Below, piece by piece: positions 1-64,000 of a stretch of DNA of 64,000 nt. Under the pieces are notes generated by a model that was not told the origin of the DNA, did not search any database, and was given only the letters and a program-made list of their open reading frames with translations. This DNA is from Candidatus Scalindua sp. (GTDB taxonomy: Bacteria > Planctomycetota > Brocadiia > Brocadiales > Scalinduaceae). Made by a program: the position numbers and the translations under genes. Where the stretch lies: NCBI GenBank assembly GCA_030748215.1, contig JASMMK010000019.1, positions 1-64,000 on the forward strand, written 5' to 3'. How positions within the stretch are numbered: position 1 is the stretch's first letter; the number at the start of each line of letters is the position of its first letter.

Positions 1-61
1 CTACTTCTGCAACTCGAAGCTTATGGATTATTTCTTCAGACTTGTATCGCTTTTGTGACAT
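1..61 (-). CDS. IS3-family transposase OrfA, N-terminus (partial)
   Basis: Twenty codons are visible from the ATG at 61: MSQKRYKSEEIIHKLRVAEV. This matches the usual start of IS3-type OrfA proteins, a basic stretch followed by the first helix of the helix-turn-helix that binds the element ends. AAAGGGGG sits a few bases upstream as a ribosome site. The gene runs off the left edge, so nothing can be said about the catalytic OrfB or whether the element is intact. Confidence 0.65.
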   Translation of the reverse strand, partial: MSQKRYKSEEIIHKLRVAEV

Positions 62-119
62 GTTTTCCCCCTTTCTTAATCCAATTATATAGCTTTATAC
101 TAACTTTACAACTGGATCA
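1..119 (-). mobile_element. IS3-family-like insertion sequence, one end only
   Basis: On the minus strand the element appears to begin at 119 with TGATCCAGTTGTAAAGTTAG, resembling IS3-family ends that start with TGATC. A short leader, a good ribosome site (AAAGGGGG) and the first codons of an OrfA-like transposase follow. The interrupted acyl-CoA synthetase gene stops exactly at this boundary, which supports its position. The other end and any target duplication lie outside the window. Confidence 0.6.
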
Positions 120-590
120 GTTTTTGGGGAGCAGGTCAACCTTTGACCAGGGCAAGAAAAACGTACTGAAATTTGAATAGTTATCCAGCACTCCAAGACA
201 ATTAGGACCAATTACCCTGATACCGTTTTCTCTGCTTATTTTTTTGACTTTTTCTTCAATCACCACTCCTTTATTACCTATCTCCGCAAAACCACTGCTT
301 ATAATTATACTGTTCTTTATCCCTGACCCAATATGTTGTTCAAGGATTTCCAGAACATGACTCGATGAGATTGCTATGACGGATAGATCTATTTTCTCAT
401 TAATATCTAAAAGCGAAGGATAGCATTTCAGTCCAAACACTTTATCGTGATGTGGATTTACAGGCACAACACTCCCTTTGAATCCCATCTCAAAAAGGTT
501 TTGTATAATTATTGATGTAATATTTTGAGGATCTTCTGTAGCACCTATGATAGCTACACTCTGAGGATTGAAGAACTTATCTATATACAT
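117..590 (-). pseudogene. Truncated acyl-CoA synthetase (NDP-forming) CoA-binding domain
   Basis: The start is taken at 590 (MYIDKFFNPQSVAIIGATED); an upstream in-frame start adds only 13 unconserved residues. The product has the Rossmann-like CoA-binding domain of NDP-forming acetyl/acyl-CoA synthetases, also found in Pat-type protein acetyltransferases: SVAIIGAT near the N-terminus and RVIGPNCLGVLD around residue 130. Family members are about 450 to 900 residues, but this frame ends after about 157, just past the first subdomain. The TGA stop is made of the first three bases of the insertion element, so the gene is interrupted. The rest may lie beyond the left edge. Confidence 0.75.
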
Positions 591-647
591 TAGTAAACGG
601 CTCCAAATATGAAGGGGCAGGCACGCCACAAAGATTGTACAGTTTTA

Positions 648-670
648 CCCGCAACTCGTAACTCGTAAAC
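648..670 (-). repeat. Heptanucleotide array, CGNGTTR family
   Basis: Read on the minus strand this is CGTTTA-CGAGTTA-CGAGTTG-CGGGT, about three 7-bp units between the truncated synthetase and the channel gene. It is a short member of the family described at 49879-49920. Confidence 0.7.
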
Positions 671-681
671 GTTTCCAGCAT

Positions 682-1203
682 TCATATCGTATAATCCTGA
701 GTACCGGAGCTTCTCTTCTTATTAAGTTGCTTCTTCTTCAAATTCTCAACATGGATAATAAGAGTATCAACAGTCTCTTTTAGAATATCTAGTTCGTCTA
801 TTGATAAATCATTTAACTGTTCGAGGTTGTACTCAATCGTATCGATTATCCTTTTGGACGGACGCTGCAAAGGGCGCATGAAATATGTTGTTATAGTTGC
901 CACTATAGTCCCGAAAAATATTACAGAACCAACTACTATCCATGTACCTCCAATTAATTTAGCTATACCGGATTGCGGTGCATCGGCTATACCGGCTGTA
1001 GAAAATGCAGCTATGCCCCAATACATGGCATCACCATAAGATCTTATTGATGCCCCTTCAACGCCTCTTTCGGCAAAATATAGTCCGGTGGAAAAAGCGA
1101 GCCATAGTGTCACCAGAAGTATAATCATGTTGGTAAATGGTGTGTGAATTGAAATATCTTTAATAAATCTCTTAAGCCTGGTATTTTGTTTTGATCTTCT
1201 CAT
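682..1203 (-). CDS. Two-TM potassium channel-like protein with atypical filter
   Basis: The 173-residue protein has the layout of a bacterial 2-TM ion channel (Ion_trans_2 type). There is a basic N-terminus, TM1 at about residues 24-45, a pore helix and loop at about 57-78, TM2 at about 82-108, and a charged, probably coiled-coil tail at 118-165. In canonical K+ channels the filter reads TVGYG; here the aligned segment is STAGIADAP, so the GYG signature is absent. Ion selectivity is therefore uncertain. There is no RCK/TrkA domain. It stands alone with repeats on both sides. Fold assignment is fairly safe; function is inferred. Confidence 0.65.
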   Translation of the reverse strand: MRRSKQNTRLKRFIKDISIHTPFTNMIILLVTLWLAFSTGLYFAERGVEGASIRSYGDAMYWGIAAFSTAGIADAPQSGIAKLIGGTWIVVGSVIFFGTIVATITTYFMRPLQRPSKRIIDTIEYNLEQLNDLSIDELDILKETVDTLIIHVENLKKKQLNKKRSSGTQDYTI

Positions 1204-1263
1204 AGCTTATTTATCTCTATATGATTTTCCACTGTTCTGTTCGTAAACTGGAGACTTAATACT

Positions 1264-1305
1264 AAATCATAAATCATCAACCTTGAATCATCAATCAAAA
1301 TCATT
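1264..1305 (+). repeat. Heptanucleotide array, AAATCAT/CAATCAT family
   Basis: Six consecutive 7-mers: AAATCAT, AAATCAT, CAACCTT, GAATCAT, CAATCAA, AATCATT. It lies in the roughly 300-bp gap between the channel and the kinase. The reverse complement resembles the GATTGAA units at 39484. Nothing else convincing was seen in this gap. Confidence 0.6.
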
Positions 1306-1500
1306 GATATTTCACTCACATATCACTTCGACCGCATACATATTTTCATGCTTGATTTTCAATTATTATAGTAGTATTCTCAACTAACAGACGATATAAG
1401 ATTGACGAATGTCTAATCTCTGTCAATATATTTTAGTCATCATTCAAAAACAATTTATTATTAAAGCCATTGGACGCCAGCATAAGAAAATAGATATAAG

Positions 1501-3205
1501 ATGAAAATAGCTACAAAAATTATATCTGGCCTTGCAGCCATATTAGTAATTTTGTCTGTTTTAGGTGTTGTTGTGTTCAATGTCAGTAATATGACTATTA
1601 CCATCGTGATTATCTCATTAATCATTGGCGGATTGATAGCCACGTTCATCACACGAGCCATTACCAAACCTACCCACAGTCTGGTAAATGCAAAAACTAC
1701 AGTAGACAAAGAAGATCCCTTAGAGCAAAATCGTGCCTGGCTCGATAATTCACCTGTTTGCACAAAAGTTGTGGATCTTGATTTTAATCTGATATATATG
1801 AGTGCAGCAGGTGTAGAAGCTCTAAAAATTGACGATGTTACAAAGCTTTATGGAGAAACCATATCCTTTTGATTTTTTTCCTGAAGCATTCAAAAAAAGT
1901 ATGAATAAAAGTATGAAAAAAGTTAAAGAAACAGGAGAAGTTATTACAGGGGAAGCTCCAGTGTGTGATATAGAAGGAAATGAATTATGGTTTCGGGCTA
2001 CTCTTGTACCGGTAAAAGATAATGAGGGCCAAATTGATCATATCATAATCGTATCTGTGGACATAAACGAACGCAAGAAGATGGAAGAAGCACTCATTCA
2101 CGCAGAAAAACTAAAGGCAATGGGTGTAGTGACGGCTGGGATTGCTCACGATTTCAACAATATCCTCGCCGTAATTTCCGGTACTACTCAAGTGCTTAAG
2201 TTGAACAATGAAGATAATAAGAAGTTAATGAAAGGGCTCCGTACCATTCATAAGGTTTCTAAGGATGGAGCAGAAATAGTACGCAGAATGAGAATAGCTT
2301 CCAGACAGGAAACTGATACTTCAGAATTTAAACAAGTCAACATAAAGAGTGTGCTGGAACATGCAATTGAGTTCGCAAAGCCCAGATGGATGAACATTGC
2401 CAAGGCAAGTGGAATAGACTACGACATTGATATTGACGGTATCATGGAATTACCAACAGTAATGGGAATCGGAGCGGAGTTGACAGAGGTATTCACAAAC
2501 ATAATAAATAACTCCATGGATGCAATGGATAGTGGCGGTTGCCTCTCATTTCGTACATGGCAGAATGAAGGAACTTTATTTATAAGCATATCTGATACAG
2601 GAGTGGGTATGTCAGATGAAGTGAAGAAGAGAGTGTTCGAACCGTTTTACACTACAAAGCGGGCAAAAGGGAGCGGGCTCGGCATGAGTGTGTCGTACGG
2701 TATAATGAAGAGGCATGGAGGAACTATAGAAGTGAAGAGTGATGAGGGAGAAGGTACTACTTTCACTCTTACACTTCCGATTGTCGAGTCACCTGTGCAA
2801 CAAGCTGAGTCACCTGTAGAGCATCAGGAAATTAAAGCAAAGGATCTCAATGTCTTAATTGTAGATGACAATAAAGAGATGCACTCTTTTCTGGAATCGT
2901 TCTTTACTGACAGCGGTCATAAGACGAAGCGTGTTGACAGTGGAAGCATTGCTATAGAAGTATTGAAAACAGAGACCTTTGATCTTGTGTTATGCGACAT
3001 CGTTATGCCTGATATTTCCGGATATAAAGTGATAGAAGTATTAAACAGGATGGATGGAAGGCCGAAGATTGGTATGATGACCGGTTGGAGCGAGGAGATT
3101 AAGGAATATGAAGGAAATAACTTAAATGTAGACTTTATCATCATGAAGCCTTTCGAGTTATCAGTGCTGGCAGGACATATAAATGATTTAGGAATTTCCG
3201 CCTGA
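1501..3205 (+). pseudogene. PAS hybrid sensor histidine kinase, frameshifted
   Basis: The first frame (1501-1872) encodes an N-terminal membrane segment, a second membrane stretch, a HAMP-like piece and the start of a PAS domain. The second frame (from about 1859 to 3205) resumes the PAS domain at once (PYPFDFFPEAF). It then carries an H-box (GIAHDFNN), N-box (NIINNSMDAM), G-boxes (DTGVGM, GSGLGM) and a C-terminal receiver with phospho-acceptor Asp in CDIVMP and Lys in MKPF. The two frames join at GGAGAAACC near 1857 by one extra base. All catalytic motifs are present, so without the shift this would be a working hybrid kinase. Decay and a base-calling error cannot be told apart from sequence alone. 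Confidence 0.8.
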
Positions 3206-3236
3206 CAACCCACCTAACAGTCTGGTGAGCAGGTAT

Positions 3237-3264
3237 GGATTGCAGGTTGCAGGTCACGAATAAA
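3237..3264 (+). repeat. Heptanucleotide array, degenerate
   Basis: GGATTGC, AGGTTGC, AGGTCAC, GAATAAA: three recognisable 7-bp units plus one decayed unit, between the kinase and the convergent spermidine synthase-like gene. Confidence 0.5.
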
Positions 3265-3275
3265 TAGTAATTCAA

Positions 3276-4829
3276 TCAATAGACATCCCAAGCACCCTTT
3301 TTATAGTATTTCACTATAATGGGATCGAGGATAGTATTTACTTTAACCCTCTCCTTTTTCTCCAATATTCCTTTTCCAAAATTGACCATTGAGATGATGG
3401 CATCATTGTTCAGGAATTTGGTAGGGGGGGGAGGCAGCTCAATTTCAGTTACTTTTTCCTTCAGCTTCTCATTTGACACCACTCCCTTTCTCATACCAAG
3501 GCACCAACCCCATTCACCGAGCGTCGGAATATTGTTGTGATATGGCAGTACAGTAAAATCTGCCGACTCCATTGTCTTGATTATGCATACGAAAGAGTTC
3601 GGGGAGTGTACCGGACTGGAAGCCTGCGTAACGATTATTCCATATTTATTGAGACGTCGCTGACAGAGCGAATAGAACTCACTGGAGTAGAGCCGGGACA
3701 GAGATACAGAATTTGGGTCCGGCAGATCAACGAAGATAATATCATAAAACTCTTCACTGTTCTCTATAAAGGTAAAAGCGTCCTGATTCTTAACCTTCAC
3801 CTTCAAGTCTACCATGGCGTTTTGATTAATTTTTGTGATGATGGGATTGTGTTTTGCCAGTTCCGTCATTACCGGATCAAGGTCAACAACCGTTACCTTC
3901 TCTACACTCTTGTATTTTAAGATCTCCCGTACCGCCAGACCTTCCCCGCCTCCAAGTATCAGAATATTTTTTCTCTGCTCTGAAAGTGACATTGCAGGAT
4001 GTATAAGCGGTTCGTGATATTTCTCTTCGTCAAATGTTGAAAACTGTTCGTTCCCGTTGATAAAGAGCCAGTATTTATCCTTCCATTGCGTGATGACTAT
4101 CTTCTGGTATGACGTCTGCTGCTCAAAGATTATTCGATCCTTATACTTCTTCTGCTCACTGTAGAGTATTACCGGCTTTACCACGAATATAAATATTAGA
4201 AAGAGTGCAGAGATAGACCAGAATGAGATCTGTATAGCCTTCTTATAGTGCAGCAGATGTTTGAACTTCCAGAATAGGATCGATGCTACCAGAAAATTAA
4301 TTATCCCAAGAGCGATAGGTGTATAAGTAAGGCCCAGATAGGGCAGGGCGAAAAAAGCAAAAAGAACACCCCCGACCAGGGCGCCATAGTAGTCCTTCTC
4401 CATGACTGATGAGATATTCACTCTGAGCTCTTCATACGATTCGTTCATCCGGGTCACCAGAGGTATCTCCGCACCGATCAAAAGGCCTATCAGTATACTG
4501 AATGCATATATAAATATACCGGTACTCTTAGTAAATGTAGAAGACCAATAGCATAGTGCTACTGAAACGCCACACAGGATAGAGAGAGCGAACTCCAGGA
4601 AGATGAACTTATCGAGGAGGTTGTTCAGTATGTACTTACTGATCCTGCATCCCAGTCCCATTGCAAAGAGCATGAGGGACATCAATATAGTCCATTGGAG
4701 TATTGGATTTCCGAGAAGATAGCTCGCGAGGGTAGATAGTACAAATTCTGCTACGATGCCAGCGCAACCAGTGGCAAAGATACATATTTTAAGAATTCTA
4801 CTCTGCGATGCAAAAAGAGGATTTGGCAT
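3276..4829 (-). CDS. Membrane-fused spermidine synthase-like protein
   Basis: A 517-residue fusion of about seven N-terminal membrane segments (residues about 8-225) with a C-terminal aminopropyltransferase-like Rossmann domain (about 235-480). The nucleotide-binding loop GGGEG is at 293-297, the acidic pair in VVDLDP at about 315-319, and the catalytic-type Asp in VDLPDP near 362-368. Soluble SpeE is about 290 residues; this long membrane form is widespread but its substrate is rarely known. It is last in a minus-strand cluster with PsiE and DUF350 proteins. The 27-bp gap to the upstream gene is almost wholly a heptamer repeat, and no Shine-Dalgarno sequence precedes the ATG. Polyamine synthesis is the family role, but physiological activity is not certain. 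Confidence 0.8.
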   Translation of the reverse strand: MPNPLFASQSRILKICIFATGCAGIVAEFVLSTLASYLLGNPILQWTILMSLMLFAMGLGCRISKYILNNLLDKFIFLEFALSILCGVSVALCYWSSTFTKSTGIFIYAFSILIGLLIGAEIPLVTRMNESYEELRVNISSVMEKDYYGALVGGVLFAFFALPYLGLTYTPIALGIINFLVASILFWKFKHLLHYKKAIQISFWSISALFLIFIFVVKPVILYSEQKKYKDRIIFEQQTSYQKIVITQWKDKYWLFINGNEQFSTFDEEKYHEPLIHPAMSLSEQRKNILILGGGEGLAVREILKYKSVEKVTVVDLDPVMTELAKHNPIITKINQNAMVDLKVKVKNQDAFTFIENSEEFYDIIFVDLPDPNSVSLSRLYSSEFYSLCQRRLNKYGIIVTQASSPVHSPNSFVCIIKTMESADFTVLPYHNNIPTLGEWGWCLGMRKGVVSNEKLKEKVTEIELPPPPTKFLNNDAIISMVNFGKGILEKKERVKVNTILDPIIVKYYKKGAWDVY

Positions 4830-4833
4830 GGGT

Positions 4834-4857
4834 CGAGTTACAAGTTTCGGGTTACGT
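4834..4857 (-). repeat. Heptanucleotide array inside an operon
   Basis: Plus-strand units CGAGTTA, CAAGTTT, CGGGTTA and a partial CGT fill the gap between the psiE-like stop codon and the ATG of the spermidine synthase-like gene. The array sits where its ribosome site would be. Confidence 0.7.
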
Positions 4858-5294
4858 TATTCCATCTTCTGTGCTTTGAGAGAGATATAGTATGCAATCA
4901 TCATGATCAGCACAACAATCGCACTGACACCTATCTCATAGAGTTTAGTGATTTCTACATGTTCAGCAAGTGAGGTCTGGGCCTCTATCAGCAATATCCT
5001 TCTCACACCCGCTATTACACCAATAATGAGAAACGGTCCAAGGAGAAACTTTTTCCTTTTCAGAAACCTGTTTACTGTCCAGAGGATTTCCAGAACGATA
5101 AGAGCAAGTAGTACATCATTTATCAGGTGTACTATTGATGCCTTGGACGGACTCAGGACATTCAGGGAAGCATGGAAGAGGATATATGCGGCTGCAACAA
5201 GCAGCAGGATTGCTGCAACTATATGAAATGCAACGTCAAACCTTACGATACATTTTCTGAATTTTTCGGCTATTTTCGAATCAAGTGGATCCAT
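4857..5294 (-). CDS. PsiE family (phosphate-starvation-inducible E) membrane protein
   Basis: This 145-residue protein has four predicted membrane segments (about 24-45, 57-76, 86-103, 118-140). The loop after TM2 reads LKRKKFLLGPFLIIGVIAGV, with the basic and glycine pattern of the PsiE family. The family was named from an E. coli phosphate-starvation gene; its biochemical role is unknown. It lies 62 bp downstream of the DUF350 gene and just before the membrane spermidine synthase, so co-transcription is likely. No Pho-box-like sequence was noticed. Confidence 0.75.
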   Translation of the reverse strand: MDPLDSKIAEKFRKCIVRFDVAFHIVAAILLLVAAAYILFHASLNVLSPSKASIVHLINDVLLALIVLEILWTVNRFLKRKKFLLGPFLIIGVIAGVRRILLIEAQTSLAEHVEITKLYEIGVSAIVVLIMMIAYYISLKAQKME

Positions 5295-5356
5295 AGATAA
5301 AGATGTCCTTTGAATGTGTATGAGTGTTTCAGGTGGTTATTGAAGGCGGTATAACG

Positions 5357-6202
5357 TTATAAACACCAGGTTATAAGGAATGAAGATCCTATATAAGAGA
5401 AAGCGGCTATAAATGCAGCGCCGAGATTTGGTTTCTCCTGGTTGACAATTTCATCGGTCAGTTTAGCACCCGGCAAGAGGACCTTATCCGTGAATAGACG
5501 GATCAGAGGTAACAAAAAGATGCCAAAGACGAAGTAACATCCGATGGTAAGCAGGCTGTCTCCCCAACTGGTAAAGTCTTCACCTATAGCATGCCTGACG
5601 ATGTTAGCAACTCCGACAATAGCACCGGCGTAACAGATACCTGCGGCAGCATTGTCTTTCTCGATTTCGTCATGTATGCAATAAGGCGTGATCAGGTTAT
5701 AGACATAACCGGTAATGATGAAAGATACCTGTCCAATAGCCCAGAAAGCCAGAAGTGTGATTATCCCCCCTCCTTCTCCGGAAATAGAGCCGAAGATAAT
5801 CATACCTGTAGCTAAATATATAGCCAACTCAACAGCACCTGTACCTGCATTCTGATCGCCTATTATCTCTTTCTTATTATTGAATTGATACAGAATTACC
5901 TTGTCGTTAACGAATGTGGATATGTTCAGTAATATGATTGCAATTGGTCCGTATACCATTATATCTATCAGATCAGCTACCAGGCCTGCAGATTCACCTA
6001 CCACAACTCCGCCAATGGCAAACACTAAACCAAGATAGTAGCCGACCAGAGAGAGCGCAAAGGCGCAATTGTCCTTCTGTACCAATTCATCTTTTACATT
6101 GATATCCTTGTGGATCAGGTCATAAGCAAGCTTTCCTAACCAGAACAGGAAATAGCAACATACCAGATAGATAATAGCTGAGTATAGATTATCAAAATTC
6201 AT
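5357..6202 (-). CDS. DUF350 (YjfL-like) tandem membrane protein
   Basis: The 281-residue protein contains two DUF350 units (about 1-140 and 141-281), each with about four membrane helices. Both halves carry the pattern of a charged helix (DELVQKDNCAFALSLVGYYL; DEIEKDNAAAGICYAGAIVG) followed by a glycine-rich membrane segment. DUF350 proteins such as E. coli YjfL occur with PspA-family genes, small lipoproteins and polyamine-related enzymes, and are thought to act in the envelope; no activity is known. Its ATG overlaps the stop of the upstream lipoprotein by one base (TAATG), which indicates translational coupling. Confidence 0.8.
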   Translation of the reverse strand: MNFDNLYSAIIYLVCCYFLFWLGKLAYDLIHKDINVKDELVQKDNCAFALSLVGYYLGLVFAIGGVVVGESAGLVADLIDIMVYGPIAIILLNISTFVNDKVILYQFNNKKEIIGDQNAGTGAVELAIYLATGMIIFGSISGEGGGIITLLAFWAIGQVSFIITGYVYNLITPYCIHDEIEKDNAAAGICYAGAIVGVANIVRHAIGEDFTSWGDSLLTIGCYFVFGIFLLPLIRLFTDKVLLPGAKLTDEIVNQEKPNLGAAFIAAFSYIGSSFLITWCL

Positions 6203-6900
6203 TATTTTCCGAACCCTCCTCCTCTACTGCGAAATGGACTCTGGCTTCTTCCAACTCTCTGCCTGAATTTTTCTCCAAAACTCTGTTTAGCCATTCTCTG
6301 TTTAGCCATCCTCCTCTGGAAGAAACCCTTGTGTGTCTGTTTTGTTACAGTTCCGTTTGTACCATACTGGTTCTTACTACCATAATATGGCCTGTTATTC
6401 TTTCGGTAATTGCTGTAAGCGCCATAGTCACTTCGATACACAGGCCTGCTGACCATCCCGAACATGTGAGACATAAACATGTATTGTCCGTAGAATGCCC
6501 AGAAAGAGTTACCTGACCTGTCCTGCTTCCACTCACCGTATCTGTCGTCTCCTACATATTGATAGCCCGGAGGAGAAGGTGTCTTAATATAACCATCAGC
6601 GGTTTTTGACAGTAAAGCCATTCCAAGATAGTTTTCGTTCTTTTTGAAATAGGATTCTGATACCCGCACAAAACCGGTATACTGAATATCCTCTTTTATG
6701 ATAACTTTATACTTATGGTAATATTGTCTGAATACGCTGCCTCTGCTCTGCATATCTTCCAGGATAACTGTATATTCGGGGACATTTTTCAGGTTTGAGG
6801 ATATTCGTTCTATTGGAGAACGTCTGGCTCCGCATGACTGCAGAGTCATTATCACGCATATTAGAACGCAAACGGTGACAATTTTTTTCGTTAAAGACAT
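6202..6900 (-). CDS. Lipoprotein with glycine-rich tail, first gene of the DUF350 cluster
   Basis: The 232-residue product begins with a signal peptide and lipobox (LQSC, Cys at about residue 23), so it is probably an anchored lipoprotein. The middle holds an aromatic block (YGEWKQDRSGNSFWAFYGQY) and the tail is rich in Arg, Gln and Gly, ending in RGGGFGK. Lipoproteins of this general make-up (DUF1190/DUF4247-like) accompany DUF350 genes elsewhere, including YjfM next to YjfL. Family membership here is inferred from layout and composition. A short in-frame duplication (RMAKQ twice) occurs at about 198-207. Function unknown. Confidence 0.65.
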   Translation of the reverse strand: MSLTKKIVTVCVLICVIMTLQSCGARRSPIERISSNLKNVPEYTVILEDMQSRGSVFRQYYHKYKVIIKEDIQYTGFVRVSESYFKKNENYLGMALLSKTADGYIKTPSPPGYQYVGDDRYGEWKQDRSGNSFWAFYGQYMFMSHMFGMVSRPVYRSDYGAYSNYRKNNRPYYGSKNQYGTNGTVTKQTHKGFFQRRMAKQRMAKQSFGEKFRQRVGRSQSPFRSRGGGFGK

Positions 6901-7046
6901 GTTTGATGATTCCCTGCGTTATCTTGTTAAAATCATTAACATCAATACTTAAACAATGAATTATTTCGAGTATATAACTGTTTTGTTTTGAATTGTCAAC
7001 CTAAATGTATGACACTACTTATTAAGGTTACTCTCGGTAATTCCTT

Positions 7047-7055
7047 TGTTATAAT
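7047..7055 (+). promoter_or_regulatory. Extended -10 element directly before thiD
   Basis: TGTTATAAT (extended -10, TGnTATAAT) ends seven bases before the thiD ATG, and no Shine-Dalgarno sequence lies between them. The predicted transcription start falls at or next to the A of the start codon, which implies a leaderless message. No good -35 is present, as is common with extended -10 promoters. Confidence 0.5.
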
Positions 7056-7061
7056 GGCACG

Positions 7062-7847
7062 ATGTTTAAAGTTCTTACAATAGCTGGTTCCGATTCCTGT
7101 TGCGGTGCAGGTGTGCAGGCCGATCTTAAAGTGATAAACACACTCGGTGCATATGGTACATCTGCAATTACGGCAGTAACTGCTCAGAATACTCTTGGCG
7201 TGAGTTCTGTTTTCAATGTTCCTGCATCGATTGTAGGTCAACAGATAGAAGCAGTCATTTCTGACATAGGAGCGGACTCACTGAAAACGGGAATGCTTGT
7301 AAGCGAAGATATTGTGGAGATAATATGCGATATGTTCAGGAAGCACAGCTTGAATAATCTGGTAGTAGACCCGGTCATCACTTCTCACAAGGGAGAGAGG
7401 CTTTTGTCTGATGAAGGAGTCAATAAGCTGGTTTCTGACTTGATCCCATTATCCTGCCTGGTAACTCCAAATATTCCGGAAGCGGAAATCCTGACAGACC
7501 GTAAGATAGAAAATCTCTCCGATATTAAAGATGCGGCCTGTGCAATGTTTGAACAGGGGGCTACGAATGTACTGATTAAGGGTGGACATGTTGATGATTA
7601 TGAAAATGGAGAGATCACGGACCTATTTTATGATGGAATAGAGTTTCAATACTTCAGTGAAAAAAGGATAAATACGGATAATGTTCACGGGACGGGATGC
7701 ATGTATTCTGCTGCTATTGCGACAGAACTGGCAAAAGGAAATGAGATGATCAGTTCAATCATAGTTGCAAAGAAATTTATTACAAATATAATAAAAGAGT
7801 CTACAATGCCCGGAAAAGGTAACAGGTTAGCTGATTTTACACAGTAA
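7062..7847 (+). CDS. thiD: Hydroxymethylpyrimidine/phosphomethylpyrimidine kinase
   Basis: ThiD phosphorylates HMP and HMP-P in the pyrimidine branch of thiamine synthesis. The 261 residues match the family length. Visible signatures are the N-terminal LTIAGSDS loop, the substrate segment GAGVQADLK, the ribokinase-fold TPNIPEAE and the anion-hole/catalytic motif HGTGC near residue 212. After GSDS the usual SGGAG reads CCGAG, a small variation. No thiE or thiG lies nearby and no TPP riboswitch was seen upstream. Confidence 0.9.
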   Translation: MFKVLTIAGSDSCCGAGVQADLKVINTLGAYGTSAITAVTAQNTLGVSSVFNVPASIVGQQIEAVISDIGADSLKTGMLVSEDIVEIICDMFRKHSLNNLVVDPVITSHKGERLLSDEGVNKLVSDLIPLSCLVTPNIPEAEILTDRKIENLSDIKDAACAMFEQGATNVLIKGGHVDDYENGEITDLFYDGIEFQYFSEKRINTDNVHGTGCMYSAAIATELAKGNEMISSIIVAKKFITNIIKESTMPGKGNRLADFTQ

Positions 7848-7872
7848 AATGGTGAGTAGCATTTTACTTTTA
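7843..7872 (+). terminator. Hairpin terminator overlapping the thiD stop
   Basis: AGTAAAATG and CATTTTACT form a perfect 9-bp stem around an 8-base loop, followed by a short T-rich run (TTTTA). The TAA stop of thiD lies inside the stem. The tail is short, so efficiency is uncertain. Confidence 0.5.
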
Positions 7873-7986
7873 GCGTAGTGGTACAAATGGCAATTAAACA
7901 TTTTCCCTTGATAAAATGTCAGTAATTGCTTACTATCTAAAAATCAAATAGTTTTCTAATTCAAATAAAGGAACGGACTTATAACA

Positions 7987-9039
7987 ATGTACAAAATTGC
8001 AACAATACCCGGTGACGGAACCGGGCCAGAGGTAGTTAGAGAAGGATTAAAGGTTCTTGATGTAGTTGGTAAGAAGTACGGCTTTAAGTATGAGCTGGTT
8101 GATTATGATCTTGGCGGTGACAGATATCTGAAGACAGGTGAAATTTTACCTGATTCTGTAGTTGAGGAGCTTAAACAGTGTAATTCAATTTTCCTGGGTG
8201 CGATTGGACATCCGGATGTGCAGCCTGGCATCCTTGAGAAAGGATTGCTTCTGAAAGCAAGATTCGCATTGGAGCAGTACATAAACCTGCGTCCTGTAAA
8301 GTTGTATCCGGGCGTGGATTGTCCTCTTAAGGACAAAGGGCCTGATGATATAGATTTTGTTGTAGTACGTGAAAACAACGAAGGTCTGTATGCAGGTGTA
8401 GGTGGGTTCTTAAAGAAAGGAACTCCTGAAGAGGTTGCGACACAGGAGATGATCAATACGAGACAGGGAGTAGAGCGTTGCATTCGTTACGCATTTGAAT
8501 ATACAAGAAAACGAGGCAAGAGAAAACAGCTGCTGCTGTGCGCAAAGACAAACGTCTTGACTTTCGCTCATGATCTGTGGTGGCGAGTGTTTAATGAAGT
8601 AGGTGAAGAGTACAGTGATATAAAACGTGAGTATGCTCATGTTGATGCCACATGCATGTGGATGGTGAAGAATCCTGAATGGTTTGACGTTATTGTAACC
8701 TGCAATATGTTTGGTGATATTATTACCGATCTGGGTGCGATGATTCAGGGTGGAATGGGAATCGCCGCTGGTGGAAATCTTAACCCGGAAGGTGTTTCCA
8801 TGTTTGAGCCTATCGGAGGATCAGCACCGAAGTACACAGACAAGAATGTTATTAATCCGGTTGCCGCCATACTTGCATTAACTATGCTCCTTGAACAGTT
8901 AGGTGAGGACGATGCGGCTGCATCTATTGAAAAAGCCGTTATAGATGTTGTAGGTAATAAACTAAAGGGTGTAAACGCGGGAAAGATGGGTTATTCTACG
9001 ACTGAAGTGGGAGACCTTATAGCAGAGAGCATTGCGTAA
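7987..9039 (+). CDS. leuB: 3-isopropylmalate dehydrogenase family
   Basis: The 350-residue protein is an NAD(P)-dependent beta-decarboxylating dehydrogenase. It shows [10 protein letters not shown] at the N-terminus, the substrate Arg segment [15 protein letters not shown] near 95-110, REN(N)EGLYAG near 128, the catalytic Lys/Asp region ([10 protein letters not shown], then [13 protein letters not shown] near 240-252) and the NAD loop [10 protein letters not shown] near 277. LeuB and isocitrate or homoisocitrate dehydrogenases share these motifs; leucine synthesis is the most likely role, but no leuC or leuD adjoins. AAAGGA lies about 13 bases before the ATG. Confidence 0.75.
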
Positions 9040-9064
9040 CATCCTGATGTTTTTGTTTTTTTAA
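9038..9064 (+). terminator. Possible weak terminator after leuB
   Basis: AACAT and ATGTT form a short 5-bp stem around CCTG at the leuB stop, followed by a long T-rich tract (TTTTTGTTTTTTT). The T tract is strong but the stem is weak. Confidence 0.35.
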
Positions 9065-9081
9065 AGCAAATGGGAGTCTTT

Positions 9082-9717
9082 ATGCAGAGTACTATTGCAT
9101 TGGAATCCAGTGTTTTAGTCTTAAACAAATTCTATACGGCTGTGCATGTCATAAATGCAAAGAGGGCATTTGCGATGCTCTGTAAAGAGAGTGCCGAAGT
9201 TGTATCTATAGATGGTGGGCAGTATAACTCTTATGATTTCACAAGCTGGGTTGATGTTTCTGCATTCAAGGCTGAGTGCGAGTTACCGGATGAGGACCGG
9301 TACGATAGCATCAAAACATTTTCATTGGAAATCAGAGTACCAAAGATTATCAGGCTGGTTGTTTATGATAAGCTGCCTAAAACAACTATCAAGTTTAATA
9401 GAAAAAATATCTTTGCAAGAGATAAGAACAGGTGCCAGTATTGCGGCAAAAAGGTTCCTACTTCAGAGTTAAGCCTGGATCATGTTATACCCAGAACACA
9501 AGGCGGCACAAGTAACTGGAAGAACATTGTCTGTGCCTGTACAAATTGTAATAAAAACAAGGGTGGCAGAAGGCCGGAAGAGGCCGGAATGAAGTTGATT
9601 TGTAAGCCGGTTAAACCGAATCATTGTCCCCTTATTCAATTAAAGCTGGGTTCAAATAAATATAATTCCTGGAAACAATTCCTGAACAACGCATATTGGT
9701 CAGTTCCTCTGGAATAA
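9082..9717 (+). CDS. HNH endonuclease family protein
   Basis: The start is placed at 9082 because GGGAG lies seven bases upstream; the ATG at 9070 has no ribosome site. The 211-residue protein has an N-terminal region typical of small stand-alone HNH proteins (about 1-110) and a C-terminal zinc HNH domain. That domain has a CQYCGKK pair, the catalytic SLDHVIPR segment and a second Cys pair in CACTNCNKNKGGR. Metal ligands and the catalytic His are all present. These genes are common in planctomycetes and other bacteria as single genes without a known role, so it is not evidence for a restriction system here. Confidence 0.85.
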   Translation: MQSTIALESSVLVLNKFYTAVHVINAKRAFAMLCKESAEVVSIDGGQYNSYDFTSWVDVSAFKAECELPDEDRYDSIKTFSLEIRVPKIIRLVVYDKLPKTTIKFNRKNIFARDKNRCQYCGKKVPTSELSLDHVIPRTQGGTSNWKNIVCACTNCNKNKGGRRPEEAGMKLICKPVKPNHCPLIQLKLGSNKYNSWKQFLNNAYWSVPLE

Positions 9718-9760
9718 AATCAATTAATCTGCACAGACAAGTTTTCTGCTTATCATTCTT

Positions 9761-10843
9761 ATGGTGAAGGAATATTACTTATCTATCCTGTCCGGGCAGC
9801 AAAGAGGTTTTATTGCTGCTATAGTCAAATCAACCCTATCCGCTTTTACATTACCATATTTAGTAGTACTTAATACAAGAAACTCACTTTATAGAAATGC
9901 TATTGTTAAAAGTACAAGATTACCGGTAAAAGTTATCAGTATTGGAAACATTACTACCGGAGGTACGGGCAAAACACCTCTCGTTGAATTCTCTGTAAAG
10001 TATCTCTGTGAGATCGGCAGGAAGGTTGCAGTCTTGAGCCGGGGTTATGGCGGAGACAACTCTTCACAGGAAGGAGATGAGATGGTTAATGACGAGTGTC
10101 TCGCCTTAGTAGAAAATCTCAAGGATGTACCTGTTTTAGCAGGAAGTGACAGAGTCAAAAACGGCGAAAAAGCAATCAATGATTTTGGAGTAGATTGCGT
10201 AGTACTTGATGACGGTTTCCAACATTTAAGACTGAAGCGCGATCTGGATATAGTCATAATTGATGCCCTTAATCCATTTGGTGGAGAAAACCTGATACCC
10301 AGAGGTAGTCTTAGAGAACCGCTTCAACACCTTGAACGGGCAGACCTGTTTATCATCTCGCACTGCGACCAGGGCAATGAGCAGACCACCAGGTCAATAT
10401 ATACTAAATTAAACCGGATTAATCATAACGCTCCGGTTTGTGAATCTATACACAATCCTGTACATTTTGATAATATAGCTGACGGTTCGGTTGTAGAGCT
10501 TGAGTGGATAACGGGGAAAAAAGTTTATGCTCTCTCTGCAATAGGCAACCCGCAATCATTCGCCAACACATTAAAAGGACTTGGAGCCGATCCGATAAAG
10601 CACAAGGTGTTTCAGGATCATCACGTCTACACTAAAGAAGAGATTGATAGTGTTATTACTGAAGCGCAATCACTTGGTGCAGATGCAATTGTGGTTACAC
10701 AAAAAGATATTGTAAAAATAAGGAAAATGAATATAAAAGATGGTAACATACTATCACTAAAAATTGAAATAAAGATTACAAGAGGAGTTGATCTGTATAA
10801 AGCGGCAATAGATAGAGTGTTTAAATCAAATGTCTGCAATTAA
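9761..10843 (+). CDS. lpxK: Tetraacyldisaccharide 4'-kinase
   Basis: LpxK phosphorylates the 4' position of the lipid A disaccharide at the inner membrane. The 360-residue protein has an N-terminal hydrophobic membrane-associating helix, a Walker A loop in ISIGNITTGGTGKTP at about 59-73, SRGYGG near 92, and the Walker B-like VLDDGFQHLRLKRDLDIV near 150-165. Its presence shows the organism makes lipid A and has a true outer membrane. No other lpx genes are in the window. No clear ribosome site precedes the ATG, so the exact start is less certain. Confidence 0.9.
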   Translation: MVKEYYLSILSGQQRGFIAAIVKSTLSAFTLPYLVVLNTRNSLYRNAIVKSTRLPVKVISIGNITTGGTGKTPLVEFSVKYLCEIGRKVAVLSRGYGGDNSSQEGDEMVNDECLALVENLKDVPVLAGSDRVKNGEKAINDFGVDCVVLDDGFQHLRLKRDLDIVIIDALNPFGGENLIPRGSLREPLQHLERADLFIISHCDQGNEQTTRSIYTKLNRINHNAPVCESIHNPVHFDNIADGSVVELEWITGKKVYALSAIGNPQSFANTLKGLGADPIKHKVFQDHHVYTKEEIDSVITEAQSLGADAIVVTQKDIVKIRKMNIKDGNILSLKIEIKITRGVDLYKAAIDRVFKSNVCN

Positions 10844-10863
10844 CCAATAGAGAGGATTAGGTT

Positions 10864-11805
10864 TTGAAAAAACAGAAAAAAGAACTTAAACCGATAGACC
10901 TGAAGAAGGTCAAGACATACTCAATAAAAAAGAGAAAAAACCTTTTCAAGTCAGAGCAGTTCGGCAAACCTGCTGAGCTTAAGGATTTCAATAAATTTAT
11001 TGATTCACTACCAAAACTCCTGGCAGCCAATGATCTGAGAAACGTAATTGATAACATTGTAAAGGCACACAATAAAGACCGCCCTGTTGTCCTGGCATTG
11101 GGGGCTCACGTTATAAAATGCGGTCTATCTCCAATTGTTATTGATTTGATGAAGCGCGGAATTATAACCGCGGTTGCAATGAACGGATCCGGTGCGATAC
11201 ACGATTATGAAATATCGTTAATAGGAGAAACTTCTGAAGACGTATCTCACAGTCTCAAGGATGGAACTTTCGGAATGGCGAAGGAGACTGCAGAAGCGAT
11301 TCAGGCTGCGGCATCAACGCCTGAGCGTGGATTGGGCAGGGCGCTTGGAGATAAGATAATTAAAGATAAAAACAAGCATAGAAGACATAGTATCCTGACA
11401 GAGGGTGCCCGGCTGAATATACCGGTGACTGTACATGTCGCGATGGGTACAGACATAATCCACATGCACCCCTGTGTGTCTGGTAGTGATATGGGAGAGT
11501 CAAGCCATGTAGATTTTAAGAAGCTCTGTTCGGTGGTTTCCGGACTTGAAGGGGGAGTGTGGTTGAATGTTGGCTCAGCTGTCATAATGCCGGAAGTATT
11601 CTTAAAAGCGATAACGGTCGCAAGAAATCTCGGCAGAAGGGTCAAGAATTTCACGACAGTTAATATGGATATGATTCAGCATTATCGCCCTCAGACGAAT
11701 GTAGTGAAACGTCCGACCACACATGGTTACTCCATCACAGGCCATCATGAGATAATGCTGCCTCTGCTGAGGTTAGGCATACTGGCCGGGTTGAAAAAAA
11801 GATAG
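10864..11805 (+). CDS. Deoxyhypusine synthase family protein
   Basis: The chosen start is a TTG at 10864 behind AGAGGA; no closer ATG fits. The 313-residue protein follows the deoxyhypusine synthase fold: an NAD-binding region (VVLALGAHVIKCGL, then MNGSGAIHDYEISLIG) and a late segment SGSDMGESSHVDFKKL. That segment aligns with the region carrying the catalytic Lys of eukaryotic and archaeal enzymes, and a Lys is retained. Bacteria lack hypusine-containing eIF5A, so bacterial homologues probably act on other polyamine or aminobutyl transfers, for example homospermidine. It follows lpxK by 20 bp, which suggests co-transcription without an obvious functional link. Confidence 0.7.
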   Translation: MKKQKKELKPIDLKKVKTYSIKKRKNLFKSEQFGKPAELKDFNKFIDSLPKLLAANDLRNVIDNIVKAHNKDRPVVLALGAHVIKCGLSPIVIDLMKRGIITAVAMNGSGAIHDYEISLIGETSEDVSHSLKDGTFGMAKETAEAIQAAASTPERGLGRALGDKIIKDKNKHRRHSILTEGARLNIPVTVHVAMGTDIIHMHPCVSGSDMGESSHVDFKKLCSVVSGLEGGVWLNVGSAVIMPEVFLKAITVARNLGRRVKNFTTVNMDMIQHYRPQTNVVKRPTTHGYSITGHHEIMLPLLRLGILAGLKKR

Positions 11806-11825
11806 AGTATAAACAATAAGTGCCA

Positions 11826-11868
11826 TAACTTTAGTTCACTTTCAACTTTAGCTCACTTTAGGCACTTC
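11826..11868 (+). repeat. CTAAAGTGA-type simple repeat
   Basis: ACTTTAGTTC, ACTTTCA, ACTTTAGCTC, ACTTTAGGC, ACTT: imperfect 7-10 bp units between two convergent genes, ending in the stop codon of the minus-strand membrane gene. Confidence 0.6.
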
Positions 11869-12608
11869 TATTGTATAATCCCAAGCCAATCTTTTAACAA
11901 GAACTGCATTCGTCCTATCAGGAGTGACATCCTGGCCATTACTGTATAGCCGAAGGAAGCTCCGAAAGCTATCATGAGAAACCAGACACCGACTACCGAC
12001 ACCCCACCAATAGCTCCTTTGTGTTCCATAGAGAAGAAGAAATAGAAAAGTACTGATACCACACCAACAAGAACCAGTATCGTGTTAACTGTTCCCCAGA
12101 AACTTCCTGTATATAACGGTGCGAACATTGGTTCAAGCTGTCTCAGTAAGATGGCATTTATAAAGTTTGGGATAGCAATTCCTGACCCCATTCCTACTAT
12201 AAATGCGAATGACCATCTGCTGAGCCATGATAGCTTAGTTGAAAATCTCAAGAACATGAAAAAGCCAAGTAACGTAGGGACAATCACCGAATATTGAGGG
12301 CCAATCTCCGTATCTTTAAACATCGGCACTATTAAGGCCTCAAAGACATCCGGCTTGAGGATATTAAACCATATGATGATGAGTGAATATCCCATTGCAA
12401 CACCTACGAAGAGATTCTCAGCTATCTTAAAGACAGGATTATCCTTATAAAGAAAGCTATACATGGCGAGTGTTATTGCCACGGCCGTAATTATGCCAAT
12501 ACCCTTCGCATTAAAACCCAGTTTCCCGGTAGCCAGGAGAATAATATTTATGATACCAAATGCGATGAGTATCCAGGTCATTATCGAAATATCTGTCTTC
12601 TTAATCAT
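11868..12608 (-). CDS. Seven-TM membrane protein of the GlmL cluster
   Basis: The 246-residue protein is almost entirely hydrophobic, with about seven membrane helices (around residues 8-28, 37-55, 64-86, 106-124, 130-155, 168-193, 200-228). No domain is recognised. A conserved-looking polar segment in the fifth helix, GMGSGIAIPNFIN, may line a cavity. It is last in the minus-strand cluster, 123 bp after the preceding gene, with a MITE-like palindrome in between. Function unknown; a subunit of a membrane assembly is inferred from context. Confidence 0.7.
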   Translation of the reverse strand: MIKKTDISIMTWILIAFGIINIILLATGKLGFNAKGIGIITAVAITLAMYSFLYKDNPVFKIAENLFVGVAMGYSLIIIWFNILKPDVFEALIVPMFKDTEIGPQYSVIVPTLLGFFMFLRFSTKLSWLSRWSFAFIVGMGSGIAIPNFINAILLRQLEPMFAPLYTGSFWGTVNTILVLVGVVSVLFYFFFSMEHKGAIGGVSVVGVWFLMIAFGASFGYTVMARMSLLIGRMQFLLKDWLGIIQ

Positions 12609-12628
12609 AATTTAATCTTTTAGTTTTC

Positions 12629-12720
12629 AATAAGATAAGGAAAACATTTAAATATTTGACCACCCCATTTCCCCTCCTTCGAAAGGAGGGGATTAAGAGG
12701 TGGTATTCCTCAAATTATTA
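12629..12720 (+). repeat. MITE-like palindromic element, copy 1
   Basis: A 92-bp element with ends AATAAGATAAGGAA and, inverted, TAATAATTTGAGGAAT, enclosing a core hairpin built on CCCCTCCTTTCGAAGGAGGGG (minus-strand sense). The 47-bp core at 12658-12704 matches, in inverse orientation, the core at 23618-23664 with only a few differences. It lies between two genes of the GlmL cluster and touches the end of the upstream reading frame region. Confidence 0.7.
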
Positions 12721-12731
12721 ATGTCTATGTT

Positions 12732-13544
12732 TTATTTCTTTCTTCCGGTTGTAAAATATATAAAGTTTCCAAATAGTATGAAGCAGACAACCAGTACATG
12801 CACAACACTCTGTGGTGCCATACCGGCAGCAGCTCTATCTTTATGTCCAACCAGTGTCTCGTATTCTGCAGCACCTTTTAATCCGCCCAGGAAACCCATC
12901 AGTTGTTTAGCCTGAATAAACGGATACATCTCAGGACCCATTACAGCAGTACAGCCAACACCCAGGTCAAAATTATATTTCTCTCTACCATACACTATCC
13001 AGGCTTCATAGATACCACCGGCCGTGAGGTTAACAGCATAATCGATGTCGCGTAATGAACTGACTCCTTTGAGAGCCTTCATGCCGGCGGTTTTTTTGCC
13101 ATAAAAATCTTTTTGAAATGCAGTGTAGATATCTTCACCCATATTCAATATCACAAGAGAACTTCCCGCCTTAAAACCCAGGAAGACATAGTCTATCCCA
13201 CTCCTCTTTCCATACTCATCGCCGATCTCCGTGATCGCCTTATCTGCCAGACCGGTACCGGCAGGATAAAGGGTCATCCCTATAACCTTGATATCTTTCT
13301 TAAAACAGTGGTGCAGCAGGGCTCGTGCCATAGGTTGAAGCTCCTCTTTGGAAGAAGGGTCATAATCAAATGATATGAGCACATGGGAATCTTTAGAAAG
13401 GGAATCAATCTTGTCATACATACTTATAACGTGCCTAGTTGGTGGCACAGACATCTTAAACCTGAAGAGCAGGGGGATTGTTACTGCCAGTGCAACGAAT
13501 ATAAATATTATCCGCCTGTCAATCTTTAGCAGTTTTTCCATCAA
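12732..13544 (-). CDS. Periplasmic-domain membrane protein of the GlmL cluster
   Basis: The 270-residue protein has one membrane helix near the N-terminus (about 12-28), an extracytoplasmic or cytoplasmic soluble domain (about 35-240) and one C-terminal helix (about 245-262). The soluble part has an alternating beta-alpha pattern, with VLISFDYDPSSKEELQPMA near 55-75 and a glycine-rich stretch MGFLGGLKGAAEYETLVG near 215-232. No family name is recognised. Its start overlaps the stop of the upstream 6-TM gene by four bases (ATGA), so the two are translationally coupled and probably partners. Topology of the domain is uncertain. Confidence 0.65.
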   Translation of the reverse strand: MMEKLLKIDRRIIFIFVALAVTIPLLFRFKMSVPPTRHVISMYDKIDSLSKDSHVLISFDYDPSSKEELQPMARALLHHCFKKDIKVIGMTLYPAGTGLADKAITEIGDEYGKRSGIDYVFLGFKAGSSLVILNMGEDIYTAFQKDFYGKKTAGMKALKGVSSLRDIDYAVNLTAGGIYEAWIVYGREKYNFDLGVGCTAVMGPEMYPFIQAKQLMGFLGGLKGAAEYETLVGHKDRAAAGMAPQSVVHVLVVCFILFGNFIYFTTGRKK

Positions 13545-14194
13545 TCACCACCTCCAAGATAGGCTCTTTCAATTCCGAAGATTATCTTTATTGATGTTGC
13601 AATAACGCCGATAGACACTCCTATTAAGATAGCCCTTTTAGCGGCCAGGTTTGGTACTGACATTATCCAGTCAGCGACTACAGGAATGTATTGTGATATC
13701 ATGGTACCGATGGGAACACGGCCGAGCATTACAATTATTGCAGCTATCAGCAGAATTGTCGCCTCTTTGTTCCTGGCCCTGAAGGTTCTGTACGCAGCAG
13801 ATGCCATAAAGAATGCAAGGATAGAAAAAATTGTAGCACCGGCAGGTACTTGTACATTATCAAATATCCAGTCGAACATGGTACCGGCCTGCTTGTCATT
13901 CCAGAAGAATTCACCACCGTTAAGCAGGCCAAAGATGATAGTTATCCCGGCTCCGATGAATACAAATATGCTGTAACCCCATCCTGACACCTTCTGCCTA
14001 ATCCTGTTCCAATGCATGTGGAACAGACTGTAAGCTCCTATGAACATGGCGAAACCGGATATTATCATTCCCCATCTGGTTACAACCTTCAATAAATTCT
14101 GTGATGATTCATGAGGTACATAGTATTGAAAGGCCATCAATAAGCCCATAACAAATGCAATTATCATGGGTATTGTTCTCTTAAAGAAATTCAT
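13541..14194 (-). CDS. Six-TM membrane protein of the GlmL cluster
   Basis: The start is set at 14194 (MNFFKRTIPMII), preceded by AAGGAA ten bases upstream. A longer in-frame form to 14251 adds residues without membrane or family character. The 217 residues form about six membrane helices: around 8-26, 40-60, 72-94, 117-137, 146-167 and 190-210. The third and fourth are separated by an aromatic loop (GGEFFWNDKQAGTMFDWIFD). No known family is recognised. It overlaps the next gene by four bases. A membrane component of the same complex is the simplest inference. Confidence 0.65.
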   Translation of the reverse strand: MNFFKRTIPMIIAFVMGLLMAFQYYVPHESSQNLLKVVTRWGMIISGFAMFIGAYSLFHMHWNRIRQKVSGWGYSIFVFIGAGITIIFGLLNGGEFFWNDKQAGTMFDWIFDNVQVPAGATIFSILAFFMASAAYRTFRARNKEATILLIAAIIVMLGRVPIGTMISQYIPVVADWIMSVPNLAAKRAILIGVSIGVIATSIKIIFGIERAYLGGGD

Positions 14195-14299
14195 TCCGTC
14201 AGCGTTCCTTTCATAAACTACAGAAAAATTATCTATTTCACACAAAGACACAAAGAAAACAACTTTATAAACAAAAATACAAACAGCAAAATGATTTTA

Positions 14300-15499
14300 T
14301 CAGCCGGGTCTGAATATGGAACTAATGAAGTCTACTCCGCATGTTGCAAGAATAGCCCCGAATATTATCACACCTATAAGAACTCCCTTGATTATATCCT
14401 GTGCGCGTAAACTGCCCAGAAGCAGCGGCTCTCTTGACAAGTAGGCGCTTGCCGCGTACAGCTCTTCACCCATAAGGGTATAATCACAAGTTGTTATAAA
14501 AAACGGTAACTGGGTAAAGGCATCTGTCGCCGCTATCTGGATAGCCCCTGTGGCTGCACCGGTCTCGGAAAGAATCAGAGATTCTGCATAAAAATATCCA
14601 ACAAAGAAATTTGCCGCAGGTTTCTCACGAGTCATTATACCACTCAACGCTACCACATATGGAAACTGCTCCGATGCTGCAAGAAATACATTATCCTCCA
14701 CATATGCATCAGGCCTTCCTGCCTCTAAATATGATTCTTTAACTACTTCCTGGCTTACTGATAATACTATTGGGTATATGTTTGATACCTTGAGCGGGGT
14801 ATCATATTCCGCAACTCTTAACGCAATTCTGCCAAGTATGTTTATTGCAGCAATTGTAGAGATGCTGTCCATATCGTTAAGGCCGTGGACAAACAGAGCC
14901 GGTTTACCCATCTCTGTAGCTCTTCCCAGTGCATCGTCTATGGCATCTAATCCTTTTATTTTTCTGATAAACAGGCCTGGGACTTTTTTCGCATGCTTGA
15001 TGCAGCATAATGTAAGGATCGAAAAGATGATCAATATTATAAAATTATTCAATCTCGAACTGTTAAACCAGTTACCCTTAGGCGTAGCTGATGCAATCAC
15101 TCCTATACTTGTACTATCAAGATTTGATACCTTAACAAGCTTGAAGAAATATTCAATGCTGCTACCATTATCAGAAGCTTCTTTGTTAAATAATTTATCA
15201 GTCTCTACGACTGCAAGATGATAACTGGAATCAGAACCCTCTTCATACATGTCATTAGATTTGATGCGAAGTGCTTCTGTTTCAAACGGTCCGTTTTTGG
15301 TAGTAGAAGCATATACTACATATTCAACATGATCAGACTCACCGGGAGAAGACGGCCACCTGAGCGTTATACTCTTGCCACTGTCATTTGGAGTGTCAAA
15401 GGCCTGAAATTCAGACTTACCTCCTCCCATGGCAAATGCAGTAGATGTGCATGAAAGAATTAATATTGAGAACACAAATGTTATAAATAATTTAATCAT
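14300..15499 (-). CDS. Signal peptide - FN3-like - DUF6754-like membrane protein
   Basis: The 399-residue protein begins with an export signal (about 1-23). A fibronectin-III-like beta domain (about 35-140; SITLRWPSSP, then VEYVVYAST) is followed by a membrane helix (about 149-166), a cytoplasmic alpha/beta domain (about 175-365) and a C-terminal helix (about 370-392). The cytoplasmic part, including RATEMGKPALFVHGLNDMD and later YAESLILSETGAATGAIQI, resembles DUF6754, a domain that occurs beside glutamate-mutase-L-like genes. That assignment is from memory of the family and was not checked by search. Role unknown; it is probably the core membrane subunit of the cluster. Confidence 0.6.
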   Translation of the reverse strand: MIKLFITFVFSILILSCTSTAFAMGGGKSEFQAFDTPNDSGKSITLRWPSSPGESDHVEYVVYASTTKNGPFETEALRIKSNDMYEEGSDSSYHLAVVETDKLFNKEASDNGSSIEYFFKLVKVSNLDSTSIGVIASATPKGNWFNSSRLNNFIILIIFSILTLCCIKHAKKVPGLFIRKIKGLDAIDDALGRATEMGKPALFVHGLNDMDSISTIAAINILGRIALRVAEYDTPLKVSNIYPIVLSVSQEVVKESYLEAGRPDAYVEDNVFLAASEQFPYVVALSGIMTREKPAANFFVGYFYAESLILSETGAATGAIQIAATDAFTQLPFFITTCDYTLMGEELYAASAYLSREPLLLGSLRAQDIIKGVLIGVIIFGAILATCGVDFISSIFRPG

Positions 15500-15527
15500 A
15501 AGTTTAAATTATCACAAAACTATTATT

Positions 15528-15592
15528 AACCGTAGAAACGCAGAGATGAGATTTTTCCTTTGCGCTCTTTGCAGCTTTGCGGTGAATTCTTT
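15528..15592 (+). repeat. ACGCAAAG-type simple repeat
   Basis: Between two genes of the GlmL cluster: ACGCAGAGATG, then CTTTGCG, CTCTTTGCAG, CTTTGCGG, TGAA. The same vocabulary occurs at 27612-27640 and 52943-52973. Confidence 0.55.
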
Positions 15593-15595
15593 AAT

Positions 15596-16738
15596 TTACC
15601 CTTCTATCGCCTCAATATTTGCCCGGGGCACAATAGCAGTCCGGCCATCTGGAAATTCAACTTCTAACACCCTGGCCTTGGCCTCTGTTTCTATCGTCTG
15701 CAATTCACTTGGTAAGTTCTTAACTTTACCAAGCACTCCGAAATTAGGGTTTCTGATTATGCGGACCTGATCACCAATAGAGATACCTGCAGATTCATTG
15801 CTCTCAGTTGATATCTCTTCAGCAAGCTCCCCGGCAGTGTCTTCTTCATTGTAAGGTACTATGATTTCAGGCCTGACCACACCGGCTCTTATTTGCGTTG
15901 CGCCGTTTATAGATGCAACAGAACCTTCTCTATGTTTAAGCATATCAAATGTCTTCTGTGCCATCCTGATTTGGCCAAAGCCTTCAGTAATAATAATTGT
16001 TATATTAATATCTTCAGATCCAGTAATTGCAACACCTAAGTCATAGCCGAGCAGTTCATTAATGTCTTTATCACGAATTCCACCTACAACAATGCCTTTA
16101 ACACCGGTATCCAGTGCTTTTATGATTGCATCAAAATAGATGATTGAGCCGCCGGCAATTATCTTGCCTCTGTGTTCTTCTTTTATATCCTCCGGCTTTA
16201 CAATATCATCAGGAGAGTTGACGATAACCTGCAACTCACCTGTAGTTTCACCTCCGATTCCGAAAATACCCTGAATAAAGGTCGCATTCGCCTCTATTAC
16301 CACACCCTCATTTTCTATGGTCTCCACAACCCTTCCATCTATATATGCACTGATCTGGACAGGTTTAGGAGGTTCTCTCAATAGAACCTGACCTGTAATG
16401 TCTGAAATACTTTCAATAACTCCTGTGATAGGGGAGAGGCAGATAGACTTAAACATTTTGATAAATGGACTGGTCTCTGCTATAGGCTCATCTTTTACTA
16501 CACTGTCACCCTCTTTTTTTAACATGTTCTTGCGCAGGTCGTTTGGCAGGATAGCGAGGCGGTTTATTACGTTTACAGAATGGACCTTCCCCGGCAGATT
16601 TGTCCTTGCCACAATATCATCTGATTTGACCATATCCCCTTTATTAACAATCACATCACCGGGAAGAGGAAGGTTTCTGTCTTTTCTTATTTGTAATTTG
16701 TCAGCCAGCCTTAAACCTGGCGTGTATGCATGTGTCAT
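15596..16738 (-). CDS. Lipoyl-like / KOW-domain protein of the GlmL cluster
   Basis: The 380-residue soluble protein starts with a beta-rich region resembling lipoyl/biotinyl hammerhead domains (LPLPGDVIVNKGDMVKSDDI at about 23-42; CLSPITGVIESISDITGQVL at about 99-118), without the modified Lys motif. A central alpha/beta region (about 140-290) is glycine-rich (IIAGGSIIYFDAI, GIVVGGIRD). The C-terminus (about 315-378) is an SH3-like KOW unit: IGDQVRIIRNPNFGVLGKV. No established family name is recognised. It has no signal or membrane helix, so it is probably a cytoplasmic partner of the membrane genes downstream. Confidence 0.6.
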   Translation of the reverse strand: MTHAYTPGLRLADKLQIRKDRNLPLPGDVIVNKGDMVKSDDIVARTNLPGKVHSVNVINRLAILPNDLRKNMLKKEGDSVVKDEPIAETSPFIKMFKSICLSPITGVIESISDITGQVLLREPPKPVQISAYIDGRVVETIENEGVVIEANATFIQGIFGIGGETTGELQVIVNSPDDIVKPEDIKEEHRGKIIAGGSIIYFDAIIKALDTGVKGIVVGGIRDKDINELLGYDLGVAITGSEDINITIIITEGFGQIRMAQKTFDMLKHREGSVASINGATQIRAGVVRPEIIVPYNEEDTAGELAEEISTESNESAGISIGDQVRIIRNPNFGVLGKVKNLPSELQTIETEAKARVLEVEFPDGRTAIVPRANIEAIEG

Positions 16739-16780
16739 AATATATTTCGTTCTTAGTTAATTATTATTAGCTTTTGTGTA

Positions 16781-16843
16781 GCGGAAGGCTTTAGCCTTCC
16801 ATTAAGATCACAATCATAAAAATGGAAACCTGAAGGCTTCCGT
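16781..16843 (+). repeat. Imperfect inverted repeat, GGAAGGCTTTAGCCTTCC type
   Basis: GCGGAAGGCTTTAGCCTTCC at 16781-16800 is itself palindromic and pairs imperfectly with ATGGAAACCTGAAGGCTTCC at 16822-16841. It fills most of the gap between GlmL and the KOW-protein gene, so it may form an mRNA hairpin within the transcript. Confidence 0.6.
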
Positions 16844-16869
16844 TACGGTTTAATTTAATTATATATTTT

Positions 16870-18669
16870 TTACTCAGGGTAAGCATCAAAAGCTCTGTTC
16901 CACTTTGAAAGCACCTTATCCATTGACTCCTTGCCTTTGCTGCCGTCAAGGTCAAGCGGTCTGCCGCGTGCATCGATAACGAGACCAACTACGCCACCAG
17001 TGACCTCTTCTGTTATTTTCTGTCCTTTTCCTTCCCCCAGATCAAATTGCCTGGCCGGTGTTACCTCAACTTCTGCCTTTTCTCCTTCTCTCAACGCAAA
17101 AACCTTAATCTCTCCAAACAGAAGTGATTCTTCCTGTTTCTTTCCATCAGGATATGTAATCACACAGTCCAGGCATTGGGAACCATACTTTCCGGAATTT
17201 GTCAAAGAGATACACGGTCCAAGATAGATCAAACAATCTTTCTCAAATACCTCTGTTGCTGCTTTCTCATTTATCGTTGAGAGAACACCAAGATGCGGCA
17301 TCATAAATATACTGTCTACTGCTATCATGGTAACACCCTGGGGCTGAAAGGCGTCAATCATCATCATCATTGCCTGAGATCTTCTAGGTGCATGCGATAA
17401 AACACCTCCGCTGCCAACGATAAGATCAAGTCTATTCATCTCAATAAGTGTTTCCTTTTCTGCAGCCCGATCAAATGATTCTGATATATCCTTCTGCTTC
17501 TGAACTCCCTTAAGTCCAACAGCAAGTGCCTTATGCTGTACAAATGAGAGCCTCAACGCCTCTCTTGCTATGGCGTGTTCAAGTATCAGATCTTCAAGCA
17601 GTTGAGGGATGGTAGTGGGGCGAATCATCTTGTTCTTTATCCTGTTGCGAATATCAGCTTCTTCTATTTCAAAAGGGAGCCATTTCATAATGTTTTCAAT
17701 GCCGGTCTCCGCAATAACATTTGATATGCTGTAGCTCATCCCGAAGTTGGCACTCACAGTACGATTGAATACTCCATCAAAAACTGAGAATACATCGGTA
17801 GTTGCACCGCCTATATCAACTCCGACTACGTTGATATTATCTTTTCTGGCAGCTGTCTGTATTATCTCACCAACTGCGCCCGGAGTCGGCATTATTGGGA
17901 TGCCGGTCCACGCCATTAAATTCTTATATCCTGGAGCATGTGCCATTACGTGCTCTAAAAACAGATTTTGTATCTCCTGTCTTGCAGGGCCAAGATTCTC
18001 ACTCTCCAGCAAGGGCCTCAGGTTATCTGTTATTCTCAAAGCGGTTTTGGTCTTTAGAACATCACTAACCCTGCCTTGTGCTTCTTTATTACCGGCATAT
18101 ATAACGGGAAGTTGAAAAGTCATACCCAGTCGCGGCCTGGGATTAGCCGCACCTATAAACTCTGCCAGTTCGACGACATGTGATACTGTTCCGCCGTCAG
18201 TTCCACCTGACAGTAGTATCATATCCGGTCGCAGATCTCTTATTCTTTCTATCTTCTCATGAGGCAGGCGTTTGTCGTTAGATGCTATTACGTCCATGAC
18301 TATTGCACCCGCACCTAAAGCCGCCTTTTGTGCACTCTGTGCTGACATCGTCTTCACTGCGCCGGCAACCATCATTTGAAGGCCGCCACCGGCACTACTT
18401 GTAGATATGTATATATCAACACCTGTATCACCTTGTGCAGGCGTAATGACCTTTTCACCGTCCAGTATCTTTCTACCGGACAACTCTTCAAGCTCGGCAA
18501 AGGCATTGAGCACACCTCTTGTTACGTCTTCAAAGGGGGCTTCGACGGTTGTTGGCGCTTCACCCCGGAAAGTTTGTCTATATTCGGCACCTTTCTTTTC
18601 TATAAGTATCGCTTTAGTAGTAGTACTGCCGCAATCTGTGGCGACGATTACGTTAAGATTTTCGATCAT
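16870..18669 (-). CDS. GlmL/MutL-type ASKHA ATPase
   Basis: The start at 18669 (MIENLNVIVATDCGSTTTK) is preferred over an ATG seven codons earlier because the family begins at this strand. The 599-residue protein has the actin-like ATPase fold: phosphate 1 loop DCGSTTTKAILIE, a central GVDIGGATTDVFSVFDGVF near 285-303, and a late adenosine-type loop LIVGSGGVLSHAPR near 420. The family was named for a glutamate mutase accessory or reactivation protein. No mutS/mutE (glmS/glmE) genes occur here; instead it is surrounded by membrane proteins. The ATPase assignment is strong, but the glutamate mutase role is doubtful in this context. Confidence 0.8.
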   Translation of the reverse strand: MIENLNVIVATDCGSTTTKAILIEKKGAEYRQTFRGEAPTTVEAPFEDVTRGVLNAFAELEELSGRKILDGEKVITPAQGDTGVDIYISTSSAGGGLQMMVAGAVKTMSAQSAQKAALGAGAIVMDVIASNDKRLPHEKIERIRDLRPDMILLSGGTDGGTVSHVVELAEFIGAANPRPRLGMTFQLPVIYAGNKEAQGRVSDVLKTKTALRITDNLRPLLESENLGPARQEIQNLFLEHVMAHAPGYKNLMAWTGIPIMPTPGAVGEIIQTAARKDNINVVGVDIGGATTDVFSVFDGVFNRTVSANFGMSYSISNVIAETGIENIMKWLPFEIEEADIRNRIKNKMIRPTTIPQLLEDLILEHAIAREALRLSFVQHKALAVGLKGVQKQKDISESFDRAAEKETLIEMNRLDLIVGSGGVLSHAPRRSQAMMMMIDAFQPQGVTMIAVDSIFMMPHLGVLSTINEKAATEVFEKDCLIYLGPCISLTNSGKYGSQCLDCVITYPDGKKQEESLLFGEIKVFALREGEKAEVEVTPARQFDLGEGKGQKITEEVTGGVVGLVIDARGRPLDLDGSKGKESMDKVLSKWNRAFDAYPE

Positions 18670-18988
18670 TTTGCTTTGCCTTTTGTTCAATCTCTTTTAT
18701 AAGAAGATCTATGACTTCTCTTTTCTCCAGTATGGTAGCCAGTTTATCATACTCCTCTTTTGTGAAAAAACGTGAAATGATTGGTTTGAAAAAGACCATT
18801 GCCTGACTGCCAACAAAGTTTAACGGCCTGACAGATTCGAGGAACATAATAGCAGGCACGGACATATTTCTCCTCACTACAAAGTCTGCCAGCTTTCTGA
18901 TCAACTCAGTATCACAATCCTCAAGCCTGGCACCATCGGTTGCAAATGCATGTTTGAAACCGTCAATAATCTTTTTTATTTCAACCAT
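18653..18988 (-). CDS. Small helical protein preceding GlmL
   Basis: The start is taken at 18988 (MVEIKKIIDGFKHAF) because the ten residues before it come from a region without conserved character. The 111-residue protein is predicted all-helical and charged, with a more hydrophobic segment SVPAIMFLESVRPLNFVGSQ in the middle and a Lys/Glu-rich C-terminus (EKREVIDLLIKEIEQK). No signal, metal motif or named domain is seen. It overlaps the GlmL start by 17 bp, so the two are almost certainly co-translated, and it heads the cluster. Function unknown. Confidence 0.65.
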   Translation of the reverse strand: MVEIKKIIDGFKHAFATDGARLEDCDTELIRKLADFVVRRNMSVPAIMFLESVRPLNFVGSQAMVFFKPIISRFFTKEEYDKLATILEKREVIDLLIKEIEQKAKQNDRKS

Positions 18989-19231
18989 AGTCTGTAGCCT
19001 AAATAGTAACCTTAGCATATTGATACAAATTGGTCTATATCATAAAGCAGAAAACTATTGCCAGTAAAATCAGAACAATTCGCCATAAGCATTTTTTGCA
19101 CTTGACTTTATGTTGAAGTTTCAATAACCTACGAAGACTGAATTGCACATCAATCTGTAATCTGAAAAATCTAAAGAGTGTTTTCCGATGTTGTTGAACA
19201 TCAAAATCAATAGAGATATCAGAGGCATAAA

Positions 19232-21269
19232 ATGCAAATCAAAATCAACGAATTAACACTTGCCAGAGTTTTTGACCTGTCACAATCCATAAAAGAGAAG
19301 TGTAAAGACAAATCTAACCTTGAGCAGGTGGCTCAGAAACTTATGAAAACACTGTGTCAGACTATCGTTACTGATAGTGATAATAGTGCGATCATATTAA
19401 GCAGAATGTTTAAATCATGTTCGTATAGTGACTTGACTGAGGATATATAAGATTATATTCAGCAGAGAGAAGATGCAAGCACTATCACTCCTGAAAGCAA
19501 ATTCCTGACATTACTGGAAACCTGGGGAGAAACAAAGCCTTTTCCTTAAATGACAAAGATGTGCTTTATAAGTTTCCTATGCTCTCAGCCGTATTTAATC
19601 AGATCGGGTATAACTTACCAACAGAAACAGAACCTGATAAAAGCATTATAATTGACAATCAGGATAAAGAGTACGGGGTATTCTACGTCAAAGATGCAAC
19701 AGAAAATAAATTAGTCCCTAAGCAGGTTGAGTTTGTAGAACCTTATGGGATCAAGTCTGTAATTGGTTTTGGAGGACGTTATGGGAGCAATAATATTTAT
19801 GCCATTATTCTGTTTTTCAGAGTGAACATAAGCAAGCAAACTGCTGAGTTGTTTCCAAGCCTTAATCCTGCAATAAAGTTTTTGACACTGAGGCACGAAA
19901 TGATTGGAAGCATATTTAATAGTAATGAATTAATTGACAGCAAAATAGAGAGACCTTCTGCGGCTTTGAGAGAAACGTATGATAAGAATAATTTTCAAAA
20001 TATAGAATATGAAATCAGAACTGAAGAGGCTGTTGCAATGGCTAATGAGCTGAAGATGGCAAATATCTCCCTGACCAAAATGGCTGAGGAACTGAATAAA
20101 AAAAACATTGAGCTCATGGAGGAGATCTCTGTCCGCAAGCTGATGGAAGAGGCCCTTGTTCAGTCAGAAAAAATGAAATCTCTGGGTATTGTAACGGCTG
20201 GCATTTCACATGAGTTTAATAATCTTCTTGCGGTAATCATTGGCTGCGCAGAGCTGCATGATGGGAATTTTGATGACGATCAGGAATTGCAGAAAATTCT
20301 GAATACGATTATCAAGGCGGGTGACGATAGGTCTGCAATTGTGAAAAATATGCTTTTGTATGCTGAATCACATAAAAAAGATACGTCCGATTATCTCTCT
20401 TTTGATATAAGGTACGTACTTGGAGAGGCGATAGACTTTTCTAAACCCAGATGGAATACTATGGCTCAGGCCCAAGGTATAGATTATCAAATAGACAGAG
20501 AAGGTATGAGGGAAATACCTAAGTCGCTTTGCAGTCCAACAGAGTTGAGGGGGGTGTTACAAATATTATTAATAATGCTCTGGATGCCATGCCGGATGGT
20601 GGTCGTCTTACGTTTAGTACATCAAGTGATAAGGATACGATATTTATCAGTATCTCTGATACTGGTATAGGTATGTCTGAAGAAGTGAAGGAGAGGATCT
20701 TTGACCCGTTTTTTACAACGAGGAGGTCGCATGGGACCGGATTGGGAATGAGTGTCTCCTACGGTGTAATTAAGAGACATGGCGGTGAGATAGAGTTGGA
20801 GAGTGAAGAGGGAAAAGGTGCAACGTTTAACCTGAGGATCCCAATCAAAAAGGATGCAGTACAGAAAACCATACCACATGAACCTGCTCATAAGGGAGCG
20901 AGAAAAAGTATACACATTTTAGTAATAGATGATAATGAGGATGTACTAATGATTATGGACAATATCCTTGCCGACGCTGGTCATACCGTTAAGACTGTCG
21001 ATAACGGCATGGAAGCTATAGAACTTGCCGGAAAAGAAGATTTCGATCTTGTTTTGTGCGATCTTTTGATGCCGGAAGTACATGGATATGATGTAATAAA
21101 GGCATTTAATCAGTCAGGCAAGGCGCAGAATATAGGCATAATTACAGGCTGGGACGACGAGCTCAAACTCATTGATGATAAAAAGATCAAAGTAGACTTT
21201 ATTCTCAAAAAACCTTTCAAACAAGAAGAGCTGGAGAATTATATAAATAATTTAAAAATCAGGGATTGA
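19232..21269 (+). pseudogene. Hybrid sensor histidine kinase with stop and two frameshifts
   Basis: One ancestral gene is readable through three frames. The first (from 19232, MQIKINELTLARVFDLSQS) meets a TAA at 19448 but continues in frame (DYIQQREDAST). It shifts near 19538-19550, within the run CCTTTTCC, to the frame holding LNDKDVLYKFPML. A second shift at the G-run near 20549-20556 leads to the last frame (from about 20555). The pieces add up to an N-terminal sensory domain, a coiled coil, an H-box (GISHEFNN), N-box (NIINNALDAM), G-boxes (DTGIGM, GTGLGM) and a receiver (Asp in CDLLMP, Lys in KKPF). It is a clear paralogue of the kinase at 1501-3205. Confidence 0.85.
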
Positions 21270-23550
21270 ACACTATTCTGCTGCTGCCTATGTTGCCCTC
21301 ATAATCTAATGCGTTGATTACGATGGTATGCTCGTCAGAAGAGATATAGGGGATTGAAATAAGGAATGTCTCTTCTGTTGAATCAAAAATCTTGTCTTCG
21401 GGAAAAGCGGTCTGCCAGGCTCCTGAGTCTATAGAATATTGGATATCTGTTATATTACACATTCCATCCTTTGCTGTGCCGGAGACTGTTATGGTGTAAC
21501 CGGAACGGCTATGACTGTCTATTGCATCAGACTCAATAACCGTTTTAAGATCTAATACTACCGGTCTTGTATTGTCTATGAGAAAGCTGTCACTCTCTAT
21601 TTCTTCCTTCAGTGCAAATTCCAGTGGATTATCAAGTTCATCACACGCTATGACTTTTGCCTGATAGTATCCGTCAGGTATTCTATTTATGTTCCAATAG
21701 AATTCATTTACTTCTTTAACATTCCTTTTCAGGATCTTCCATTTGCTTTCATCAACACTCTTATATTCAAGATGAAATTCCAATCTGTCATTATTAGGAT
21801 CTTCAGCATCCCAGGATATCAATTTTCTTGAATCGTTCCGGGCAGATCTCTTGTTTTTTCGGCTGCTATCCAGGTATAGATCATCCGGTGAGTAAAGAGT
21901 AGTTTTCTGCATATTTGCAGCATTATTATTGCCTGTTTCATTAACGGCTAAATTTCTTGGAGTAGTAACATCAACCCTCCTTATCACCGGCGGTTGGTTT
22001 TGTGGTAAGTAAGCAATGTTGACGTTATCAAGAGAAGGTGTAATTCCTGCATTATCAGTCGTAAGAGTAGCGCGATATTGTATAAATCGAGCTGAAGGGC
22101 TTTTTATCTTTTCCCCGTTTGAATGGTATCCAATTTCCCAATCACTCCATGTATTATCCGGTTTTCTATTATTTCCTGACCTTGTGGAGAGTGTGATGTT
22201 TGTTTGTGATGGAGTTTTTCCTTTCCACGATATACATCCCCATGAAGAGACATATGTTGTATCGTGAACAACAGATTCATAGGTGCCTTCATGAGTGTAT
22301 GAGTTGGATAGCTGATACACATTTGCGTTATTACCGGTTGCCATGTAATTGATTCCGTCTTTGTATGAAAGAATATCCAAAACCTGAGATTCGTTGAAAT
22401 CATAAAGTAAGCTGGCCTCATAGTTGGTATCAATCTTAAACAGTGCTGCTTTATTCCCTGTACCAACAAGAATTTCATTGTTATCGTCAATTGTCATACA
22501 AAGCACAAAACCTTCTACAGCAAAAATCCTTCTTACTCTTCCATCTTTATCGATTCGGTATATGGTGTTCATTTCAGGAATCACGGGCACCTCTCTCATT
22601 CCGTTTTCAGCATAGCCATTATTCATGAGCGGTGGGTCAGCTGCTTCAATACCGTTTTCAGACAGAAAATCGTTAAGCCAGACATCGGTTGGTTCGCCAT
22701 GGAAGTTTTCCATGAGTAGCGGTAGCTGGGCATCAGGTTGCGCAGGTGGTGCGGGAGTGCGAAGTACCGGAGGTGTGCCGGATGAGGTCCCCGCATATAA
22801 AACACCATTTTTATCTATAGCCAGACAATGGATTTCATCTTCATCAGCATCATAAAGAACAGAAGCGTTTCCATTTGGCGTTATCTTGTAGATAAGGCCC
22901 TCCGGCTCACAGGATGCGTAAATACTACCATCATTATCAATAACAAGATCGAGTATATTTGAAGACGGAGAATCAAAATGGACAGAGGCAGTACCATTAT
23001 CTGAGATTTTATAGATAACTCCGTTATCGCCGGTAGCTGCATATATATTACCGCTTTTATCAGAAACCATGTCCCACACATAAGGAACAGGGAGTTCACA
23101 GAACATCTCTCCTTCACCTTTAGATGTGATACGGTAGATCCTGCCGTGAGGTAAAGTACCGGCGTAAATATTTCCTGTAGAATCTATAACAAGGGCTTGG
23201 ACGTGCAACTCAGGAGTTTTGAAATATTCTATGACATTTCCATCATGGCTTACCTTAAATATTGAACCCGGGTTGCCGGTACCAGCAAATAGTGAATCAG
23301 TACCGTCTGCCACCAGGCACCAGACATATGTAGCAGGTATCTCATTAATTTTACTTTTGTCGGGTGATAATGTAAATTTTCCAAGACTATTTACCGACAC
23401 ATTCTGCAACTTCCCTTTAGAAATGTCCACAGGGTCAATGTTCTCCCACATTTTAGTAGTAACCGCATAGGAGAATTGTGTATTCAATGTTAAGAAAGTA
23501 AAGGCCATCAAGATGATGACCAATCTGTAATTTCTATATAATTTTACCAT
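21259..23550 (-). CDS. Exported beta-propeller protein with C-terminal Ig-like region
   Basis: The 763-residue protein has a signal peptide (about 1-29). It is followed by repeated blades of about 40-45 residues built on the pattern 'GNIYAGT...GRIYRIT' (about 70-410), as in NHL- or two-component-regulator-type propellers. A low-complexity Pro-rich linker near 258-275 (TPPVLRTPAPPAQPDAQLP) interrupts the blades. The C-terminal third (about 440-760) is beta-rich, with an Ig/cadherin-like ending (VVLDLKTVIESD, then IQYSIDSGAW). No enzyme motif is visible. It follows the S55 peptidase gene in the same direction with a MITE-like element between. A surface or periplasmic binding role is inferred. 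Confidence 0.65.
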   Translation of the reverse strand: MVKLYRNYRLVIILMAFTFLTLNTQFSYAVTTKMWENIDPVDISKGKLQNVSVNSLGKFTLSPDKSKINEIPATYVWCLVADGTDSLFAGTGNPGSIFKVSHDGNVIEYFKTPELHVQALVIDSTGNIYAGTLPHGRIYRITSKGEGEMFCELPVPYVWDMVSDKSGNIYAATGDNGVIYKISDNGTASVHFDSPSSNILDLVIDNDGSIYASCEPEGLIYKITPNGNASVLYDADEDEIHCLAIDKNGVLYAGTSSGTPPVLRTPAPPAQPDAQLPLLMENFHGEPTDVWLNDFLSENGIEAADPPLMNNGYAENGMREVPVIPEMNTIYRIDKDGRVRRIFAVEGFVLCMTIDDNNEILVGTGNKAALFKIDTNYEASLLYDFNESQVLDILSYKDGINYMATGNNANVYQLSNSYTHEGTYESVVHDTTYVSSWGCISWKGKTPSQTNITLSTRSGNNRKPDNTWSDWEIGYHSNGEKIKSPSARFIQYRATLTTDNAGITPSLDNVNIAYLPQNQPPVIRRVDVTTPRNLAVNETGNNNAANMQKTTLYSPDDLYLDSSRKNKRSARNDSRKLISWDAEDPNNDRLEFHLEYKSVDESKWKILKRNVKEVNEFYWNINRIPDGYYQAKVIACDELDNPLEFALKEEIESDSFLIDNTRPVVLDLKTVIESDAIDSHSRSGYTITVSGTAKDGMCNITDIQYSIDSGAWQTAFPEDKIFDSTEETFLISIPYISSDEHTIVINALDYEGNIGSSRIVFNP

Positions 23551-23602
23551 TAATCAGTAGGGTGGGCAGTACCACCTAAATTGAAAATTTAAGTTATTTC
23601 TC

Positions 23603-23693
23603 AATAAGCAGAGGAAGACCACCCGTTAATCCCCTCCTTGCGAAGGAGGGGAAATGGGGAGGTCAAAATTTTGCAAGTCTTCCTCTACTTATT
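23603..23693 (+). repeat. MITE-like palindromic element, copy 2
   Basis: A 91-bp element with near-perfect terminal inverted repeats (AATAAGCAGAGGAAG at the left; AATAAGTAGAGGAAG inverted at the right) and a core hairpin CCCCTCCTTGCGAAGGAGGGG. Size, ends and core match the copy at 12629-12720 in opposite orientation. It carries no gene. Confidence 0.75.
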
Positions 23694-23707
23694 AAGAACA
23701 TATAATA

Positions 23708-25528
23708 TTAACTCTCATTATTTACAAATAAAGTAATAGTCTGTTTGCCATTGATAAGCCAATCAGTCGGAATTCGTTTAACCATCTCACTCTTCAGTGG
23801 GGTGACACCACTTTGATTTGACAGGGACATTATGCTTAAGAAAGAGTTTGGCAGTGATGGAAAATCCTCACCCATATATGTCAAGCCTTTTCTATTTAAT
23901 CTAATTTTGACGATTATGTTATTGTTTCGTTCTCCGTCTTCAAAGTAATCTATTAATTGTTCAAAGTTGGTTGGCGAATAATGCCCAGGAGCAGTTGTCA
24001 TTTCCAACATCTTACTAATCATAGCATCACAGACTATTACCTGTATACTGCTCCCTGGAGCAACATCTTCTGGTACCTTTATTTTCACCGGTATTGATGT
24101 AAATTCCTGCGTATACGGTTTTAATCTGATATCTATGAGTACTTCCTCTCCCGCAGAGACCCATTTATTACTAACCCTGACATTGTCAATAAATGCAATA
24201 TTATTCTGTTCTGAGATGTTGGCAACTAACTTAATAGATTCTATTTCAGCGGTTTTGAATTCATTATTGAGTAACATTGTTATTGGCTCAATAACGTTGT
24301 AAATTGGAAACCAGGATGGACCAGAATCGAAATATTCATTTTCTATCCTGACAGGCTCTTTCCTGCCGGCAATACCAACATCGAGCTTCAACGTCATTGA
24401 CTTGTCCCCAATAGTTTTTTCGGTAGCGAGTAGTGCATTCTCAATAGCCATTTGTACAAGAAGAGGCGTCAATATCCTGTCATGAACAATCTCAAAGTTG
24501 TACGTAACATTTAAAGATCCTCGTATTTCCGCCTGGCAGGGAATCATTTGTGTATACTCACCAATTCTTCCGGCAATAGCAGATCTCCTGTCCTGTGTGA
24601 TCCTTCCAATGATCTTACCGGGTGATGCCATTTTAGATGAGGTGTCTTGACTTGCAAGCACTGTATGAACCACTGCCGTTGCCATGGGCAAGTCTGTGTT
24701 TCCAATCTGAATTATCGGATGACCAAAAGCAAGAATGTCATTGCCGTCTCTGTATGTTAATGTTCCGATAGCAGAAGCGCTCAAATCTCCCCTGATTATT
24801 TCAACTGCAACGGCTGAACCGGGCATGAAGCTATTTAGATCTGCAGGTACTCCGTCTTCACCGCTGCTGCTGTGAAGAGAGAACCTTCCAATTTTACCGA
24901 ACAGAGGACTTATTCTTGACAGGCTTTGATGATCAAACCCTGAGACGACCAAAGGGGTTTGAATGGGTACAAGATCAAGTATAAATGGTTGTTGAGACTT
25001 GGTATTTTCAAATAATTCGTCTTCATGGAACAATCCATATGGTTCTAACCTGGCTACTAAATTTGGATCTTGTGAATTCAGCAACGTGCTCCATACATTG
25101 TCATTGCCTGTTGGGGCACTATTTCTGTTTCGCGAGTCAATTTCCAGTACGTCCATCATTGCCCTTATAGGGGTTACTCCCGCAATTGCATCTTTGGAAT
25201 AGCTCCATCCGTGTGATACTGCACCTACCAGCTTGTCATCTATATAAACCGGACTGCCACTCATACCGGCAATTATCCCGGTTCTTTCCAGGGGACCGCC
25301 AGCTATCTTTATGAGAATCATATCGTTTCCTGCTTCCCATTTCTTTAATACTCCCAACACCTCTACATCGAATGATTCAATCTGCTTTCCTGAAAACACA
25401 GTCCTTCCATGACCCTTCATTCCGGGCGTGATTTCGTCAGTATCCATCGTCTCCCATGCAAGGACTAAATGCGATGAAAACAGTAATACTGCACAACAGA
25501 AAATGACTATTTTTTTTGCGTTTATCAT
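23708..25528 (-). CDS. SpoIVB peptidase S55-domain protein
   Basis: The 606-residue protein has a signal peptide (about 1-24) and an S55-type serine peptidase domain in the first 300 residues. The candidate catalytic His is in GMKGHGRTVF (His40) and the candidate nucleophile is in GMSGSPVYIDD (Ser92), followed by LVGAVSHGW. SpoIVB is a sporulation protease of Firmicutes, but S55 domains without the PDZ part occur in non-sporulating bacteria with unknown roles. The C-terminal half is beta-rich and may bind partners. It lies upstream of the propeller gene on the same strand, and both are exported, so a joint envelope role is possible. Confidence 0.75.
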   Translation of the reverse strand: MINAKKIVIFCCAVLLFSSHLVLAWETMDTDEITPGMKGHGRTVFSGKQIESFDVEVLGVLKKWEAGNDMILIKIAGGPLERTGIIAGMSGSPVYIDDKLVGAVSHGWSYSKDAIAGVTPIRAMMDVLEIDSRNRNSAPTGNDNVWSTLLNSQDPNLVARLEPYGLFHEDELFENTKSQQPFILDLVPIQTPLVVSGFDHQSLSRISPLFGKIGRFSLHSSSGEDGVPADLNSFMPGSAVAVEIIRGDLSASAIGTLTYRDGNDILAFGHPIIQIGNTDLPMATAVVHTVLASQDTSSKMASPGKIIGRITQDRRSAIAGRIGEYTQMIPCQAEIRGSLNVTYNFEIVHDRILTPLLVQMAIENALLATEKTIGDKSMTLKLDVGIAGRKEPVRIENEYFDSGPSWFPIYNVIEPITMLLNNEFKTAEIESIKLVANISEQNNIAFIDNVRVSNKWVSAGEEVLIDIRLKPYTQEFTSIPVKIKVPEDVAPGSSIQVIVCDAMISKMLEMTTAPGHYSPTNFEQLIDYFEDGERNNNIIVKIRLNRKGLTYMGEDFPSLPNSFLSIMSLSNQSGVTPLKSEMVKRIPTDWLINGKQTITLFVNNES

Positions 25529-25703
25529 TATTTTTATCTTAATGAATTCACTTAAGAATCGATCTAAATCTATCAGCTTGCCATTTTCTTGTCAAGGTGA
25601 TATATTTTAGGGACTTTAAGAATAAATTTAATATTGAGCAATTTAAGAATTCAGGAATTATATACCGCACATTACAAAAACCTTATGTTGGAAAGTTGAT
25701 TTT

Positions 25704-26336
25704 ATGACGGCAAAAATACTCAATCTGAAGAATCCGGATACATACACGGATAATATTAAGATTGCTGCAGATGCACTGCTCTCCGGCAAGATAGTAGCAT
25801 TTCCCACAGAGACAGTATATGGGTTTGGAGTGCGTTCTGACAACAGTACTGCCATAGATAATTTGTACAGCGTTAAACAGAGATCAAAAGACAAAAAACT
25901 ATCTATCATGATAGCAAAGCATGAAGATGTGACAAAATATGTAAAGCAGATACCTTTAATTGCAGAGAAGCTGATCCGTGCATTCTGGCCCGGCCCTTTA
26001 ACTCTCATCCTGAACATTGACGATAAGAGTACAGTGGGCTTGAGGAATCCGGACAATCGTGTTATAAGAGACCTTATCAATGCGGTGGAGATACCGATTG
26101 CCTCTACGAGCGCAAACATTTCAGGCAAGGCTCCTGCGATTGATGCACAACAGGTAGTAACCAACTTTTCAGATAAGATTGATATTGTTCTTGATGGTGG
26201 ACCTGCAGAGGCAGGTAGTCCATCTACTATTGTAAAAATTTGTGACGATACTTTTGAAATTATTCGTCATGGTGTAATTGAAAAAGAAAGGCTTAACAGG
26301 TGTATAAATGAAGATTGCTTTAGCATCGGATCATAG
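25704..26336 (+). CDS. tsaC: Threonylcarbamoyl-AMP synthase (YrdC/Sua5 family)
   Basis: TsaC makes threonylcarbamoyl-AMP from threonine, bicarbonate and ATP for the t6A modification of ANN-decoding tRNAs. The 210-residue length fits the single-domain form. Motifs seen: GKIVAFPTETVYGFG near 30-44, KQRSKDKKLSIMIA near 60-73, RAFWPGPLTLIL near 94-105 and PIASTSANISG near 132-142. It overlaps the next gene, rpiB, by 29 bp, so the two form a coupled pair. Confidence 0.88.
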   Translation: MTAKILNLKNPDTYTDNIKIAADALLSGKIVAFPTETVYGFGVRSDNSTAIDNLYSVKQRSKDKKLSIMIAKHEDVTKYVKQIPLIAEKLIRAFWPGPLTLILNIDDKSTVGLRNPDNRVIRDLINAVEIPIASTSANISGKAPAIDAQQVVTNFSDKIDIVLDGGPAEAGSPSTIVKICDDTFEIIRHGVIEKERLNRCINEDCFSIGS

Positions 26337-26751
26337 AGGGTTTGACTTTAAGAATGTAGTTGCCAGACATCTTTCAGATATGGGTCATGAACCGGTTGAT
26401 TATGGCACTAAGAACGGGAACGACTCTGTTGACTATCCGGACTTCGGACTTAAGGCAGCAAAGGCAGTTTCAAGCGGTGAATGTGATCGCGCTATCCTGA
26501 TATGCGGGACAGGACTGGGAATGTCACTGATAGCAAACAAAGTTAATGGCGTGCGGGCAACTGTCTGCCATAATCCATTTACAGTAGAGATGAGTAGAAG
26601 GCACAATGATGCTAATGTGTTGTGCCTCGGTGTAGATGTGATAGATCATGATCTGCTGGAGGAAAAGTTAAAACTGTTTCTTGAAACAGAGTTTGAGGGC
26701 GGCAGACACGCAAGGCGGGTTGATAAGATTATGGACGCTGAAACGAGTTAG
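26308..26751 (+). CDS. rpiB: Ribose-5-phosphate isomerase B
   Basis: RpiB interconverts ribose 5-phosphate and ribulose 5-phosphate. The 147-residue protein shows the N-terminal IALASDHRGFDFK, the catalytic-type Cys in LICGTGLGMS, and the HNDANVLCLG segment near 98-107 that carries a phosphate-binding His. Length and motifs fit the LacAB/RpiB family. It is translationally coupled to tsaC. A galactose-6-phosphate isomerase role is unlikely without sugar-uptake neighbours. Confidence 0.88.
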   Translation: MKIALASDHRGFDFKNVVARHLSDMGHEPVDYGTKNGNDSVDYPDFGLKAAKAVSSGECDRAILICGTGLGMSLIANKVNGVRATVCHNPFTVEMSRRHNDANVLCLGVDVIDHDLLEEKLKLFLETEFEGGRHARRVDKIMDAETS

Positions 26752-26774
26752 TTAAACATAAAAAAGCAGATTGA

Positions 26775-27599
26775 CTAATTTACCTTTACGATCTCGGCTT
26801 TTCTGGGTTTCTTAAATTGGAACATTTCAGGTTTGAGAGGTTCGTTTACTTTAACACTATTCAGGTTTAAGTCTAAGGTAGTATCTGTATCCGGCCAATA
26901 TATCTGAATTACTTCAGGAATTGACTGGTCATCTATTTCCGCATAATCATGGAATGACGCCTGTGCCTTGATAGAACTATCGGGCGTAAACACGGTGAGT
27001 TCCGTGACCCTGTTATCAATCCTGCTAATCTTTAACCTGCTATAAGGTACGATCTCGTCACCTCTGCGATCTAATATGTGAATCAGCCAGAAAGCCGGCA
27101 ATGTTTCCATATAGGCTGATCTTCCTTCAAAGAGCTTGTCATACTCTATAAGAGCGGCTATATCATCAGGAGATATATACACGCTGGAATCCCTCTCTTT
27201 CGTGGAATCACATCTCCCTGTATAAACTACTTTCTCATTCGGCAGATAAAACCAGTAGTCCTCTCCATCAGAAAGCATATCAAATGCAGTCCTTGCCAGC
27301 TTGGAGCCTACTACCCTGAGCTTTCCGGGTCTTTGGAACCTCACTACTCCCTTGCACCTGAACTCTCCTTTAATCTCAGGGGAAGTAATTATTATGTCGG
27401 CTTTTGCCTTCAGTGTGTTAAACCCTGATCGTTCTGTACGTATTGTCTCTTTTACTTCGGTGAATGAGAGAGTCTGGACCTTGCTGAGATCAATGCCAGG
27501 TCTGTCTCGCAGCATGTCACCAATGTAAGGCCTGGCTTTTTGAGTAGCACAGCCGATAGGGAGGAAGAGAAGAATAAAGATGAGTATTTTAAATCGCAT
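26775..27599 (-). CDS. Lipoprotein with LolA/DUF4292-like fold
   Basis: The start is set at 27599 (MRFKILIFILLFLPIGC). The in-frame extension to 27638 is encoded by a simple repeat of the ACGCAAAG type and is unlikely to be real. The 274-residue product has a signal and lipobox (PIGC, Cys17). A half-barrel-like beta domain follows, of the sort found in LolA/LolB and DUF4292 proteins: FNTLKAKADIIIT, GVVRFQRPGKLRVVG, then GEDYWFYLPNEKVVYTG. It could help move or hold lipoproteins or glycolipids at the outer membrane. Convergent with rpiB. Confidence 0.65.
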   Translation of the reverse strand: MRFKILIFILLFLPIGCATQKARPYIGDMLRDRPGIDLSKVQTLSFTEVKETIRTERSGFNTLKAKADIIITSPEIKGEFRCKGVVRFQRPGKLRVVGSKLARTAFDMLSDGEDYWFYLPNEKVVYTGRCDSTKERDSSVYISPDDIAALIEYDKLFEGRSAYMETLPAFWLIHILDRRGDEIVPYSRLKISRIDNRVTELTVFTPDSSIKAQASFHDYAEIDDQSIPEVIQIYWPDTDTTLDLNLNSVKVNEPLKPEMFQFKKPRKAEIVKVN

Positions 27600-27611
27600 C
27601 AGAGAAAGTAG

Positions 27612-27645
27612 TTCACCGCAAAGGAGCAGAGAACGCAAAGAAGGA
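27612..27645 (-). repeat. ACGCAAAG-type simple repeat
   Basis: TTCACCGCAAAGGAGCAGAG followed by AACGCAAAGAAGG, directly upstream of the lipoprotein gene, in place of a recognisable ribosome site. Confidence 0.55.
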
Positions 27646-27691
27646 AAAAATAGTAATTAAGTTAAACTGCTATACATATGCAGTGAATTTT

Positions 27692-28174
27692 CTAAATAAA
27701 GGTCCCGTTAGGTTCATCACCTGATATATCGTATATCCATTTCAAGTTTGTTTGATCGTGTTCGATAATTTCTTCATCCTTAAAGAAAATTGCAATCTCT
27801 TTTTCCGCAGACTCGACTGAGTCTGAACCATGTAGCAGGTTAAAACGCTTACTTATAGCGTAATCTCCTCTAATTGTTCCCGGTGCTGCTTCATGTCCAA
27901 ACGTAGAACCCATTAACATACGAGTAACGTCTATGGCGTTTTTGCCTCTTAATATCATAAACACCACAGGTCCGGCAGTAATGTAATCAATAAGTTTCTC
28001 ATAATAGTCCCTGCCTTCATGAACAGAATAGTTCTCCCTTGCCTGTTCTTCGGAGATAACATTCATTTTTAGTCCTACTATTTCCAGTCCCTTCTCTTCA
28101 AATCTGCTGATTATTTTCCCAATTAATCGGCGCGGTGTAGCATCAGGCTTAATTATTACTAATGTTTTCTGCAT
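27692..28174 (-). CDS. ndk: Nucleoside diphosphate kinase
   Basis: Ndk transfers the gamma-phosphate from ATP to nucleoside diphosphates through a phospho-His. The 160-residue protein has the N-terminal TLVIIKPDA, GTIRGDYA near 99-106 and the active-site His in NLLHGSDS near 115. It is about 15-20 residues longer than typical bacterial enzymes because of a C-terminal tail (NLKWIYDISGDEPNGTFI). The gene overlaps the upstream DUF4416 gene by 26 bp. Confidence 0.93.
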   Translation of the reverse strand: MQKTLVIIKPDATPRRLIGKIISRFEEKGLEIVGLKMNVISEEQARENYSVHEGRDYYEKLIDYITAGPVVFMILRGKNAIDVTRMLMGSTFGHEAAPGTIRGDYAISKRFNLLHGSDSVESAEKEIAIFFKDEEIIEHDQTNLKWIYDISGDEPNGTFI

Positions 28175-28688
28175 ATAATGTCCTTACTTTTAAAAAGAAG
28201 TTTTTATATTCCTCTGTTTGAAAATCAGGGTATGTCCACGGCAGATTCTTAAAAACCTCATGTTGATAAAATAGTGTAACTTCCGCATATATGCCATTTT
28301 GAAGATGAATTCGGTGGTAATACTCTTTTGCTGAAGCAAGTATGAGATTGCAATGTGTCAGGTATCCCGGATCTAAATTTACAGGCCTGACTACGTCAAA
28401 CCGGTTATTATGTTTGAACTTGTCCTCTAATTCATTTGTCCAGATCTTAATGTCGGAAAGTTCTTCAGGATTTATAAGTTTTCTGAAACATATAAACTGT
28501 CTTGAGATACTTGCTCCCATATCCTTTGTGTAGTAGTCTGTGAAATTGAATGGGATAATATCACTCTTCATGTCAACTTCGCCAAAACGCTTCACCAGGG
28601 AACTTTCTATGTCAGTTAAAAGTTCTTCATTGCAGGAAAGGATTCCTACAAAAAGTTTTACAGGTTTGGGTAAGCTAATATCTGCCAT
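28149..28688 (-). CDS. DUF4416 family protein
   Basis: The 179-residue protein matches the DUF4416 family in length and pattern: KLFVGILSCNEELL at the N-terminus, DIIPFNFTDYYTKDMG near 42-57, RPVNLDPGYLTHCNLILAS near 101-119, and a late FFLKVRTLY. These proteins occur in planctomycetes and deltaproteobacteria, often near ndk or proS, and no function is known. Here it sits between proS (7 bp upstream) and ndk (26-bp overlap), so the three form an operon. Confidence 0.75.
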   Translation of the reverse strand: MADISLPKPVKLFVGILSCNEELLTDIESSLVKRFGEVDMKSDIIPFNFTDYYTKDMGASISRQFICFRKLINPEELSDIKIWTNELEDKFKHNNRFDVVRPVNLDPGYLTHCNLILASAKEYYHRIHLQNGIYAEVTLFYQHEVFKNLPWTYPDFQTEEYKNFFLKVRTLYAENISNN

Positions 28689-28695
28689 TATTATT

Positions 28696-30402
28696 TTAGC
28701 TCAATGAGTCCATATGCTCCCGAATTACAGTGAGTATGTTTTCAGGCTTTGCTGAATATATTTCATCTTTTGAGCGCAACTTAATTTCAAGCTCACCTGA
28801 TTCTTTGAAACTTTTACCGACTGTTATCCTTATTGGTATTCCGATGAGATCAGCATCTTTAAATTTGAAGCCCGGTCGCTGATCCCTGTCGTCAATCAGT
28901 GTATCAATCCCGACATCACATAATTCTCCGTATACCTGAGTAGCAGTACCCATGATAGCTTCGTCTTTTATGTTTATAGGCACGACCAGTACCTCGTACG
29001 GTGCAAGTGGCAGTGGCCATATAATACCGTTTGAATCATGAGATTTCTCAATGGTTGCTGCAAGGATCCTGTTAACACCAATACCATACGATCCCATTAT
29101 AATAGAACGCTCCTTGCCATTCTTAGCAAGAAACTTTGCACCCAGTGAGTCGCTGTATCTTGTTCCCAGTTTAAAAACATGTCCAAGCTCAATTCCGTTT
29201 GAGACATCGATCTCACTCTTGCATTTAGGACATCTATCATTTTCTGTGATAAATCGTAGATCAGCAGATCTGTCAATTTTAAAGTCTCTGTCAGGGTTTA
29301 CGTTAATAATGTGAGTGTCAGCCTTATTTCCTCCCACAACACAATTTTTCATCACAGTGACCGCCTGGTCTGCAATTATCTGAGTTTTCAAGCCAATTGG
29401 ACCTGCAAAACCCACAGGTGCGTTTGTAAGCCCTGTAACAGTATCCTCACTGGCCAGAGTTGCTTCATCACTCGATAATACTTTTGACAGTTTAGCTTCA
29501 TTAACGTCGTGATCTCCACGTACAAGAACGGCTACATTTTTTTTCCCGTATGTATAAATCAGCGTTTTAACCATTTTGTTTGATTCTACGCCGAGGAAAT
29601 CACTTACCTCCTTTATCGTTGCCTTGTTTGGTGTAGAGACCTCTTTCAGCTCGTCAGGTGCAATATCGCCAACAGATTCAAAAGGGGAGGGCTCAGCCTT
29701 TTCACGGTTAGCACTATAGTCACAACTCATGCATTTGGCTATTACGTCCTCTCCGTTTTCATTAGGGACCATGAATTCGTGTGAAACGTCACCTCCCATT
29801 GCGCCGGTATCAGCTTCTACGGCCAGAAAATCCAATTTGCACCGTTCGAAAATCCTGCAGTATGTATCGTACATCTTCTGATAGCTGCTGTTAAGACTTT
29901 CATCGTCAGTGTCAAAGCTATAAGCGTCTTTCATTAAGAACTCTTTGCTTCGTAAGACACCAAATCGTGGTCTGGCCTCATCCCTGAATTTGGTCTGTAT
30001 CTGGTATAGAATTAGTGGCAGTTGCTTATACGAACTGACCTCATTCTTAACTAAATCGGTAATTACCTCTTCGTGAGTAGGGCTTAAGGCAATGTCTTTC
30101 TTATGTCGGTCCTTCATGCTCAATAAGTCATCACCAAAAGCGTCTATCCTTCCGCTAAGCTCTAAGAGCGTCAAAGGCTGCAAAGCCGGCAAAGAGAGCT
30201 CGATAGCACCGGATCTGTCCATCTCCTCCCGGATAATTGTGTTTACTTTGTTTAATATCTTAGTACCAAGTGGTAAGTATGAGTAGATGCCCGCCGACAA
30301 TTTCCTGATCATGCCGGAACGAATCATGAGTTTGTGACTCTCAACTTCAGCATCACTGGGGATTTCCTTTAAGGTTGGTATAAATGTCTGTGACCACTTC
30401 AT
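28696..30402 (-). CDS. proS: Prolyl-tRNA synthetase
   Basis: ProS charges tRNA-Pro. The 568-residue protein has the bacterial class II architecture: motif 1 region near 40-75, motif 2 (FRDEARPRFGVLRSKEF near 138-154), an inserted YbaK-type editing domain (about 225-385), motif 3 (GSYGIGVNRILAA near 440-452) and an anticodon-binding domain (about 465-560). The length fits bacterial-type enzymes with editing. It leads the proS-DUF4416-ndk operon. Confidence 0.95.
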   Translation of the reverse strand: MKWSQTFIPTLKEIPSDAEVESHKLMIRSGMIRKLSAGIYSYLPLGTKILNKVNTIIREEMDRSGAIELSLPALQPLTLLELSGRIDAFGDDLLSMKDRHKKDIALSPTHEEVITDLVKNEVSSYKQLPLILYQIQTKFRDEARPRFGVLRSKEFLMKDAYSFDTDDESLNSSYQKMYDTYCRIFERCKLDFLAVEADTGAMGGDVSHEFMVPNENGEDVIAKCMSCDYSANREKAEPSPFESVGDIAPDELKEVSTPNKATIKEVSDFLGVESNKMVKTLIYTYGKKNVAVLVRGDHDVNEAKLSKVLSSDEATLASEDTVTGLTNAPVGFAGPIGLKTQIIADQAVTVMKNCVVGGNKADTHIINVNPDRDFKIDRSADLRFITENDRCPKCKSEIDVSNGIELGHVFKLGTRYSDSLGAKFLAKNGKERSIIMGSYGIGVNRILAATIEKSHDSNGIIWPLPLAPYEVLVVPINIKDEAIMGTATQVYGELCDVGIDTLIDDRDQRPGFKFKDADLIGIPIRITVGKSFKESGELEIKLRSKDEIYSAKPENILTVIREHMDSLS

Positions 30403-30771
30403 AATAAGTATTATTCCTTAATTATATATAACAGCTTATTTATAAGATACTTACTGATATTAATCAACTTTACAAGAGGCTTTTGAAATCTCCAATTAAC
30501 AACGATGTATTCTTTTAAGAAGCCTGACAGAGTCAAAGATTATATTGCCGGGTGTAATTATTTGCAAGAGATTAATAGACTTAGCAAATATGCTTCAATA
30601 TAACGGTTGAATTTGGCCATTCTTTTGATATAATCGTTTTCAATATTTATGTATTTGTGTGTAAGGTTCTAATTTTAAACATCTTAGGTTGATTTTTTTT
30701 AGTTGAGACATGTCGGCACGTTATCTACGTGTAAAGCACATTTCGCCAATATTTAGGAGAGGATTTCAATA
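30403..30771. other. Long divergent intergenic region
   Basis: About 370 bp separate divergent proS and the first cytochrome gene. It contains the strong candidate promoter at 30607-30634 and an AT-rich leader of about 130 bases. No gene, hairpin or repeat of the types seen elsewhere was found. Confidence 0.5.
30607..30634 (+). promoter_or_regulatory. Sigma-70-like promoter for the cytochrome c gene
   Basis: TTGAAT, a 16-bp spacer and a perfect TATAAT preceded by TG at the extended -10 position (TGATATAAT). It lies about 130 bp upstream of the cytochrome start. Confidence 0.6.
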
Positions 30772-31296
30772 ATGTATAAGGTTTTAATTGCTATATGTAT
30801 TTTTACAGTTGTCACTGTTTTTCAATACAAAAATTTAGCTGAAGGCGCTGATAATCAGGCTCCATCTGCACACACTGACACTCCGGGTGAAATGATGGGC
30901 GAGGTTCCGCAGGAGGAAAAGAGCGAGTTAGCGCTAATGATGCAGGATATTGACGAAAGCTACAAAGCAGTTGAGGAAATGTCAGGCTATTACAAGTACA
31001 AGAAGAAGCAGTGGAAGATAATTCTTAAGGCAGGGGAAAACATTGCAAAAGTAACAAAGGAAGTGAGACTCAAATTTGCAAGGCCTGATGACTTAAGATA
31101 CGAAAAGCAGAACGAATTGATGCAGATAGAGGCGGAAAAAATGGTTGAAATTGCAAAAAATAAGGACAAAGATGGGGCACTTGAAGAGCAACAGTGGCAG
31201 GTGAGGCGTTTGAGGCAAACCTGTGCTATTTGCCACAAACATCTGAAAATTCATATTTATCCTAATCTTTACAAGGATAAAAAACATAACGGTTAG
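30772..31296 (+). CDS. Exported c-type cytochrome, C-terminal heme site
   Basis: The 174-residue protein has a signal peptide (about 1-25), an acidic linker and a mostly helical body. One heme-binding motif, CAICH, lies at 151-155, 19 residues from the C-terminus. Placement of CxxCH near the end of a helical protein is typical of class II (cytochrome c'-like) folds. GGAGAGG eight bases upstream is a good ribosome site. It precedes the two further small cytochromes but has its own promoter. In anammox bacteria such cytochromes act in the anammoxosome; a redox or NO-binding role is inferred. Confidence 0.75.
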   Translation: MYKVLIAICIFTVVTVFQYKNLAEGADNQAPSAHTDTPGEMMGEVPQEEKSELALMMQDIDESYKAVEEMSGYYKYKKKQWKIILKAGENIAKVTKEVRLKFARPDDLRYEKQNELMQIEAEKMVEIAKNKDKDGALEEQQWQVRRLRQTCAICHKHLKIHIYPNLYKDKKHNG

Positions 31297-31599
31297 TAAT
31301 ATGTGATATAAATCACTTAAAACACGCTTAGCTGCCTTTAAAAGTTACTATGAATTTTTACTTGACTCTGTTCTTGCACGATGATATATTTATCCAGAAT
31401 TGCTTAATATTAGACAAGCACTGAGATTTATACTTGTTTGTATTAAGCAAAATGATCAATATTAAAGGGGGGTGAAGTTTTATATTTTTATGTAGAACTT
31501 TGCGGAGTTTGTTATTTTACTGTATACAGACTAAGGCTTTACTCTTTGGCTAACCAGTGAAAGGGGCTTATTTTTTTAATTAAAGGAGGCATAAGTACA
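31297..31599. other. Leader and promoter region of the cytochrome pair
   Basis: The roughly 300-bp gap holds a strong promoter (31362-31390) and about 200 bases of untranslated leader. The leader contains AAAGGGGGGTG near 31465 and ends in AAAGGAGG before the ATG. The long leader could carry regulation, but no known riboswitch is recognised. Confidence 0.45.
31362..31390 (+). promoter_or_regulatory. Sigma-70-like promoter for the cytochrome pair
   Basis: TTGACT, a 17-bp spacer and TATATT: near-consensus -35 and -10 boxes at ideal spacing, about 200 bp upstream of the first of two cytochrome genes. Confidence 0.6.
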
Positions 31600-32013
31600 A
31601 TGAAGGTGAAAAATTTCTTTGTAGCAGGCTTTGTTGTAGTAGCAATGTTTATGGCAAGTACAGCAGTTTTTGCGGGAGATAAGGAAATCTGCAGTAAGCA
31701 GATTGACAAGTATCTGCTGATGAAGATGAACGATGGGTTACTTCCTGGTGACGAATTTAATCCTTACGATTTTAAGGGTGTTGCAGCAGCTGCAGGAGAA
31801 ATGCTCGCTAACGAAGGTGGTAGAACTCACGGCGACAATAATCACGCTGCTATCACTAAACTGGTTTCAGGGCATCTTGCAAATATTGAAACTGCAGCCA
31901 GTAAAGCGGCAGAAGGTTCTGTTGAATCTGTAGGACACTCTTTGAGGTTCCTATATCTTTCATGTAAAGCATGTCACAAGGTATATCAAACTGAAAAAAG
32001 ATTAAGACCTTAA
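31600..32013 (+). CDS. Small class II-like cytochrome c, NaxLS-type subunit
   Basis: The 137-residue precursor has a clear signal peptide (cleavage after VFA, residue 25). The mature protein of about 112 residues is helical, with a single heme motif CKACH (122-126) near the C-terminus, as in cytochrome c'. The only other Cys is Cys31, six residues into the mature chain, in the first helix region where cytochrome c' places its distal residue. This and the adjoining class I-like partner recall the anammox heterodimer NaxLS, whose hemes have His/Cys ligation and which binds NO and CO. AAGGAGG precedes the ATG. Assignment is inferred; which subunit it would be is not decided. Confidence 0.65.
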   Translation: MKVKNFFVAGFVVVAMFMASTAVFAGDKEICSKQIDKYLLMKMNDGLLPGDEFNPYDFKGVAAAAGEMLANEGGRTHGDNNHAAITKLVSGHLANIETAASKAAEGSVESVGHSLRFLYLSCKACHKVYQTEKRLRP

Positions 32014-32100
32014 GATTAGATTGTAATACTAAGGATTTTTATATTGTCACTCAAGCTTAGATAAATTTGAAATCATTATGATTTTAGGAGGTATTGATAA

Positions 32101-32499
32101 ATGAAGAAGTTGAATTTTTTATGCATAATAGGCATACTTGCAGTATCTTGTTTCGCTTTAAGCTTCTCAAGTCAGGCTGACGAACTGGACGACTTGATTG
32201 GAAATCCTGAAAAGAGCTACTACTTCGTATATGCGACCGGTGCTATTCAGGGATCATTCGGTACAATGGAAACATGTGTATACTGCCACGGTAACGGCGG
32301 TAAGGGAACATCAGAAGGAAGGAAAAGAGGAGTGCCAGATTTTACAGATGCAGGATGGCAGTCATCAAAGACAGATGCAGATATGGTTAAGTTTTTGGAA
32401 TCCAATGACAAGGGATGTACAAAGTGCAGAGGAAGAATTTCAGCCGATGCGATTCAGAAGCTTATTAACATAGTTAGAGCTTTTGGCGGATCTAAATAA
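32101..32499 (+). CDS. Small class I-like cytochrome c with Cys in the Met-ligand position
   Basis: The 132-residue precursor has a signal peptide (about 1-25) and a heme motif CVYCH (59-63) followed by the class I-like GNGGKG. The C-terminal segment, normally of type 'MPxxxGxLSxxEIxxL', reads KGCTKCRGRISADAIQKL, so Cys106 aligns with the axial Met and Cys109 is nearby. No Met is available there. A His/Cys-ligated heme, as in anammox NaxLS, is the natural inference. AGGAGGT precedes the ATG, 88 bp after the class II-like gene, and a strong terminator follows. Confidence 0.7.
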   Translation: MKKLNFLCIIGILAVSCFALSFSSQADELDDLIGNPEKSYYFVYATGAIQGSFGTMETCVYCHGNGGKGTSEGRKRGVPDFTDAGWQSSKTDADMVKFLESNDKGCTKCRGRISADAIQKLINIVRAFGGSK

Positions 32500-32524
32500 G
32501 CAAAGCTTAACTATTAAAATATAA

Positions 32525-32569
32525 GGCTCTTTAAGGTATCCGAATGGATACTTTAAAGGGTCTTTTTTA
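32525..32569 (+). terminator. Rho-independent terminator after the cytochrome pair
   Basis: CTCTTTAAGGTATCC and GGATACTTTAAAGGG form a stem of about 14 bp with one mismatch around GAAT, followed by TCTTTTTT. Confidence 0.85.
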
Positions 32570-32590
32570 ATGCATTAGAATAAAACAAAT

Positions 32591-33685
32591 CTAATTCATC
32601 TGGTTATAAAGCGTATCTCTCTCAACAGGTTCACGTCCGGTCTCTTCTATTAATGATTTGAGGTCATTCACCGTTAATGATTCCGGGGTCTCTGCACCGG
32701 CGGAATGAGTAATTCTCTCTTCAGCCACAGTGCCGTCAATATCATCAACTCCAAAGCTTAGTGATATCTGAGAGATTTTAATACCAAGCATTATCCAGAA
32801 CGCTTTAATATGATCAAAATTGTCCAACATCAATCTCCCAATTGCCAGCATTTTCAGATCCAGTATACCGGCAGCGCTGGAGATATTTTCCAGATCAGTA
32901 TTCTTGGGATGGAAGGTAAGCGGTATGAACGACATGAATCCACCAGTCTCATCCTGAAGTTCGCGCAATTTTAATAAATGGTTGATCCGGTCTTCGCTTG
33001 TCTCTATATGGCCATATAACATAGTAGCATTACTCTTTAATCCCAGATTATGTGCTGTTCGCATTGTGTTTAACCATCCTTCACCGCTCAGTTTTTCAGG
33101 ACAAAGCTCCTCTCTGATAGCAGTAGAAAAGACTTCAGCACCACCTCCCGGGAGAGACCCCAACCCGGCATCTTTAAGTCTACGTAATATTTCATGGGTA
33201 GTCATTCCTGAGACTTCAGCAAAGTGAGAAATCTCGACTGCTGTGAAGGCCTGCAGATGAACATCCGGAAACCGTTTATGAATTGAGCTAATCATATCAA
33301 CATAAAAATCAATTCCGAGATCAGGGTGAAGACCTCCCACAATATGCAATTCAGTCGCCTTCTCTTGAATGATTTGCGAGGCCTTGTCTAAAATTTCTTT
33401 AAGACTCATCTGGTAAGCACCATCTTCACCTTCTTCACGACTGAATGCACAAAACTTACATTTGTTTTTACATATATTTGAATAGTTTATGTGCCTGTTT
33501 ATGATGTAATAGACTCTGTTTTCATTGATCCTCTCTCTGACTATGTTTGCAAGTCTTCCTATAGTAAGAATATCTGGAGACTCAAATAATCTGATACCGT
33601 CTTCAAAACTAAGACGATGACTATTAATCACCTTCTCTTCAATATCGCTTAAGTCGGCATTAATTTTTGTATTTAATAATTGCAT
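32591..33685 (-). CDS. mqnE: Aminofutalosine synthase (radical SAM)
   Basis: MqnE joins the enolpyruvyl benzoate intermediate with SAM-derived adenosine in the futalosine route to menaquinone. The start at 33685 gives 364 residues, the family's usual length; an in-frame extension to 33799 looks unconserved. The radical SAM cluster motif is CKNKCKFCAF (CxxxCxxC) near 65-74, followed by ELHIVGGLHPD near 107-117 and GLGSLPGGGAEVFS near 164-177. CofH and MqnC are related, but the overall pattern fits MqnE best. A probable downstream-pathway deaminase lies at 38060-39322. Confidence 0.8.
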   Translation of the reverse strand: MQLLNTKINADLSDIEEKVINSHRLSFEDGIRLFESPDILTIGRLANIVRERINENRVYYIINRHINYSNICKNKCKFCAFSREEGEDGAYQMSLKEILDKASQIIQEKATELHIVGGLHPDLGIDFYVDMISSIHKRFPDVHLQAFTAVEISHFAEVSGMTTHEILRRLKDAGLGSLPGGGAEVFSTAIREELCPEKLSGEGWLNTMRTAHNLGLKSNATMLYGHIETSEDRINHLLKLRELQDETGGFMSFIPLTFHPKNTDLENISSAAGILDLKMLAIGRLMLDNFDHIKAFWIMLGIKISQISLSFGVDDIDGTVAEERITHSAGAETPESLTVNDLKSLIEETGREPVERDTLYNQMN

Positions 33686-33928
33686 GATATTTTTCTTTTC
33701 CTTGCGTGATAATTCTTCCCGGGAGTAGCAGGGTTCTGCACCAACCATTCCATTATCTGAAGTGAGGAAATGGGATATTAATAACCCTAAATTCTCCACG
33801 TATTGTTGAGAACTTGAACTTTTCGAAAATATCAGAATAGCTCTTTAATTTCAAGAATATAACTTTTCAAAATTAGAAAAAGGAATATAATACAAAATTT
33901 GAATACAAAAATAATTTGGGGGGATAAT

Positions 33929-34315
33929 ATGCAGAAAGATATCATTTCGACTGATAAAGCACCTCAAGCAATAGGACCATATTCACAGGCTGTTCAATTC
34001 AACAATCTTCTTTTCATTTCCGGCCAGATCCCATTAGAACCAAAATCCGGTGAAATAGTGAAAGGAAACATTAAAGAGTTGACAAAGCAAATACTTGACA
34101 ATTTGACTACTATTTTAGTAGAAGGCGGCTCATCTCTTGATAATGTGTTGCGAACAACTATATTTCTTACCAATCTAGAGGATTATGCTGATGTCAATGA
34201 AATATATGCTGAATTCTTTGGAAAATCGATGCCGGCGAGATCTACCGTCCAGGTTTCACGATTACCAATGGATGTTCCAATAGAAATAGATGCCATTGCC
34301 TGCGTAAATACATAA
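33929..34315 (+). CDS. ridA: RidA family reactive-intermediate deaminase
   Basis: RidA hydrolyses reactive enamine/imine intermediates released by PLP enzymes. The start at 33929 is chosen because GGGGGGAT lies just upstream. The 128 residues have the full family pattern: KAPQAIGPYSQAV near 8-20, LLFISGQIPL near 25-34, VLRTTIFLTNLEDY near 74-87 with the active-site Arg candidate, and ARSTVQVSRLP with the second Arg. The nearby Glu in VPIEIDAIA completes the site. Confidence 0.88.
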   Translation: MQKDIISTDKAPQAIGPYSQAVQFNNLLFISGQIPLEPKSGEIVKGNIKELTKQILDNLTTILVEGGSSLDNVLRTTIFLTNLEDYADVNEIYAEFFGKSMPARSTVQVSRLPMDVPIEIDAIACVNT

Positions 34316-34325
34316 GAAAATTTAC

Positions 34326-34353
34326 TTGACGCAAGGAAGTGGTGCCTTATAAT
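34326..34353 (+). promoter_or_regulatory. Promoter for the dynamin-like gene
   Basis: TTGACG, a 16-bp spacer and a perfect TATAAT, about 75 bp upstream of the GTPase start codon. Confidence 0.55.
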
Positions 34354-34429
34354 TTATGATCATGAGTGTCTAATTTTAAAGGGATACTTTGTCTTTTTAA
34401 ATCAAAAGAATAAGAAAGCTGTTTAAATT

Positions 34430-36166
34430 ATGTTAGAAGTCGCAAAATCACCAGAAAGTCAGGATAATTTCCAACATGTTGTCAGCCTCCTCGAAGATGC
34501 AAAAAAATTCTTTTACAGGATAGGGGATGTTGAAATAGAGAAGAAAGTGTCGGAAATGGCGGATCAAATTAACGAGCCATTATACCTGGTTGTCGCTGGT
34601 GAGTATAATTCAGGAAAATCCAGTTTTGTAAACGCACTATGCGGAAAAAGGATTCTCAGAGACGGTCCAACCCCTTCAACAAATAAGATTACGCTACTCT
34701 CCTTCGGTGATGAGGTCTCCTCAGAAGAGGTAGACGATCATCAGTGTAGGATGACCTACCCTTTAGAAGAGTTAAAAGATCTTACCATTGTCGATACACC
34801 TGGAACAAATTCTATAATAGCTGAGCATCAGCTAATCACTGAAGGGTTTATTCATAGATCAGAATTGGTACTCTTTGTCACATCTGCAGATCATCCTTTT
34901 ACTGAAAGCGAGAGAGTTTTTCTTCAATTGCTTAAGGGCAAGTGGGACAGAAAACTCTTGTTTGTACTAAACAAGATTGATCTGAAATCAGAAGAAGAAC
35001 AGAATGAGATAATCACGTTTATAGAAAAGAACTTCTACCGGTTATTCGGTTTCGAACCAAAAGTTATCAGCATGTCTTGCAAAGATGCTTTCAACGCAAG
35101 GGCATCAGACGACGCAGAACTGCTGCAAAAAAGCAATATTGAAACAATAGAGCAGTTTATTTTTGAAAAGATGGACTATGAAACAAAAATGGATCTCAAG
35201 ATACTGAGCCCATTAAAATATTTAGTGAATGTTTTTGATGGTTTGAATGAGATGTTAAGTGAAAAAGTTTCACATTGCAACAATGAGATCAAGAGCGTAG
35301 AGATGTTCGAGAAGCGGCTAAACAATAAAAAGCAGGACATGACGGACTATATTAATAAATACAAAATAGAGACACAATCTGTTTTTACAAGATTGAAGGA
35401 AAAAGTCGATATCTTCTTAAATTATCATGTAAATATTAGGTCCATTATCACTATGAAGTTCGCTCGTGATAAATTTGATACCAAATTTAAGAGAGAGGTC
35501 TTTGGCGTTGCAAACCCTCGGACGGAACTGGAAAGAATAGTAAATGATGCTTTAGACTATGTTGACAGAAACAACGATGTTTTATGGGATATGGCTCATG
35601 ATTATATAGAATCTGAAGTTGCTTTACAGCGCAAGGCAAATGACGAAACTCTAATACGCAAAGATCGTAACTTTACAAACCGTGGATCTGATAAACATGT
35701 TAATATAAGGGAGTATGCAAAGCAATTCCAGGAATTGGATGACGAACTGGAAGGTAGCAAGATACACAGGATAGTGCAAAGTGGCTTTATAAACTTCGTT
35801 ATTTTAGAGGGCCTGGCAATAGGAATAGTTATAGGTCTCAGTACCTTTTTTATCCCAAACACTTTAGGTGTAATTGTCGCTTCAATTCTGGCAGGAATTG
35901 GATTATCAATATTCCCACTTAAACGAAGAAAATATAGAACCGAATTTATGCAGCGAGTTGATGCTATTAGTGAGAGGTTTAACAATATGCTGCAGTTTGA
36001 ATTTGAAAAAATAATCGACAGAGTTCTCGAAGACATTGGGAACAGAATATCGTCCTACCGTGATAACAGATGGTCTGAAAGGGAAGAAGTTAATCGACAG
36101 ATTACTGATTTAAAAGTACTTTCAGAGCGTACTAAAGACTTAATACGTAAAAGTTGCACTCAATAG
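34430..36166 (+). CDS. Bacterial dynamin-like GTPase
   Basis: The 578-residue protein has a GTPase domain with Walker A/G1 GEYNSGKSS (57-65), G2-type Thr in PTPSTNKIT, G3 DTPG near 119-122 and G4 NKID near 182-185. A long helical stalk follows (about 260-450). Two hydrophobic helices at about 465-510 (ILEGLAIGIVIGLSTFF; LGVIVASILAGIGLSIF) probably insert into membrane, and the end is helical. This layout matches bacterial dynamin-like proteins that bind or fuse membranes. It has its own promoter and no partner dynamin next to it. In an organism with internal membranes such as the anammoxosome, a remodelling role is tempting but unproven. Confidence 0.8.
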   Translation: MLEVAKSPESQDNFQHVVSLLEDAKKFFYRIGDVEIEKKVSEMADQINEPLYLVVAGEYNSGKSSFVNALCGKRILRDGPTPSTNKITLLSFGDEVSSEEVDDHQCRMTYPLEELKDLTIVDTPGTNSIIAEHQLITEGFIHRSELVLFVTSADHPFTESERVFLQLLKGKWDRKLLFVLNKIDLKSEEEQNEIITFIEKNFYRLFGFEPKVISMSCKDAFNARASDDAELLQKSNIETIEQFIFEKMDYETKMDLKILSPLKYLVNVFDGLNEMLSEKVSHCNNEIKSVEMFEKRLNNKKQDMTDYINKYKIETQSVFTRLKEKVDIFLNYHVNIRSIITMKFARDKFDTKFKREVFGVANPRTELERIVNDALDYVDRNNDVLWDMAHDYIESEVALQRKANDETLIRKDRNFTNRGSDKHVNIREYAKQFQELDDELEGSKIHRIVQSGFINFVILEGLAIGIVIGLSTFFIPNTLGVIVASILAGIGLSIFPLKRRKYRTEFMQRVDAISERFNNMLQFEFEKIIDRVLEDIGNRISSYRDNRWSEREEVNRQITDLKVLSERTKDLIRKSCTQ

Positions 36167-36285
36167 ACTTCCACCAAGGATTATAACTCAAATCTATACC
36201 CATCACGAGTTGGTCTTTGAAATTACCAAGACAAGGCTTGAACAACTCAAAAAGGAAGGATATTAGGTTTTAATCTTTACTCTCT

Positions 36286-36762
36286 ATGATATATGCAGGA
36301 ATTGGTTATGATGTCCATAGATTTGTAGAAAACAGAAAACTGATTTTAGGCGGTGTTAGTTTCGATCACCATCTTGGTTTATCAGGACATTCTGATGCCG
36401 ACGTTGTATTACATGCTGTCGGAGATGCAATTCTGGGCGCTGCTTCATTAGGTGACATTGGTGAACTCTTTCCGGACACAGATGATAAATGGAAGGGGAT
36501 TTCAAGCCAGATACTCCTGGACAAGATAATTGAGTTGGTAAATGAAAAGGGTCTACATGTAAATAATGTTGATATTATCTATATCGCACAGGAACCGAAA
36601 ATAAGTAAGAAGAAAAAGGAGATGGAACAGCGTATCTCTGAAATTCTAAAGGTAGATGTGGAAAGGGTGAATGTAAAAGCAACTACAACGGAGGGACTCG
36701 GCTCTATTGGGCGCTCAGAAGGAGCCGCTTCACAGGCGATAGCGATCTTAATTCAAAAATAA
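36286..36762 (+). CDS. ispF: 2-C-methyl-D-erythritol 2,4-cyclodiphosphate synthase
   Basis: IspF cyclises CDP-methylerythritol phosphate in the MEP route to isoprenoids. The 158-residue protein shows the zinc ligands Asp9 and His11 in GYDVHRF, the third in GHSDADVVLHAV (His43), and the C-terminal VKATTTEGLGSIGRSEG near 124-140. Length and motifs are standard. No other MEP gene is in the window. Confidence 0.95.
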   Translation: MIYAGIGYDVHRFVENRKLILGGVSFDHHLGLSGHSDADVVLHAVGDAILGAASLGDIGELFPDTDDKWKGISSQILLDKIIELVNEKGLHVNNVDIIYIAQEPKISKKKKEMEQRISEILKVDVERVNVKATTTEGLGSIGRSEGAASQAIAILIQK

Positions 36763-36777
36763 TCTACCTTGCTGTCC

Positions 36778-38052
36778 CTAACTCTTCTTAATTACTTCCA
36801 ACCCATTCATATAGGGTCTGAGCACTTCCGGAACATCTACAGTACCGTCTTCCCTTTGATAGTTTTCAATAATTGCTATCATTGTCCTGGGAAGGGCAAC
36901 CCCTGAGCCATTCAGGGTGTGGACGTGATGCACTTTGCCCTCATCATCTCTAAAACGTATATTGCTCCGCCTTGCCTGAAAATCTTCGAAATTGCTACAC
37001 GAAGATACTTCCAGAAATTTGTCCACTCCGGGTGACCATACCTCAATATCGTAGCACTTTGCCGCAGCAAAACTTAAATCCCCGGTACATAATTTTAAAA
37101 CACGGTACTGAAGCCCAAGCAATTGTAGTACTTTTTCTGAAACAGATAAAAGAGATTCAAGCTCATCATAAGATGTTTCAGGTCTGACAAATTTTACCAG
37201 TTCAACCTTATTAAACTGATGCACCCGCAACATGCCCCTGGTATCCTTACCATGCGATCCTGCTTCCCGTCTGAAGCATGCTGTAAAGGCGGTGTAGTAT
37301 GTGGGAAGATCAGTGACAGACATGATCTCATTAGAATGGATATTTGTTACCGGAACCTCGGCAGTAGGTATAAGAAACAGATCATCTTCAGGGATTCTGT
37401 ACATATCTTCCTCGAGTTTAGGCAATTGGCCGGTACCTGTCATTGATGCTCTGTTAACAAGATAAGGCGGGAATATCTCAGTATATCCATGCTCCTGTGT
37501 GTGAAGGTCCAGCATGAAATTGTAGAGCGCACGTTCCAGTCTTGCTCCCGCTCCCTTATACAGCGTAAAGCCCGCACCGGTTATCTTTGCTGCCCTCTCA
37601 AAATCGAGGATATCCAATGTCTTGCCAATATCCCAGTGGGGGAGGGGGGTGAATGAGTAGTCTCTCTTTTCTCCACACTCTTTTATAATTTCATTTGATG
37701 TCTCATCTTTTCCAACCGGTACATCAGAAGCCGGAATATTAGGTATTTTTAAAAGAATTGAATCCAATTCGTCAGTTAATGCCTTTATATCAACCTCCAA
37801 CTGTTTTATATTATCAGAGACACCCTTCATCTCCTTTATCACATCTGATGCATCCTCTTTTTTCGACTTTAATTCACTGATCTTTTTAGAAGTGATATTT
37901 CGTGTGTTTCTTAAGTCATCACATTCAATTAGCAGAGACTTGCGTTTTGAGTCAAGTTCCAGCAGTGAATCAAGGTTAGTCTTTTCATTTTTGTTAATTA
38001 CTGTCTGCTTGACCTTTTCAATATCGTCACGAATAATGTTTATATCCAGCAT
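36778..38052 (-). CDS. serS: Seryl-tRNA synthetase
   Basis: SerS charges tRNA-Ser and the selenocysteine tRNA. The 424-residue protein has the N-terminal tRNA-binding coiled coil (about 30-100), the class II motif 2 region ([20 protein letters not shown] near 258-277) and motif 3 ([19 protein letters not shown] near 380-398). The length is standard. It starts seven bases after the stop of the upstream amidohydrolase gene, so the two are probably co-transcribed. Confidence 0.95.
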
Positions 38053-38059
38053 ATATCAA

Positions 38060-39322
38060 TCACTCCTTAAAATTATTCTTCCTGCTTATCTCAAATTTAT
38101 CATAACAGATTTCTCCGGAGACTATCGTCAGTACGCACTCAGAATCCTGAGAGAAAATTCCATCATATATATTACTTACATCTGTATCCTGGAATTCGAT
38201 TACCGCAATATCGGCATAGTATCCGGGATGGAGCTGTCCAATACAGTCATCCATTTGTAAAGCAACTGCACCAGCAATAGTACCCATTTTAAAGATGTAA
38301 TTCGGCTCAATTTCAGGATAACTGTTCCTGATAAACTTCATCTCATCCAGTATGCTGAGTGTGTCATTGCTGGCCAAGCTATCAGTCCCCAGGGCAATGT
38401 TTATGCCTCTATCCTTCAGAGAAGGAAAAGGATGGTCCTTATGACGGAAAAATTCATGGCTCCTGGGGCAGAAAACAACATTCGATTTACTCTTTTCAAT
38501 AACTCCGATCTCATCCTCAGTTAAGTAATTACAGTGAATAAGTATACACTCATTATTTAAAAATCCAATATTATTCAGATAATTAATGGGTGACAGTCCG
38601 GGATGATTCCATCTATTTAACATCTTGAAATCATTCAACAAAGCGACAAAATGGCCTGCTCCGCTTGTCAGAAACTCAACCTCGTCCTCCGTCTCAGCTA
38701 TGTGTGTTGCGGTTCTAATATTGCACTCTTCTGAAATATCCCTGCATTTCCTGTAGAGCTTGTCTGAAACAGTATAAGGTGCGTGTGGGAATATCCCGAT
38801 TGAGAGTAGATCGTCAGTGCTTATGCCGCTGATCAACTCTTTAAAATCCTTTATTGTGTCTTCAGCCGTATCAGGATCAAAATTAATAATCTCAAAAAAG
38901 AGTAATTTTCTGATATTACTTGCTAATAATTCATTCAGTGCAATACCGTTTCTGGTAATATCAACGATGGTTGTAGTTCCGGATTTAAGACTACTCTCAA
39001 TTCCATCTCGAATTGAAAGCGTATACTCACTTTCAGACCAGTCTTTCTTTGCATCAATTAATTGCCTGATCCAATCTGTAAAAATTCCTTTGCCATTAAT
39101 ACATTTGTGCATATTGGTCAATTCAAGATGAGTATGTGTATTTATTAAACCCGGTACTATAGCAGAATTACCAAGATCAATCGTCTTGTACGAGTCAGCG
39201 TCATCAATATCTTTGAACTGCCCGGCAAACTTAATCTTTCCACCATCATTAATTAATAGAGCACCATTTTCTATCACGTTGTCAGGATCTTTTAATAAAT
39301 ATTTTGATTTTAAAATGTACAT
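38060..39322 (-). CDS. Amidohydrolase, probable aminodeoxyfutalosine deaminase
   Basis: The start at 39322 (MYILKSKYLL) is chosen because the upstream in-frame extension is encoded by a simple repeat. The 420-residue protein belongs to the cytosine deaminase/chlorohydrolase branch of amidohydrolases. Its metal ligands are seen in PGLINTHTHLEL (near 60-71), the His of FPHAPYTVS, THIAETEDEVEF and the Asp in LGTDSLASND. Members deaminate adenosine-like substrates (SAH, methylthioadenosine, aminofutalosine). Because the window also encodes MqnE, deamination of aminofutalosine (MqnX role) is the best inference, with SAH/MTA deaminase as the alternative. Confidence 0.6.
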   Translation of the reverse strand: MYILKSKYLLKDPDNVIENGALLINDGGKIKFAGQFKDIDDADSYKTIDLGNSAIVPGLINTHTHLELTNMHKCINGKGIFTDWIRQLIDAKKDWSESEYTLSIRDGIESSLKSGTTTIVDITRNGIALNELLASNIRKLLFFEIINFDPDTAEDTIKDFKELISGISTDDLLSIGIFPHAPYTVSDKLYRKCRDISEECNIRTATHIAETEDEVEFLTSGAGHFVALLNDFKMLNRWNHPGLSPINYLNNIGFLNNECILIHCNYLTEDEIGVIEKSKSNVVFCPRSHEFFRHKDHPFPSLKDRGINIALGTDSLASNDTLSILDEMKFIRNSYPEIEPNYIFKMGTIAGAVALQMDDCIGQLHPGYYADIAVIEFQDTDVSNIYDGIFSQDSECVLTIVSGEICYDKFEISRKNNFKE

Positions 39323-39350
39323 AGTTGTTATGCTTTTGTCAGAAAAAGTT

Positions 39351-39420
39351 AAAGTGCCTATCCGCATTTTCACCACTTTAGTTCACTTCAAACTTTAGTC
39401 ACTTAGTTCATATTTTAGTT
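39351..39420 (+). repeat. CTAAAGTGA-type simple repeat
   Basis: Runs such as CACTTTAGTTCACTTCAAAC and TTTAGTCACTTAGTTC upstream of the amidohydrolase gene. The repeat supplies an unreal N-terminal extension to that frame. Confidence 0.55.
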
Positions 39421-39483
39421 CTCAATCGTATCAGTTGTATATTTTGCTGTCAACTTATAAAGAGGGGGGAGAGGGGGATTTAC

Positions 39484-39546
39484 GATTGATGACTGAAGAT
39501 TGAAGATTGACGAATAGACGAGTTGCGGGTTACGTGTTGCGAGTGA
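39484..39546 (+). repeat. Composite heptamer array joining two repeat families
   Basis: Nine consecutive 7-mers in unbroken register: GATTGAT, GACTGAA, GATTGAA, GATTGAC, GAATAGA, CGAGTTG, CGGGTTA, CGTGTTG, CGAGTGA. The first half is the GATTGAA family, the second the CGNGTTR family. It lies in the roughly 300-bp divergent gap between the amidohydrolase and the LolA-like gene, where nothing else was recognised. Confidence 0.8.
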
Positions 39547-39630
39547 CTACTGCCAAATGACTAATTTATCATAACTGTCTGTCTATCACTTATTCCTTGT
39601 AAAATCCATGACTGATGTTAGAATCCAAAT

Positions 39631-40344
39631 ATGCATAATAATAAAATATTTTATCTTATAATTTCCGTTGTTTTCTCTTCTGCCATATTTTGCCAGGTTA
39701 ACATATATGGTTCTGATGGCCATATCATCTATGATCTTGACGAAATATTAGCAAAAGTTGAAGATGCTAATTCACGGCTCAAGACGATGGATGCAGACGT
39801 AAAATATTCAAGAGTTATCTCTCTACTTGACTCAGAAGAAGTTTCTCTCGGTTACTTACAATATAAAAAACCTAAAAAATTGAATCTGAATTTCTTCCCT
39901 CCACGAAACGAAATTAACGTCATCGATGGTACATACATCTGGATATATCACTTGAAGGAAAAACAGGTTGAAAAATACCATATAAGCAGCGATATGGATT
40001 CTCCGCAGGGTATGGATATTTTTGACCTTGGATACGAATATACAACAGAAAAAGCGAAGAAGAACTATAGCATCACGCTTCTTGAGAATATATCGACAGA
40101 GGAAGAAGCATTATACCACATTGAACTCATTCCAAAAGATACATTTGATTCCGAGTATGACAGGATATTGTTGTGGGTCAGAGAGGGGCTCTGGCTGCCG
40201 GTACAATATCAGATGTTTGAGAGTGATGGAGAGATTATAAACACTATCGAGTTATCTAATATTCAGATTAACCCGGACATACCTGATAACATATTCATAC
40301 TAGATCTGCCTGATGATGTGGAGGTTTTAGAGCCGTTTAAGTAA
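39631..40344 (+). CDS. LolA-like outer-membrane lipoprotein carrier
   Basis: The 237-residue protein has a signal peptide (about 1-27) and a LolA-type fold. The opening helix and strand (ILAKVEDANSRLKTMDADVK) lead to YLQYKKPKKLNLNFFP near 75-90, IDGTYIWIYHLKEKQVEKY near 97-115, and a late strand pair (YDRILLWVREGLWLPVQYQM). LolA carries lipoproteins through the periplasm. Several LolA-like paralogues are usual in this group, so it may not be the main carrier. It is convergent with queC. Confidence 0.75.
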   Translation: MHNNKIFYLIISVVFSSAIFCQVNIYGSDGHIIYDLDEILAKVEDANSRLKTMDADVKYSRVISLLDSEEVSLGYLQYKKPKKLNLNFFPPRNEINVIDGTYIWIYHLKEKQVEKYHISSDMDSPQGMDIFDLGYEYTTEKAKKNYSITLLENISTEEEALYHIELIPKDTFDSEYDRILLWVREGLWLPVQYQMFESDGEIINTIELSNIQINPDIPDNIFILDLPDDVEVLEPFK

Positions 40345-40355
40345 GGGAGTGCTTT

Positions 40356-41054
40356 CTAAATATAATCCAGTTTATCCTTAATTCCTGCTTCTTCAAAAGC
40401 CTTCAGACGCAGGTGACAGCTCTGGCAGCGGCCGCAGGCTTTATCATTTCTTTCGTAGCATGACCAAGACAGTTGTAGTGGGGCACCAATTTCAATACCT
40501 TTTTTGACTATCTCGGATCTGCTCATATCGAGCAGGGGGGTAATCACTTTTATATTAGTTGATGGCTTGGTTCCTACATCAACAAGCTTGTTATATGCTT
40601 TATAGTATTCTGCCCTGCAATCGGGATAATCAGGGGTGTCCTGCTGGACGGCACCTATATAGACGCTTTCCGCATTGATAGTTTCGGCCCATGAGACAGC
40701 CATTGATAGCAGATGAGTGTTTCTAAACGGTACATATGAAGTTGGTATACTTACATTTGCACTGTCTTTCTCTTCTTTATCTACAGGTATATTGCGATCG
40801 GTAAGACTGGAGCCTCCAATCTTCCTTAAAAAGTCCAACTCAACTGTAAGGATCCTTGTTTCAGGTATGCTGTAGAATCTTGCGATGGCTCTGAAAGAGT
40901 TATATTCCCTGGTCTGTGTTCGCTGTCCATAACCTACATGGAGTAGGGCGACGCTGTGTTCCTCCATGGCCATCGCCATGGTCACACAACTGTCAAGTCC
41001 TCCACTCACCAGAACTACGGCAAGATTTTTGTCTGACAAATCTATTACTTTCAT
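40356..41054 (-). CDS. queC: 7-cyano-7-deazaguanine synthase
   Basis: QueC converts 7-carboxy-7-deazaguanine to preQ0 in queuosine synthesis, using ATP and ammonia. The 232-residue protein has the PP-loop VLVSGGLDSCVTMAMAM near 14-30 and the C-terminal zinc cluster C-x-x-x-x-x-x-x-CGRCQSC near 200-215. The expected length fits. It is preceded by a GAGGG ribosome site and, about 17 bp upstream of its start, by a 24-bp perfect palindrome; queE lies upstream on the same strand. Confidence 0.93.
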   Translation of the reverse strand: MKVIDLSDKNLAVVLVSGGLDSCVTMAMAMEEHSVALLHVGYGQRTQTREYNSFRAIARFYSIPETRILTVELDFLRKIGGSSLTDRNIPVDKEEKDSANVSIPTSYVPFRNTHLLSMAVSWAETINAESVYIGAVQQDTPDYPDCRAEYYKAYNKLVDVGTKPSTNIKVITPLLDMSRSEIVKKGIEIGAPLQLSWSCYERNDKACGRCQSCHLRLKAFEEAGIKDKLDYI

Positions 41055-41070
41055 ATCTCTACACCCTCAA

Positions 41071-41094
41071 TACTATATACTATAGTATATAGTA
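41071..41094. promoter_or_regulatory. 24-bp perfect palindrome between queE and queC
   Basis: TACTATATACTATAGTATAT followed by AGTA is its own reverse complement over 24 bp. The size and position (just upstream of queC) fit an operator for a dimeric regulator or an RNA hairpin. No known preQ1 riboswitch pattern is present. Confidence 0.5.
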
Positions 41095-41106
41095 CAACAA
41101 AAAATA

Positions 41107-41763
41107 TTATACACCTCTGGTCTTATCCGCCCAGATTATTTTGTGCAATTGAAGCTGAAGTCGTACATCTAATCCGTCTATCAGTATCCATCCGGCAAGG
41201 GTTTTTGGTTTAAGCTTTCCATGTACTAATCCGAACAGTACCGTCGCCCTGTCTCTTATATTGTATTTCACTGTGACCCACTTTGCCCATTCATAATCCC
41301 TCTTAGATGATATTATGAACTTTACTTCATCTCTGCTCTTAAGCCTCTCAATATTCTGCCAGTCCATCTCCTGTTCCATACCGCTGTCTGGGCACTTGAT
41401 ATCAACGATCCTTACGATACCTTTAGGTAAGATATCAATGTTCCGGCTTCCGTTTGTCTCTATATATACATTGAAATGGGCCTTTTTCAATAGATTTATC
41501 AGTTTGCTGATGTTTTCTTGTAACAGGGGCTCGCCGCCCGTGATACAGACGTTCCTGGTCTCATATCCCCGTACTCTGTCTAATATCTCTTCTAACGACA
41601 TTACAGACCCTTCGCTATATGCATATACTGCATCACAGTATGAGCATCTCAGGTTGCATCCAGTCAGTCTGACGAAGATACAGGGGATACCGGCATGGGT
41701 AGACTCACCCTGAATACTCACAAATATCTCATTAACATGGAGAGAAGGCTCTTTTTTATTCAT
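41107..41763 (-). CDS. queE: 7-carboxy-7-deazaguanine synthase (radical SAM)
   Basis: QueE contracts 6-carboxytetrahydropterin to 7-carboxy-7-deazaguanine. The 218-residue protein begins with VNEIFVSIQGESTHAGIPCI and has the cluster motif CNLRCSYCDA (CxxxCxxC) near 36-45, then NVCITGGEPLLQE near 71-83. These are the standard QueE signatures. It is upstream of queC on the same strand; queD and queF are not seen. Confidence 0.92.
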   Translation of the reverse strand: MNKKEPSLHVNEIFVSIQGESTHAGIPCIFVRLTGCNLRCSYCDAVYAYSEGSVMSLEEILDRVRGYETRNVCITGGEPLLQENISKLINLLKKAHFNVYIETNGSRNIDILPKGIVRIVDIKCPDSGMEQEMDWQNIERLKSRDEVKFIISSKRDYEWAKWVTVKYNIRDRATVLFGLVHGKLKPKTLAGWILIDGLDVRLQLQLHKIIWADKTRGV

Positions 41764-41893
41764 TTTAATGGTAACATCTTATAAGCATTGGAGTTATGCC
41801 ATTTTTAAAGTGTTTATTATAATATAGCAATGCCCTGAACATAACATAAGGATTCTTATCAGACGTTATATTTAGCATAAAAGAGTGTTACTT

Positions 41894-42292
41894 CTATTTA
41901 ATATCATCATATTCACGATAAAGTGACTCTTCTTCGTTTCTTATCCTCGCATTGAGAGACGCAAAAAGACTCTCAAAGTTTATCTGAAAATCTTTGTCTG
42001 TATCTCCTCCGGAATAATCATCAAAGAACTCATGTACTACCCTGGTTAGATGCTCAGGGTCAATTGCAAACATCTCCAGCTCATTTTGCAGTTCCTTATT
42101 ATCTTCTGCCTCTTTATCGAGAACCGGATAGAGCAGCTCGTTCTCCTTATTAAGATGTGCCAGCAGAAACTCTTTTGCAGATATAAGTTTTGAACGGCCC
42201 TCTGGCGAATGAATGCCCAGCTGTTTAACCTCATCAAGAAGTGCTAGAATTTCAGAATGTTCCTTTTTAAACTCTTCAATTAGTGCAGACAT
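41894..42292 (-). CDS. Hemerythrin-like HHE domain protein
   Basis: The 132-residue all-helical protein shows most of the HHE iron-ligand pattern: His12 in FKKEHSEILALLDE, the helix AHLNKENELLYPVLDKE near 45-61 (His, Glu), and His residues in PEHLTRVVHEFFDDY near 85-99. The final family segment, usually 'HxxxEE', reads NARIRNEEESLYREY, so the last His is replaced by Arg. A full diiron site is therefore uncertain. Related proteins sense or store O2, NO or iron. It is 14 bp downstream of the methyltransferase gene. Confidence 0.75.
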   Translation of the reverse strand: MSALIEEFKKEHSEILALLDEVKQLGIHSPEGRSKLISAKEFLLAHLNKENELLYPVLDKEAEDNKELQNELEMFAIDPEHLTRVVHEFFDDYSGGDTDKDFQINFESLFASLNARIRNEEESLYREYDDIK

Positions 42293-42306
42293 GATTACAC
42301 CTTCTA

Positions 42307-42984
42307 TTAACTCTTTCTCTTGAAAACTAAAAAATAATGATACGGCATAAAGTTATGTTTTTCAATCAATTCAAACCCAGATCTCTCTACCTCTTTTATT
42401 AAGATATTTTCCGGGACTTTCGCCTCAATCGGCGGGCCGAATGAAGATTTCTTTGCCGGGTCCCAATCAATGATGGCAAGCCTGCCGGAATGTCGCAGAT
42501 CCTTCCTTATATTTTCCAACATCAGGAAGGGTTTTTCCAGTTCGTGATATGTATTTGAAAGAAAGACAAGATTGAAAAAATTGTCAAGAAGTGAGGGGTC
42601 TTCAGGCTTTCCAAAGATCACCCTGATATTCTTCAGCTCCAGATCTTCCACTTTTCTGGAAATGTAGTTAATCATCTCTATCTGAATCTCTTCGGCAAAA
42701 ACCAGACCTTTCTCCCCTACCCTTGATGCAAACGGTATAGTGAAATAGCCGGAGCCGGCTCCTATATCAGCAACAATGTCACCCGCCCCCAGATGCAGCC
42801 TGTCCATAATCTCTTCTGTATTCTGCCAGTCTCTGGGTTCTTCAAGAAGGAATATCTTATCAGGAGGAAAAAGCTCACCGGGGGTTCTCGCCTGCGCTGA
42901 AACAGAGGCTGAATACAGAGGCAGAAAAAGGGTCAGGAAGAGTAAGGTTTTATACGCCACTAATGGCAATCTTATCTTTACCAT
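42307..42984 (-). CDS. Class I SAM methyltransferase with N-terminal signal
   Basis: The 225-residue protein begins with a hydrophobic stretch and an apparent signal peptide (about 1-31, ending ASVSAQA). A short linker leads to a Rossmann methyltransferase domain: ADIGAGSGYFTIP at about 71-83 (SAM loop), LVFAEEIQIEM near 93, and VFLSNTYHELEKP near 131-143. SAM is cytoplasmic, so an exported methyltransferase is unusual; such signal-bearing forms are known in planctomycetes and proteobacteria without explanation. The substrate is unknown. It lies upstream of the hemerythrin-like gene. Confidence 0.7.
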   Translation of the reverse strand: MVKIRLPLVAYKTLLFLTLFLPLYSASVSAQARTPGELFPPDKIFLLEEPRDWQNTEEIMDRLHLGAGDIVADIGAGSGYFTIPFASRVGEKGLVFAEEIQIEMINYISRKVEDLELKNIRVIFGKPEDPSLLDNFFNLVFLSNTYHELEKPFLMLENIRKDLRHSGRLAIIDWDPAKKSSFGPPIEAKVPENILIKEVERSGFELIEKHNFMPYHYFLVFKRKS

Positions 42985-43032
42985 TCTATCTAATACTCCT
43001 CCCCACTGTTTCTATGCTGAGAAAACGTAATA

Positions 43033-44622
43033 TTACTTCTTTGATTTCTTCTTTTTGGCCCGCACAACAATCGGCCTCTTCCCTTTGCCCTCTTTCTTGA
43101 AGACGTGTAATATTATCTCCGCATCTTCAAAAGGAACTGTTATAAAGGAGAAGTTATCAAATATTTTAACATCGTCTATCTTGCTCTCTTCGATTTTGGC
43201 TTTCTGTTTTATCAACTTTACTAATTTGCCACGTGTTATCGAGTCAGATTTACCAAGTGCAACAAACAGCCTCGCAGTTCCGGTTTTATCAACTGATATA
43301 TCCCTGATCTCACTGTAACTTTTTCCACTCAGTTCATCCTGGTATGAATGCTTAAGAAGTGCTGCAACAATGTGCTCAGGGTCCTGCTCACCCAGAAGCT
43401 CCTGCGCCATATGCATGTATTCATTATGCTTCTCATCCTTAATAATGCTCTTAAGCTGTGTCTTAATCCTGGTTTTCTTTGAATTTATAATATCCTTAAC
43501 TTTCGGTATTTTTTCTTTTCTAATCTTAGCTTTTGTCATTTTCTTTATAAACAGAAGCTTTCTGTACTCTTCCGGCGTGACAAACGTAATGGCAGTGCCC
43601 TCTTTACCCGCCCTTCCAGTCCTTCCTATTCTATGTACATAATATTCGGGATCCTGCGGCAGGGAGAAGTTAATCACGTGTGTCAGGTCGTTGATATCTA
43701 TACCTCTCGCAGCAACGTCTGTAGCTACCAGCATATTAGTCCGTCTTCGTTTAAATTTATTCAGTATTGTCTCTCTCTGATATTGAGATATATCACCGTG
43801 CAGTGCATCTGCATCATACCCCCTATCAACCAGTCGTCTTCCTATTTTATCTACATCAACCTTGGTCCTGCAGAAAATCAAACCATAGAAATCGTGCTCT
43901 ATGTCAATGATGCGGCATAACGCATCAAACTTATCTCCGGTAGAGACTTCAAAATATATCTGGTCAGTCAGGTTCGCAGTTAACTGCTCCTTCTTAATTG
44001 CGACGACCTCATAATCATTCATATACTTCTTCGCTATACGCAATATCTCTTTGGGCATTGTAGCGGAGAAGAGCATAGTCCTTTTATCCTGATTTGTAGC
44101 GCTCATAATCAGTTCTACGTCCTCAAGGAATCCCATATTCAACATTTCATCCGCCTCATCCAGTACCAGGTGCGATATATCATTCAACTTCATACTCTTC
44201 CGTTTAATATGGTCTATTACACGGCCCGGAGTCCCTACTACAATGTCTACACTCTTCTTCAAGCTTCTAAGCTGCAGGTCTATAGCCTGGCCGCCATATA
44301 TCGGAACTATATGTAATTTCTTACCCCCTTTTAAAGAGTTTAATTCATCTGAAATCTGAATTGCCAACTCCCTTGTTGGTGCAAGAATAAGTACCTGGGT
44401 ACGTTTCGCCTTCTCTTTTATCTGCTCTAAAATAGGCAGACCAAATGCAGCGGTTTTTCCCGTGCCGGTTTGTGCCTGGCCAATCAAATCACACTCTCCC
44501 TTAAGCAGAATAGGAATTGATTTTTCCTGAATAGGTGTGGGCTCTTCAAAGCCCTTCTTCTTCAGTGCCTTTAAAGTGTTATCAGATAAACCCAGCTTCT
44601 TAAATTTTTCCAATTTCTCCAT
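43033..44622 (-). CDS. deaD: DEAD-box RNA helicase (DeaD/CsdA type)
   Basis: The 529-residue protein carries the Q-motif (GFEEPTPIQEKSIP), motif I AQTGTGKT, motif II DEAD, motif III SAT and motif VI HRIGRTGRAG. A basic linker and a C-terminal RRM-like DbpA domain follow (about 445-520), ending in a lysine-rich tail. This matches the cold-shock and ribosome-assembly helicases DeaD/CsdA. It stands alone, with AT-rich DNA upstream that contains TTTACA and TATACT boxes at 15-bp spacing as a possible promoter. Confidence 0.9.
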   Translation of the reverse strand: MEKLEKFKKLGLSDNTLKALKKKGFEEPTPIQEKSIPILLKGECDLIGQAQTGTGKTAAFGLPILEQIKEKAKRTQVLILAPTRELAIQISDELNSLKGGKKLHIVPIYGGQAIDLQLRSLKKSVDIVVGTPGRVIDHIKRKSMKLNDISHLVLDEADEMLNMGFLEDVELIMSATNQDKRTMLFSATMPKEILRIAKKYMNDYEVVAIKKEQLTANLTDQIYFEVSTGDKFDALCRIIDIEHDFYGLIFCRTKVDVDKIGRRLVDRGYDADALHGDISQYQRETILNKFKRRRTNMLVATDVAARGIDINDLTHVINFSLPQDPEYYVHRIGRTGRAGKEGTAITFVTPEEYRKLLFIKKMTKAKIRKEKIPKVKDIINSKKTRIKTQLKSIIKDEKHNEYMHMAQELLGEQDPEHIVAALLKHSYQDELSGKSYSEIRDISVDKTGTARLFVALGKSDSITRGKLVKLIKQKAKIEESKIDDVKIFDNFSFITVPFEDAEIILHVFKKEGKGKRPIVVRAKKKKSKK

Positions 44623-44726
44623 TTTGTCTCCACTAAATTACTTACAACTTTATTTCGTTCAGTATACTACTATAAATCATGTGTAAAGTATATTATTACA
44701 TTAAATAAATATAATAAAGCTGTTTA

Positions 44727-44765
44727 CTTTAGCCACTTTAGTTCACTCAAGACACTTCAAACTTA
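44727..44765 (+). repeat. CTAAAGTGA-type simple repeat
   Basis: TTTACTTTAGCCACTTTAGT and TCACTCAAGACACTTCAAAC in the gap between the helicase and the cobalamin operon. Confidence 0.55.
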
Positions 44766-44772
44766 ATTGTCT

Positions 44773-44808
44773 GCCCGATTTTGTCATTCAAGCGGGCGGC
44801 AATGCCGC
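44773..44808 (-). terminator. GC hairpins at the end of the cobalamin operon
   Basis: Two nested stems are possible: GCCCG with CGGGC (44773-44777, 44793-44797) and GCGGC-AAT-GCCGC (44796-44808). They follow the last cobalamin gene closely but lack a clear T run, so termination is only a possibility. Confidence 0.35.
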
Positions 44809-44814
44809 GGTGTG

Positions 44815-45552
44815 TTATGTATCTATAGACTTTCTGACAATGATAACAGACAAATACCCCCTGCCGGCACCTTTTAGCGATGGAAGGTCACGGGTAATGA
44901 ACTCATCCTTCTGCCCAATATAAGAAGCAAAAAGAGCATTATCAATAAGTTCCATCTCTTCGAGGAGCTCGATTACCTCATCCAGCTTCTTTGCTACTTT
45001 CATCAGAATTACAGTATCAAAGCTGTTAAGTACCGGGCGTAACTCCTCAATATTACTGGATACCGGAATTATTGCTAATTTTTCGCTCTGCTCTATCAAT
45101 GAGAAGTTTGCCAGGCTTGCTGCTGCATTGTAGGATGTAATCCCGGGAATGGTGTGAATCTTCTGTGTAGGAATTATACTGGAAAGCTGCTGTAAGAGAT
45201 AACAGTATGTACTGAATGTTAACGGATCGCCGATAGTAAGATAAGCGACGCTGTTACCGGCGTCAAGTTCACGCTTTATCTCATTTGCGGATGCGAGCCA
45301 GGCGGCCTCAAGTTTAGACTTGTCCTTGACCATGGGATAGACCTGCTCAACTACCCTTTTACCTTCGCAAACGTTAGAGACTATGTCCAGCGCAAGGCTG
45401 GACGCTTTTGAATCTGCCCGTGGTGCAAAAATACAGTCCACAGACTTTATAATACGAACTGCTTTAAGCGTAACCAGCTCGCTATCTCCCGGACCGACGC
45501 CGATGCCATAAAACTCCCCCACGCTGTTATTCATATCAACCTTACTCTTCAT
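44815..45552 (-). CDS. cbiL: Precorrin-2 / cobalt-factor II C20-methyltransferase
   Basis: CbiL/CobI methylates C20 of the corrin precursor. The 245-residue protein has the tetrapyrrole methylase fold: EFYGIGVGPGDSELVTLKA near the N-terminus, the SAM loop YLTIGDPLTFSTY near 102-114 and TIPGITSYNAAASLA near 134-148. C20 specificity is suggested by the GVGPGD(P/S)ELvTLKA start. It is the last gene of the operon and overlaps cbiE by 11 bp. Confidence 0.88.
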   Translation of the reverse strand: MKSKVDMNNSVGEFYGIGVGPGDSELVTLKAVRIIKSVDCIFAPRADSKASSLALDIVSNVCEGKRVVEQVYPMVKDKSKLEAAWLASANEIKRELDAGNSVAYLTIGDPLTFSTYCYLLQQLSSIIPTQKIHTIPGITSYNAAASLANFSLIEQSEKLAIIPVSSNIEELRPVLNSFDTVILMKVAKKLDEVIELLEEMELIDNALFASYIGQKDEFITRDLPSLKGAGRGYLSVIIVRKSIDT

Positions 45553-46192
45553 CCAGGAATATAATCACGTTTAAGTCACTTACCCGTATCTTCAGAATTG
45601 AAGATACATCAAATTCTCGAATTCTCTCTTTTTCCAGTGAGAGATTTTCACAGACGAATATCTTCCTCTCCTTTACTCCGGTCTCTAACAATTTTTTGGC
45701 TATAAGCTTAACATTATTAGCATTATCAGTTAAGACGGCTACTTTATCGTTGTTCGAAATTTTCTTTACAACTGCCGCAAGATTGCCTAATCGCCCGTGC
45801 AGACTCATAAAACATGCATCATTCCATGTTCTGCCTATCCTGGCAAATGCCAACTGAACAGAACTGATACCCGGAATCACTTCACATTTCTCAATACCCA
45901 GTTTATCAACTATTAGTTTTGAATAACTGAAAAGCCCCGGATCACCACTCACGAGAACAACTACCTTCTTCTTCTTTTTACTTAATGACACAATCCTCGT
46001 AATAAGCAGCTTATAGTTATTACTCAACACGTATGTATCTGCGTCTGCATCCGGGAACAGTGACAAAAGCCTCCTGCTGCCAATCAGGACTTCAGCATTA
46101 ATGATATGCTGCATTGCATACCCGGTTATGAACTTTTTAGAACCCGGGCCGCAGCCTACAATAGTAACCTTGTTTACAATCTTTTTTGCCAA
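45542..46192 (-). CDS. cbiE: Precorrin-6Y/cobalt-precorrin-7 C5-methyltransferase
   Basis: The 216-residue protein is the CbiE half only: VTIVGCGPGSKKFITGYA at the start, LVSGDPGLFSYSKLI near 89-103 and EVIPGISSVQLAFARIG near 114-130. In many bacteria CbiE is fused or adjacent to the decarboxylating C15-methylase CbiT, but no cbiT is seen here. The gene overlaps cbiD by 19 bp and cbiL by 11 bp, so translation of the three is coupled. Confidence 0.85.
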   Translation of the reverse strand: MAKKIVNKVTIVGCGPGSKKFITGYAMQHIINAEVLIGSRRLLSLFPDADADTYVLSNNYKLLITRIVSLSKKKKKVVVLVSGDPGLFSYSKLIVDKLGIEKCEVIPGISSVQLAFARIGRTWNDACFMSLHGRLGNLAAVVKKISNNDKVAVLTDNANNVKLIAKKLLETGVKERKIFVCENLSLEKERIREFDVSSILKIRVSDLNVIIFLDEE

Positions 46193-47262
46193 ACCTTAAA
46201 GCCCTTTGAAGTTCCAATAATGTTCTTCTTCATATCAAACATTACTGTTCCTATTTCTATTTTAGATGAGACATATCGGTATGCCGCTTCCTGTACATCA
46301 TCAGCAATACTATTAAATTTATCCAGCCTATTATGTTTTCTCATAATCTCCACCATTCCTTCAACCGTTGGAGACTCTTCAAGTTCACGAACAATTGATG
46401 AACCAATCCCTGCCCCCTTGAACAGGTTGATCAAGATATCATTTGCCGGTTCTGACTCTGAGCTGCGTGTATAAAAATCACCACGAATCAGTTTTGTCAG
46501 CTTACCGGGATGTCCGCCGATTATTACGCTCTTAAAACCGCGCTTAACACTCTCGTCCAGCATAAACCCGACGAAATTACTCATCTGGATTACCTGATCA
46601 CCCTCGACTTCAAAATGCTTCTTGAATCCTGTTTCACCAATGCCTCCGGGAACCAGAACAACCGATTCGTGACCGGCTGCTTTCGCTACATCAAGCCCGC
46701 ACAATAGTGACACCTTAAATGAATCCAGGGACATCGGCCTGACAATACCGGTTGTCCCTATTATGGATATACCGTCAACGATACCCAGTCGCCCATTGAA
46801 TGTCTTCTTTGCCAGCTCTTTACCTTCAGGCACAGAGACGGAAACATCAATCCCGTCAGAAGTTCCCAGGACCTCTTCCAGAGACTGCCTGATCATAGAT
46901 CGTGGTACGGGATTTATAGCCGGTTCACCCTTGGGAACCTGAAGTCCCGGCTTTGTTACAGTACCGACACCATCTCTGGCTATGAACCTGATTCCATTGC
47001 CATTTGACCTTTCGATCCTTACATGAATTTCACAGCCATTCGTAATATCCGGATCATCACCGGAATATTTACGAACTGAACATTCGGCAAAACCGTCACC
47101 CACCTTGCGATGAAGAAGGTTTAACTGCAATGTGATGTCGGCAGGTGTTAACAGATCTATAGACTCGGGTATAATTCCCCGGAGCAGCCCATAAGCCGCG
47201 CCCTTCGCCGCACCTGCAGCACAACTTCCCGTAGTATATCCATATTCAAATTTATCTGACAT
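46174..47262 (-). CDS. cbiD: Cobalt-precorrin-5B C1-methyltransferase
   Basis: CbiD acts at C1 in the anaerobic (early cobalt) pathway, which marks the route used here. The start at 47262 (MSDKFEYGYTTGSCAAGAAK) is chosen because the in-frame extension to 47349 is encoded by two simple repeats. The 362-residue length is normal. Motifs: GYTTGSCAAGAAKGA, a central TTGIVRPMS near 190 and LVPGGIGETGF near 220. It sits between cbiC and cbiE on the same strand. Confidence 0.92.
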   Translation of the reverse strand: MSDKFEYGYTTGSCAAGAAKGAAYGLLRGIIPESIDLLTPADITLQLNLLHRKVGDGFAECSVRKYSGDDPDITNGCEIHVRIERSNGNGIRFIARDGVGTVTKPGLQVPKGEPAINPVPRSMIRQSLEEVLGTSDGIDVSVSVPEGKELAKKTFNGRLGIVDGISIIGTTGIVRPMSLDSFKVSLLCGLDVAKAAGHESVVLVPGGIGETGFKKHFEVEGDQVIQMSNFVGFMLDESVKRGFKSVIIGGHPGKLTKLIRGDFYTRSSESEPANDILINLFKGAGIGSSIVRELEESPTVEGMVEIMRKHNRLDKFNSIADDVQEAAYRYVSSKIEIGTVMFDMKKNIIGTSKGFKVWQKRL

Positions 47263-47278
47263 TTGTTTATAGAGAGAA

Positions 47279-47312
47279 AAGTGTCTAAAGTGAGCTAAAG
47301 TGACTAAAGTTA
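47279..47312 (-). repeat. CTAAAGTGA-type simple repeat
   Basis: AAGTGTCTA, AAGTGAGCTA, AAGTGACTA, AAGTT: 9-10 bp units inside the cobalamin operon, directly upstream of cbiD. Confidence 0.65.
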
Positions 47313-47318
47313 TGGTTA

Positions 47319-47353
47319 TAACCCGCAACTTGCAACTCGTAACCCGCAACGTG
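47319..47353 (-). repeat. Heptanucleotide array in the cobalamin operon
   Basis: Five units on the plus strand: TAACCCG, CAACTTG, CAACTCG, TAACCCG, CAACGTG (minus-strand consensus CGNGTTR). It sits between cbiC and cbiD, next to the CTAAAGTGA repeat. Confidence 0.8.
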
Positions 47354-47358
47354 AAAGC

Positions 47359-48030
47359 CTATCCGGCTTGCTTTTCCTTGGTGATATTGATCAAGGCATT
47401 TACAATTGAGACGGCAACTGCGCTGCCACCTTTTCTGCCGATGTTTACTATGTAAGGGATTTGAACATCTTTTTTATTATCAAGAAATATCTTCAACGCC
47501 TCTTTAGATTCTGACGACTTTACAAAACCGACAGGTACCGCCACTACGAGAGCCGGCACAACCTCTTCTCTTCTAATAAGGTCGATGATTGAGAAAACTG
47601 CCGTAGGCGCATTGCCTACCACAACTATTCCTCCCGATATGTCATCCAGTGACTCCTGCATAGCTGTAATTGCGCGGGTCTTGCCGGACTCCTTTGCCTT
47701 TGCAGCAACATCATCATCCGCAATCCTGCAGATGATCTTTCCACCGAATTTATCTATCGCCTTGGCACTGATACCGACCCTTACCATATTGACGTCAGTT
47801 ACTATAGATTTGCCTGATGATATCGCCTCTGTAGCTGCTTCAACAGCCGTAGGACTTATTATCAGGTTGTATGCATAGTCAGTGTCACCAGTCGCATGAA
47901 TAACCCTTCTTACTATCGGTCTGAATGCTTCCGGAATATTTTTAAAATTGACAAGATTATCAATAATATCAAAGCTCTCATTGATTATTTCCTGCGGGTT
48001 CTCTGAATAGTCTTTAGTCTGTTCATTCAT
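47359..48030 (-). CDS. cbiC: Precorrin-8X / cobalt-precorrin-8 methylmutase
   Basis: CbiC/CobH moves a methyl group from C11 to C12. The 223-residue protein carries the catalytic His in RRVIHATGDTDYA near 44-56 and the family patterns VTDVNMVRVGI near 79-89 and VVGNAPTAVFSIIDLI near 136-151, ending NIGRKGGSAVAVSIVNAL. The length is standard. It follows cbiX by 33 bp. Confidence 0.93.
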   Translation of the reverse strand: MNEQTKDYSENPQEIINESFDIIDNLVNFKNIPEAFRPIVRRVIHATGDTDYAYNLIISPTAVEAATEAISSGKSIVTDVNMVRVGISAKAIDKFGGKIICRIADDDVAAKAKESGKTRAITAMQESLDDISGGIVVVGNAPTAVFSIIDLIRREEVVPALVVAVPVGFVKSSESKEALKIFLDNKKDVQIPYIVNIGRKGGSAVAVSIVNALINITKEKQAG

Positions 48031-48063
48031 ATTTATCTCACTTGATAAAATTTACATGCCAGG

Positions 48064-48438
48064 CTAGTTTACTGACTCTTCTACCCTGTCTGCTACAATC
48101 ATTGCAATACGCTCGTCAGCACCAATATTTTTTGCATAGCAGAACTCTACGTCCGGGAACTTTTTCCGCTCGTTGTCTATCTCTTCAGGGATGTCCTTTA
48201 AAACATGATTTCCGCTGAAAAGCAGAAGAGGCATAACCACGATTCTCTCTGCCCCCCTACCGACTAATACTTCAACCACATCTGTGAGCCCGGGTTTAGC
48301 CAGCTGCAGAAATCCTGCTTCAACCATGTCCCACTTTCCCATTGCACGCAACATTTCTACTATAGTAAACAAACCTTCATTACCGGTTTTCACCTTACTT
48401 CCATGCGCCAATACTATGACGCCTGTTTTTTTACTCAT
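48064..48438 (-). CDS. cbiX: Short-form sirohydrochlorin cobaltochelatase
   Basis: CbiX inserts Co2+ into sirohydrochlorin at the start of the anaerobic pathway. At 124 residues this is the small (CbiX-S) form, half the size of the two-domain enzyme; it acts as a dimer in archaea. The metal-binding His residues are in VIVLAHGSKVK (His12) and LLLFSGNHVLKDIPEEI (near 78). It lies six bases after cbiA. Confidence 0.88.
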   Translation of the reverse strand: MSKKTGVIVLAHGSKVKTGNEGLFTIVEMLRAMGKWDMVEAGFLQLAKPGLTDVVEVLVGRGAERIVVMPLLLFSGNHVLKDIPEEIDNERKKFPDVEFCYAKNIGADERIAMIVADRVEESVN

Positions 48439-48444
48439 TATTAA

Positions 48445-49854
48445 TTACGTCCTTTCCGCTGCTAATTTATGCGTTGATCTCTTTGCCATACTTGATAATA
48501 AATTTACTGCAAGTTTCGGATTACTGCTGAAATGTATATGAGTATAGGATGCCATTACGTTACTATTACATATACCATCAACCCCGGTTCTCTTACCATT
48601 GCTCTTCCTTGTATTATAGGCAAACACGGTACTGTCCGGAACATCCTGAAGCTTAGACCAGTGAAATTCATGGGCACGGAACGTCTCACCTTTACTGCAG
48701 ATCACATTGTCACTTGCCGCTTCGACAATGACATATCCAAGCCCCTGCCTCCTTTTTTCCATCCTTGATGTGCCGTTAAGCACACTACTCATCTTAAACG
48801 ATCTGCCATCACAGTCAATTAATTTTTCCAGCAGGTACATCATACCACCGCATTCGCCATATATAACAGTCCCCTGCTTGTTCGCCTCAAATATTGAACT
48901 CATCATGCTCTCATTCTTCGTTAGTCTATCCGCAAACAGTTCGGGAAACCCCCCTCCCATATATATGCCGTCTATACCATCCGGAAGCGATTTATCATTA
49001 AGCGGGCTGAACTCTACGATCTTAGCGCCCAGTGCTTCAAACAGATCGATATCGTCCTGATAATAGAAACAGAACGCACTGTCCCTGGCAACCGCCACCG
49101 TTACTTCCAGCGAACTGTCTCTCTCTGTAAAAATTAATTTATCATATTCAGGAAAAGCACCGGCCGAACCGGCAAGCTCCTGTAATCTATCAATATTTAT
49201 CGTCTTGCGCACCATCTGCCCAAGTTTATCATAAAGATCAGAATTCACCTTCTGCTCCTCAGAAGGGATCAGCCCCAGATGCCTCTCCGGAATAGTAATA
49301 TCACTCTCCTTTTTCAAATATCCGAGGACTGTGACAGAACAAGACGCTTCGATAGCCTCTTTTACATAATCATAATGGTTCTGGCTTGCAATATTATTCA
49401 GGATCACACCGGCGAGATTGACATCTTTATCAAACCTCGTGAAACCCATTACAACGGCCCCCGCGCTCTGTGCAACACCCCTGGCATTTACAACAAGGAT
49501 TACAGGCGTATTCAGGAGCTTTGTCAGGTGCGCACTGCTGCCATGACCGGAAGAGTCGATACTGCCGTCATACAGGCCCATCACGCCCTCAATAACTGAT
49601 ATCTCGGCGTTAGCAGCAGAGCGTTCAAACAGTTCGAGGCAGGCGTTCTCACCCATCATCCAGGTATCAAGGTTCCTGGATGCATTTCCTGTAACAAAAG
49701 TGTGATGTGACGGATCGATATAATCCGGCCCCGCCTTAAACCCATGCACCTTAATCCCCTTCTGCACCATGGCAGACATGATGCCCAGTGTGACAGTAGT
49801 CTTACCCACCCCACTGTTAGTACCCGCAATCATAATTCTTGGCATCATATTCAT
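48445..49854 (-). CDS. cbiA: Cobyrinic acid a,c-diamide synthase
   Basis: CbiA/CobB amidates the a and c side chains using glutamine and ATP. The 469-residue protein has a P-loop GTNSGVGKTTVTLGIMSAM near 11-29, EGVMGLYDG near 90 and a C-terminal class I glutaminase-like domain with the nucleophile Cys in YGECGGMMYLLEK near 325. No ribosome site precedes the ATG; the upstream gap is taken by a heptamer array. Members for hydrogenobyrinic acid (CobB) are similar; the anaerobic context favours CbiA. Confidence 0.92.
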   Translation of the reverse strand: MNMMPRIMIAGTNSGVGKTTVTLGIMSAMVQKGIKVHGFKAGPDYIDPSHHTFVTGNASRNLDTWMMGENACLELFERSAANAEISVIEGVMGLYDGSIDSSGHGSSAHLTKLLNTPVILVVNARGVAQSAGAVVMGFTRFDKDVNLAGVILNNIASQNHYDYVKEAIEASCSVTVLGYLKKESDITIPERHLGLIPSEEQKVNSDLYDKLGQMVRKTINIDRLQELAGSAGAFPEYDKLIFTERDSSLEVTVAVARDSAFCFYYQDDIDLFEALGAKIVEFSPLNDKSLPDGIDGIYMGGGFPELFADRLTKNESMMSSIFEANKQGTVIYGECGGMMYLLEKLIDCDGRSFKMSSVLNGTSRMEKRRQGLGYVIVEAASDNVICSKGETFRAHEFHWSKLQDVPDSTVFAYNTRKSNGKRTGVDGICNSNVMASYTHIHFSSNPKLAVNLLSSMAKRSTHKLAAERT

Positions 49855-49878
49855 AATTGTTTAGTCAATGGTCATTAG

Positions 49879-49920
49879 TAACCCGAAACTCGAAACCTGC
49901 AACTCGCAACCCGTAACCCG
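49879..49920 (-). repeat. Heptanucleotide array, six units
   Basis: Exactly six 7-mers on the plus strand: TAACCCG, AAACTCG, AAACCTG, CAACTCG, CAACCCG, TAACCCG. On the minus strand each fits CGNGTTR. It fills the gap between cbiB and cbiA. Confidence 0.85.
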
Positions 49921-49924
49921 AAAA

Positions 49925-50959
49925 TCAAAAACCCGGCATTTTGTAAAAGATCCTTGGAGATGACGAGTCAAATGTCCCGAGTATAAAATTGTCTCTACCC
50001 ATCGATAGATAGCCATCAAGCGTCAGGAAAGCAATACCGACAGCAACTGCAATAATTGCTGATACCATAACTATCTTTGAGGTACTGCTGATATCATCAA
50101 AACTGACGTTTTTCTGTGGATCTCCGATAAAGGGTTTATCTGAACGTATATCATTATATACACTCGGCCCCCCCAGCCTGATCCCTAACGCACCGGCGAT
50201 AGCTGCCTCCGGTATTCCGCTGTTAGGACTTGGATGTTTCTGTCCGTCTCTCTTTAATATTTTCACTGAATTTGAATAGTCCGCACCACAGAAATATGAA
50301 GCTATTGGCAGTACTACAGCTGCAATCCTTGCCGGGATAAAATTTGCCACATCGTCAAGCTTAGCCGATGCCCGTCCGAAATCAATATACTTCTCGTTTT
50401 TATACCCAACCATGGAGTCCAGTGTATTAATCGACTTATACGCCATCGCAAGTGCCGGTCCTCCTATAAAAGCGTAAAACAGCGGAGCAATTATACCGTC
50501 AACGATGTTCTCCGCTGAGGTCTCAATACAGCCCGCTGCAATCTGCTCTTCACTCAAATCCTGAGTATCCCTGCCGACAATCCTCGAAAGATTCTTTCGC
50601 GCCTTTTTCAGGTTGCCGGATTTAAGTGCATTCAACACATTACCGGTCTCCCTTAACAGATCACGCGTGGAGAGTGAAAAGAAGATAATGATAATGCTGG
50701 CAAGAATCCCGAGAGGCCATCTAATTTGATAAAAGAAGCTCAATAGTTGATAGGTGACCAGATATGTACCTATAACAATAATGAAGGTGAGGAATATGCC
50801 CGCCACCTGCTCCGAAGGAATAAGCCTACGCAACACCTTCTCGCAATACTCTATACAAACGCCAATCATCCTGACAGGATGCGGAAACCACCTCGGGTCC
50901 CCTATCATTATGTCCAGGAGAAAAGCAATACCAATTTGTACCGGCAAATAATCATTCAT
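49925..50959 (-). CDS. cbiB: Adenosylcobinamide-phosphate synthase
   Basis: CbiB/CobD attaches the aminopropanol (phosphate) arm to cobyric acid at the membrane. The 344-residue protein has about five to seven membrane helices. It shows the family signatures DIMIGDPRWFPHPVRMIG near 15-32, SAENIVDGIIAPLFYA near 149-164 and GQKHPSPNSGIPEAAIAGAL near 241-260. It lies between cobQ and cbiA in the operon. The 200-bp gap upstream of its start contains a simple repeat. Confidence 0.93.
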   Translation of the reverse strand: MNDYLPVQIGIAFLLDIMIGDPRWFPHPVRMIGVCIEYCEKVLRRLIPSEQVAGIFLTFIIVIGTYLVTYQLLSFFYQIRWPLGILASIIIIFFSLSTRDLLRETGNVLNALKSGNLKKARKNLSRIVGRDTQDLSEEQIAAGCIETSAENIVDGIIAPLFYAFIGGPALAMAYKSINTLDSMVGYKNEKYIDFGRASAKLDDVANFIPARIAAVVLPIASYFCGADYSNSVKILKRDGQKHPSPNSGIPEAAIAGALGIRLGGPSVYNDIRSDKPFIGDPQKNVSFDDISSTSKIVMVSAIIAVAVGIAFLTLDGYLSMGRDNFILGTFDSSSPRIFYKMPGF

Positions 50960-50973
50960 AGTAATATTTAACC

Positions 50974-51005
50974 ATGGATTTACACGGACTTACACGGATA
51001 AAGGG
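50974..51005 (-). repeat. ACACGGATTT-type simple repeat
   Basis: GGATTTACACGGACTTACAC followed by GGATAAAGGG, a 10-bp periodic repeat upstream of cbiB. Similar wording occurs at 51165-51190, 52905-52930 and 53290-53340. The rest of the gap 51006-51167 is T-rich, with decayed copies (CTCCGTGGTGAAG, CTCTCCGCG). Confidence 0.5.
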
Positions 51006-51167
51006 ACAAAACTATTATTTTTTGTTTCTTTAAATTTCATTTCTTTTTTTAACTTCAGTGCTTATTCTGTGATTCTCCGTGGTGAAGCTTTTCTTTTATC
51101 TTTTAACTTTAACATTCAAAATTCCTTGTTCTATATTCGATATTCTCTGTGCTCTCCGCGTTAAGAT

Positions 51168-52739
51168 TTATGTCTGTGTAAGTCTGTGGCCAATTTTTTC
51201 GTAAATCAATTCCATATTTATATTTTCCCTGAACAGCTCCGCCAGTTTATCATACTGCCTCTCCTTATCCACACTGCTCAGCTTTTCAGCCAGCATGGGA
51301 GAAAGGCCCTTGCTTTCTCTTAACTTGTTAATAAGACTCAGCCGGAACTCATCGTTGTCGAAGATTCCGTGCAGGTACGATCCTATTACGTTTCCATCAT
51401 CAGAGACTGCCCCGTCATCCATACACACTTGTTTGTCGGATCTCTCGACAATCTTCAGGAATGGTGCGGTTCCGTTGAGCAGTTCTGTCTCACCCATATG
51501 TATCTCATAACCTGTTATTTCACTATCAGAGCCCAAGCCCTTAAAAATATCTGGACCTCTATCATGAACTCTTGCCTTTACCTGGTATGTGTTTTTCTGT
51601 ATCCGGAATAGAGTACTTACGTCAATGAGCCCAAGCCCCTCAGTCTCTAAAGTTTTAGATTCTGCATTTTCAGGGTCCCGAATCACACTGCCAAGCATCT
51701 GGTAACCTCCGCAGATACCGATAACCATTGTGCCGCTCTTTGCAAGATTTATAACGGCATCAGCAATGCCACTCTCCTTTATAGACTCCATGTCGCCGAT
51801 TGTATTCTTGGTGCCCGGCAGGATAATCAGATCCGGATTACCAATCGAACGTGCATTTTCAACAAACCTTACGCATATACCTTTTTCTCTTATAAGAATA
51901 TCAAAATCGGTAAAATTCGAGATCCTCGGCAATCTCACAATAACAACATCAATCACCCCCCCCTGTTTCTCATCTTCTTGCCTCCTGCTTCTAACCTCTT
52001 GCTTCTTGCCTCTATTATCAAGACTCATAGAATCTTCATCATCAACATCAATGTTCGTGAAATACGGCAATACACCCAGAACAGGTTTATTGATCCTCTC
52101 TTCCAGCATATCGATACCTGATTCTAATATTGAGAGATCACCTCTGAACTTGTTAATGATAATCCCCATAACTCTATCACGTTCGTCGCTGTCCAGCAGC
52201 TCAAGTGTTCCCACTATCCATGCGAACGAGCCCCCCTTCTCGATGTCTGTAACAAGAATTACCGGCGCATCTGCAATCTCTGCGATCTTCATATTGACGA
52301 TATCATTGTCCTTGATATTGATCTCAGCCGGACTCCCGGCGCCTTCGATAACGATAACGTCATATTCGTCGCTTAATGACTCATACGCTTCCTTTGCTAT
52401 CTCCAGCATCGAATCCTTATTCTCATAATACTCATAAGCGGTCATATGCCTGAGCGGTCTTCCCATAGTTATTATCTGAGAGCCGTTGTTACCGGATGGT
52501 TTCAACAGGATCGGGTTCATCTCCGCTTCAGGAAGTATCCTTGCCGCTTCAGCCTGAGCAACCTGCGCCCTGCCCATCTCTCGACCGTCCGCTGTCACAT
52601 AAGAGTTGTTGGACATATTCTGCGCCTTGAAAGGAGCAACCTTCAACCCCTCCTGACAGAATATTCGGCATAAAGCACACACCAGTATACTCTTACCAAC
52701 ATCCGACCCCGTCCCCTGTACCATAATGGCCTTAGCCAT
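51168..52739 (-). CDS. cobQ: Cobyric acid synthase
   Basis: CobQ/CbiP amidates the b, d, e and g side chains. The 523-residue protein starts with GTGSDVGKSILVCALCRIF (P-loop) and APFKAQNMSNNSYVT. It has KGGSFAWIVGTLELL near 170 and a C-terminal glutaminase domain with the nucleophile in GICGGYQMLG near 345 and His in SYLHGIFDND. Between the two domains, residues about 242-258 (basic, Gln/Arg-rich) are encoded by a heptamer repeat array absent from typical family members. The last seven residues are encoded by an ACACGGATTT-type repeat. It is the first gene of the operon; no cobalamin riboswitch was found upstream. Confidence 0.92.
   Translation of the reverse strand: MAKAIMVQGTGSDVGKSILVCALCRIFCQEGLKVAPFKAQNMSNNSYVTADGREMGRAQVAQAEAARILPEAEMNPILLKPSGNNGSQIITMGRPLRHMTAYEYYENKDSMLEIAKEAYESLSDEYDVIVIEGAGSPAEINIKDNDIVNMKIAEIADAPVILVTDIEKGGSFAWIVGTLELLDSDERDRVMGIIINKFRGDLSILESGIDMLEERINKPVLGVLPYFTNIDVDDEDSMSLDNRGKKQEVRSRRQEDEKQGGVIDVVIVRLPRISNFTDFDILIREKGICVRFVENARSIGNPDLIILPGTKNTIGDMESIKESGIADAVINLAKSGTMVIGICGGYQMLGSVIRDPENAESKTLETEGLGLIDVSTLFRIQKNTYQVKARVHDRGPDIFKGLGSDSEITGYEIHMGETELLNGTAPFLKIVERSDKQVCMDDGAVSDDGNVIGSYLHGIFDNDEFRLSLINKLRESKGLSPMLAEKLSSVDKERQYDKLAELFRENINMELIYEKIGHRLTQT
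51976..52017 (-). repeat. In-frame heptamer array inside cobQ
   Basis: Plus-strand units TCTTGCC, TCCTGCT, TCTAACC, TCTTGCT, TCTTGCC, TCTATTA: six 7-mers, 42 bp, a multiple of three, so the frame is kept. Minus-strand consensus RGCAAGA. It encodes a basic linker between the ATPase and glutaminase parts of CobQ. Confidence 0.8.
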
Positions 52740-52855
52740 AAAAGAAAACTCCTATTTAACTTTAGTGTTAATTAGTGGAATTCGTGTCATTTAAAGCTTG
52801 TTATCTTATCAAAAAAGAGGTGTAAAGAGAAGGAATTTAAGGCTTTAGGATTTGA

Positions 52856-52897
52856 CGAGTTACGCGTTGCGGGTTACGAGGTACGTGTTTCGGGTTG
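52856..52897 (+). repeat. Heptanucleotide array, six units
   Basis: CGAGTTA, CGCGTTG, CGGGTTA, CGAGGTA, CGTGTTT, CGGGTTG: exactly six units between cobQ and the DUF6804 gene, followed by an ACACGGATTT-type remnant (ATCCGTGTAAATCTGTGG). Confidence 0.85.
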
Positions 52898-52926
52898 ATG
52901 AATTTATTATCCGTGTAAATCTGTGG

Positions 52927-53286
52927 CTAAATTTTATGTTTACTTTGCGCTCTTAGCAGCTTCGCGGTGAATACCTTTTTTATTCTTTCTCTACTCTTTA
53001 AGGCAAAGATTGAGACAACTACAATTACAGAAGTGATAATGTTAATGGCGAACCATAGATCCCTGTGAAAGTGCAATCTGAATATCGGGTTGTAGACCAG
53101 GGCCATGATTACTAATATCCATACCCAGATATATATTTTCAGACTTACAGCTTTACAGGCCTGGTAGATGAGTGTTACGCAGCAGAACCAGTGGAGCAGG
53201 GTATAGTATCCGGATGGATTACCGGGATACAGTGCCCATAAAAGCATTCCACCTGCAACGGCTTGCAGCAACCAATTTCGCTTCAT
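52927..53286 (-). CDS. DUF6804-like small membrane protein
   Basis: The 119-residue protein has about four membrane helices (around 6-22, 28-48, 51-68, 76-97), with LYPGNPSGYYTLLHWFCC and NPIFRLHFHRDLWFAINI as the conserved-looking loops of the DUF6804 family. Function is unknown. Its last 15 or so residues (VFTAKLLRAQSKHKI) are encoded by an ACGCAAAG-type repeat, so the ancestral stop was probably lost or displaced by repeat insertion. Both flanks are repeat DNA. Confidence 0.65.
   Translation of the reverse strand: MKRNWLLQAVAGGMLLWALYPGNPSGYYTLLHWFCCVTLIYQACKAVSLKIYIWVWILVIMALVYNPIFRLHFHRDLWFAINIITSVIVVVSIFALKSRERIKKVFTAKLLRAQSKHKI
52941..52973 (-). repeat. ACGCAAAG-type repeat forming a gene end
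   Basis: CTTTGCGCTCTTAGCAGC and TTCGCGGTGAATACC, the same wording as at 15565-15592, here within the 3' end of the DUF6804-like reading frame. Confidence 0.6.
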
Positions 53287-53382
53287 AGAATCTCACAGAC
53301 AAAATTTGGACGCAGATAAACGCAGATTAATACAGATAAAAAATTAAAATAAAAAAACTCATACTCCACGGACAAAATGCGC

Positions 53383-53416
53383 CCCCGCCCGTACCGAACG
53401 GTACGTTCGGGCGGGG
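53383..53416. repeat. GC-rich hairpin
   Basis: CCCCGCCCGTAC pairs with GTTCGGGCGGGG (one mismatch), and the inner CGTACC-GAAC-GGTACG can pair as well. It lies in the gap with a CTAAAGTGA repeat (53430-53462). A related hairpin is at 56399-56424. Confidence 0.6.
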
Positions 53417-53429
53417 AGGACAGGTAGGC

Positions 53430-53462
53430 ACTTTAAACTTTAGATCACTTTAGTCACTTATT
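53430..53462 (+). repeat. CTAAAGTGA-type simple repeat
   Basis: GCACTTTAAACTTTAGATCA and CTTTAGTCACTTATT, just downstream of the orphan gene ending at 53488. Confidence 0.55.
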
Positions 53463-53487
53463 TAAAAGCAGGCAAGGATATCATTGC

Positions 53488-53877
53488 TTATGAAAAAGGA
53501 TATACAATACCCGGTCTCCAGGTAGTCCATAGTTGAGTAAGCTTTGCACTGACGTTTATAGTATCCTCAAATTTCTTAATCACTGATTTTGCAATAGCCT
53601 TACGTATTTGTTCCGGTGGTACTGTTAGCTCTGAAGAGATATAACTCAAAATTTCAATAAGTTCATCTTTGGTTTTGTCCAGCAGATCACTTGAAGCAAT
53701 GACAGAATCTGTAAGTGTCGACAGTGCCTCTGCCAGCTGCTCATTACCGCCCTGCTTAAGATTCGTTATGGAGGCGTCAACACTTTGTATACTCCCGGTG
53801 TTTAGCACTCCTACTATTGAACTGTCCACTTTAATATTATCCACGATAATATCTCCAACATGAGATTTTGTAGACAT
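53488..53877 (-). CDS. Unrecognised 129-residue protein
   Basis: The protein has three parts. A beta-like N-terminus (about 1-35: VGDIIVDNIKVDSSIVGVLN) recalls short strands found before effector or adaptor domains. A helical middle follows (about 40-78, acidic, probably coiled coil), then a C-terminal helical part (about 80-129) ending WTTWRPGIVYPFS. There is no signal, membrane helix, metal site or enzyme motif. It stands alone between repeat-filled gaps. I do not recognise the family. Confidence 0.55.
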   Translation of the reverse strand: MSTKSHVGDIIVDNIKVDSSIVGVLNTGSIQSVDASITNLKQGGNEQLAEALSTLTDSVIASSDLLDKTKDELIEILSYISSELTVPPEQIRKAIAKSVIKKFEDTINVSAKLTQLWTTWRPGIVYPFS

Positions 53878-53938
53878 AAATATAATTTATGAAAAGCATA
53901 TCCATCATCAGATGGTATATCAATTTGGAAGGCCTTAA

Positions 53939-53994
53939 CAATTATCAATTATCAATGATGAATTATCAATTATTAATTGTTAATTACTAATTGG
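53939..53994 (+). repeat. Heptanucleotide array, CAATTAT family, eight units
   Basis: CAATTAT, CAATTAT, CAATGAT, GAATTAT, CAATTAT, TAATTGT, TAATTAC, TAATTGG: eight consecutive 7-mers in one register. Confidence 0.8.
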
Positions 53995-54044
53995 GCATTG
54001 TCTAGCGGTATGATACTTTAGTGAAGTGTAAAAGCAAGGGAAAA

Positions 54045-54086
54045 CGAGGTGCGCGTTGCGGGTTACGTGTTACGAGTTGCGGGTTA
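54045..54086 (+). repeat. Heptanucleotide array, six units
   Basis: CGAGGTG, CGCGTTG, CGGGTTA, CGTGTTA, CGAGTTG, CGGGTTA. It lies in the 413-bp gap before the FecR/vWA gene, together with the CAATTAT array and the palindrome at 54092. Confidence 0.85.
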
Positions 54087-54091
54087 ATAGT

Positions 54092-54107
54092 GTGCACGAT
54101 CGTGCAC
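54092..54107. promoter_or_regulatory. 16-bp perfect palindrome upstream of the FecR/vWA gene
   Basis: GTGCACGATCGTGCAC is its own reverse complement. It is GC-rich in an AT-rich gap and lies 6 bp after a heptamer array. It could be an operator or a hairpin; no regulator gene is adjacent. Confidence 0.45.
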
Positions 54108-54290
54108 GTTGATTAAATGAAAGACGAATTGCTACTGACAAATACCAACGGCCAATCATTTCTCATGTATTACGATGTCAGTCTATGTATCTCCCATATA
54201 CTGCAAAATAGTGTTGTATTTCAGTATTATGCCGATAATATTCGTAGTATATCGTCATTTAGACAATCTATTAATTTCATTAATATTATT

Positions 54291-56297
54291 ATGCTTAAGA
54301 GTTACTATTTTTCGGCTGCTATTCTTCTGATGATTATAATCTTAATCCCTCAGAATCTTTTGTCTCAGGAGGAGGACGAGGAAGATAGGCTGGCTGTTGT
54401 GTCGAAGTATACAGGCAAGGTAAATGTACGTCACAACTTGATGGTAAAGCCGGTAACATCGATCGGAAACAGGATCAGGAACTCCTCTGTCTACAAGAGA
54501 GACACTGTGATAACAAAACCTGCTTCAACGGCTAGCCTCGTATTTAATGACAACACCAGCATTGAGATCAGTGAAGAGTCAAACATCTCTATCGATACAA
54601 AAACGGTAACTGACAGGGACAGGGCTGAGAGAAAATTTACTAAAAAGGCAGAAATAGCACAGCAGGATATTGTCAGGAACATCAATGTTAAAGTGGGTAA
54701 GCTGCTCGCGAATATAACACCGAGCAAGTCGGTATTGACGGAGTTTGAGACTCCCACTGGTGTTGCTACAGTAAGGGGCACTAAATTGAACATCGGTTAT
54801 GTTTCCGGAATAACGTCTATCAGTCTGTTCGAGGGGTTACTGGGCTTTACCAGTGCCGGGAACGAGGTTGGCTTCGATATAACTCCGGGGACTTCACTGG
54901 ATATTGCTGCTCCTGAGGCCGGAACAGTAACAGCTAAGGAAGGCGAGCTGAGGATTGATACCGGAATAGGGAAAGCTATTGTGGAGAAGGACGAGAAGGT
55001 TTCGGTCGCTGTTGATACTGCCAAGGCTGAGACTTTAATATCCTCAGAGAGTGGTTCTGTTGCTTTAGTAACGAATGTCGGTACTGTCTCAATAGATAAA
55101 GGCGAGGCAATGGGAGTGAATGTCGATCCTGTGACCGGTGATATGACAGTTGCAGATATAGAGGGAGATGTTGTTATCACTACTGACGACGGGGTTACTA
55201 CATCGGTTGAGCCGGGGAAAGACCTGGGAACTGCAAAAGATGACAATGAGGAGGAGGACAACGAGGCTAAATCTCACCTGCTCTTTATCTTTGACTCTTC
55301 AAAAAGCATGAACGACCTCATAGATGACAAAGAGACAAAACTGGAAGCGGCAAAGAAGGCGCTGTCTGATTTTGTAGCTATTCTTCCTGCAGATTTGAGT
55401 GTGGGGCTGGAAGTCTATGGACACAGGGAGACGGAAGAGTGTGAGGATATAGAGATCGTAGTTCCGGTAGGAAAGCTGGATGTTGCCGAGATGCAGAAGG
55501 AAATCAACTCTTTACAGGCGTTTGGTGCAACTCCTGTTGCCGCTGCACTGGAAAAAGGTGCTGCCGCAATGACATCACTTAAAGGGAAGAAGACCATCGT
55601 GTTGATCTCAGATGGAGTAGATACGTGCAACGGTGACCCGGTAAGTGCGGCAAAACACATTCGGGAGGAGATGGGCATAGATGTTATTGTCCAGGTTGCA
55701 GGACTTGGAGTTGACGAAAGCGCGAAAGAGCAGCTGAAAGAGACTGCAAGCGCGGGTGGCGGTAACTATTATGCCGCGGATAACGCGCAACAACTGGAGA
55801 TATCTCTTAAGGATATTGAGGCCGGGAAGCCCGCCTCTATGGTATCTGCCGAGGATCTTGAAGGACCCAATCTGCTGCTGAAGGAACATGGAGGTCAAAT
55901 ACTGATGGCCCCTAAGGATGAATGGAAACAGACAATTGACGGTGTAGAGGAGAAGGCCCTTGTTCCGCTATATTCATCAGCAGTCTATGGCTTCAAATAC
56001 GAACAACTTGCGACATTTGATACTTTCGTTTTATACATTCCTGGGGAAGATGATACTAATCTGAAGGAGTTCGAGTTGCTTGTGTCGGACCGCTCATGGT
56101 CAGGCCCATTTCGCTCGATTGGCGTATTCCAGGCTCAAAACGGAGGATCGGCCGGAACGCCCTATCAGCCATTCACTTTTCCTGAAGTAACAACAAGATA
56201 CCTGAAGGTACAACTGGAATCAAACCACGGGGATGGCAGGCTTACAGGGTTATATGAGTTCCAGTTACTGGGCGAATTAAAAGCGAGAGAAGAGTAG
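54291..56297 (+). CDS. Exported FecR - vWA - discoidin-like protein
   Basis: The start at 54291 gives a normal signal peptide (MLKSYYFSAAILLM, then a hydrophobic core and LLSQ); the upstream in-frame ATG at 54117 adds 58 unlikely residues. The mature protein of about 645 residues has a FecR-type beta region (VVSKYTGKVNVRH, then ATVRGTKLNIGY) and repeated beta strands. A von Willebrand A domain follows with the metal site DSSKS and later SDGVDTC, and a C-terminal jelly-roll (about 180 residues, ending RLTGLYEFQLLGEL) resembles discoidin. No protease or transmembrane anchor is seen. An envelope binding or assembly role is inferred. Confidence 0.7.
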   Translation: MLKSYYFSAAILLMIIILIPQNLLSQEEDEEDRLAVVSKYTGKVNVRHNLMVKPVTSIGNRIRNSSVYKRDTVITKPASTASLVFNDNTSIEISEESNISIDTKTVTDRDRAERKFTKKAEIAQQDIVRNINVKVGKLLANITPSKSVLTEFETPTGVATVRGTKLNIGYVSGITSISLFEGLLGFTSAGNEVGFDITPGTSLDIAAPEAGTVTAKEGELRIDTGIGKAIVEKDEKVSVAVDTAKAETLISSESGSVALVTNVGTVSIDKGEAMGVNVDPVTGDMTVADIEGDVVITTDDGVTTSVEPGKDLGTAKDDNEEEDNEAKSHLLFIFDSSKSMNDLIDDKETKLEAAKKALSDFVAILPADLSVGLEVYGHRETEECEDIEIVVPVGKLDVAEMQKEINSLQAFGATPVAAALEKGAAAMTSLKGKKTIVLISDGVDTCNGDPVSAAKHIREEMGIDVIVQVAGLGVDESAKEQLKETASAGGGNYYAADNAQQLEISLKDIEAGKPASMVSAEDLEGPNLLLKEHGGQILMAPKDEWKQTIDGVEEKALVPLYSSAVYGFKYEQLATFDTFVLYIPGEDDTNLKEFELLVSDRSWSGPFRSIGVFQAQNGGSAGTPYQPFTFPEVTTRYLKVQLESNHGDGRLTGLYEFQLLGELKAREE

Positions 56298-56301
56298 TTT
56301 T

Positions 56302-56343
56302 CGCGTTGCGGGTTACGGGTTTCGGGTTACAAGTTGCGAGTTA
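56302..56343 (+). repeat. Heptanucleotide array, six units
   Basis: CGCGTTG, CGGGTTA, CGGGTTT, CGGGTTA, CAAGTTG, CGAGTTA. It begins five bases after the FecR/vWA stop codon. Confidence 0.85.
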
Positions 56344-56398
56344 AGAACGATAGCTGTGATATTTGTCCACGCCAGTTTGTTAGGCAGGGAGGGGGATG

Positions 56399-56424
56399 CC
56401 GCCCGAATGAATTCATTCGGACGG
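56399..56424. repeat. 26-bp palindromic hairpin
   Basis: CCGAATGAATTCATTCGG (56403-56420) is perfectly palindromic, and the arms extend as CCGC and ACGG with one mismatched pair. It lies between convergent genes and may act as a bidirectional hairpin. It shares the GCCCGAA/TTCGG wording of the hairpin at 53383. Confidence 0.6.
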
Positions 56425-56449
56425 ACGTGCTGGGAACAAAGTGTCAATA

Positions 56450-57106
56450 TTATGTTTTGATGATTCTCTGTTTGTTTTCTTTCCTTGTGATGGTGATATT
56501 GGGGATTAACAGCTCCTGGCCGATCTTTAATGAGTTTGGATTGGACATCTTGTTCTTGTTTGCCTGATATATTCTATCCCATTTAGACCCATCGTTGTAA
56601 TACCTCTTTGCCAGTTTGAACAGGCTGTCATTAGCCTTTATTTTGTGAGTAATGCGGCGATCGCTTTTTGCCACGCTGACCTTTACGAGTTCCGATGGAA
56701 TTCTCAGGTCAGATGCTCCATTTCCCTCATTCTTTAACACGACAGAGTTATACTCCACATCCATAGGATTCGTTAATGCCAGATAAAAGGATATAAAATC
56801 ATTGGGTTCATCGCGGTATAGAATGGTTTTAACCTGTTTTTCTCTCTCATATTCATCTATGATACTCTGCTCTTCGATGAAATAATCTATAGGGATGATT
56901 TTATCACTCAAATCAGGTTCCAACTCACTATTGAAACTGTAGAATTCGTTTGTTTTACCTTTGCCAAATACATTAAGGCTGCTTTCGATTGCCGATAAGT
57001 AAGGCAAAATCTCTTTCGAGTCAGGAGATCTCATAAAATGAAGAAAACTAGTGATTCCAATGGATACAATAACAATAAAAATTACAAAAACCTTATCTCT
57101 CTTCAT
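56450..57106 (-). CDS. Membrane-anchored LysM-domain protein
   Basis: The start at 57106 (MKRDKVFVIFIVIV) has GGAGG five bases upstream. The 218-residue protein has one N-terminal membrane helix (about 5-24), a soluble region of no clear family and a C-terminal LysM domain (about 155-207: HKIKANDSLFKLAKRYY, then SLKIGQELLIPN). LysM binds peptidoglycan N-acetylglucosamine chains, so this is a cell-wall-binding membrane protein. Convergent with the FecR/vWA gene. Confidence 0.75.
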   Translation of the reverse strand: MKRDKVFVIFIVIVSIGITSFLHFMRSPDSKEILPYLSAIESSLNVFGKGKTNEFYSFNSELEPDLSDKIIPIDYFIEEQSIIDEYEREKQVKTILYRDEPNDFISFYLALTNPMDVEYNSVVLKNEGNGASDLRIPSELVKVSVAKSDRRITHKIKANDSLFKLAKRYYNDGSKWDRIYQANKNKMSNPNSLKIGQELLIPNITITRKENKQRIIKT

Positions 57107-57549
57107 CTCTTCCTCCAATCTCTAATAACTCTTAACACTTCCATGTATTTTCTTTCGTCTTTTAATCTATCGCAAAGGCCATACCAACATCTTATTAGAT
57201 CTTGATGAAATATTTAAATGATGTAAGTTGTTTGATTTAAAAATGATGCGGAAGGGTCAAAATTTATGGGGTCTGGAGAGCTGAAATTGCAACCAGAAAT
57301 CTGTTCATGAATAGGACATTTGTGTATCAAAAATAGATAATCATTTCCCACTAAACCTGTAATTGTATCACTTTGAACGCTTCCAATCATTCACTGTTGC
57401 CATTTAATTGATGTCATTTCCCGGACCGACAATTTGAATCTTGCAACTCCCTAGAATTGGCTTACATTCCACACGCCTTTTTGCTACCATGCCTCTTTGC
57501 CTCAGGCCATATATCGCGAAAACTATCATATTTTGAAAAGATAATTAGA
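57107..57549. other. Divergent intergenic region before the opp operon
   Basis: About 440 bp between divergent LysM and oppA genes. It is AT-rich, with no repeat array beyond a decayed TTGCAACTC near 57440 and no gene-like frame. TATCAT near 57526 could be a -10 box for oppA, but no -35 is convincing. Confidence 0.4.
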
Positions 57550-59187
57550 ATGAACTATTTACAGTATATCTTCAACTTCTCTGTTATAGCATCTTTATGC
57601 CTGTTCGGTACTGTCAGTGCAACGGCAGACGGTGTGCCAACTAGTATGCCGGAGTGGAAGGCGGCATATGTGCCGGAAGGCGAGGTCTGGAAATATACTG
57701 AGCAGCACCTTACTTTCAACAACGGAACAGACCCAGAAACGCTTGATCCTCACCTGATGACCGGTCTTCCTGAGATGCGTCTGGCAGAGGCGCTTTTTGA
57801 AGGCCTGGTGACATATGACCCTTCTGACCTCTCACCTCGCCCGGGAGTTGCCGAAAACTGGGGTGTAAGTGATGACGGCCTGATATACACCTTCCATCTA
57901 CGTGAAGATGCAAAGTGGAGTGACGGCAAGACGGTTACAGCTCATTATTTCCTCTCTTCGTGGAAAAGAGGCCTCGACCCTGTTAACCGCTATATAAACC
58001 TCTTTTTCCCGATTGCAGGTGCTGAGAATTACTCTAAAGGCGAATTGACAGATTTTGGCGAGGTCGGGATCCATGTTAAGGATTCTCATACTTTAGAGGT
58101 CACTCTACACGCGCCCTGCCCCTACTTTCTTGATCTTGTAGCTTTTCCAACATATTATCCGGTCCGTGTTGATTTGATAGAAAAGTTCAATGAGAAATGG
58201 ACGAGACAGGAGAACATTATCGGAAACGGCCCTTTCGTTCTAAAAGAGTGGTCACCTCGTGAACAGATCATATTTGAAAAGAACCCTCATTACTGGGACA
58301 GGGATTTTGTGAAACTCGAAATGGTTACCGCCCTGCCGATATCAGACCTTAACACTGCATATAAGCTTTTTCAGGATGATAAGCTCCACTGGATGCCAGC
58401 ACTTCCGGTTGCTAGAATTGAAGAGCTTAAACGTAACCCTGACTATTATGTCTATCCGATGCTCGGCTCCTATTTTTACAGGTTTAACGTAACGCAACCA
58501 CCCTTTGATGACGTGCGAGTCAGAAAGGCGTTCTGCCTTGCTACTGATCGCGTGGAGATATGTAATGAGCTGCTGAAAGGCGGTGAGCAGCCCAGCAACC
58601 ACTTCTGTCCGCCTGTAGCCGGTTATGAACCGATAGAAGGATTGAAGCATGATATTGTTGCTGCACGAAATCTTCTCGCAGCAGCCGGATATGGTAAAGA
58701 TAAAATAGAGTTTCCGAAATTGGAGATCATCTATAATACAAGTGAAGGACATAAAATGATTGCCGAAGCGATATCTCAACAGTGGAAGCAGAATCTTGGT
58801 ATCGATATGGGAACACGTAATATGGAGTGGAAGGTATACCTGGACAATCAGAACAACCTGGATTATACAATAAGCCGCTCCTCATGGATCGGAGACTACG
58901 CGGACCCCTCTACTTTCTTCAGCATTTTCAGAACAGATGATGGAAACAATCGAACCGGCTGGAGTTGCAGAGTATATGATGAACTACTCGATACCGTATC
59001 TGTGACCCTTGACAGGAAAGAACGCAACAAAATTTTCAATGAACTTGAAAGATTACTTGTCGAACAGGAGTGCCCTGTTCTTCCGATCTATGACTACGTG
59101 AACAAAGGCCTGATCAAAGAGTCCGTCCTGGGATGGGAACCCAATATCAGAGATGTGCATCCGCTAAAGTACATTTGGAGGGAATAG
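57550..59187 (+). CDS. oppA: Oligopeptide ABC transporter substrate-binding protein
   Basis: The start at 57550 gives a signal peptide (MNYLQYIFNFSVIASLCLFG, cleaved near SATA). The 545 residues match the SBP family 5 fold: NNGTDPETLDPHLMTGLPE, YTFHLREDAKWSDGKTVTA, NPHYWDRD, and DDVRVRKAFCLATDR. The mature protein binds peptides in the periplasm. It is followed eight bases later by oppB. The ATPase genes oppD and oppF are not in the window. Confidence 0.9.
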   Translation: MNYLQYIFNFSVIASLCLFGTVSATADGVPTSMPEWKAAYVPEGEVWKYTEQHLTFNNGTDPETLDPHLMTGLPEMRLAEALFEGLVTYDPSDLSPRPGVAENWGVSDDGLIYTFHLREDAKWSDGKTVTAHYFLSSWKRGLDPVNRYINLFFPIAGAENYSKGELTDFGEVGIHVKDSHTLEVTLHAPCPYFLDLVAFPTYYPVRVDLIEKFNEKWTRQENIIGNGPFVLKEWSPREQIIFEKNPHYWDRDFVKLEMVTALPISDLNTAYKLFQDDKLHWMPALPVARIEELKRNPDYYVYPMLGSYFYRFNVTQPPFDDVRVRKAFCLATDRVEICNELLKGGEQPSNHFCPPVAGYEPIEGLKHDIVAARNLLAAAGYGKDKIEFPKLEIIYNTSEGHKMIAEAISQQWKQNLGIDMGTRNMEWKVYLDNQNNLDYTISRSSWIGDYADPSTFFSIFRTDDGNNRTGWSCRVYDELLDTVSVTLDRKERNKIFNELERLLVEQECPVLPIYDYVNKGLIKESVLGWEPNIRDVHPLKYIWRE

Positions 59188-59195
59188 AGTAAAAA

Positions 59196-60119
59196 GTGTT
59201 CAGCTATCTTCTAAGACGACTGGTTTTTGTTCCTATTATCCTGTTTATCCTGATCACTATTACCTTTTTCCTGGTGAGGATGGCGCCCGGCGGCCCATTC
59301 AGTTCTGACAGAGAACTTCCTCCGGGAGTTGAAGAGGCGTTAACCAAGAGATACAATCTTGATGGTTCCGTGGCAAGTCAGTATGGTAGATACCTCGTAA
59401 AACTTGTACAGGGAGACCTTGGGCCGTCACTGAAACAGAAAGATTATTCTGTAAATGAGATCATCTCAAACCATCTTCCGCCGTCAATTCTACTCGGTAT
59501 AACAGCGCTGTTGATATCACTCTGTGCCGGTGTTGCAGCAGGCCTGGTATCTGCTTTGAAATCAAACAGTATGCTCGATTATTCCACAATGGCGTTAGCG
59601 GTAATCGGTATCAGCCTGCCTGTATTTGTCTTTGGGCCGCTTCTGCAGACTCTTTTCTCCCGTGTGTTACATATTCTTCCTGTTTCAGGATACAGAGGGA
59701 TATCCCTGCACCTGATACTTCCTGCCATAGCGCTCGGACTGCCTTTTGCCGCCCGGTTTGCGCGCCTTACCCGGGCGGGAATGCTGGAGATACTATCCGA
59801 GGATTTCATAACCACAGCACGTTCCAAGGGGCTGACGGAGAGGACTATAGTATTGCGCCACGCACTTAAAGGCGCCCTTCTGCCGGTTGTCAGCTTCCTC
59901 GGGCCAGCCATTGCATCAATTACTACTGGCTCACTGGTTGTAGAGAAGATATTTAATATACCCGGTCTGGGCAGAGAGTTTGTGGAGAGCGCTCTCAACC
60001 GTGACTACTTTATGATAATGGGAACTGTTATTCTTTACGGAACACTGATAATCGTCTGTAACCTTGCAGTGGATATAGTATATGGATTTCTTGATCCGAG
60101 GGTAGGCAATGAAGACTGA
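59196..60119 (+). CDS. oppB: Oligopeptide ABC transporter permease OppB
   Basis: The start is a GTG at 59196. The 307-residue protein has six membrane helices and the BPD_transp_1 signature. The first helix is RLVFVPIILFILITITFFLV, and the EAA loop toward the ATPase is ARSKGLTERTIVLRHALKGA near 207-226. It overlaps oppC by 11 bp. Confidence 0.92.
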   Translation: MFSYLLRRLVFVPIILFILITITFFLVRMAPGGPFSSDRELPPGVEEALTKRYNLDGSVASQYGRYLVKLVQGDLGPSLKQKDYSVNEIISNHLPPSILLGITALLISLCAGVAAGLVSALKSNSMLDYSTMALAVIGISLPVFVFGPLLQTLFSRVLHILPVSGYRGISLHLILPAIALGLPFAARFARLTRAGMLEILSEDFITTARSKGLTERTIVLRHALKGALLPVVSFLGPAIASITTGSLVVEKIFNIPGLGREFVESALNRDYFMIMGTVILYGTLIIVCNLAVDIVYGFLDPRVGNED

Positions 60120-61500
60120 GATGAAAAAGATACATAAATCATACTCACCCACACATCTCGCTTTTATGAGATTGCTGCGGCATCGCCTTGCACTATTCGG
60201 ACTGTTTCTTGTTATTGCTGTGTCGGCAGGCGTTGTCATAGTCCCTGTTTTCCACGGTGGATCTCCGAAGCTTACAAGGGTCTGGCTTGGAGCGAAATCC
60301 CCGGGATATACGCATCCCGACTGTCTGAGCAAGAACATTTTTATCGTAGGAAAAGAGGCTGAGACATCTCCCTCGTTATCTGGTGCTGAAGAGTTAATAT
60401 ATCAGACGAGAAAACTCTCCAGACAGGAAATTAGAGTTACAACCAGGCGTGGCAAGGTCAATACTATAATGTTTACGGATGGTGCACGTCAAATTGAGGA
60501 GTTGGATACTTCTACATTAAAAGGTGAACTCTTCCGTTCAAATGATAATGGAACTGCAGGTATAAGACTGGAGCAGGCATTTGTATTGAAGAAAAATGCA
60601 GCTCCTCCTGAAGGTCTTTTTGATGAGGGCTCCCGCGTCCTTATGATGCTCCTCATTAAAGCAGATGATGAAGTTACACAAAACATCGTCACTCTAAACA
60701 ATTCAATAGTCACATCTATAACTCTGGAACAAGGTAATAATATAATTATCAGTGAAGATCTTATTATTAAAGGACGGGATGTAATCAACGTTACTGCTGA
60801 CGGTGAGGAGAGGAGTGTGACTCATCTTCTTGGGACTGACAAGCTTGGTCGCGATCTCTTTATACGAATTCTATATGGAGGAAGAATATCTCTGCTGGTT
60901 GGAGTAGTTGCCACCCTGGTAAGTATTGTTATAGGTCTGAGCTACGGAGCGGTGTCAGGTTATTTTGGCGGGATGGTAGACAGTATAATGATGAGAGTCG
61001 TTGACGTTCTTTATGGTCTGCCGTTTATCTTTCTGGTGATTCTTTTAATGGTGCTCTTTGAAAGAAGTCTGATTCTGTTTTTTGTTGCCCTTGGCCTTGT
61101 TCAGTGGCTGACAGTAGCACGTATTGTTCGTGGCCAGATACTCTCTCTACGTGAATCAGAGTTTGTAGAAGCCGCGAAGATGTCAGGCGCAAGTGCCAGG
61201 AAAATAATATTCAGCCATCTAATACCACACACGATCGGGCCGGTTATAGTTTATACTACACTGACTATACCGTTGATTATTCTCGAAGAGAGCTTTCTTG
61301 CGTATATCGGGCTTGGGATTACAAATGCGTCAGACTCACTCGGCAGCCTCGTGGAACAGGGAGTACGGATGCTGGGAGATGCCGGCGAAAACTGGTGGCT
61401 GCTCCTCTGCCCCTCTTTAACAATGATATTTATACTATTCGGAATGAACTGCCTTGGCGACGGCCTCCGCGACAGCTTTGACCCAAAGAGAGCATTGTGA
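60109..61500 (+). CDS. oppC: OppC-type permease with a large extracytoplasmic insertion
   Basis: The C-terminal half (about 238-463) is a standard OppC permease: HLLGTDKLGRDLFIRILYGG, five membrane helices and the EAA loop EAAKMSGASARKIIFSHLIP. The first helix is at about 27-46. Between them lies a region of about 190 residues (50-237), where ordinary OppC has about 40 to 60. It is beta-rich (VTTRRGKVNTIMFTDGA; VTSITLEQGNNIIISEDLI) without a recognised domain and is predicted to face the periplasm. The length of 463 against the usual 300 is unusual. A contact with OppA or with the cargo is possible. Confidence 0.85.
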   Translation: MKTEMKKIHKSYSPTHLAFMRLLRHRLALFGLFLVIAVSAGVVIVPVFHGGSPKLTRVWLGAKSPGYTHPDCLSKNIFIVGKEAETSPSLSGAEELIYQTRKLSRQEIRVTTRRGKVNTIMFTDGARQIEELDTSTLKGELFRSNDNGTAGIRLEQAFVLKKNAAPPEGLFDEGSRVLMMLLIKADDEVTQNIVTLNNSIVTSITLEQGNNIIISEDLIIKGRDVINVTADGEERSVTHLLGTDKLGRDLFIRILYGGRISLLVGVVATLVSIVIGLSYGAVSGYFGGMVDSIMMRVVDVLYGLPFIFLVILLMVLFERSLILFFVALGLVQWLTVARIVRGQILSLRESEFVEAAKMSGASARKIIFSHLIPHTIGPVIVYTTLTIPLIILEESFLAYIGLGITNASDSLGSLVEQGVRMLGDAGENWWLLLCPSLTMIFILFGMNCLGDGLRDSFDPKRAL

Positions 61501-61507
61501 GAGAGAA

Positions 61508-61532
61508 AGTGCTAAGTGTCTAAAGTTCTAAG
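61508..61532 (+). repeat. CTAAAGTGA-type simple repeat
   Basis: AAGTGCTAAGTGTCTAAAGT followed by TCTAA, between oppC and the receiver-like gene. Confidence 0.5.
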
Positions 61533-61540
61533 GATCAGGC

Positions 61541-61909
61541 CTACTCGGACAGATACTTACTCAACAACTCTATTGTATCCTTGTCGTGCAACTTATCCTT
61601 GCCATATCCTGGCACGGCTCCTTTCTCTACTGCTGCATCCATCTGATCTTTGTAGTTGGTAATCATCATCAACGGCGACTGAAAACGACCGTCCTCTTTT
61701 ATTTTCTCAATTAATTCCAGACCGCTTTCCTGATCAAACGCCCCTATCCTGTTAATGATTACCAAGTCATAATCCTGCTTTTCCAGATCTTCAATTGTCT
61801 TTTTTAGCAGTTTCTCCCTCGTTACCATTGCAGAAAAGTTTTTCTCCAGCAATGAAGTAATTTGCGGATTATCCAGGTCACAATGACCGACTACTAATAC
61901 ATTTTTCAT
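61541..61909 (-). CDS. Degenerate response-regulator receiver protein
   Basis: The 122-residue single-domain protein follows the CheY-like fold: KNVLVVGHCDLDNPQ at the start, DYDLVIINRIGAFDQESG near 46-63 and PLMMITNYKD near 79-88. The usual phospho-acceptor strand ends in D, as in 'VLLD'; here it reads VIINR, so the Asp is Asn and the acidic pair at the N-terminus is HCD rather than DD. The late Lys pattern is also changed (PGYGKDKL). Phosphorylation is unlikely; a protein-protein role is more probable. It stands alone. Confidence 0.7.
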   Translation of the reverse strand: MKNVLVVGHCDLDNPQITSLLEKNFSAMVTREKLLKKTIEDLEKQDYDLVIINRIGAFDQESGLELIEKIKEDGRFQSPLMMITNYKDQMDAAVEKGAVPGYGKDKLHDKDTIELLSKYLSE

Positions 61910-62062
61910 ATAATTTCCTCTCTTCTATCAAGCAAGTTTCTTTGCTTTCTACATTATAAACAAGTCTAACAACTTCAATGTATCTAACATAGACAAGAAT
62001 GTCAATATATGAACTTCCATAGAAAGTCATTTAAAGTTTAAACTGTAAATAATGTGTATTTA

Positions 62063-62091
62063 TTGATAATATATTCAATTAATTTTATTAA
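62063..62091 (+). promoter_or_regulatory. Possible promoter for glnS
   Basis: TTGATA, 17-bp spacer, TATTAA, about 30 bp upstream of the proposed glnS start. AT-rich surroundings make chance matches likely. Confidence 0.35.
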
Positions 62092-62117
62092 TTATATCTA
62101 ATATAAAGGCAGATCTA

Positions 62118-63839
62118 TTGGGGCAATTGGATAACAAGCTAGAAAATGGCGATAAGGCAGATAAACAGCCATCAGTCGATTTTATCAGGGCAATCGTTGC
62201 TGAAGACAACCGTACAAAAAAGTGGAACGGTGAAGTGATCACAAGATTTCCTCCTGAACCGAACGGCTTTCTGCATATCGGGCATGCCAAGTCATTCTGC
62301 CTGAATTTTGGAATTGCTGCTGAAAATGAGGGTGGGCGCTGTCACTTGAGATTTGACGACACCAATCCTGTTATGGAAGAAGCCAGATACGTAGAGTCAA
62401 TACAGGAAGACGTACGCTGGATGGGTTGGGATTGGAATGAACATCTTTACTACGCTTCTGACTATTTCGATCAAATGTATGATTATGCTGTCCAGTTAAT
62501 CAATAAGGGTCTTGCTTATGTCTGTGATCTGAATGCTGAAGAGACGAGAGAATATCGTGGAACCCTTACTGAGCCTGGCAAAGACAGCCCCCACTGTAAC
62601 CGAAGTATTGATGAAAATCTGGATCTCTTCAAGCGTATGAAAGAAGGCGAATTCGAAGAAGGCTCTTGTGTGCTTCGAGCAAAAATAGATATGTCATCTC
62701 CAAATTTAAACCTTCGTGATCCTGTTATGTATAGGATTTTACATGCAGAACATCATCGTACCGGTAATACGTGGCACACTTATCCCACATACGATTGGGC
62801 TCATGGCCTGGAGGATTCTATTGAGGGTGTTACTCACTCTATCTGTACACTGGAGTTTGAGAATCACAGACCACTATATGACTGGTATCTTGATAAACTG
62901 GAAATTCACCACCCACAACAGATTGAGTTTGCACGGTTAGAGCTTACATATACAGTCATGAGCAAACGTAAGCTCTTGCAGCTGGTGGAGGATAATTGCG
63001 TTAACGGATGGGACGATCCACGTTTGCCAACTATCAGTGGAATGCGCAGGCGTGGCTATAGCCCGGAATCAATTCGTGAATTCTGCAGACGCATTGGAAT
63101 AAACAAGATTAACAGCACCATTGACATTGCGCTGCTGGAACATTGTGTCCGGGAGAACCTGAATAAAACATCAAATCGTGTCATGGCTGTGTTAAAGCCA
63201 CTAAAAGTAGTTATAGATAACTTCCCGGAAGGAGAGGAAGAGTGGATGGATGCAGTAAACAATCCTGAAGATCCGGAAGCGGGTACCAGGAAAGTCCCTT
63301 TCTCTAAAGTATTTTACATTGAACAGGATGATTTTATGGAAGACCCTCCTAAAAAGTTTTTTCGTCTGGCACCTGGTAGAGAAGTCAGATTACGTTATGC
63401 CTATTTTGTTACCTGTACGGATGTGGTCAAAGATGATAAAGGACAGATCGTAGAATTGCGCTGCAGTTATGATCCTGCTACACGCGGAGGCAACTCACCT
63501 GACGGTCGCAAAGTCAAGTCCACTATTCACTGGGTGTCTGCATCCCATGCATTGCATGCAGAAGTCAGGCTATACGAACATCTCTTTACTAAGGAACACC
63601 CGGAAGCCTCGGCAGAAGGAGAAGACTTCAAGTCTAATCTGAATCCTGAATCACTCACTACACTTTCAGACTGTATTATTGAACCAAGCCTAAAAGATGC
63701 TAGTGCACTTGATAGATTTCAGTTCGAGAGGCTTGGCTACTTCTGTTTAGATGAGGAAACAACAAAAGATAAAATAGTCTTTAACAGAACTGTAACACTT
63801 CGCGACACTTGGGCAAAGATACAAAAGAAGGGCAAATAG
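62118..63839 (+). CDS. glnS: Glutaminyl-tRNA synthetase
   Basis: GlnS charges tRNA-Gln directly, which shows the organism need not rely only on the GatCAB amidation route. No ATG precedes the conserved core. TTG at 62118 (or 62127) is the likely start, with AAGGCAG upstream. The 573-residue protein has the class I motifs [15 protein letters not shown] near 45-59 (HIGH) and VMSKRKL near 279-285 (KMSKS-like), and the two anticodon-binding beta-barrels at the C-terminus. GluRS is excluded by the GlnRS-type segments ([20 protein letters not shown]). Confidence 0.93.
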
Positions 63840-63957
63840 TTCAAATCAGGCAATTAAATATTTAAGTTATTCGATATTTATGCGATAATAAAGTGTTAGG
63901 AGTTTGACAATATCATCACACTATTTTATTGATCGTCTAATTTGAAAGGACAAAATA

Positions 63958-64000
63958 ATGGACATTAAGGAGTTAGAAGGAGGAATAACAACAGCCTTAA
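63958..64000 (+). CDS. Probable argJ, first 14 codons (partial)
   Basis: From the ATG at 63958, preceded by GAAAGGA, the frame reads MDIKELEGGITTAL and runs off the window. The pattern 'xxIxELxGGITxAxGF' is typical of the start of ArgJ (glutamate N-acetyltransferase of arginine synthesis). With only 14 residues this is a suggestion, not an assignment. Confidence 0.4.
   Translation, partial: MDIKELEGGITTAL

Follow-up and report, generated by a model that had tools for sequence, protein, structure and literature searches.

NaxLS and its counterpart in a Scalinduaceae genome

NaxL and NaxS co-elute, and NaxLS is an NO-binding complex (PMC11897245); that of Kuenenia stuttgartiensis, encoded by kusta0087 and kusta0088, binds hydrazine synthase (HZS), and both NO-shuttle and electron-shuttle hypotheses have been put forward for it (PMC7438415). 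The titles of the PDB entries 6r6m, 6r6n and 6r6o describe the Kusta0087/Kusta0088 complex, with 6r6n being the C32M/C101M and 6r6o the C32G/wild-type mutant. The pair bears on an open question of the nitrogen cycle, namely how anammox cells hold toxic NO and deliver it, along with electrons, to hydrazine synthase.

The window analysed here is a stretch of 64,000 nucleotides from Candidatus Scalindua sp. (contig JASMMK010000019.1 of assembly GCA_030748215.1). A preliminary description had noted in it two exported monoheme cytochromes with one promoter and one terminator in common, and had likened them to NaxLS. The features of this operon are:

31362..31390, + strand: naxLS promoter, TTGACT-17 nt-TATATT with extended TG, sigma-70-like, conserved genus-wide
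31600..32013, + strand: naxL, exported class II cytochrome c; distal-ligand Cys31; heme motif C122-x-x-C125-H126
32101..32499, + strand: naxS, exported class I cytochrome c; heme motif C59-x-x-C62-H63; distal-ligand Cys106; extra Cys109
32523..32564, + strand: intrinsic terminator 3' of naxS, the sole one closing the operon

Both ORFs begin with a signal peptide and each protein has a single CxxCH, as had been described. NaxL (137 aa), the class II-like member, has C122KACH as its C-terminal heme motif and three Cys in total (C31, C122 and C125), of which C31 is the sole extra one, falling at mature position 6 if AVFA is the cleavage point. NaxS (132 aa) has the heme motif C59VYCH and, past the signal peptide, the four Cys residues C59, C62, C106 and C109. 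The Met ligand of class I cytochromes lies in an xMPxxxGxxS motif, and the window NaxS has a Cys in its place, Cys106 within KGCTKCRGRIS; among ordinary class I paralogs encoded by the same genomes this position is occupied by Met (KMP, KMFPF) or by Tyr (YLPFG). The single terminator bears out the earlier account. By consensus score alone the promoter site stands at chance level (8 found vs 8.3 expected), yet it is strongly kept across the genus, with the DNA 5' of it not being conserved. A CRP/HcpR-like palindrome, TGTGATATAAATCAC, at 31302-31316 was rejected as probably a chance occurrence, being a single perfect site that is conserved in no relative and that arises in 33 of 100 shuffles. 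Elsewhere in the window, a long cluster on the minus strand (44815-52739) reads, by eye alone, as anaerobic cobalamin biosynthesis (Cbi genes).

Profile and structure searches gave a consistent picture of the identity of the two proteins. The best PDB match of NaxL is 6r6m_A (E 5e-8 with the single sequence, 4e-45 as a profile) and that of NaxS is 6r6m_B (E 5e-20), and throughout 6r6m, 6r6n and 6r6o chain A is matched by NaxL and chain B by NaxS. The first fold matches of the AlphaFold model of NaxS, which is of modest quality (pLDDT 66), are likewise 6r6n_B and 6r6m_B. Identity to the Kuenenia proteins is about 37% for NaxS and only about 29% for NaxL, the latter a point against the identification; in the alignment with these characterized subunits window Cys31 and Cys106 fall on C32 and C101, the residues mutated in 6r6n/6r6o. 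Given that the NaxL of one locus in our sample (L061) is the same as that of 6r6m, this is the Kuenenia locus, and in its precursor numbering too C32 and C101 are the residues aligned with window C31 and C106. Adjacent genes for a class II and a class I monoheme cytochrome, both orthologous to kusta0087/kusta0088, a Cys at both distal-ligand positions, the gene order, the restriction to anammox bacteria and the presence of hzsA, the gene for the alpha subunit of hydrazine synthase, in the window's own genome all agree with the identification as NaxLS. Hence, we very probably have here the naxLS operon of an anammox bacterium of the Scalinduaceae, to which heme ligation, heterodimer formation, NO binding and docking on HZS would be carried over by analogy with the Kuenenia work.

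Distribution in the anammox order and the fate of the ligand residues

The genome sample comprised 62 genomes of the anammox order (G000-G061) and 13 of sister orders in the same class. A NaxL homolog was recovered (E 1e-5) in 60 of the 62, and NaxS follows NaxL in all 60 loci; one of the two remaining genomes (G024) has fragments of NaxL and NaxS at contig ends. Profiles of NaxL and of a third cytochrome (see below) matched every one of the 62 genomes from the order but not a single one of the 13 from the sister orders, counts that apply to the superfamily since the two profiles cross-match. When a GTDB species collection (~85,000 species) was scanned, NaxL turned up only in planctomycete records, and the organism names given are those of anammox bacteria. 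hzsA was not found in 22 of the 62 genomes of the order, mostly drafts, while complete Brocadiaceae genomes have two copies of equal score; a biological absence was set aside because most of these genomes are drafts and assemblies can lose equal-score copies, with collapsed repeats being the likely cause.

The sampled loci are spread over five families, which include the Scalinduaceae (f1), the Brocadiaceae (f4) and Ca. Bathyanammoxibiaceae (f3), to which the MAGs FULL_50_35, FULL_52_36 and NC_groundwater_1467 have been assigned (PMC9723696); f5 and f2 are probably the Subterrananammoxibiaceae and Anammoxibacteraceae, respectively. Across all five, the position of Cys31 is a Cys in 60/60 NaxL sequences. 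The position of Cys106 in NaxS is a Cys in 51/60 and a Met in 9/60, so that the conservation of the two cysteines, anticipated on the basis of the window alone, holds without exception for NaxL and in part for NaxS. These frequencies indicate that the Cys positions are not a matter of chance. That neither protein rises above a Pfam cut-off might have favored a reading as small cytochromes unrelated to each other, whose cysteines are incidental, but this is refuted by the fact that the two Cys positions, and the pair itself, are conserved, and we regard it as almost certainly wrong.

The Cys in NaxS is present in all Scalinduaceae, in all Brocadiaceae but one, and also in f2 and f5. The Met is found in all eight complete Bathyanammoxibiaceae sequences, in the G024 fragment, and in one genome of the Brocadiaceae (G050). 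The latter NaxS (L082/L095) reads GKGNHMPSY, with the Met accompanied by a one-residue insertion and the Cys gone. The natural Met in NaxS thus reproduces the C101M mutation made by engineering, and the equivalent of C32M never occurs naturally among the sampled loci. As hzsA is present in six of the nine Bathyanammoxibiaceae genomes, a Met in the NaxS of a whole anammox family with hydrazine synthase means that the role can do without His/Cys ligation in NaxS; together with the invariant Cys of NaxL this suggests that the site which cannot be dispensed with is the one in NaxL. In the NaxL tree the Bathyanammoxibiaceae are nested among Cys-bearing families, which would make their Met a reversal; however, long branches are flagged in the tree and the family has been placed basal (PMC10467342), so that Met could also be ancestral in them. 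The Met of G050 has to be a reversal wherever the root is placed.

A second natural change concerns Cys109, which the preliminary description passed over and which forms a CxxC with Cys106 in 19/19 NaxS sequences of f1 and f2 and in 0/41 of the others, with Kuenenia NaxS having a Tyr at this position. It is possible that this CxxC affords thiol/disulfide control of the NaxS heme ligand. In a specific form of this idea a reversible Cys106-Cys109 disulfide would form in f1 and f2, with the thiol redox state setting whether the heme is six-coordinate or open to NO. The strict confinement of Cys109 to these families and the classical redox-active spacing of the two residues speak for such a switch; nevertheless, we consider it rather unlikely, as the Cys pair may be structural or neutral, the crystal structures of NaxS are of the Kuenenia form with its Tyr, and the structural model of the window NaxS has a pLDDT of only 66.

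A paralogous cytochrome and a structured leader next to naxL

Upstream of the naxLS promoter the window encodes a further cytochrome:

30772..31296, + strand: third class II-like monoheme cytochrome, NaxL paralog; CxxCH at 151-155; Met57 at the place of NaxL Cys31

A profile comparison relates it to NaxL (probability 99%, E 6e-20), and its first-helix Met57 is invariant in 55/55 sequences, which, with Met rather than Cys at this place throughout, marks the gene as a paralog and not as NaxL itself. Its AlphaFold model is a four-helix bundle (mean pLDDT 80, and above 90 in the helices), which along with the C-terminal CxxCH places it in class II. Its best fold matches are chain A of 6r6m, 6r6n and 6r6o (rmsd 1.6-2.7, TM by target 0.81-0.83), which it also matches by profile, with Foldseek E-values of only 2e-3 to 2e-2. 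An alignment on 6r6n puts Met57 on Met32, the residue engineered into NaxL. The protein belongs to no Pfam or NCBIfam family, and no mention of it was found in the open literature searched, a scope outside which the primary NaxLS paper lies.

The third cytochrome adjoins naxL in 55 of 60 loci, the five exceptions being due to the end of a contig, to a single ORF that is partial (L092) and to the Bathyanammoxibiaceae genus g8, in which the gene lies elsewhere in the two assemblies where it was found. It is kept in every sampled anammox family. The tree separates the 55 third cytochromes from the 60 NaxL sequences with full support, so that the duplication is older than the sampled order, and with it all sampled anammox families. 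Going by the conserved Met, the third cytochrome probably retains the usual ligation by His and Met and serves in electron transport.

Between the promoter and naxL lies a conserved, structured element:

31462..31590, + strand: structured 5' leader of naxLS, with hairpins P1 (31472-31503), P2 (31506-31532) and P3 (31536-31567) and a U7 run (31571-31577), followed by the ribosome-binding site

This leader of about 130 nt is common to 17/17 Scalinduaceae. In its three hairpins 91.7% of alignment cells are paired, compared with 39-50% in slid controls. Changes on both sides of a pair affect 16 cells, where shuffles gave 5.4 and none of 500 reached this value, and the covariation score is 0.211 against 0.164; the window leader itself folds with z = -2.8. 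P3 is followed by a U run (at least seven in most) directly before the ribosome-binding site, an attenuator-like arrangement, though in four divergent members the P3 stem is weak and has interruptions. With a covariance model, each Scalinduaceae genome yields a single strong copy, in every case ahead of naxL; other families yield no strong copy, and the remaining matches, whether in these genomes or beyond the family, have E 0.006 or worse. Against Rfam there was no match at the gathering score, nor any up to E 5. We hypothesize that the leader is an attenuator regulating naxLS, with a protein-binding or stability element being equally possible. Inspection led us to reject a short upstream ORF starting at a GTG behind the G-tract of the leader, as its frame lengths differ and L044 lacks a start; an antiterminator in which the 5' arm of P2 pairs with the P3 loop was also set aside, not being supported by covariation. 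In the divergent genera g2 and g3 (L048, L049, L039) P2 and P3 are weak, and GGUUAG could pair with CUAACC in their leaders, a hint of an alternative fold which covariation again does not support.

Functional readings and comparison with known systems

By the mechanism that we favor, NaxL would be a four-helix class II cytochrome with its heme held between His126 and the first-helix Cys31, and NaxS a class I cytochrome with its heme between His63 and Cys106. Within the anammoxosome lumen the two would form a tight heterodimer of very low potential and dock on hydrazine synthase, and NO would displace the labile Cys ligand of NaxL, which suggests that the pair could buffer or deliver NO, or hand on electrons, for hydrazine synthesis. 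In Kuenenia NaxLS, NO reportedly binds only in the larger subunit, NaxL, with displacement of its Cys, and an invariant Cys in NaxL combined with a dispensable one in NaxS fits well with this.

Sequence cannot separate an NO shuttle from an electron shuttle. It is quite possible, if short of probable, that NaxLS mainly serves to carry electrons to hydrazine synthase, with the Cys ligands setting a very low potential and NO binding being incidental. Recent literature favors electron supply to HZS by NaxLS (PMC12954380), and the class I half, NaxS, tolerates Cys or Met as would be expected of a tunable electron-transfer heme. On the other hand, the NaxL Cys is invariant in five families alongside a Met-bearing sister that is kept everywhere, which suggests different jobs for the two, and Kuenenia naxLS is strongly down in NO-fed cells (20- and 10-fold in NO-grown cells, while going up under ammonium limitation; PMC7438415). 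A broader NO/electron module of three cytochromes, in which an ancient duplication separated a Cys form for NO from a Met form for electrons, and to which a CxxC switch in marine forms and an attenuator RNA confined to naxL of Scalinduaceae were added, is a speculative proposal that we would hold doubtful. Be that as it may, the universal Met-bearing sister of NaxL and the conserved leader RNA are new parts for any model.

Among known systems, the class II cytochromes (cytochrome c', c-556 and b562) share the four-helix bundle and C-terminal CxxCH with NaxL and the third cytochrome, both of which match them weakly in profile and fold. NaxL differs from all of these in having a Cys as the candidate sixth ligand, while c-556 and b562 have Met as a ligand, as does the third cytochrome in sequence; the latter is class II-like, yet above the cut-off of no Pfam family. 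The next-best matches of NaxS, the anammox cytochromes Kustc0562/0563 and C0855 (7o38, 5mxz, 5xdh), share its class I fold, but their distal ligand is Met, or DOPA according to the title of 5xdh, and unlike NaxS they have no class II partner. A further class I cytochrome (L003, G000:C16:34778-37918), encoded in the same genome as the window NaxS, has YLPFG at the distal position, resembling the His/DOPA cytochrome 5xdh of strain KSU-1. With Kuenenia NaxLS the window locus shares the exported class II and class I monoheme pair encoded by adjacent genes, the Cys at both distal-ligand positions and the anammox-only range. It differs from it in the second Cys of NaxS, which creates the CxxC, a longer loop before the heme, the structured leader of naxL and a shorter gap to the third cytochrome. 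The preliminary description was right to place the locus in a known system, of which it is the version of marine anammox bacteria; new are its third cytochrome, the exchanges of Cys and Met that occur in nature, the CxxC of NaxS and the leader RNA.
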